Source of the DNA: a virus
Length of the DNA stretch: 23,024 bases
IMG/VR virus record: IMGVR_UViG_3300032092_000274
Location: 1-23,024 of that record
Strand: one strand, 5' to 3'
The notes beneath the pieces were generated by a model that saw only the letters and a list, made by a program, of their open reading frames with translations, did not search any database and was not told the origin of the DNA. The position numbers and the translations under genes were made by a program. Below, piece by piece: positions 1 through 23,024 of this stretch; within the stretch, counting starts at the first letter, position 1; every line of letters starts with the position of its first letter.

Positions 1-1
1 C

Positions 2-40
2 CAGGCCATCAACTACGCCAAAAAAATTGCCAATGTTTAA
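2..40 (+). CDS. 3' end of an upstream gene (partial)
   Basis: Reading from base 2 gives twelve codons (QAINYAKKIANV) and then TAA at 38-40. This fits the C-terminus of a rightward gene that begins outside the window, because the same strand carries the next six genes with almost no gaps. The peptide is too short to assign a family. The other two forward frames also pass through this stretch, so the assignment rests on operon context. Confidence 0.4.
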   Translation, partial: QAINYAKKIANV

Positions 41-143
41 CTGGCCATTTCCACCGCCAGGGGGGCCAATCCCCTGGTCGCGTAAGCAAGAACGCGATTA
101 CCAAAACCAACGGCGGGACAACTTGCCACCCGCACCATTTTGA
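33..143 (+). CDS. possible 36-aa basic, proline-rich small protein
   Basis: An ATG at 33 overlaps the upstream stop and opens a 36-codon frame ending in TGA at 141-143. The peptide starts MFNWPFPPPGGPIPW and continues with an Arg/Lys/Gln/Asn-rich stretch. Its stop overlaps a TTG at 140 as TTGA, which could start the next gene; the same kind of junction occurs at 9097-9100. Against it, no Shine-Dalgarno sequence is visible before the ATG. The hairpin at 57-77 may simply be the PGGPIPW codons. No family is recognised. It is listed because otherwise about 110 bases would be empty in a very compact operon. Confidence 0.3.
   Translation: MFNWPFPPPGGPIPWSRKQERDYQNQRRDNLPPAPF
57..77. other. short perfect stem-loop
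   Basis: CCAGGGG (57-63) and CCCCTGG (71-77) form a perfect 7-bp stem around a 7-base loop. No T-run follows on either side, so it is not a typical intrinsic terminator. If the 33-143 frame is real, the hairpin is coding sequence. A weaker TCGCG/CGCGA pairing lies just downstream. Confidence 0.3.
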
Positions 144-154
144 AAGTTACTGCA

Positions 155-481
155 ATGAAAAAAATGATTCGCATTGATGTTGACGGCCCTTACTACCCAA
201 AACCAACTTTTTACCAACGCGCTTGGAATTGCCTGGTTGTGGTGGTAATTGCTGTCGGTCTTGTCGCCTGGTTGTCCGGTTGTTCAACAACCACAACCGG
301 CGGCGCCCAGGATTTGGTTTTGGATAAAAGTATCCAACCAATGTCGCGGAATGAAGTTGTGTCGGCCATTGGCGATTGCCAGGCCAACGGGCTTCGTGCC
401 GTGTTGATGTACGGCAAACGCAAGGTCAACGGGTACACCGCCGACGTTGTGATTGACGTTACTTGTGCTCCCAAATGGTAA
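155..481 (+). CDS. putative phage lipoprotein / membrane-anchored small protein
   Basis: The protein has about 108 residues from ATG 155. A TTG at 140 or an ATG at 164 in the same frame are alternatives, and none has a strong ribosome-binding site. A polar stretch of about 25 residues is followed by a strongly hydrophobic segment (LVVVVIAVGLVAWL) and LSGC, a good lipobox with its lipidation cysteine, then Thr-rich sequence. The n-region is long for a lipoprotein signal, so a single-pass membrane protein is the alternative. The C-terminal half is a small soluble domain ending close to a second and third Cys (DCQ, VTCAPKW). The gene sits directly before the recombination genes. Phage lipoproteins elsewhere act in superinfection exclusion or as outer spanins, but nothing here proves either role. 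The family is not recognised. Confidence 0.7.
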   Translation: MKKMIRIDVDGPYYPKPTFYQRAWNCLVVVVIAVGLVAWLSGCSTTTTGGAQDLVLDKSIQPMSRNEVVSAIGDCQANGLRAVLMYGKRKVNGYTADVVIDVTCAPKW

Positions 482-492
482 AGGAAACCACC

Positions 493-1122
493 ATGAAAGT
501 TTATAAAGCAATCAACGCCGTCCAGGCTGAATTGTCCACGGTCGGCATCACAAAAGATCGTCGCAATATGCAAGGCAGCGGTTACAACTTCCGCGGCATC
601 GACGATGTTTACAACACCATTGCGCCTTTGTTGGCCAAACATGGTTTGTGCATTTTGCCCCGTGTGCTGGCGCGTGAATGCGTCGAACGCGTAAGCCAAA
701 AAGGCGGTGCGTTGTTTTACATTACCGTCGAAGTCGAATTCGATTTTGTGTCTGCTGAAGATGGTTCCAAACACACCGTCAAAACCTTTGGCGAAGCAAT
801 GGACAGCGGCGACAAAGCCACCAACAAAGCAATGTCGGCCGCGTACAAATACGCTGCATTCCAGGCGTTTAGCATTCCAACCGAAGCCGACAACGATGCC
901 GATGCACATACGCATTCCGTGGCTGCCGTACCTGACATTACCGACCACCTGGCGGCCATCCAAGCCAGCGCCAACAGCGAAGAATTGGCCAAAGTATTTA
1001 AAGAAGCATTTGACGCTTGCCAGGGCAACCAGGCGCTTCAAACCAAAGTAATGGCAGCCAAAAAAGAACGCGTGGCCCGTGCCAAAAAAGAATTATCAAC
1101 CAAAGGAAATGAAAATGTCTGA
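493..1122 (+). CDS. erf: ERF-family single-strand annealing recombinase
   Basis: The protein has 209 residues, about the usual ERF length. Two family signatures are visible: the N-terminal block around residues 32-52 (NFRGIDDVYNTIAPLLAKHG) and the block at about 100-131 (GEAMDSGDKATNKAMSAAYKY followed by AFQAFSIPTE). ERF proteins, named after P22 Erf, form rings on single-stranded DNA and anneal complementary strands for recombination or genome circularisation. ATG 493 was chosen because AAGGAAA lies just upstream (481-487) and the family match begins there; an upstream TTG at 463 would overlap the previous gene. The C-terminal third is Lys/Ala/Glu-rich and variable. The stop overlaps the exonuclease start by 8 bases, so the two are probably co-translated as an annealase-exonuclease pair. 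Confidence 0.93.
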   Translation: MKVYKAINAVQAELSTVGITKDRRNMQGSGYNFRGIDDVYNTIAPLLAKHGLCILPRVLARECVERVSQKGGALFYITVEVEFDFVSAEDGSKHTVKTFGEAMDSGDKATNKAMSAAYKYAAFQAFSIPTEADNDADAHTHSVAAVPDITDHLAAIQASANSEELAKVFKEAFDACQGNQALQTKVMAAKKERVARAKKELSTKGNENV

Positions 1123-1741
1123 CGAAATCGAACAACGCACCGACGAATGGTTTGCCGCCCGCCTGGGCAAAGTCACCGCGTCCAAAGTGGCCGACGTGAT
1201 GGCCCGCACAAAGTCGGGTTATTCCGCAACGCGTGAAAACTACATGGCGCAACTGGTGGTCGAACAAATCACCGGCACACGCCAGGAATCGTTTACCAAC
1301 AGCGCCATGCAATGGGGAACCGACCAGGAACCTTTTGCCCGCGGCGCATACGAAGCCGCCACCGGCAACATGGTTGAGGAAGTGGGTTTTGTGAACCACC
1401 CAACCATTGCGATGGCTGGCGCGTCACCTGACGGCCTGATTGGCGACGACGGATGCGTGGAAATCAAATGCCCCAACACGGCCACCATGATTGAAACGCT
1501 GCTGACCGGCGCCGTGCCGCAAAAGTATTTCGCGCAAATGCAATTCCAAATGGTTTGTGCTGGCCGCGCCTGGTGCGATTACGTCGTGTTTGATCCACGG
1601 ATGCCAACCAAAGCGCAACTGTTCATTAAGCGCGTACAGCGTGACGAAGTGTTCGTGGCCGACATGGAAGCGGAAATCATCAAGTTCCTGGCCGAAACCG
1701 CGGTCAAGGTCGATCAACTTAAAAAAATCATTGGGGAATAA
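1115..1741 (+). CDS. YqaJ-family viral recombinase / exonuclease
   Basis: The protein has 208 residues. The N-terminus has the YqaJ signature (EQRTDEWFAARLGKVTASKV, residues 6-25). The PD-(D/E)xK-type active site is visible as D106 in SPDG, the E116-I-K118 triad element, and Q141/Q143 in the AQMQFQM helix. The family comprises lambda-exonuclease-like 5'-3' dsDNA exonucleases that make 3' overhangs for an annealing partner, here the ERF protein encoded just upstream. ATG 1115 was chosen because AAAGGA sits 7 bases before it; the in-frame GTG at 1079 would lie deep inside the ERF gene. Four bases separate its stop from the next start. All expected catalytic residues appear present. Confidence 0.92.
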   Translation: MSDEIEQRTDEWFAARLGKVTASKVADVMARTKSGYSATRENYMAQLVVEQITGTRQESFTNSAMQWGTDQEPFARGAYEAATGNMVEEVGFVNHPTIAMAGASPDGLIGDDGCVEIKCPNTATMIETLLTGAVPQKYFAQMQFQMVCAGRAWCDYVVFDPRMPTKAQLFIKRVQRDEVFVADMEAEIIKFLAETAVKVDQLKKIIGE

Positions 1742-1744
1742 ATC

Positions 1745-2014
1745 ATGGCAAAACTTATTAACGAAATCACCGTAATCACCGGCACGTACAACAACGCCCA
1801 AGGCCAACAAAAGAATCGTTACCAGCGGATCGGCTCAATCATTGATACCAAAAACGGGCCAATGCTCAAAATTGACGTGATCCCGCTGAAGGAAGGCGGT
1901 TGGGACGGTTGGGCATACATCAACGAACCACGCGAACGCGACGAACAGCCGCAACGCCGCCAGGCGCCCCAGGGCAGCGGGTTCGACGATATGACCGACG
2001 ACATTCCGTTCTAA
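1745..2014 (+). CDS. small SSB-like protein with acidic DDIPF tail
   Basis: The protein has 89 residues; ATG follows GGGGAATAAATC. The first 60 residues look like a short beta-rich domain (ITVITGTY, then KNGPMLKIDVIPLK and GWDGWAYINEP). A charged Gln/Arg linker follows, and then the C-terminus DDMTDDIPF. Bacterial SSB proteins end in an almost identical acidic tip (DDDIPF) that recruits partner proteins, and the gene directly follows an annealase and an exonuclease. A single-stranded-DNA-binding or partner-recruiting role is therefore inferred. The protein is shorter than canonical SSB (about 110-180 aa), and I cannot confirm a full OB fold from the sequence alone. Confidence 0.75.
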   Translation: MAKLINEITVITGTYNNAQGQQKNRYQRIGSIIDTKNGPMLKIDVIPLKEGGWDGWAYINEPRERDEQPQRRQAPQGSGFDDMTDDIPF

Positions 2015-2024
2015 GGGGCTGGCC

Positions 2025-2540
2025 ATGCAATTGGATTTTTTTGGCGACGAAGGCCAATACCTTTCGCAATTGAAAACCAACTGGCGGGCCACCATCGAAG
2101 GCGACGGGGGCAATTGCCCCTGTTGCGGGAAGTGGGGCAAGGTAAGCCCCCAGGGCATGAACGAAACCCGCGCCCTGGGGCTTTTGTGGCTTTCCAGGGC
2201 CGCTTGTGATGAAGACGGATGGATAGATATTCCCCGCACGGCCCCGCGTTGGATGCTGCGCGGCAAAACCTACACCACAACCCAACATTGGGGGCTGGTG
2301 GAATCAGCCGGAACCAGGGAAGACAAAACCAAAAAGTCCGACGGGTTTTGGCGCCTGACGGCCAAGGGCTTGCATTTTGTCGTTGGAAGCATTACCGTTC
2401 CAAAAAAGGCATACATTTACAACAATGTTGTCGAAGGTTGGTCGGACGAATGCGTTTCGTTTAGGGATTGCTTTGGCCGCCATTTCAATTACGACGAAGT
2501 GATGGCCGACAATTTCAATCTGAATGCAATCAAACTTTAA
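2025..2540 (+). CDS. conserved phage protein, Cys motif plus possible winged helix
   Basis: The protein has 171 residues; ATG is preceded by AAGGGG. It starts MQLDFFGDEG and has a CPCC metal-site-like motif near residue 31. A helix (ALGLLWLSRAA) follows, then a segment typical of small replication-side phage proteins (DGWIDIP, TTTQHWGLVE, SDGFWRLTAKGLHFV). The alternation of helices and a W-x-LT-x-KG-L-x-FV strand resembles a winged-helix DNA-binding fold, but this is inference only. A second Cys pair sits in the C-terminal part (SDECVSFRDCFG). No catalytic motif is evident. It is co-directional with the recombination genes with only small gaps, so an early DNA-metabolism or regulatory role is likely. 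Confidence 0.72.
   Translation: MQLDFFGDEGQYLSQLKTNWRATIEGDGGNCPCCGKWGKVSPQGMNETRALGLLWLSRAACDEDGWIDIPRTAPRWMLRGKTYTTTQHWGLVESAGTREDKTKKSDGFWRLTAKGLHFVVGSITVPKKAYIYNNVVEGWSDECVSFRDCFGRHFNYDEVMADNFNLNAIKL
2107..2120. repeat. 14-base perfect palindrome inside the Cys-motif gene
   Basis: GGGGCAATTGCCCC at 2107-2120 is a perfect palindrome. It covers codons for the Gly-Asn-Cys-Pro segment of the CPCC motif, so coding constraint may explain it. It lies about 25 bases upstream of a second, larger hairpin. Confidence 0.4.
2145..2185 (+). terminator. terminator-like hairpin inside a coding region
   Basis: AGCCCCCAGGGC (2145-2156) pairs with GCCCTGGGGCT (2172-2182) with one bulged C, around a 15-base loop. 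TTTT (2182-2185) follows on the plus strand. The shape is that of a GC-rich intrinsic terminator with a short U-tract, but it lies wholly inside the 2025-2540 gene. It may be coincidental or an attenuator within the rightward operon. Confidence 0.3.
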
Positions 2541-2552
2541 GGAATGCCCACC

Positions 2553-2765
2553 ATGCAACAGCAATTGCAATCAGGGTCGGCTTTGCCCGAACCGTGGGTG
2601 TGTCCACTTTGCTACACCACCGGCTGCACCGCGCCAGGCAAATGCAAAGAATTGGCGCTTCGTAATCACGTCCTGGATGAAGTGGCTGCGGAATTCGACA
2701 AAATGACGGCCTTTGGCGATACCGCGGCATCGTTTGCGGTGTTTGTCCGGCAAATGAAACGTTAG
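2553..2765 (+). CDS. small protein with CxxC-type zinc-site motif
   Basis: The protein has about 70 residues. ATG 2553 is preferred over ATG 2544 because AAGGA at 2538-2542 is correctly spaced from 2553 but nearly touches 2544; the AAGGA-to-CCACCATG layout repeats the one before the ERF gene. Four cysteines in the order CX2CX4CX5C (CPLC, GC, KC, about residues 17-30) suggest a small zinc-binding knuckle, followed by a helical tail (LDEVAAEFDKM). It is the last gene of the rightward operon, and its TAG overlaps the stop codon of the convergent endolysin gene. The function is not recognised; a nucleic-acid-binding accessory is possible. Confidence 0.65.
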   Translation: MQQQLQSGSALPEPWVCPLCYTTGCTAPGKCKELALRNHVLDEVAAEFDKMTAFGDTAASFAVFVRQMKR

Positions 2766-3190
2766 GCAAACGCCCGCGTTCCGGCCTTGTCAATAATCAG
2801 GGCTTGGCGTCGGGGCTTGTCGCCGTCTTTGTTTGGAATGCTTATGTGCGTCCAACGGTCGAATTCGCGGATTACCTGGTCGTATTTGATGCCCGACGCA
2901 ATGACGGCCCGCACCACCTGGTCGGGCGTCATGCCAGGAATGCGAAGGTCGGCAGCGCAGCCAATACGGTGCTGGCTGGTGTCTTTTGATCCAACCGCAT
3001 CATTAACGGCTTTGCTGCGAAACGCCGAATTCACCATCACCGGCTTGCCGCCCAACACGATTTTGACTTCTTCCAGGAAATCGGCCAGGCGAACCAGATT
3101 GGCCATTTCCGCGTCGTTTGGCGTATTGTCCAGGTCGCGGTGATCGGTGAACGTCAATTCCTCAAAGGAAAAGTGTTCCGACAATTTCAT
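2762..3190 (-). CDS. M15-family peptidase endolysin
   Basis: The protein has 142 residues, typical of single-domain phage M15 endolysins. The zinc site is visible: SQHRIGCAADL supplies H74 and D81, and WTHISI supplies H115. R58 in SAFRS matches the conserved substrate-side arginine segment. The family (Peptidase_M15_3 type) cleaves peptide bonds in peptidoglycan stems. ATG 3190 overlaps the stop of the upstream holin candidate as ATGA, so the start is probably translationally coupled; no strong Shine-Dalgarno sequence is needed or seen. There is no signal peptide, so access to the cell wall would need a holin. It is the last gene of the leftward late operon, and its stop overlaps that of the opposing gene. 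Confidence 0.9.
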   Translation of the reverse strand: MKLSEHFSFEELTFTDHRDLDNTPNDAEMANLVRLADFLEEVKIVLGGKPVMVNSAFRSKAVNDAVGSKDTSQHRIGCAADLRIPGMTPDQVVRAVIASGIKYDQVIREFDRWTHISIPNKDGDKPRRQALIIDKAGTRAFA

Positions 3191-3354
3191 GCGTCAGGGG
3201 TTACGGCGCCAATCAAACCCGCAACGGCCAGGCCAGCCGAAATAATCATGTCGGCCATGCCTGGTGCAATAGGCACACCAATGGCGGTCAACAACAACAC
3301 AATCCCGCGCCAGGTGGATGGTTCTTTAAGGCGTTCCAAAATGTATGCTTTCAT
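3187..3354 (-). CDS. short holin-like membrane protein
   Basis: The protein has 55 residues from ATG 3354, which is preceded by GAGGAAATC. The frame is open further upstream, but that part lies inside the neighbouring gene and has no good start. The N-terminus is amphipathic (MKAYILERLKEPSTWRG). Two hydrophobic stretches (IVLLLTAIGVPIAPGMA and MIISAGLAVAGLIGAV) follow, and the tail is short (TPDA). This length and arrangement match the short two-segment holin-like proteins often found beside phage endolysins. The stop overlaps the endolysin start by 4 bases. It probably forms the lesion that releases the endolysin. Confidence 0.8.
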   Translation of the reverse strand: MKAYILERLKEPSTWRGIVLLLTAIGVPIAPGMADMIISAGLAVAGLIGAVTPDA

Positions 3355-3361
3355 GATTTCC

Positions 3362-3601
3362 TCACTTATGAAAATAACTTGACAAATAACCGACGACGCT
3401 GGACGCCGCCGACACCAGGGCCATACCAGCCCAAAAGCCCCCGCGGCCTTGATTGGCCAGGGCCACCAGTTTTTCCAACTGGCCTTCCATCTTGTCCATT
3501 TTCTTGTCCATGTCGTCAAACCGGCGCTCGTAATCCTGAACCTTTTGCCAAAGGACGCCGTATTTCACGGGATCAATTTCTGCTTGTGCCATATCGTTCA
3601 T
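3362..3601 (-). CDS. XhlA-like membrane protein with coiled coil (lysis cassette)
   Basis: The protein has 79 residues. It begins with a charged heptad-like helix (KVQDYERRFDDMDKKMDKME) of about 40 residues, followed by a Gly-rich hinge and a single C-terminal membrane segment (FWAGMALVSAASSVVGYLSSYF). This layout resembles XhlA-type phage lysis accessory proteins, which act at the inner membrane together with a holin. ATG 3601 overlaps the stop of the 886-aa gene as ATGA and has no separate Shine-Dalgarno sequence, so coupled translation is likely. A second ATG at 3592 is possible. No Rz/Rz1 spanin pair was recognised in the cassette. Confidence 0.72.
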   Translation of the reverse strand: MNDMAQAEIDPVKYGVLWQKVQDYERRFDDMDKKMDKMEGQLEKLVALANQGRGGFWAGMALVSAASSVVGYLSSYFHK

Positions 3602-6258
3602 TTTTTAATCAAATCTTGGATGGGGACAAAACGCTGTTGCGTGTTTTCAAATGCCTTTTGTTCGGCCTGGGCCTGTGCTTTGGCTTGTTTTCTAGCCGTA
3701 CGTTGCCCTAAAAGTTCATTCGTAATTAAACCGGCGGTTGTTCCGGCTGCGCCAGCGGTTGATCCAAGCGTTGCGGCTTCAGTACCAACACCAGCAATAG
3801 TTGCCGCGCCTTTTTGCAACAATTGTTCTTTGATCTTGGAACCTAGTTTTTGTTCCACGTTGATTTTTTGAACGGCTGCGCCTTTATAACCGGTGTCGGT
3901 GGCCAGGATGTGAACGGCATTGTGGTAATCACGTAGATTGGCCATTTCGTCAGGCGTAAATACACGGTTCATTACCTCGCGGTTGTCGTTCATGTATTTG
4001 GTCAACTGGCGCGGTGTCTTTTGTTCCGCAACGCGGTTGGCAAATTGCGCTTTGATTTCCGACAACGCGGCCGTGGCCTGGGGTTGCAATTCCGGCGGGA
4101 CATTTCTCAAAGTATCCAAAACATGGGTTATTTGATCCACCGGCATATCGGCAATTGTTTGCGCGACTTTTTCAATTGGAACCTTACGATTTATTCCATT
4201 TGGCCCTTCAGAATCCAAAATTTTTGCAATTCCGTTTGGATTGTCCAAAGTATTTTTACGAAGTTCAACTAAAGCCCGTGCATCCTTGTAAAGCGGGGTG
4301 TTTGTGTCCAAGTTGGCCAGCACGTCTTCGTCCACCGCTTCTTTTAATTTGCGGTGCAAATTGGCATTTTTTCGGTCGTAATTTTCATTGAGGAATTGAC
4401 GGAAATTTTCTGCTGTTTTGGCATCGGTTGGCAATAGATTTCCATCTTTGTCAATCATTTTCAATTGCTTCATTCGCGCTTTAGCAATGTTGGTCAAGCC
4501 AATGGATTCGGTGTTGGCCAACGTCAGCGATTCGTCGCCCAAAACTTTTAAAATGTTGTTGGATTCGACGGGAATATCTTTGGCAATTGCATTGCGTTCG
4601 GCGTAAATTTTTTCAGTCGCTTTGTCAAAATAATTTTTTAAACCATCCAATGGTTTTAAAAGTGTGTTTCCGCGTTTGTAAACTGTGCTTTCGTCCAGGC
4701 CAACCGTGCCACCGGTGTTTTTGACTTGTCGTTCGGCAAAATCTGCCAAACGCTTTTGTTCGTCGGCAAACTTTTCCTTCAAAAAATTACCGGCGGCCGT
4801 GTCGGTGTTCGACGTGGCGTAATTGGTAGCGCGTTCTTTGCCTTTGCCTTCAATGGCAGCCAGGTCGGCGGCATGATCCGAACCCAAAACGCGATTTATT
4901 GTTTGGGCGCGGGCATACTGTTCGTCCAATGGCAAACCGTTTTCGGCATACTTAACTTCAGAAAAAGGCGCATCGGGCGTGGTAGGTTTGGCAGTTCCGG
5001 ACACGCCAGGCGTCGATTCTGCTGGCGCTGGTTGACCTTGCGTGGCCGATTGGCGTTCGGCTTGATAACGTTGATCCAATTCGTCCACGTTGCGTTTCAA
5101 TTCAACGCCAGGCGCCTCGACCCCAGGAACGGCCGCAGCCGCTTTGGGCTTGATGTTGGTAGTACCAGGCGCAATTGCTTCAACAACCGTTCCAACGGCC
5201 CGCTGGACTGGTTCGGGCGTCACGGCTTTAACAGCCTGACCAACATAACCGGCTTCCCGTCCAATTGCGCCGGTAACGGCTTGAACGGGTTTGGTTTTAG
5301 CAATTGCTTTGGCGCCACCAGGAATCAAAAACGTGGCCTGGTTGACCATGTTTTCCACGTCGCCTTTGGGAATGTTAATTCCTTGGCTTTGCAAACCTTG
5401 TTGGATTGCATCAACACCTTTTTCCAAATTGGCGCCAATGTAATCCATAACTTGGCGGCTGGCTTCGCCTTTGTATTCCGGCGTTCCGGTCACGCCTAAA
5501 GCGCGGCCCACAACGTCTTTGGGGCTGGTGGTTTCGGCTTTGGCTTTGGCTTCGGCTGCTTCAGGCGACATTTGTGTGCCGTAGTAAGCCCGCGCCAGCG
5601 GATAAGCCAAAACGTCCATTGTTCCGGTAATTGCATTTATGCCAACGTCGGCCACGCTGGCGGCTGCACGGCCTTGGCCGCGTAGGAATTGGCCAACCTT
5701 GCCGACAACGCCGCGGGGTTTTTCAACTTCGCCAGGCTTTGTTGTAAATGCTTCCTGAACCGCGCTGTTAATGTTTTGCGGGTTGAAATCGGCAAACCCT
5801 TGTGGGGTTTCCGTGCCGGTTGTTTGGCCAGGCATCAACACCGCGTGAACGGGGTCTTTTTTGCCAAGCGGCCGATGGATGCCAAAACGGTTCAGGAAAT
5901 CTTCGGGAACCTTGCTGGAAATGTCCACCGCTTCGGTGTGAAACGTGGATTGACCTGGGGCGCTGGCTGGATCAATTGGCGAAAACACGCCAGGCTTTCC
6001 AGCCTTACTTTGAGCAAATAATTTTTCTTGTTCAGCGCGGGTGCGAACGCCGCTGGTGATCGGCATATCCGTGCCGAATTCTTGTTTGTAAGCCGCCTGG
6101 GCTTTTTGCAAGTTGGCAAGCAACGCGGGGTTCAACCCTTCCAAATTGACCTGGCTTGGCTGTCCTGGTTGGCTTGATGGCTGCGGTGCGGCTTTCGGTT
6201 TACGGCCAAATGCTTGCCCCACCGCATTGTCAATGTCGGCAAGGTTTAAGGTTTCCAT
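3598..6258 (-). CDS. large internal virion / DNA-ejection protein with N-terminal M15-like peptidase domain
   Basis: The protein has 886 residues; ATG 6258 shares a base with the upstream stop (TAATG) and follows GGGGGC. Residues about 40-145 look like an M15/VanY-type peptidase: SGVRT near 69-73, FHTEAVDI with H107 and D112, and DPVHAV with H138. The usual H-to-D spacing is 7; here it is 5, so the motif is atypical and activity is uncertain. The 13-residue pattern IxxAVxxAFxxKP occurs at residues 9-21 and again at 163-175, on either side of the domain. The rest is low-complexity Pro/Ala linker, long helical sequence and an Ala/Gly-rich hydrophobic stretch near the C-terminus. By position it matches P22 gp16, the last ejection protein (about 609 aa). 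It probably crosses into the host with DNA and opens peptidoglycan. Confidence 0.8.
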   Translation of the reverse strand: METLNLADIDNAVGQAFGRKPKAAPQPSSQPGQPSQVNLEGLNPALLANLQKAQAAYKQEFGTDMPITSGVRTRAEQEKLFAQSKAGKPGVFSPIDPASAPGQSTFHTEAVDISSKVPEDFLNRFGIHRPLGKKDPVHAVLMPGQTTGTETPQGFADFNPQNINSAVQEAFTTKPGEVEKPRGVVGKVGQFLRGQGRAAASVADVGINAITGTMDVLAYPLARAYYGTQMSPEAAEAKAKAETTSPKDVVGRALGVTGTPEYKGEASRQVMDYIGANLEKGVDAIQQGLQSQGINIPKGDVENMVNQATFLIPGGAKAIAKTKPVQAVTGAIGREAGYVGQAVKAVTPEPVQRAVGTVVEAIAPGTTNIKPKAAAAVPGVEAPGVELKRNVDELDQRYQAERQSATQGQPAPAESTPGVSGTAKPTTPDAPFSEVKYAENGLPLDEQYARAQTINRVLGSDHAADLAAIEGKGKERATNYATSNTDTAAGNFLKEKFADEQKRLADFAERQVKNTGGTVGLDESTVYKRGNTLLKPLDGLKNYFDKATEKIYAERNAIAKDIPVESNNILKVLGDESLTLANTESIGLTNIAKARMKQLKMIDKDGNLLPTDAKTAENFRQFLNENYDRKNANLHRKLKEAVDEDVLANLDTNTPLYKDARALVELRKNTLDNPNGIAKILDSEGPNGINRKVPIEKVAQTIADMPVDQITHVLDTLRNVPPELQPQATAALSEIKAQFANRVAEQKTPRQLTKYMNDNREVMNRVFTPDEMANLRDYHNAVHILATDTGYKGAAVQKINVEQKLGSKIKEQLLQKGAATIAGVGTEAATLGSTAGAAGTTAGLITNELLGQRTARKQAKAQAQAEQKAFENTQQRFVPIQDLIKK

Positions 6259-7928
6259 TATTTGCCCCCGATCAATTTTTGCATTTGTCCAATTTTATTG
6301 ACCAGGTTTTGATAACCAGGCGAATTTTGGCCACCGGCTTGGCTCACCACTTCCTTGATGGCTTCATTGTCTTTGCTTCGAATGGCATCATACAAACGAA
6401 TCGCATTGATGCCGTCGTTGCCAAGTGTTTGCGACCAACGCTGCTGAAATTCTGATGCTGCAAATGGATTTTTTGTGCGATTGAAATTATTTTCAACGCC
6501 CTGGGCAAACAATTCTGTGCCGGTTGAAAGGGCGCGGTTTACGCGGGCAGTTTGCTTGATGGCTGCGGGTGTCCATTCGGTTGTGCCGGACATTTGGCCA
6601 GCAATTGCGCGGCCAGCGTCCGTGCTTGCCAAACCAGTACCGGCCGACAAGGCTTGCGTTTGCAGCGCCATGTAATGGCCTAGTTGCTGAAGGTTGGTTG
6701 CATTGTCGCCACCAATGCCAAGGCCATTTAAGCCAGCATAACCACCAGTTAAGTTTGCAAGTGTTCCGGAACCTTTACCGGAAATCACATCATCGGCCAA
6801 CTTGATAATTTGATTGCTGTTGAATTGCTGCACCGGCACTTGTTGGGCCATTGCACGGGTATCCAAACGCAATTTGGTTGCGGCTTCCAGCGTTGAAGCA
6901 TTTTCTCCCGCGGGCATCCGAACCGGCGCATTTGCTGGCAATGCTGGCGCCGGTTGCGGTTGTCCGGCAGCCGGAAGGGGTTGCGCCGTAATTGCCGGAA
7001 GGGGCATTGGGCCGCCAACAACAGGGCCGCCAGGCGCTTGAATGTTGTTTTGCGGTTGTACGCTGCCACCCATAACGCCGGTGGGCATTTGATTGGCAGC
7101 CGCGCCGCCTGGTTGCATTGCTGGATTTGCGCCAGCCGGAATAACCACTTCGCCCAACAATTCGCCGTTCGGGCCATAAGCCAAAGCGGTTGGGTTGTTG
7201 TTCATGTCCACGCGACCGGTTGCAACATAACGCGAACCTGGGCCAAGTTGATTGGTTGCCAAAGGCACTTGACCAACTTTAATGTTTGGCGCCTGACCCG
7301 CAACGGATGGACGTGTTTCCGTTGGCAAAATTTGTGCGCCGGTGTTTAGTGTTCCAGGCTGCGGGTTGTAATTGGTTTCCTGTGTGGAAACAGGCAACAA
7401 TGTTTGGGCGCCTGAAATTGCCAACTGTGCAAAATTGGTGTTTTCCGGCATCTTGCCCCAAATTGTTTTGTACGAATCAGCCAGGCGTCCAAGGTCGGGA
7501 TTGTTGGGGTTTGTGGCCACCAGGTCGTCCAGCGCCTTCAAATATGTGTCCCTGTTGTTCACACCGGCTTTGCCCAGGATGTTGAACGTTTGGCCGACCA
7601 ATGCTTTTTGGTCTTGCGTCAAACCTTGTTTGGCTTTGTTGGCTTGCGTTTGGGCCGTGCTTAAATCGGCCACGTTTTTCAAAACGTCGCGGCCCGTCAA
7701 TGGTGCAATTTTTGGAATCGCCGCATTGACTTTGGTCATGTCAATGTTGCCATCGGTTTGGAAATTTTCAGGATTGGAAAAAAAGTCCTGAAGCCCAACG
7801 CGTTCGGTGTCGGCTTGCTTTTCTTTTTTCAGCGCAATACCGCCGCGGCCAACGTTAATCATGTCGGCCAGCGACATTGATTGCGGTGGCTTGAGTTGAG
7901 TTGCAACCGGTGTGATGTTCAAATCCAT
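6258..7928 (-). CDS. internal virion / DNA-ejection protein (gp20 position)
   Basis: The protein has 556 residues; ATG 7928 follows AAGGAAAAAATC. The N-terminus (SLADMINVGRGGIALKKEKQ) is typical of podovirus internal proteins. A helical region is followed by a long Pro/Ala/Gln/Asn-rich segment (about residues 190-345) and then a helical C-terminal domain. There is no signal peptide or enzymatic motif. It lies between a gp7-sized and a gp16-sized protein, the position held by P22 gp20 (471 aa), which is ejected ahead of the genome. The assignment rests on synteny and composition, because sequence conservation in this class is low. Confidence 0.72.
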   Translation of the reverse strand: MDLNITPVATQLKPPQSMSLADMINVGRGGIALKKEKQADTERVGLQDFFSNPENFQTDGNIDMTKVNAAIPKIAPLTGRDVLKNVADLSTAQTQANKAKQGLTQDQKALVGQTFNILGKAGVNNRDTYLKALDDLVATNPNNPDLGRLADSYKTIWGKMPENTNFAQLAISGAQTLLPVSTQETNYNPQPGTLNTGAQILPTETRPSVAGQAPNIKVGQVPLATNQLGPGSRYVATGRVDMNNNPTALAYGPNGELLGEVVIPAGANPAMQPGGAAANQMPTGVMGGSVQPQNNIQAPGGPVVGGPMPLPAITAQPLPAAGQPQPAPALPANAPVRMPAGENASTLEAATKLRLDTRAMAQQVPVQQFNSNQIIKLADDVISGKGSGTLANLTGGYAGLNGLGIGGDNATNLQQLGHYMALQTQALSAGTGLASTDAGRAIAGQMSGTTEWTPAAIKQTARVNRALSTGTELFAQGVENNFNRTKNPFAASEFQQRWSQTLGNDGINAIRLYDAIRSKDNEAIKEVVSQAGGQNSPGYQNLVNKIGQMQKLIGGK

Positions 7929-7938
7929 GATTTTTTCC

Positions 7939-8634
7939 TTATCCCAAAAGCGCGTACATCATGCCCGCGTTGCCAATGTTGTTCAAGGCGCCTGAATAAG
8001 CATTTGCGGAACCAATTTGGCCGGACGCATAAGCATTGGCGCCAGCCACGCCCAATTGGCCAATGTTGGTTGCGCTGCCCATCATGGTATTGGCAACGTT
8101 GGTTCCAAGCGCACCGGCGGCCGAACCGGCGCCTGGTTGGCCTTGGCCAATATTGGCCACGCCGGACAAAGTGTTGTAAATGTCGCGCTTTTGCTGCATC
8201 AATTGTGGAAGCGCGGTTCCCATTGTGTAATCAATGGCAAACTTTTGGCCAGCACGTTGAACGTTTGATCCACCGCCGCCAACGTTCATTCCTTGCATGG
8301 CGCCGCCGGTTCCTTGCTGGACGGCAAACTGATAACCAGGCATATTTTGAATGTCTTGGGCGGTCACCGGCGAAGTCAAACCAGGCAACATTTCCTGAAG
8401 CCGCGTCAGCCCTTTGTAACCCGTTTCACGATAAGGTTGGCCAAGTTCCAATTGCTTTTGGAACATTTCCTTTTGGAAGGCAATCGAATCAAGCGCCGTT
8501 TGACGTTGCAATTGCGCGGCTTCTCCCGTAGCCCCCGCTTGCGCTTGTGCGCCGCTTTGGGCTGCTTTTGAACCCATGTAGCCACTTACAAGGCTTGTCC
8601 CACCAACAATTAGCGCGGCAGTTATAAATGACAT
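7939..8634 (-). CDS. DNA-transfer / ejection protein (gp7-like)
   Basis: The protein has 231 residues, close to P22 gp7 (about 229). ATG 8634 is preceded by AAGGGAAATAAA. The N-terminus is a hydrophobic helix (SFITAALIVGGTSLVSGYMG), followed by an Ala/Gln-rich helix and the family-like segment FQKEMFQKQLELGQPYRETGYKGL. The C-terminal half is Gly/Ala/Asn-rich and flexible. Proteins of this kind are packaged near the portal and released with DNA. It is the first of three consecutive ejection-type genes with small gaps. Confidence 0.78.
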   Translation of the reverse strand: MSFITAALIVGGTSLVSGYMGSKAAQSGAQAQAGATGEAAQLQRQTALDSIAFQKEMFQKQLELGQPYRETGYKGLTRLQEMLPGLTSPVTAQDIQNMPGYQFAVQQGTGGAMQGMNVGGGGSNVQRAGQKFAIDYTMGTALPQLMQQKRDIYNTLSGVANIGQGQPGAGSAAGALGTNVANTMMGSATNIGQLGVAGANAYASGQIGSANAYSGALNNIGNAGMMYALLG

Positions 8635-8635
8635 T

Positions 8636-9100
8636 TTATTTCCCTTCCAATTTTTGCATTTCGCAAATGATTTGCTTTAGTTTGTTGCCTGGGCCAAACA
8701 TGGCGGCTTCATCGGCTTCCACTAATTCTTCTTCAATTTTTTCAATGTCCGTTTCGTCAGTCTTATGAAACGTAATTCCAACCGAATCCATAGTCGCCAA
8801 AGTCACGCGTTTGGTTCCTGGTTGGCATTCAACAACATCACCAGCCTGAAGTTTTTTCATGCCTTTTTCCGTCCAGGCAATTATCTCGCCTTTGGCGCAT
8901 AAAAAGAAGTGGGGCTGTTTGTGAACCTTGCCAACAATCAGCGTTCCAGCCGGACGAAATAACCGGCGGCAATACATACCAGGCACAAAATAATGCTCAG
9001 TCACCAAACCTTCGGCTTGCGGATGCTTAACCATTTCGGCTTGCAGCCGTTCAATTTGTTCCCGCGTGGGTGTTTCATTAAAGATTTCAAGTTCAGTCAA
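8636..9100 (-). CDS. cupin-like small virion-region protein (gp14 position)
   Basis: The protein has 154 residues starting at TTG 9100. The TTG overlaps the previous stop as TTGA, follows GGGGG by about 7 bases, and no ATG exists near the front of the frame, so the rare start is well supported. The centre reads as a double-stranded beta-helix/cupin pattern (GTLIVGKVHKQPHFFLCAKG, then LQAGDVVECQPGTKR). Histidines are present but the full metal-binding set is incomplete. The C-terminus is acidic and helical (DIEKIEEELVEADEA). It occupies the place of P22 gene 14 (172 aa), between the needle and gp7 positions. The role may be structural or in assembly. Confidence 0.7.
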   Translation of the reverse strand: MTELEIFNETPTREQIERLQAEMVKHPQAEGLVTEHYFVPGMYCRRLFRPAGTLIVGKVHKQPHFFLCAKGEIIAWTEKGMKKLQAGDVVECQPGTKRVTLATMDSVGITFHKTDETDIEKIEEELVEADEAAMFGPGNKLKQIICEMQKLEGK

Positions 9101-9381
9101 AACGTACCCCCGCCAATTCCGTTCAAGGCTGTCAAATCGGTAAATTTGCCCGCGGCCGGTGTTGTTAGGCCAATGGTTGAATTGTTTATTACCGCATTGT
9201 CAATTGATACGTTGGCAATTGTGCCGCCCGTAATCACAATGTAAGCAATGGTGGCCGACAAAATGTCAGGGCTTTGCAGCCAAATAATCCATTCCCGCGC
9301 TGGCCGTCCGGTCGTTGGATCAAGGAATGCCGATTGCGGAAACCGAATGTTTGTCGATGACGCGGGATTGGGGGCAACCAT
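9097..9381 (-). CDS. 94-aa needle/fibre-anchor-like protein (gp26 position)
   Basis: ATG 9381 overlaps the gp10-like stop as TAATG and follows GGGGGATAAC. The N-terminal half has a pattern seen at the virion-proximal end of many phage tip or fibre proteins (FPQSAFLD, GR, WIIWLQ). The C-terminal half is beta-rich with INNSTIGLTTPAAGKFTDL (residues 65-83), a motif also present twice in the 733-aa fibre. It directly follows gp10, where P22 encodes the tail needle gp26 (233 aa), so a very short plug or needle, or a fibre adaptor, is inferred. No long coiled coil is present, unlike gp26. Confidence 0.62.
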   Translation of the reverse strand: MVAPNPASSTNIRFPQSAFLDPTTGRPAREWIIWLQSPDILSATIAYIVITGGTIANVSIDNAVINNSTIGLTTPAAGKFTDLTALNGIGGGTF

Positions 9382-10847
9382 TAGTTATCCCCCACCGACG
9401 CCTTTAGGTTTGCGGAAACAATCACGGCCTTGACCGGATCAGACACTACAACCTCAAAAATGCGGTCACGCGACCAACCCAGGCGTCGCCAAATGGCGCG
9501 GTTTTGATACCGGCCAATTTTGCCAATGGTGATCCAATGTTCGTTTGACCAGGTAGAACCGCCGTCATTTGACCAACGCAGCATGGCTTGGGGGTCTTCG
9601 CCCTGGCCGGTTGTAAGGCCAACGCCAGGTTGGAATTGGATTTGGAATTCCTCAAAAAACTGGCGTTGTAAATCCGTAGTCAGGTGAACCGCACGGCGCA
9701 AACGACGAATTGTTGAACCGTTGTCGGTGTAAACCGCGTTGTCCAGGCTGTAAATTTTGCCGTTTTCAAAGTCGCCGACCAGGTTCTTGCCAGCAAAGAA
9801 CGCATAGCAATTTGACCGGTGGCGGTAGTATCCGGCCACGTTGTCCCAGGAAAGCCATTTGTGCCATTGCTGCGTGGCCAGGTCATAAACCCATGTCAAA
9901 TCAATTGAAGGAAACGTCACGACATACATTTCGTGGCCTTCGATTTGGTAGGTATATGCAAACGCGTCGGATACGTCGGCGCCAACCAGGCTGTTTTCAA
10001 CCGCGTGGGTGGATGTTCGCACAAACGTGTAACCATTCACCGCGCCAATGATGGCCTGGCCGCGGGTGTCGCGGCTTACAAACATGAACGATTCACCAAA
10101 CCTGGCCACGGAATATTTGGCCGCGCAGCCGTGCTGCATGGTCGTGCCGCTTACCCGTTGAAACGGAAAAGTAATCAAGCCTGAAATTACGGTTCCAACG
10201 TCCACCCAAACTTCGGTGGTGACTTCGCCAAGCAAATAAACCTGGCGGTGGTCAACAATCAAAGCCACTAGGTTGTCAGGGGCGCCGTCTTTGCTGCCGT
10301 AGTTGCCCGTTGTGCTGACGGCAAGGCCAAGGTCAGTTGCCGCCCAATTTTGCGTGTTTGGTTCGTTGTAAATGATGTATGAATCCACCGTGTCGGTGGA
10401 CGTGGCGCCTTGCCACAAACCATCGGTTGAAGGCAGCGCGGTGAACGTGTTGGTGGCAGCCACCCAGGTATAACGGTTGGGGCCGTCCACAATGTAAGCG
10501 GTCAGGCCATTGTTGGTGGTCACGTTGTCGGTCATTTCAACCTGGCCGGTGCTGGTGGTCAGCGTTCCAATTTGCGTGGCCACAAAAGCGGTGGTGACGC
10601 TGTAAACGCGGTTGCCCACAACAACAACCAAATACTGGCTGCCGGACAACGCCCGCATTCCGCGCACTTCCGCTTGCCACAAAGCCAGTTCTTCAACCAA
10701 CCCAGGGGTAGGGTACAACGCAACAACGCCGCGGCTTCCAGGCTGCTTTGTGGGGTCAATTTCAGGATAAAAATTGATGCACTCTTGCGCGTCTTGGTAG
10801 ATTGACGGGGCTTCGTAAGAAGCGCCCACGAAGCCGAAGTCGGGCAT
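9381..10847 (-). CDS. P22 gp10-like packaged-DNA stabilisation / tail hub protein
   Basis: The protein has 488 residues; P22 gp10 has 472. The N-terminus matches the family (SYEAPSIYQDAQECINFYPE, then LYPTPGL at about residue 45). The remainder is a series of beta-propeller-like strands with repeated aromatic and Gly turns, as expected for the tail-accessory hub below the gp4-like ring. ATG 10847 shares a base with the upstream stop (TAATG) and follows GGGGGATTTG. Together with gp4-like and needle proteins it closes the portal and holds DNA in the head. Confidence 0.88.
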   Translation of the reverse strand: MPDFGFVGASYEAPSIYQDAQECINFYPEIDPTKQPGSRGVVALYPTPGLVEELALWQAEVRGMRALSGSQYLVVVVGNRVYSVTTAFVATQIGTLTTSTGQVEMTDNVTTNNGLTAYIVDGPNRYTWVAATNTFTALPSTDGLWQGATSTDTVDSYIIYNEPNTQNWAATDLGLAVSTTGNYGSKDGAPDNLVALIVDHRQVYLLGEVTTEVWVDVGTVISGLITFPFQRVSGTTMQHGCAAKYSVARFGESFMFVSRDTRGQAIIGAVNGYTFVRTSTHAVENSLVGADVSDAFAYTYQIEGHEMYVVTFPSIDLTWVYDLATQQWHKWLSWDNVAGYYRHRSNCYAFFAGKNLVGDFENGKIYSLDNAVYTDNGSTIRRLRRAVHLTTDLQRQFFEEFQIQFQPGVGLTTGQGEDPQAMLRWSNDGGSTWSNEHWITIGKIGRYQNRAIWRRLGWSRDRIFEVVVSDPVKAVIVSANLKASVGDN

Positions 10848-11821
10848 TATGCAAATCCCCCATCCATGATGAAACCGGCATCTTTTGATTTGCCCATTAA
10901 CAGCGTGTCAGGATAACGCGCCACTTGCGGCGGCCGCATATTGGTGCGTTTGATTGTCGCCTTTGCCTGGGCTGCCAACGAATTTATCATGGCCATTTGA
11001 ACCTGGTTCATTTTGCCAAACATAGGCAGCAACCGTTCAGCCAAACACCAGCGTAATGCGTTGATGTAACCAGGCGGCAATGCAATGTCGTCGGTCTGCG
11101 CCGTAAACGTGCGGAATTGCGTATAAGCAAAAATGTGCATTTCGCCTTGGGCGGGATTTGGCCAAACGTAAATTGTGCCAAGGTTTTCGCTTGCCTGGTA
11201 ATAAACGCCTTTTGGCCAGGGGCCGTTCAATTGCTTTAGGCCAATGGATTCGTATTGTTCTAGGGCAAAAATTGCCACGGGGTAATCCAGGCCGCCGCCG
11301 TAAATTGGGGCGCCATTGCTGGTTGTGGTCACGCGCACAAACGCTGATTCCAACGTCAGCGGCCGTTCGTAGTAACCCTGAATGGTTGTGCTGGCCACCG
11401 TTTGCGATTTGCTGACGGTGTACGTTCCCGCTTCGTTAACGTTGCCGCCGCCGCCGGTGTTGAAATTCACAATCGTGGTTCCGGCTGCAATGCCAGTTCC
11501 CGACAGCGTTTGGCCAATCGTGATGGCGCCGGATGTGACGCCGTTGGCGGGAATCGTCAGGGTTGTGCCGCTGATTGAACCGGTGAATGTGCAGCCGACC
11601 TGGCCACCTGGGCCAATGGTGTATTGCGTTTGGTTTTGAACGACGGGGAAAATGATTTCGGTTTTGTAAAAAACCATCATGTTTTCGTTCGACCATTGGG
11701 CGCACATATCGTTCAACATATCGTAGCCGTCTTGGGCTTCGTCAGCGGTTGGCACTTCGCCCGCGGCCAACGCGCCAATGTCTTTCATGGCGCGGGTAAC
11801 AATGTCAAACGGCGTGGTCAT
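10847..11821 (-). CDS. P22 gp4-like head-completion protein with beta-rich insertion
   Basis: The protein has 324 residues from ATG 11821. This start follows GAGGAATAAC and gives [18 protein letters not shown]; the frame is open further upstream but lies inside the preceding gene. The N-terminal 75 residues ([20 protein letters not shown], then QYTIGPGG) match gp4-type portal-ring adaptors, as do the [10 protein letters not shown] and [17 protein letters not shown] segments. P22 gp4 has only 166 residues. An insert at about residues 77-147 accounts for part of the excess. The protein probably binds the portal and recruits gp10 during head completion. Confidence 0.85.
11381..11593 (-). other. 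inserted Gly/Thr-rich beta domain within the gp4-like protein
   Basis: This covers residues about 77-147 of the gp4-like protein, between GPGG and [11 protein letters not shown]. The segment contains [26 protein letters not shown] and [14 protein letters not shown]. That pattern recurs in unrelated phage structural proteins and is not part of the P22 gp4 fold, so it looks like a shuffled surface domain. Boundaries are approximate. Confidence 0.6.
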
Positions 11822-11822
11822 G

Positions 11823-12080
11823 TTATTCCTCGATCTCTGCTTGCGCGGCTGCTTGCGCGGCCTGATAGGCTGCAATTACTTCAGGCGTATGCACCGCGGC
11901 GCAAATGGCCTGAACCTTTGCATCTTCGGCGCTGTAATCGTCCCCAGGGCAGACTACATGGCGGTGGAATGTGCCGCTAAGTTGTTTTCCATCTTCCATG
12001 ACACGGGTGCAAGTACGAACCTGGACAACGCCGTTTTCCACGGTTTCAATTAAGTCAACAACAATTTGTTTTTTTAGCAT
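11823..12080 (-). CDS. small conserved protein adjoining the fibre cassette
   Basis: The protein has 85 residues; ATG 12080 follows AAGGAAGTATT. The core reads [19 protein letters not shown], followed by [10 protein letters not shown], with a helical Ala/Gln/Glu-rich tail. Proteins of this type commonly lie next to tail-fibre genes in podoviruses and cyanophages, but their role is unknown to me. The stop leaves the gp4-like Shine-Dalgarno sequence overlapping its last codons, so the two genes are tightly linked. There is no membrane segment or enzymatic motif. Confidence 0.7.
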
Positions 12081-12100
12081 AATACTTCCTTGGAAATTGG

Positions 12101-13720
12101 TTAGTACAGATTATTAACAGCGCCAGCACTATCTTTCCACACTAATTTGCTTGCTGTGGTCGAATAATACAAAGTCGAATTAGGCGCATTTGCATCCGCA
12201 ACAGATGGAAAGTTTTGCGGTGTGCTGGTTGCCAACTTATCATTAAAAATGTACCAAGCATTAGCCTGTAATGCTGTTGCTGTTGCATACGAATAATTTG
12301 TACCCAAAGCACCAGCCAAAGTGGTTCCAATTATTTGCACATTTCCAGCGGCCGGAACGGCAGTTGCCGCATTTATTTTTATGCCAAATCTACCCGTTAC
12401 ATAAGATGCGTCATTTGTAATATTGTTGCCAATAAATTTAAAACTAGATGCTGCGGCAGATGGAATTAAGTAAACATAAGAATCGCCAACAGTTGCGCTT
12501 GTTAAATTGACCCTTACACCACTTGAGTTAAGGCCACCATTAGCGCAGTTGTTAAACGTGTTGCCAATCATTGTGATTGAAGTATACGAATTTCCTTTAA
12601 TTGCGTATCCAGCACTATCTTGAAAAGTGCATCCAACAATTGTGACGTTAGTTGGAAAACTATTGCTTGACGTGCTAATAGCCAAATCAGCGCACTCCCA
12701 ATTTGTACCCGTTCCAGCGGTTAAAAGGAAGCCAGTTAATGAAAAAGAACAATTTGTAAATGATACATTTCTTGCGTCACCAACTATGTTTCCAAATTTA
12801 TTCAATGCAAATTGACAATTAGTAAAACTGATGTTTGAACATTGCTCAATTATGATTCCATACTGGTTGTTTGGTTGACCACCACCGCCCGTACTAAAAC
12901 CATTGTTGCCAAATATGGTGTTAACAACGCCAATGTTTGTTCCTGTATTTGGGTCAATATCAAAAAGCCCTCCGATACCAGCAGCCGATGCTGACTGTTG
13001 GAAACAAGAGTTAGAAATAAAAATACCCGCAAGGGATTGATAAGGCTCTTGTGCAGCCGAACTATCTTGAAAAATTCTTACGCCATATAACGTGGCAGTC
13101 AAGGCGGTGCATTTATCTAAAACTGTATTAAATGTGTTATAGATAAAAAACCCACTAGCGTTTGCGTATTCAGAATCGCAATCGTTGTATTCAACCGCAC
13201 CGCCCTTTTGGTAAAACCCAATATCAGCACCACCAGCCCAACAACGATCTACCACATTAGGGCCAGCGCCGCCATTTTGGAAACACGCATAAGCCGCTGA
13301 CGCGCTTTCACAAGAAATGCCAATATCCGAAAGGCTATAACTTTCACCATTAAAAATAAGGCCCAATGCAACGTCAATGCCGACATTATTTTTAACAATA
13401 AATTTGGTTACCCAACGCCCCGCACCGCGCATTCGAAATGGTTGATATTGATATGGGCCAGCAAAACCATTGTTAAGATATAGCGCAAAATCTTTACTGT
13501 CAAAATTTCCATTGATGCTGTTTAACAAATAAGTGCCTCCTGGCACATATAATTCAAGTTGGTTTTGCCAAGCATAAGTCATGGCGGCTTGTATTTGTAT
13601 AGCGCAGTCAATTGTGGCTGTACCCGCCAAAACATCAACTTTTTGTGCCTCACTCAAAAAATCAAATACATTTACTGGCGATGCAGTAATCATTGAATAA
13701 GAAACTTTTGTTAACGACAT
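12101..13720 (-). CDS. pectate-lyase-like tailspike without head-binding domain
   Basis: The protein has 539 residues; ATG 13720 follows AAGGAATTAAAA. The N-terminus is the short SLTKVSYSMI tag often seen at the start of phage spikes. A parallel beta-helix domain opens with VDVLAGTATIDCAIQIQAA and ELYVPGGTYLLNS, followed by regular coils rich in N, G and S (for example CTFQDSAGYAIKGNSYTSIT). The C-terminus (TTASKLVWKDSAGAVNNLY) is a recurrent fibre ending. It has no P22-type head-binding domain, so it may attach to another fibre or the 823-aa spike. The probable role is binding or cleaving host surface polysaccharide; active-site residues cannot be assigned. The gene is clearly AT-richer than the structural genes around it. 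Confidence 0.82.
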   Translation of the reverse strand: MSLTKVSYSMITASPVNVFDFLSEAQKVDVLAGTATIDCAIQIQAAMTYAWQNQLELYVPGGTYLLNSINGNFDSKDFALYLNNGFAGPYQYQPFRMRGAGRWVTKFIVKNNVGIDVALGLIFNGESYSLSDIGISCESASAAYACFQNGGAGPNVVDRCWAGGADIGFYQKGGAVEYNDCDSEYANASGFFIYNTFNTVLDKCTALTATLYGVRIFQDSSAAQEPYQSLAGIFISNSCFQQSASAAGIGGLFDIDPNTGTNIGVVNTIFGNNGFSTGGGGQPNNQYGIIIEQCSNISFTNCQFALNKFGNIVGDARNVSFTNCSFSLTGFLLTAGTGTNWECADLAISTSSNSFPTNVTIVGCTFQDSAGYAIKGNSYTSITMIGNTFNNCANGGLNSSGVRVNLTSATVGDSYVYLIPSAAASSFKFIGNNITNDASYVTGRFGIKINAATAVPAAGNVQIIGTTLAGALGTNYSYATATALQANAWYIFNDKLATSTPQNFPSVADANAPNSTLYYSTTASKLVWKDSAGAVNNLY

Positions 13721-13735
13721 TTTTAATTCCTTTTT

Positions 13736-14962
13736 TTACGCAAAATACATTCCGGAAAATTCAAAATTTCCTGTTGCGGCATAGCCAGCAATTATGTAAA
13801 CATTGGTGTCGCTTGGCCCAATAAAAACAATTGCGCCCGCTGTTTGATTTGCAATAGTGCCGCTGCCTGTGCCTGACGCAGTTGACGTAAATGGCAAACC
13901 GCCAATATAACTACCAGCAGCCCCCGAAATGCTTGTAGACCCAATTACCTGGCCTCTAAAAAATACCTGTCTACCAATTTTGGTATATCTACCATTGCTA
14001 GAGAAAGTCCCAACAACCGTTTGATTGCCAACGGCTGGCGTCCAAGTACCTTCTTCATAGTCGGCCAACAATTCGCTGGTCATGCCAGCGGGGTGGCTAG
14101 TAATAGAAAAGTCTATGCCTTTGCCGGATGTGCCAATTACAAGGTTGCCTGTTTTGACTGTTACATCGCCAGCGGCTGCAACGTTTAATCGTTCAACCAA
14201 GTTGGTTACATCGCCATCGGGTGAAGTCCAAACGGTATAGTCTGATGCGGCATTTACGCCGTTTTTCAAAAACTTAGCACCAAACCAAATTGGTGTTGAA
14301 GCAATTGTCCCGTACCGAACGGCCCAACCAGCCAATTCACCAGCATTGGTTCCAACAGTTCCATTTTGAATATAACTTGTATATGTTTTTACTGCGTTTG
14401 GCGTTGTCCCCGTTGCGGTGGCTTGCACTTCAAACACCGATGCTGGCGTGTTGGTGACTACACCCAAACGATTGTTTGTGTCATCAAAAAATAAATTGGC
14501 ATTGTCTTGCGAATAAACACCCGATGCGCCAGCAAAAACAACCGATCCAGCGGTGAACGCCGTTGCCGTACCTGTGCCACCATTACCAACGCCTAATGTG
14601 CCGCTGATATGGGTTGTAAGGCCAATTTTTCCCCAGGAAGGGGCAACACCTACGCCGCCTGAAATTAACGCGTTACCTGTGGCCACGTCGGCCAATTTGG
14701 CCAGGCTTGTGGTGGTGTTTGCATAAAGAATGTCGCCCACCGCGTAAGATGTTTGGCCAGTACCGCCAGCCGTGGCCGGAACAACTTTCCAACCAATTAC
14801 CTGGATGGCGTTGGCATTGTCTTTGTAAAACAGTTTTCCATCGGTAATGTTGATGGCAAGTTCCGACCCCAAAGTGCTGTTGGTCAGATTGCCAACAGCG
14901 GGCGCATTTGTGGTCGTACTGCTGCTGTAAATTAAGATTGGGGTGTAACCGGTTTGTGCCAT
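13736..14962 (-). CDS. tail fibre protein
   Basis: The protein has 408 residues; ATG 14962 follows AGGGAAAAAAT. The N-terminal part (SELAINITDGKLFYKDN, then VPATAGGTGQTSYAVGDILY) is a standard trimeric phage-fibre segment. A shaft of Gly/Thr/Val-rich strands leads to a C-terminal domain with the recurrent DYEEGTWTPAVG and GRYTKIGRQVFFRG motifs, usually a receptor-facing tip. No intramolecular chaperone or enzymatic motif is seen. It lies between the two spike genes, and its first 250 coding bases look more GC-rich than the rest, consistent with tip exchange. Confidence 0.83.
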   Translation of the reverse strand: MAQTGYTPILIYSSSTTTNAPAVGNLTNSTLGSELAINITDGKLFYKDNANAIQVIGWKVVPATAGGTGQTSYAVGDILYANTTTSLAKLADVATGNALISGGVGVAPSWGKIGLTTHISGTLGVGNGGTGTATAFTAGSVVFAGASGVYSQDNANLFFDDTNNRLGVVTNTPASVFEVQATATGTTPNAVKTYTSYIQNGTVGTNAGELAGWAVRYGTIASTPIWFGAKFLKNGVNAASDYTVWTSPDGDVTNLVERLNVAAAGDVTVKTGNLVIGTSGKGIDFSITSHPAGMTSELLADYEEGTWTPAVGNQTVVGTFSSNGRYTKIGRQVFFRGQVIGSTSISGAAGSYIGGLPFTSTASGTGSGTIANQTAGAIVFIGPSDTNVYIIAGYAATGNFEFSGMYFA

Positions 14963-14974
14963 ATTTTTTCCCTG

Positions 14975-17446
14975 TTATACCGGCAAATATCGAAAACCTA
15001 ATGCATCATTCCATTCGGCATTTAATGGGTCGGCGCCATCCGCGTCTTTATTGAAATACTGCAATTCAACAATGTAAACACCAAAAGCATTTGCGCTGTT
15101 GTAGTTTGTTGCGGTAACAGTTATATACCCGCCCAGGCTTGCACTACCGTTTGCAAATCCAACCGTAACCGTTGAGGCCGTGCCTAAACTTCTTGGTGTA
15201 CCTTCATTTGCAGATGCCAGCATGGTGGTTACTGTTCCCGAACCATTGACAGATATTGATGCGGTCACAATACCATGCGTTTCATCCCTTGTTGCTGGGT
15301 TGGTGTCGGTTGTGTCAGCAATAACTGAATAACTAATACGCACCAAACCGTTATAAAACAATGGCACTCTGGCAATGCTGTTGACACCAGTTTGATCGCC
15401 AGCCAATCGTTTTGTGATGACCGCATACCCAGCCATTCGCAATGACTTGGTAATCATCATAATTTGCGTTGACGTTACATCTTGCACATTCTTAGATGTT
15501 GTCGCATAAAAACGATCATTATTAACAAGTTTTTTATTGGTGCTTAATGTGGTTTGTGGCGCTATTGGCGCTTGTGTGGTTGAATCAACTGAAATGCAAG
15601 AAATGTACTGATGTTGGTCAATGTTTGACCCAGTATCAGTAAAGTTTGCGGCACGACAACCATTAAAAATTACAAGTCCATTTGTGCCGTTTTGTGTGTT
15701 AATGTTTCCATCAATATTTAACGTACTCCATACGCTAATTCCCGCCAAAGTTGTTAACTTTGGAAAAATTCCAGCACCAGTATTGCCCCAAAAATCTCGA
15801 ATGCAAACGTTTCTTTGAACATCGGGCGATGCAAACTGTCCGGTTCTCCACAAAACATGATTGTTTGTTGGTGGAACGCCAGTTCGATCAAATTTACCTG
15901 ACAGGTAAAACCCCTCTAAAACATGACCCCGACCCGTATTGTCTGCGCCGCCGCTACCATTGTATTTATCAAACGTAAACGTATGGCCCCAAGGCGCTGC
16001 CGCTGGACACACAGTATCCATGTGAACATAAATTTCGCAATGCGTTGCTGGCGTTGTGTCTGTCCATGTCAATGAAATAACAGGCGCTGCGCTTTGGCAA
16101 GAGGTAGATTCTGTGTCAACGTAATTGACATGAATATCACTTAGACCAAACCCTTCAGCCGCCGACAATATAGATGTGACTTGTTGATTTACGCTGTTAA
16201 CATTCAAAACGTTGTTGTTAACGCCATAAATTATGAAATTTCGACCGCAAGTGTTTGCGTTAATGTTTAAATTAACATTATTACCCGAAAATTGTGCGTT
16301 GTATGGATAATAACAATTGCTAACGTTTAGCGTTCCACAAATTAAAGATGCCGAATAACTTGCAGGGTCAGTTGACAATTTTACAGGGACAATACATTGC
16401 AAACCACCAGTTTGATTGATGTTAAACAAGAAATTACTGCCGCCTTGGTTAATCTGAACGCCTACCAAGCCTCGTAAATTGGTTGATGCCAAAGTTACCG
16501 ACAATTGTGTTTCAATCGTTGCAGACAATTTAACGTTGTTGCAATTGATAAAGTTAAACAAAACTGCGCTATCGCTTCCCGTGTAAGTTTGGGAATCTTG
16601 AATAACGCAATTTCCAAAATCTAAATCAATGTTGTCTACGTTGGTCAATACCAGCAATTCACCACCAATTGCGGGGGTTAGCAAATAGGTGTCCCCGTTG
16701 TCGCCAGTAAGTTTGCCGCCCCCCAAAGATTGAAGTTCTGCAAATGCATTTACAAAAGCCGCGGTGTCATCCGCTACACCATCGCCAACAGCGCCAAAAT
16801 CTTTGACGCTAATATATTCTGAAAGTTTGTCACCCACATTGGTTGCAACACTATCAACAAATGGCGGCGTATAAGAAATTTGGAATGCATCACCGTATGA
16901 AGATGCATTAACCGCCGCGGTGGTAAATTTAACCGATGCGCCAACATGAAGGCCCGATACAAACGTCACCACCGTGCTGCTGGTTTCAACGTAAGCATAT
17001 TGGGCGCCTGGGCCATATTGGTTCACACCATCCACAAAAACAGACAAACTGTTTGTGCCTGGCTGATATTGCATGGTCGTCAACGTAAACACGGTTTGGC
17101 CAGCGGTGGCCGTTTGGATTTCCTGGCTGCTTGTGTAATTTACAAAGTTTGAATTGATGCCCACAATGTTGTCGTAAGTAGCCAACAATGCGTTGTTTGC
17201 GTCTTTCAAAACAAACTTGTATGAAATGCCATCAGTCAACCAAATTTCACCGGAAGGAACGCGGCCAGCCGAATCCAAAACAATTGGATTGCTGTGTGCA
17301 ATTGTGCCGCCGGAAGTGGTGTAAGTGGCCACCGGCGTATTGGTTCCGGCCAGGTAGGTATAAATCAAACCACCAGCCAGGGGAACGCCGTCGTTTGTGA
17401 AAAATTGGGCAGCAACGCCGCCAACGGGTGATAAGTTAACCGCCAT
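14975..17446 (-). CDS. tailspike with P22-type head-binding domain and beta-helix
   Basis: The protein has 823 residues; ATG 17446 follows AAGGGATAAAAA. Residues 1-100 resemble the head-binding module of podovirus spikes (NLSPVGGVAAQFFTNDGVPL, then SNPIVLDSAGRVPSGEIWLTDG). A linker domain (about 105-180) follows, then the pectate-lyase-superfamily entry motif SVKDFGAVGDGVADDTAAF (213-231) and a long right-handed beta-helix. The C-terminal domain (about 650-823) is beta-rich. The head-binding module should fix this spike to the gp4/gp10 complex, making it the primary depolymerase or receptor-binding protein. The helix region is markedly AT-rich while the head-binding part is not, suggesting a transferred receptor domain. 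Confidence 0.87.
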   Translation of the reverse strand: MAVNLSPVGGVAAQFFTNDGVPLAGGLIYTYLAGTNTPVATYTTSGGTIAHSNPIVLDSAGRVPSGEIWLTDGISYKFVLKDANNALLATYDNIVGINSNFVNYTSSQEIQTATAGQTVFTLTTMQYQPGTNSLSVFVDGVNQYGPGAQYAYVETSSTVVTFVSGLHVGASVKFTTAAVNASSYGDAFQISYTPPFVDSVATNVGDKLSEYISVKDFGAVGDGVADDTAAFVNAFAELQSLGGGKLTGDNGDTYLLTPAIGGELLVLTNVDNIDLDFGNCVIQDSQTYTGSDSAVLFNFINCNNVKLSATIETQLSVTLASTNLRGLVGVQINQGGSNFLFNINQTGGLQCIVPVKLSTDPASYSASLICGTLNVSNCYYPYNAQFSGNNVNLNINANTCGRNFIIYGVNNNVLNVNSVNQQVTSILSAAEGFGLSDIHVNYVDTESTSCQSAAPVISLTWTDTTPATHCEIYVHMDTVCPAAAPWGHTFTFDKYNGSGGADNTGRGHVLEGFYLSGKFDRTGVPPTNNHVLWRTGQFASPDVQRNVCIRDFWGNTGAGIFPKLTTLAGISVWSTLNIDGNINTQNGTNGLVIFNGCRAANFTDTGSNIDQHQYISCISVDSTTQAPIAPQTTLSTNKKLVNNDRFYATTSKNVQDVTSTQIMMITKSLRMAGYAVITKRLAGDQTGVNSIARVPLFYNGLVRISYSVIADTTDTNPATRDETHGIVTASISVNGSGTVTTMLASANEGTPRSLGTASTVTVGFANGSASLGGYITVTATNYNSANAFGVYIVELQYFNKDADGADPLNAEWNDALGFRYLPV

Positions 17447-17449
17447 TTT

Positions 17450-17773
17450 TTATCCCTTCAAATCCGGTGTGAACGTTTGGGGCGCCCAGGGCAGCGGTGT
17501 GACGCGCTGCGCTTTTAACGCGGCCAATTGTTCGTTCAGGCGCTTTTCAATCATGTTGGCGCCCTCTTGCATTGTTTCGGCCTGAACCCAGGCCACGATC
17601 ATGTCTTCGGTCACATCCGCAAATGGGACATTCAGTTTTGGTTCTTGAAACGTCCAAAAACCTTCCGTTTCAACAACCAAATCCTTGTCGCTGACGGTTG
17701 CAAAGTATTTTGCCCTGGTAATCAGTTCGCCATCGGGTGAATCAATGCCCAGGATTTTCCATTTTGTTGTCAT
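17450..17773 (-). CDS. DUF7936-like protein in the fibre cassette
   Basis: The protein has 107 residues; its start shares a base with the fibre stop (TAATG). The beta-rich N-terminus (KWKILGIDSPDGELITRAKY) is followed by the segment VTEDMIVAWVQAETMQEGAN and a C-terminus ending in VTPLPW and nearby prolines. This matches a small family (DUF7936 as I recall it) found beside tail genes of many podoviruses. The role is unknown; chaperone or minor tail component are possibilities. Its position between two receptor-binding genes favours a fibre-linked role. Confidence 0.7.
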   Translation of the reverse strand: MTTKWKILGIDSPDGELITRAKYFATVSDKDLVVETEGFWTFQEPKLNVPFADVTEDMIVAWVQAETMQEGANMIEKRLNEQLAALKAQRVTPLPWAPQTFTPDLKG

Positions 17774-19974
17774 TAAAAGTTGCCCCCGCCAGTTCCACCG
17801 GTCACGGTCAAAACGCCCGATGATGGATTAAATTTCAGTTTAGTCGAAGACACCTTCATCGGCAAGTTGCCGGTTGTACTGGTTACCCAGGACAAATACA
17901 TATCCGCGGCCGTGGTGGTGTCGTCCGTGATGCCGACATTCGTTGCGTTTGTTGCGTTTGTTGCACTTCCGGCGCTGCCGTCGATGTTCACGCCGGTCAA
18001 TGATTGGCTGGCGCTGCCGCGGTTCAATGCAATGGCCGTCGTGCCGATGTAAACCGTCGAATTTCCCAGGACGCCCGAAGGAATCGTGCCGGACAGTTGG
18101 CCAGCGGAAAGGCTGGTCAAGTTTGCGCCCGAACCCGTGAATCCGGTGGCCGTGAATTCGCCCGTTGAAGGGTTAAATTGCAGCCTGGTGGACGAAACGT
18201 ATTCGGTGGCCAGGTTGCCGGTTGTTTGGCTGGCAAACAGCGGATAACGCACCGCGTTGGTGGTCGTGTCGTCGGTGACGGTCGCGTAAGCGGTGGGCGT
18301 TTCCCATGTTGGCGTACCCGAACCAGCGGAAGTTAAAACTTTTCCAAGTGTTCCGGTTGAACCGTTGACGGTCAAGGCGCCGGTGAACGACAGCGTTGTG
18401 AAATAACCCGCGGCCGCCGTGGTGGCGCCAATCGACATATTGTTGATCGTGCCAAGGTTGGTCGGGGCAATCTCAATTGCACCCGTTCCTGTTGGCTTCA
18501 TGTGAACGTGGCCGGTTCCCGTGGGGCTTATGTCAATTTGCGCGTTTGCACCGTTGATGTTTGTGGAAACATCCAAAGTCAAATTATTACCACCGCCAGC
18601 GCCCCATTGCAATTGGGCCGTGCCGCCTGAATTACGCAATGCACCACCAGCACTTGTGGCAGCGTCAAAATAAGGGCCAACAAACTTTGTTGTGGCCGTG
18701 ATTGTTGTGCCTCTGACTGTGTTTGCAGTCGTTCCACCAATTGCTGGTGGCGCCGACAAATCCAACGTGCCGCCCAAAGTCAAATTGCCCGTGCTGGTGA
18801 CAGTACCCGACAAACTGATTCCGGACACCGTACCCGTGCCGCTGACCGACGTTACCGTGCCAACCGTAGGCGTTGCCCAGGTCGGAACACCGGCGGCCAA
18901 GGTCAACACCTGGCCATTGGCCCCAACAGCCAGGAAAGAAGTGGCGCCAGCGCCCGTTTGGTATGGAACCGAACCCAATGCACCACCAGCCAAATTTGTG
19001 GCCGTGGTGGCCGTTGTAGCCGTCCCCGCGTTGCCGGAAATCGAACCGGTGATCGTGTTGGTCACGGTCAAGTCGGTCAAAGTCCCTAGGCCGGTGATTC
19101 CGCTGTAAGAACCCGACAACCTGGCGCTGTCAAATGTTCCGCTGGTGACTTGGCTTGCAGCAATGGCAATGCTGGCATTGGCCGCCAAAGTCAATTGGCC
19201 CTGGGCGTTCACGGTGAACGTGGCCACCTGGGAAGCCGAACCGTAAGCAGCCGCGGTCACCGCGGTGTTGGTGATGCTGAATGTGTTGCCGGTCAGGGTT
19301 AACCCTGTTCCAGCCAAATACGAACCGGCGCCCGAAAACTGCGACCAAGTGATTGGCGTCACGTCAATTGTGCCGCCTTGGTTGGATGTGCAAACCCAAC
19401 CGGTATCACTTAGGGTTGTTCCTGATTCCACAAACGTGAACGCGCTTGGCACTTCGGCCCAGGTGTTCATGTCGGCGCTGCGCGTCCATCCGCTGGCGCT
19501 GGCCACATAAATGCCGTTGGCGGCCTGGTTGGTTTGGCTTTTGACCAGGATGCGGTCGCCCGCGGTCAGCGTGGCAACCCAATCACCACCAGCCTGGACA
19601 GCCAGGCCGGACAATGTAATGTTGTTTGTGGTCGCGTAAACGCACGACGCTTTCACGTCCAAGCCCTGGGCAATGGAATCGACGTAAGCCTTATTTGCAA
19701 TGTCGGTGTCGGCCGACGGGCTGGTGGCCACCTGGCCGGTAACGGCATAAATGCTGGTGAAATACGCCGCTGCTGGCGCGGTTCCACCGATCACGGACGA
19801 ATCAATCGTGCTATTGGTGATTGTCAAACCCGATTGAATCGGATCAATGGGCGGGAAAAACAAAGTTCCCGCGGGGCCAACAAACGCAATTAAGTCAAAC
19901 GTCGGTTCAGGTTGAAAAAGCCCCTGAACCGGTTTGATGTTCGTCGTGTTCGTAACAGCGGCGCTGTTCGACAT
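17773..19974 (-). CDS. long repeat-containing tail fibre
   Basis: The protein has 733 residues; ATG 19974 follows AAGGGGGCGCC. The N-terminal 75 residues (TNIKPVQGLFQPEP, then IGGTAPAAAYFTS) resemble the 94-aa needle-position protein and may be the virion anchor. Residues about 92-220 are a widespread fibre domain (ANKAYVDSIAQGLDVKAS, GDRILVKSQTNQAANGIYVA, DTGWVCTSNQGGT). Beyond this are Gly/Thr/Ser-rich triple-strand repeats, a second IGATTAAAGYFTTL motif at about 511-528, and two TDDTTT repeat units ending in GGTGGGNF. The fibre is the first gene of the fibre cassette and probably a long trimeric receptor-binding or adaptor fibre. No catalytic motif was seen. Confidence 0.85.
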   Translation of the reverse strand: MSNSAAVTNTTNIKPVQGLFQPEPTFDLIAFVGPAGTLFFPPIDPIQSGLTITNSTIDSSVIGGTAPAAAYFTSIYAVTGQVATSPSADTDIANKAYVDSIAQGLDVKASCVYATTNNITLSGLAVQAGGDWVATLTAGDRILVKSQTNQAANGIYVASASGWTRSADMNTWAEVPSAFTFVESGTTLSDTGWVCTSNQGGTIDVTPITWSQFSGAGSYLAGTGLTLTGNTFSITNTAVTAAAYGSASQVATFTVNAQGQLTLAANASIAIAASQVTSGTFDSARLSGSYSGITGLGTLTDLTVTNTITGSISGNAGTATTATTATNLAGGALGSVPYQTGAGATSFLAVGANGQVLTLAAGVPTWATPTVGTVTSVSGTGTVSGISLSGTVTSTGNLTLGGTLDLSAPPAIGGTTANTVRGTTITATTKFVGPYFDAATSAGGALRNSGGTAQLQWGAGGGNNLTLDVSTNINGANAQIDISPTGTGHVHMKPTGTGAIEIAPTNLGTINNMSIGATTAAAGYFTTLSFTGALTVNGSTGTLGKVLTSAGSGTPTWETPTAYATVTDDTTTNAVRYPLFASQTTGNLATEYVSSTRLQFNPSTGEFTATGFTGSGANLTSLSAGQLSGTIPSGVLGNSTVYIGTTAIALNRGSASQSLTGVNIDGSAGSATNATNATNVGITDDTTTAADMYLSWVTSTTGNLPMKVSSTKLKFNPSSGVLTVTGGTGGGNF
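17776..18279 (-). repeat. two-copy TDDTTT fibre repeat
   Basis: The protein repeat TDDTTT...TTGNL...SST.L.FNPS.G..T.TG occurs at 18142-18279 (residues 566-611) and at 17776-17931 (residues 682-733). The copies are diverged, so the duplication is old. A linker with NATNATN separates them and corresponds to a tandem GTTGCGTTT at DNA level near 17941-17960. Confidence 0.7.
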
Positions 19975-19983
19975 GGCGCCCCC

Positions 19984-20325
19984 TTAATCTGCTTGGCAGG
20001 GGGTAATGTAAAGTGTGTTTGTGCCGCTGCTAATCCCTTTGATGTAGAACGGGCCTTTGGGGGCTGCGATCACAATGGGAAAATTCATGCCGCCAGGTAA
20101 CACGAAGGAACCGGAATTGCCGGTGCTGGCAATTGTCGGCGTCACCAGGTTGGCCGATTCGGGCGCCATCGTGACGGCCGCTTTATCGCTTCCGGTGTTC
20201 AAAAGAATTACGTAATTCGTTTGATCGTTGGTCGAAGGCGTAATCAGCAAAGCCGCTGACGCCGATGAAGTTAAATCAAGCGCATAAGTTGGCCCGCTTG
20301 GCCGGATGGCTTCAAGATTTACCAT
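19984..20325 (-). CDS. small beta-rich protein, candidate head decoration
   Basis: The protein has 113 residues; ATG 20325 follows AAAGGGTTAAAA. It is uncharged and beta-rich, with TNYVILLNTGSDKAAVTM, GSFVLPGGMNFPIVIAAP and GPFYIKGI segments. It resembles small proteins near podovirus capsid genes, some of which decorate the head. It is the first gene after the terminator-promoter junction, so it would be transcribed with the fibres, not with the coat. The function is not proven. Confidence 0.68.
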   Translation of the reverse strand: MVNLEAIRPSGPTYALDLTSSASAALLITPSTNDQTNYVILLNTGSDKAAVTMAPESANLVTPTIASTGNSGSFVLPGGMNFPIVIAAPKGPFYIKGISSGTNTLYITPCQAD

Positions 20326-20351
20326 TTTTAACCCTTTCCCGTGTTTTCAAA

Positions 20352-20357
20352 ATTATA
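20352..20357 (-). promoter_or_regulatory. candidate promoter -10 (TATAAT) for the fibre/tail operon
   Basis: A perfect TATAAT on the minus strand lies directly downstream of an intrinsic terminator and about 26 bases before the ATG at 20325, leaving a short leader with AAAGGG. The -35 region is weak (TGGCTT at 18-base spacing or GGCTTT at 17) and overlaps the terminator stem. A phage-modified or activator-dependent promoter is possible. Confidence 0.5.
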
Positions 20358-20370
20358 GTGCTTACCATAG

Positions 20371-20398
20371 AAAAAAAGCCACCCTTTTTGGGGGCGGC
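20371..20398 (-). terminator. rho-independent terminator after the capsid block
   Basis: On the minus strand GCCGCCC pairs with GGGTGGC (one G-U pair, 7 bp, loop CCAAAAA), followed by seven Ts (20371-20377). On the plus strand the stem has an A-C mismatch, so the minus orientation is the functional one. It sits 20-50 bases after the stop of the 140-aa gene and ends the capsid transcript. Confidence 0.8.
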
Positions 20399-20419
20399 CC
20401 TTTTTCATTTCATGCCCGA

Positions 20420-20842
20420 TTAAGGCAAGAACGTCAGGTCGTAACCGTAAATAAACACATCGGCGGTGGCCGCTGCGCCCTGGGCGGTTGTGTTTCGAAT
20501 ATACAAGGGTGTGCCTGTAATCGAATCGGTTGAAGTTGCTGCGGTCACAACAACTTTGGCGCTGGTGCTGTTGCCGGTCAACGCGTAGGCCGACTTGACA
20601 GCCGTGCCGGTGGCGCCTGGGCCGGTGTAAACAGCAAGTTGCGCGGTTGTCAGGTCAACGCTTGCGTTGGCGACAATGATGCTTTGAACGCTAACGTCAC
20701 CAGCCACCAGGATGGGGGCAATGGTATCGGCGACAGAATTCAAGTTAACACCTTGGGCCGACGCAATCAGGCGCAAAGCCTGGTTGGTTGCCAAATTGGT
20801 TGGGGTGTTCGTTTGGGTTGATGCTGGCCCTGGATTGCTCAT
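20420..20842 (-). CDS. small alanine/threonine-rich protein downstream of coat
   Basis: The protein has 140 residues; ATG 20842 follows GGAGAAAATATT. It opens NPGPASTQTNTPTNLATNQA, then reads IAPILVAGDVSVQSIIVANA, with many short beta strands and few charges. It ends YGYDLTFLP. It lies immediately after the coat gene and before the terminator, so it is expressed with coat and scaffold. A head-decoration or minor capsid role is inferred from place and composition only; no domain is recognised. Confidence 0.7.
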   Translation of the reverse strand: MSNPGPASTQTNTPTNLATNQALRLIASAQGVNLNSVADTIAPILVAGDVSVQSIIVANASVDLTTAQLAVYTGPGATGTAVKSAYALTGNSTSAKVVVTAATSTDSITGTPLYIRNTTAQGAAATADVFIYGYDLTFLP

Positions 20843-20871
20843 AATATTTTCTCCAAATTAAGTTTAATGAA

Positions 20872-20889
20872 GGGCGGCCGAAGCCGCCC
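20872..20889 (-). other. UUCG-tetraloop hairpin after the coat gene
   Basis: GGGCGGC and GCCGCCC form a perfect 7-bp stem closed by TTCG on the minus strand, starting 8 bases after the coat stop. What follows is TTCATTAAAC, a poor U-tract. It may act as a partial terminator or as an mRNA 3'-end stabiliser that favours coat expression over the next gene. Confidence 0.6.
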
Positions 20890-20897
20890 CCGTTTCT

Positions 20898-22145
20898 TTA
20901 GGCTGCAACGCGGCAACCAAGTTCGGGATACAAAGGCGCCCAACCGTACAGTACGTCCAAACGTGTCGGAATACTGTCATTGTTTATCGTATATTGCCTC
21001 ACCACACGGATGGAAAGTCCCAGGTCTTTGTCGGACGCACGGCCCGCAAAGTGAACCCCGTCGGGCAATTCGAGATCGGCCGTGGCCAGCGTCGCAAAAT
21101 TCTTGTGGAATACCAAGTTTTGCGGGCTGACTGTGCCGGTATTGTTGAATGGCGTCACAACAGCGGTTCCGCTGGTGGTCTGCACAACAACGTTTTGGAA
21201 TTGGCCGCCGGTGATGATCGCGGGCGATACAGTCACGGCCGTGCCGCCACCAGTTGCCACGGCGGTGGTTGCTTGCACAACAAAGTTGCGAAGTTTGCCG
21301 GAACCGTAGGCAGCGCGGTTTTGGGGGTTGACAGCAAACACGCCAGCGATTTGGATTACGTCGCCCTGGTTCAAGGTCAATCCGGCCGATGCAACAAGTT
21401 GCAAAGTACCAAATTGCGCCCAACCGGTGGCAATGCCAAACGAAGTGGTGTTGGTGGCCACGGACAAAGTTTTGCCGCTGTAAGAACCAAAGGTTTGGTT
21501 CACAACGTTTTGATCCATGTACCAGTTCATACCAGCGGAATCGCGGCCCATCATGCCTTTGGTGTATTGCTTGCCGATCACGTCGGAAGGAACAAACAAA
21601 CCTTTCAGGCTGTCAACGATGGTTGCGGAAGTAAAAGGTTCCACCACGCATGAACGGCGGCCGTCGCGGGGTGCGCCTTCGCTGTCCAGGTATGCACCGG
21701 CAGTCAGGTATGTAATCAAGCCAGTTGGGGGCGTACCAGCGGTTCCAACGATGTTGGCCACATTGTTTTTCGCCATTGTCAGGCCGTCCAAGTCCATTTT
21801 GTTGGCGATGGCGGCAACAGCGGGTTTCAACACGCGGTCGCTGAACATATCCAATGACAACGCCAAATCTTGGGTCGTAAATTGGGTGTCGACGTGAAAC
21901 TGAGTACTTAAGGTTACAGGTACGGATGTTTCGTTGAAGTCTTCAACGTTCAGCGCGGGGCCAGTAGTACCGATGAAACGGCCAGGACGACGGACGTTCA
22001 AAGTGTTACCGATTTTGGCGCCGGTGACAGCAAATTGGTCGTCGTATTCGCGGGTGACGTTATTTGTAAACGTCAATTCGTTTTCTAAAACCATCAATGC
22101 TTCATTGGTGATTTTCGAAATCGTCAGTAAATTATTTCCAGACAT
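20898..22145 (-). CDS. P22-type major coat protein
   Basis: The protein has 415 residues; P22 gp5 has 430. The N-terminus matches the P22 coat family closely (TISKITNEALMVLENELTF, EYDDQFAVTGAKIGNTLNVR, then SVPVTLSTQFHVDTQFTTQDL and LKPAVAAIANKMDLDG). The C-terminal part (DLGLSIRVVRQYTINND, then LDVLYGWAPLYPELG) is also typical. The fold is HK97-like with a telokin-type insertion in the family. ATG 22145 follows TTAGGAAAACAAA. It assembles the icosahedral shell on the scaffold encoded just upstream. A UUCG hairpin follows its stop. Confidence 0.95.
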   Translation of the reverse strand: MSGNNLLTISKITNEALMVLENELTFTNNVTREYDDQFAVTGAKIGNTLNVRRPGRFIGTTGPALNVEDFNETSVPVTLSTQFHVDTQFTTQDLALSLDMFSDRVLKPAVAAIANKMDLDGLTMAKNNVANIVGTAGTPPTGLITYLTAGAYLDSEGAPRDGRRSCVVEPFTSATIVDSLKGLFVPSDVIGKQYTKGMMGRDSAGMNWYMDQNVVNQTFGSYSGKTLSVATNTTSFGIATGWAQFGTLQLVASAGLTLNQGDVIQIAGVFAVNPQNRAAYGSGKLRNFVVQATTAVATGGGTAVTVSPAIITGGQFQNVVVQTTSGTAVVTPFNNTGTVSPQNLVFHKNFATLATADLELPDGVHFAGRASDKDLGLSIRVVRQYTINNDSIPTRLDVLYGWAPLYPELGCRVAA

Positions 22146-22176
22146 TTTGTTTTCCTAATTGAAAAGGGTTTAATTG

Positions 22177-23024
22177 TCAGCGAATCTGCCTGTTTTGGCG
22201 GGCCGCTTTCCATTGGGCAAATGTACCGTGGAAATTGCCGTCGGCATCCACGTTGTTGTCCGTTTTGGAAACGGCGCCGCGAATCGGGCTGATTGGCGCT
22301 GGCGCTTTTGATTTCACCGCGGTCGATTTCACATCGGGGGCGCTGGCTTTGGGGGCGGTTTTCTCAAACTGCACCTCAAGTCTGCCGATTTGTCGAAGGG
22401 CTGAAATGACTGAACCTTCGCCAAGTTTCCTGGCAAAGTCGGGGTTTTCGGCCAAGTGATAAAGGATTTGTGGCCCCACATCACTATCCATGATCGCGTC
22501 GCGCACGGGGTCTGAAATAGACACATCGCTTGACTGAACCATGTCGTCGAAATCCGGCAATGTGCTTCGCGCTGCATTCACGCGGTCGGCCCAGGCTTTT
22601 TCAAATGTTTGCCTGGCTTCCGCGGCCTTGCGGTCTTCAACTTGCCTGTCCCGTTCCATCATTCTTTTATCAGCGGTATATTCGGCCAACGCTTTCGCGT
22701 ATTCGAACATATCGTTGAATTCTTCAGGCTTGGGTTCCGGCCCAAAGTCGTCCTGGGCTTTCGCCTGGGGGTTGGCTTTGTTTTCGAGTTCCTTCAGCCT
22801 GGCTTCCAATGATTCCCTTGCTTCGCGTTCCCTTTGGGCTTCGGCTTTGGCGGCCTCGCGTTGCTTGGTTATCTCTGAAAAGCGCCTTTCGATCTTCGGG
22901 TTCGCCTTGCGTTCCTTTTGATCGTCTTCTACGGTCGCCTCATTCCCTTCCCCGTCTGAATCACTCTGATCGGCCCGATTTTCCGGCTCGTCAGCAACCT
23001 GGGTTTCCCCGTCGTTTGCTGGCG
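22177..23024 (-). CDS. scaffolding protein (partial, N-terminus outside window)
   Basis: The frame is open to the right edge; the first complete codon is at 23022, giving 281 residues to the stop. The apparent start at 22809 is an internal TTG, since the reading frame continues upstream with an acidic segment (DQSDSDGEGNEATVEDD). That leads to a long charged helix (RRFSEITKQREAAKAEAQRE, onward to LEARLKELENK) typical of coiled-coil scaffolds. A second helical region follows, and the end is basic and helical (FAQWKAARQNRQIR), like the coat-binding tail of P22 scaffold gp8 (303 aa). It lies directly before the coat gene, the P22 order. The missing part is probably short. Confidence 0.88.
   Translation of the reverse strand, partial: PANDGETQVADEPENRADQSDSDGEGNEATVEDDQKERKANPKIERRFSEITKQREAAKAEAQREREARESLEARLKELENKANPQAKAQDDFGPEPKPEEFNDMFEYAKALAEYTADKRMMERDRQVEDRKAAEARQTFEKAWADRVNAARSTLPDFDDMVQSSDVSISDPVRDAIMDSDVGPQILYHLAENPDFARKLGEGSVISALRQIGRLEVQFEKTAPKASAPDVKSTAVKSKAPAPISPIRGAVSKTDNNVDADGNFHGTFAQWKAARQNRQIR

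Follow-up and report, generated by a model that had tools for sequence, protein, structure and literature searches.

In phage T7, the ejection protein gp16 begins with a lytic domain followed by a 72-residue 'molecular tape', which is described as stitching the C-terminal regions of gp15 into a periplasmic tunnel (PDB 7K5C; PMC8954989), and the virion core is described as a gp15 octamer with a gp16 tetramer (PMC11784390). P22 gp16 is described as having no lytic domain (PMC8954989). In P22, Sf6 gene 16 or gene 20 alone is reported to give no plaque-forming phage, while both together work, a result taken by the authors to mean that the two gene products must interact; the C-terminus of P22 gp20 is likewise reported as essential (PMC10883804). 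Ejection proteins of the gp16 type are already known to require a matching gp20/gp15-type protein (P22/Sf6) and to be in contact with it (T7). For P22-type phages, the literature consulted names no sequence element that governs this match, and a literature search found no description of a linear motif in phage ejection proteins in titles or the opening lines of abstracts.

Here we describe two 13-residue segments in the gp16-position ejection protein of a phage. Sequence comparison suggests that these segments are copies of a docking peptide that probably attaches the protein, by direct binding, to the C-terminal domain of U1, the protein encoded directly upstream.

The ejection locus and its duplicated peptide

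The DNA analysed, referred to here as the window, is a 23-kb piece (23,024 nucleotides) of a podovirus-type genome. Its late genes lie on the minus strand and read, in transcription order, scaffold-like, coat, fibre-like genes, adaptor, the head-closure protein Hc3, two small genes, gp7-like, U1 and the 886-aa protein, the scaffold, coat and fibre names being given by eye and via relatives. This is the order of P22 (NC_002371) genes 10 - 26 - 14 - 7 - 20 - 16, with Hc3 in the gene 10 position, which places U1 in the position of gp20 (T7 gp15) and the 886-aa protein in that of gp16 (Table 1). Further up the same gene order, the adaptor-like head-tail protein (window 10847-11875, minus strand) has an insert at about residues 95-165 that matches the tail fibre family phrog_38233, and the Hc3-like proteins of loci L033-L035, L058 and L061 are about 700-745 aa long versus 488 in the window, which suggests that inserts are present in several neck proteins.

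Table 1. Features of the ejection locus in the window, and peptide pairs of related lineages
Feature	Position in window	Strand	Basis or remark
886-aa ejection protein, P22 gene-16 position, containing both peptides	3598..6258	-	translation and gene order
Conserved C-terminal region (residues 440-886)	3601..4941	-	sequence comparison; does not follow peptide class
Peptide copy 2, INSAVQEAFTTKP, residues 163-175	5734..5772	-	isolated short helix (164-169) in disordered linker in model, low confidence
M15/VanY-like domain between the copies (about residues 40-145)	5824..6141	-	Pfam, PHROG, model, motifs
Peptide copy 1, IDNAVGQAFGRKP, residues 9-21	6196..6234	-	isolated short helix (6-16) in model, low confidence
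U1, 556 aa, P22 gene-20 / T7 gene-15 position, directly upstream, overlapping ejection gene start	6258..7928	-	translation, gene order
U1 C-terminal 230 residues, proposed docking domain	6261..6950	-	helical in model; sequence follows peptide class
gp7-like DNA ejection protein (U2)	7939..8634	-	phrog_598, E 3.9e-14; does not follow peptide class
L011 pair			DPYAKYL/DPYEKYL
L012 pair			DPSAKYL, both copies
L013 pair			DLFLRAL/DIFLRAL, in tandem
L014 pair			DALEEYL/DELEQYL
L050 pair			DEVLDLI/DEVLNLI
L047 pair			FAELWD/FADLWE
L021 pair			DEISALILGE/DDISSLILGE, around SLT lytic transglycosylase domain
L022 pair			DAVEQLF/DSIEQLF
L077-L082 group pairs			DPFSALMAKAG, IDPSKxxWD or DPLLxMAxxV types, in tandem after enzyme
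Skarpretter (E. coli MG1655 phage) pair			NVFDQFDQD/NVFDQFGDY, around SLT domain; by eye

Over the C-terminal 447 residues of the ejection protein, identity to the 18 other first-search loci with a match there is 70-100%, and the N-terminal half is a patchwork across relatives. The original prediction singled out the pattern I..AV..AF..KP in that half, and the pattern indeed occurs exactly twice in the 886-aa open reading frame, with equal spacing, on either side of an M15-like domain. The domain match itself is weak in Pfam (VanY, E 0.0019, 18.4 bits against a cut-off of 25), with PHROG endolysin families at E 7e-6 and 3e-5. The motifs FHxxAxD and DPVH are found in all seven M15-bearing proteins looked at; in the window protein, FHTEAVD (106-112) and DPVH (135-138) contain candidate zinc ligands, following the M15 pattern of HxxxxD and a downstream H. 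A free-standing second M15 peptidase or endolysin is encoded just downstream (window 2762-3190, minus strand; Pfam PF08291, E 4.5e-15; phrog_894), so this phage has two M15-like enzymes.

In the AlphaFold model of the 886-aa protein, the M15-like domain and the C-domain are well folded, and both peptides are isolated short helices in linkers (block pLDDT 27-47). Residues 15-35 and 146-232 fall below pLDDT 50, with a short helix at each copy. As modelled, the segments thus have the character of a short linear docking motif, that is, a short conserved peptide within a disordered linker. The model of U1 has a pLDDT of 65 and a helical C-terminal part. Fold searches gave a best E of 1.0 for U1 against the PDB, with no solved fold matched, and of 0.28 for the ejection protein, and we therefore claim no structural assignment. 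A profile search of solved structures returned zero matches for U1, and a Pfam scan of the window U1 gave no match to any family, including PF16928 (Inj_translocase, the gp20 family). The U1-position protein of phage Skarpretter does match PF16928 (E 2e-12), which was the only informative family in Pfam and PHROG scans of the U1 proteins.

Peptide pairs across relatives

Relatives were collected by a first search of viral contigs (19 loci) and by a profile of the conserved C-terminal region (62 loci). A set of 75 proteins, many of them the same contig twice, was condensed to 22 N-terminal clusters. L075 was dropped because its start is truncated, and the L077 and L080 clusters were kept out of tests on a set of 20 lineages and included in a set of 36. 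A further 28 proteins (20 distinct N-terminal halves) contributed seven additions, the rest repeating or resembling lineages already present. Because the frame read for L019 yields a non-homologous C-terminal part, this lineage was omitted from the C-domain test on 20 lineages, though it was used in the one on 36; in this protein (L019:2467-5085) family likeness is lost after about residue 400, perhaps through a contig frameshift or a different C-terminal region. U1 of L046 was read in part (341 aa) and left out of the 20-lineage tests on the U1 N-terminus and middle, and the C-domain starts of PBR31, Skarpretter and PAE2 were set by hand. Among named phages, tblastn found only two weak relatives of the ejection protein, and a near-identity DNA search with window 3598-11875 found none.

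A peptide pair is present in all 36 lineages compared, with copies picked by eye in some, for example L036, L071, L114, PBR31, Skarpretter and PAE2. The sequences are lineage-specific (AVxxAF, DPxxKYL, DALEKFL, DEVLDLI, FADLW, DPFSALM and others) and the copies match within a protein; close relatives keep both peptides with changes. Such pairs occur in environmental phages, prophages and named isolates, the last including, by eye, PAE2 of P. aeruginosa and PBR31 of Xanthomonas. This excludes one of the two outcomes that the original prediction named as refuting it, namely that the pattern is absent from all homologues. No pair was seen by eye in CBW1004C or in AP1 (start uncertain), both kept out of the tests, and no duplicated peptide was seen in P22 gp16 or in residues 1-250 of T7 gp16. 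The pair is thus one solution among several in podovirus-type phages. P22 gp16 (L162:4485-6314) has a single N-terminal stretch, DIGAAVDEYFAG, that resembles the window-class peptide; this likeness may be due to chance.

Could the repeat itself be a coincidence in an Ala-rich helical protein? In an unbiased all-against-all scan of 10-mers with block shuffles, the window protein alone gives p = 0.10, so that its pair, taken singly, could be chance, and it is among the 10 of 36 lineages that miss p < 0.05. Across lineages the picture is different: 26 of 36 pass this threshold in the scan, compared with 4 of 36 for the start of U1, 1 of 36 for its end and 4 of 36 for the C-domain. In addition, the N-terminus of a protein ranks first against its own downstream region in 12 of the 22 N-terminal clusters, where about one is expected. 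That such a pattern might be equally common at random, the second refuting outcome, is excluded across the lineages but not for the window protein by itself, and coincidence as an account of the pairs is hardly credible. The likeness of the copies is also held at the protein level and does not stem from a recent duplication. Summed over the 36 lineages, and leaving aside Met and Trp, the copies agree in their residue at 239 positions; the same codon is used in 112 of these, with 112.2 expected from gene codon usage, and four-fold sites differ between copies in 52 of 84. Elsewhere in the same loci, other open reading frames reach 0.8 of a lineage's own score in 3 of 36 lineages, as do reversed decoys (3 of 36), so that no peptide copy is credited to them. 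As for third copies within the ejection protein, a single extra match equals the (low) own score of L071, and L106 has one weaker match; no other third copy stands out.

The original prediction also offered another reading, in which an enzyme domain was transplanted and the segments are the repeated linkers that mark it. Copies do bracket an enzyme in many lineages, and the type of enzyme is freely exchanged, the pair being kept where it is swapped for an unrelated one (L019, L045, L022, L021 and L074). However, there is no enzyme between the copies in L050, L046, L058, L071 and PBR31, the M15 domain of L037 lies downstream of both copies, and the proteins of the L077-L082 group and relatives open with an SLT or glucosaminidase-like domain and carry the two copies in tandem behind it (enzyme domain names in this distant group were assigned by eye; SLT in L021 and Skarpretter was not). 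Copies therefore do not always flank an enzyme: flanking is common, and two copies are the rule in these lineages. Since the pair survives both exchange and absence of the enzyme, keeps no nucleotide memory of a duplication and associates with a domain of another protein, an origin as linkers is extremely improbable. L019 and L045 have an NPGA-type domain whose counterpart in PBR31 sits, by eye, inside the U1-position protein (L083:5998-7743) and not the gp16-position protein, and the enzyme thus appears to move between ejection proteins.

Co-variation with the C-terminal domain of U1

Pairwise comparisons show that lineages near-identical in the C-domain can bear unrelated peptides, and that U1 then differs as well. 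U1 is itself mosaic: most lineages have a similar N-terminus, the middle is common to several peptide classes, and the last 200-250 residues form blocks that coincide with peptide class. The N-terminal likeness includes an opening block (SLxDMMNxARGAQAYQQ-like; window 7830-7874, minus strand, residues 19-33), which is conserved in most lineages within an otherwise mosaic protein and is possibly a second, invariant contact.

In Mantel tests on 20 lineages, both copies follow the U1 C-terminus, with rho 0.62 for copy 1 and 0.61 for copy 2 (p 0.0002 in each case, the lowest value that the test can give), and partial tests agree. Association with the U1 N-terminus is weak (0.21, p 0.04 and 0.19, p 0.03, for copies 1 and 2), and none was found in this set with the U1 middle (rho 0.03 and 0.05), the gp7-like U2 (0.06 and 0.11), the segment between the copies (0.05 and -0.02), the segment after copy 2 (-0.05 and -0.04) or the C-domain (-0.04 and -0.10). 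With 36 lineages, both copies follow the U1 C-terminus at rho 0.32 (p 0.0002), and at 0.28 and 0.29 in partial tests on the U1 N-terminus, cargo, post and C-domain segments. Restricting the set to the 26 automatically found pairs gives rho 0.30 for copy 1 and 0.37 for copy 2 (p 0.0002). The cargo is weakly associated in the 36-lineage set (copy 1 rho 0.20, falling to 0.13 with p 0.018 when the U1 C-terminus is given). Mantel permutations correct only in part for the kinship of the lineages; pairs with near-identical C-domains guard against this. Of these there are 22 with C-domain similarity of at least 0.8, and every one is concordant: peptide and U1 C-terminus are both alike in 8 and both different in 14.

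Concordance also holds in 76 of the 82 lineage pairs with a common cargo. The other six have like U1 ends and unlike peptides, and in none of the 82 are alike peptides found with different U1 C-termini. In the full set of 630 pairs, 71 have like U1 C-termini, and 27 of these miss the cut-off for peptide likeness, while 12 pairs with like peptides have a U1 similarity below 0.3, so that the rule is strong and not absolute. Individual departures include L114, which has a window-class U1 C-terminus and a peptide score of only 4 against its nearest U1 relative, L019, its peptide being by eye like that of L036. In support of the rule, the later-found L115 combines a DPVSDLILGA-type peptide with a DEVLDLI/DALEKFL-class end of U1; its closest U1 C-terminus is that of L021 (0.47), with a peptide score of 33. 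On balance, this co-variation lends good support to the proposal in the original prediction that the segments are docking peptides for another virion protein.

The co-variation could also arise by hitch-hiking, in which copy 1 co-recombines with the adjoining end of U1 and then serves as the source of copy 2 through duplication or gene conversion, with no binding involved. The U1 gene runs into the start of the ejection gene, recombination in phages moves genes in blocks, and the middle of U1 and the gp7-like U2 are unrelated to peptide class, as this explanation would have it; the overlap and adjacency indicate that linkage contributes at least to copy 1 where it is N-terminal. Yet copy 2 tracks the U1 C-terminus equally well and the intervening segment does not (rho 0.07, p 0.22), and the saturation of synonymous sites in the copies leaves no signal of conversion. 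When L081 and L080 are compared with L097 and L106, the upstream enzyme is alike (cargo 0.61-0.69), and the peptide and the U1 C-terminus change together (U1 C-terminus 0.04-0.09). The copies of this tandem group follow the enzyme, at a distance of 140-230 residues from the protein start. Hitch-hiking is thus already strained as an explanation, and we regard it as unlikely.

A different partner would be expected if the peptides bound portal, scaffold or coat for loading into the procapsid. The T4 capsid targeting sequence loads proteins into the head, and short amphipathic peptides at or near the N-terminus are a known loading device. Moreover, a P22 mutant in the N-loop of the scaffold is reported to make virions with less gp16 (PMC12005531). 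Against this, the peptide class differs between L046 and L073 despite similarities of 0.97 in coat, 0.96 in scaffold and 0.94 in portal, and between L093 and L104 despite 0.95 in coat and 0.85 in scaffold. In the 15-18 lineages with head genes, association with coat, scaffold and portal is lost once the U1 C-terminus is taken into account (the largest remaining value is 0.17 for coat, p 0.086), and the association with the U1 C-terminus survives given each of the three. A head-targeting tag is therefore very unlikely.

Proposed docking and comparison with known systems

If the peptides dock on U1, each copy would be a short amphipathic helix on a disordered linker, fitting into a groove or seam on the C-terminal domain of U1. 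Such docking would keep the peptidoglycan-cutting domain attached to a tube of U1 while the virion is assembled, in the periplasm, or both, much as the lytic domain and 'molecular tape' of T7 gp16 sit on the gp15 C-termini; it may act in the virion or after ejection. Two copies could let one gp16-like chain bridge two U1 subunits; for comparison, the T7 core pairs a gp15 octamer with a gp16 tetramer. More tentatively, the arrangement may possibly amount to a 'plug and socket' code, in which a lineage's own peptide and the socket in the U1 C-terminus are exchanged together, the two plugs accept any peptidoglycan-cutting domain, be it between them or on either side, and the constant number of two sets one gp16-like chain to two gp20/gp15-like chains.

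In this proposal, a peptide of about 10 residues and a partner domain of about 200 residues would decide whether the two proteins match. Dozens of natural combinations of peptide and U1, matched and mismatched, exist for comparison.

The T4 capsid targeting sequence and the encapsulation peptides of bacterial microcompartments are likewise short amphipathic peptides tied to their cargo by flexible linkers. In contrast to these, the peptides described here come in two copies, are lineage-specific and track another ejection protein and not the shell. The gp16-gp20 pair of P22 and Sf6 shares with this locus the gene positions and, in the consulted part of that account, the rule that the two proteins must match; the matching surface is not named there (PMC10883804). 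Unlike the window protein, P22 gp16 has neither a lytic domain nor a peptide pair. The N-terminal part of T7 gp16 on gp15 resembles the window in its gene order and in placing a peptidoglycan-cutting N-terminal domain beside an extended stretch. By analogy, the pair is best read as a counterpart of the gp16 'molecular tape' in the form of a putative bivalent docking peptide: where T7 has one 72-residue stretch after the domain, these phages have two copies of one short, lineage-specific peptide.

Follow-up and report, generated by a model that had tools for sequence, protein, structure and literature searches.

Ig-like domains are the textbook case of a shuffled phage surface module. Unrelated phages carry them in tail, baseplate, major head and decoration proteins, and they are thought to be aids to adhesion (PMC7602432). 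Several types of phage neck, including the P22-like Type 3 neck, have been described (PMC4362835). Within the neck, the head-tail adaptors of SU10, T7 and KP32 have a long-tail-fibre dock domain, whereas those of P22 and Sf6 are without it, and the SU10 adaptor forms a dodecamer on the portal (PMC9509320).

The window analysed here (the whole stretch of viral DNA, 23,024 nt) encodes an adaptor which almost certainly carries a mobile, inserted beta domain. The features of the locus are:

10847 to 11821, minus strand: adaptor gene with its stop codon, encoding the 324-aa head-tail protein of P22 gp4 / Ad3 type (PF24175, phrog_12985, phrog_637; AlphaFold2 model)
11672 to 11821, minus strand: N-terminal half of the helix bundle, residues 1–50 (model helices 4–14 and 26–43; phrog_637 on residues 1–52)
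11603 to 11671, minus strand: first strands of the putative fibre-dock-like beta region, residues 51–73 (strands 53–59 and 66–69)
11372 to 11602, minus strand: whole insertion compared to module-less adaptors, residues 74–150 (alignment with adaptors of 232–275 aa)
11381 to 11593, minus strand: the beta module proper, almost certainly mobile, residues 77–147 (module profile; phrog_21413/phrog_38233; solo prediction with pLDDT 91.8)
11102 to 11371, minus strand: remainder of the putative fibre-dock-like beta region, residues 151–240
10922 to 11101, minus strand: C-terminal half of the helix bundle, residues 241–300 (model helices 250–267 and 273–294)
9381 to 10847, minus strand: Hc3 head-closure protein (P22 gp10 type), module-free here (phrog_578, E 5e-107)

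The 324-aa protein, with its gp4-type helix bundle and Hc3 neighbor, is an Ad3 head-tail adaptor of the P22 gp4 family. The AlphaFold2 model of the adaptor (68 sequences in, mean pLDDT 82) had its top structural match in P22 gp4 chains (9pgg/8u10; VIA Z 15.4, 111–124 residues), followed by T7, SU10 and similar adaptors (VIA Z 9–12, about 165–215 residues aligned). The flanks of the module matched the adaptor families PF24175 (SU10_adaptor, E 7e-9, spanning residues 141–294), phrog_12985 (3e-45) and phrog_637 (Ad3, 7e-6). Further, the Hc3 gene is located directly downstream of the adaptor gene and a P22_CoatProtein gene (PF11651, 4e-35) further upstream, and consequently the genes are assigned to a P22-like neck module. 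An earlier sequence-only reading had proposed a gp4-like portal adaptor, which is confirmed by these matches. Since the protein also shows SU10/T7-type matches, and a dock domain is known from SU10, T7 and KP32 but not from P22 and Sf6, residues 51–73 and 151–240 are read as a beta region probably resembling the SU10/T7 fibre dock. According to the alignment, its first part is common to module-less homologs and ends with the conserved YTIGPGG; in the second part, the model places strands at residues 154–168, 171–185, 205–209, 215–220 and 227–234.

In distant adaptors of 232–275 aa, YTIGPGG runs almost straight into the RP opening the next strand, and residues 74–150 are absent. The insertion is in frame, with both ends meeting at a beta-turn of the dock-like region, between YTIGPGG and RP. 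The sequence-only reading had singled out a Gly/Thr-rich segment at 11381–11593. This segment translates exactly from the minus strand as residues 77–147, and Gly plus Thr make up 42% of it versus 16% of the rest of the adaptor. These limits stand for the module, while the insertion as seen against module-less homologs is slightly larger (residues 74–150). The same reading ascribed part of the excess length over P22 gp4 to the module, which is correct but incomplete: the excess has two sources, the dock-like beta region, on which that reading was silent, and the module in a turn of this region. The module-less relatives already reach 232–238 aa because of the dock-like region matched by PF24175.

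Of 259 collected adaptor ORFs, including overlapping loci from the same contigs, 201 have one module, ten have two and 48 have none; these copy counts are biased, as the loci were collected partly with module queries. A query with the core only (the part after the module) gave 80 loci, 67 with one copy, 13 with two and 0 without. Since all 80 close relatives keep it, the module is fixed within this adaptor group, but it is not common to all gp4 homologs, being absent from most distant ones. PBR31-type adaptors (L140, L310–L322) have a different insert of the type VSGSGIPxGATVTAI at the same site, which shows a faint profile similarity to the module (hhalign probability 74%, 26 columns).

Predicted alone, the 77-residue segment gave a pLDDT of 91.8 and a pTM of 0.83, and within the whole-protein model the pLDDT of blocks of the module is 74–95, mostly 87–95. 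DSSP assigned four strands of three or more residues to the isolated model. Thus, the module is confidently predicted to fold independently of its host protein rather than as an integral part of the gp4 core. On its own, it matches not adaptor families but the middle of the profiles of two other families, phrog_21413 (E 8e-13) and phrog_38233 (“tail fiber protein,” E 7e-11). Our module profile found the window module with E 5e-25 and no second copy elsewhere in the 23,024 nt, the next-best match being at 0.6. Searched at E 0.1, 13 module sequences hit no Pfam family, hence no Ig-like family either. The sole solved chain convincingly matching just the module region is 8eci_1 of Arthrobacter phage Bridgette (VIA Z 7.5, 68 residues, rmsd 2.1, 31% identity, over adaptor residues 76–154), with a Z below 8, the level at which the alignment tool warns of common arrangements. 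A profile search of PDB sequences with the module returned chance matches only, and the Bridgette chain was not among them.

In the collected loci, the module profile detected 508 copies in 371 ORFs. The 160 module-bearing ORFs other than adaptors form 50 clusters with no detectable similarity to one another outside the module, which bears out the earlier suggestion of a domain shuffled among phage proteins. Copies per protein across the module-bearing clusters range from one to five, and the modules of these roughly 50 clusters are about 45–90% identical to the window copy and come from phages and assemblies of many bacterial phyla. The Hc3 cluster comprises 88 module-bearing ORFs; other carriers which could be named are baseplate J, DUF3383/tail sheath, a tail terminator (PF23961), cement and minor capsid proteins (PF22758/PF23982), Phage_capsid_4 (major capsid), a tailspike, a BNR protein and DUF2793. 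Nearly all of these carriers are plausibly exposed on virions. Several matches in bacterial genomes adjoin phage head genes, and a few are in bacterial proteins of giant size that also have Ig_7, GEVED or Laminin_G_3 domains. In named phages, tblastn with the window module found two records only, both gp4-type proteins annotated as “portal protein,” and tblastn with the consensus module found none, probably due to the low-complexity filter. No description of the module was found in the literature searched, most subscription papers being outside its scope.

Some further proteins were observed in this context. The window contains a beta-helix tailspike (12101–13720, phrog_2234), and a similar spike in another locus (L021:1156–2988), which starts with the same MSLTKVSYSMI, bears one module. 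Two fibre-like proteins of the window (17773–19974 and 13736–14962) are rich in GGTG-type repeats, and the 733-aa GGTG-repeat fibre-like protein matches phrog_2647, head decoration. A 1905-aa protein on a Nitrosarchaeum MAG contig (L251:214–5928), which may be a mis-binned phage contig, has a module beside an E1_FCCH match.

The Hc3 protein, free of modules in the window, has two to four copies in about half of the relatives. Where both neck genes were read, adaptor and Hc3 carry one and two copies, respectively, in 65 genomes, one and none in 59, none in either gene in 35, two and none in seven, and one and three or four in four; Hc3 modules next to a module-less adaptor were not seen among these genomes. 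Two-module adaptors (L088, L094, L096, L175, L177, L179, L189) never occur with Hc3 modules in the sample, which may be due to chance, several of them being related. A doubling of 12 adaptor copies gives 24, as do 12 adaptor plus 6 × 2 Hc3 copies; this agreement is not independent evidence. Parallel to adaptor and Hc3, a tail terminator and the nearby tail sheath both bear modules in L232 and L259.

A quick tree of the adaptor core without the module, having several long branches, implies at least five changes in the presence of Hc3 modules and at least five between the one-copy and two-copy state of the adaptor. The nearest relative of a module was found at the same site of another genome in 135 of 135 adaptor modules and 69 of 69 cases each for the first and the second Hc3 module. 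Two copies from one genome resemble each other no more closely than two from different sites of different genomes. The grouping of modules thus follows the site rather than the genome, which indicates that the adaptor and Hc3 sites acquired their modules early and have passed them on in place since; gene conversion among the copies of one genome is not supported. Across 214 pairs, the module had a median omega of 0.097, compared to 0.041 for the adaptor core. Thus, the module is under purifying selection, somewhat looser than that on the core. Its GC content differs mildly from the core (0.58 versus 0.52).

Being shared by carriers with no detectable similarity to one another outside it and spread over virion proteins of unrelated phages, the segment appears to be a reusable surface module and not a part of the collar proper. 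In the scenario we propose, a beta domain of about 65–70 residues would have been inserted in frame into the dock-like beta-turn in an ancestral phage of this group and then kept. By homology to adaptors that assemble as dodecameric rings under the portal, about twelve modules are expected per virion, and 24 in two-copy relatives, in line with the twelve-fold collar decoration suggested by the sequence-only reading; an insertion at a turn with adjacent ends would make them knobs around the collar, probably displayed on the surface. There, the module could act as a generic surface domain like Ig-like domains, adhering weakly to surface polymers of the host or the environment, a role that fits the range of carriers, nearly all plausibly exposed. 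Taken as a whole, this chain from a mobile, independently folding beta domain via display round the collar to a probably adhesive role is, in our view, evenly balanced between right and wrong, and adhesion appears only modestly ahead of reinforcement or fibre docking.

Reinforcement would mean that the same mobile domain contacts neighboring subunits, Hc3 or the capsid vertex in a cement-like manner and stiffens the neck. The structural similarity between the module region and a chain of Bridgette, which has dimeric capsid cement proteins (PMC13033339), points in this direction, although the chain is only putatively one of them, as do the fusions to the cement and minor capsid proteins PF22758/PF23982 and the presence of modules in both adjacent neck proteins. 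However, cementing makes little sense in tailspikes, BNR proteins or giant bacterial surface proteins, and other phages manage with module-less adaptors and Hc3 proteins; we therefore regard reinforcement as fairly unlikely. It is quite unlikely that the mobile domain remodels the fibre dock, becoming a docking or spacing element for collar fibres or spikes. The module does interrupt the beta region resembling the long-tail-fibre dock of SU10 and T7 (PMC9509320), but the dock assignment is itself putative and modules are also present in proteins without known docking role, e.g., capsid and sheath.

The many host proteins and the variable copy number would also be expected of a neutral or selfish insert which brings no benefit and is tolerated because of its place at a surface turn, and constraint is indeed weaker than in the core (omega 0.097 versus 0.041). 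On the other hand, an omega of about 0.1 is strong purifying selection, even if independent folding may by itself impose part of the constraint, and not one of the 80 close relatives lost the module, making a neutral insert very improbable. The 42% Gly plus Thr could suggest that low-complexity sequences match by composition and no homologous domain exists. This was ruled out for practical purposes by a control in which every ORF was shuffled in 70-residue blocks: the 21,310 composition-preserving sequences gave no match below E 0.085, against values down to 1e-27 for real modules. The confident predicted fold of the module likewise speaks against a composition artefact.

Should the module bind a surface polymer that is common, it would serve as a general adhesion tag, and should its role be reinforcement, as a general strengthening patch. 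Related adaptors with and without it at one and the same site constitute a natural experiment on the role of collar decoration.

Compared to known systems, the adaptor shares the helix-bundle core and a gene adjoining a gp10-type Hc3 with P22 gp4 and Sf6 gp7 (Ad3, Type 3 neck). However, those adaptors have about 150 resolved residues versus 324 aa here and have neither the dock-like beta region nor a module. The likeness to the adaptors of SU10 and T7 (gp11) consists of the PF24175 match and of T7 and SU10 chains aligned over about 165–195 residues, but the window adaptor has an extra 77-residue inserted domain, and fibre docking is hypothetical in its case. Bridgette 8eci_1 resembles the module region alone and is not an adaptor. 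phrog_21413 (595 positions) and phrog_38233 (896 positions) are whole-protein families with the module in mid-profile, where it is not defined as a domain. With Ig-like domains, the module has in common that small beta domains are spread over virion proteins of unrelated phages. Ig-like domains are beta sandwiches of 7–9 strands; the module is shorter (about 65 aa), shows four DSSP strands of at least three residues in the model and has no Pfam Ig match. Lacking a Pfam entry and spread over about 50 dissimilar clusters, it may represent an undescribed, widely used virion-surface domain and a second system beside Ig-like domains, a view for which we see equal grounds for acceptance and doubt; such a system would adorn virion parts from capsid and neck to sheath, baseplate and spikes, and neighboring structural genes would tend toward joint decoration, the adaptor with Hc3 and the tail terminator with the sheath.
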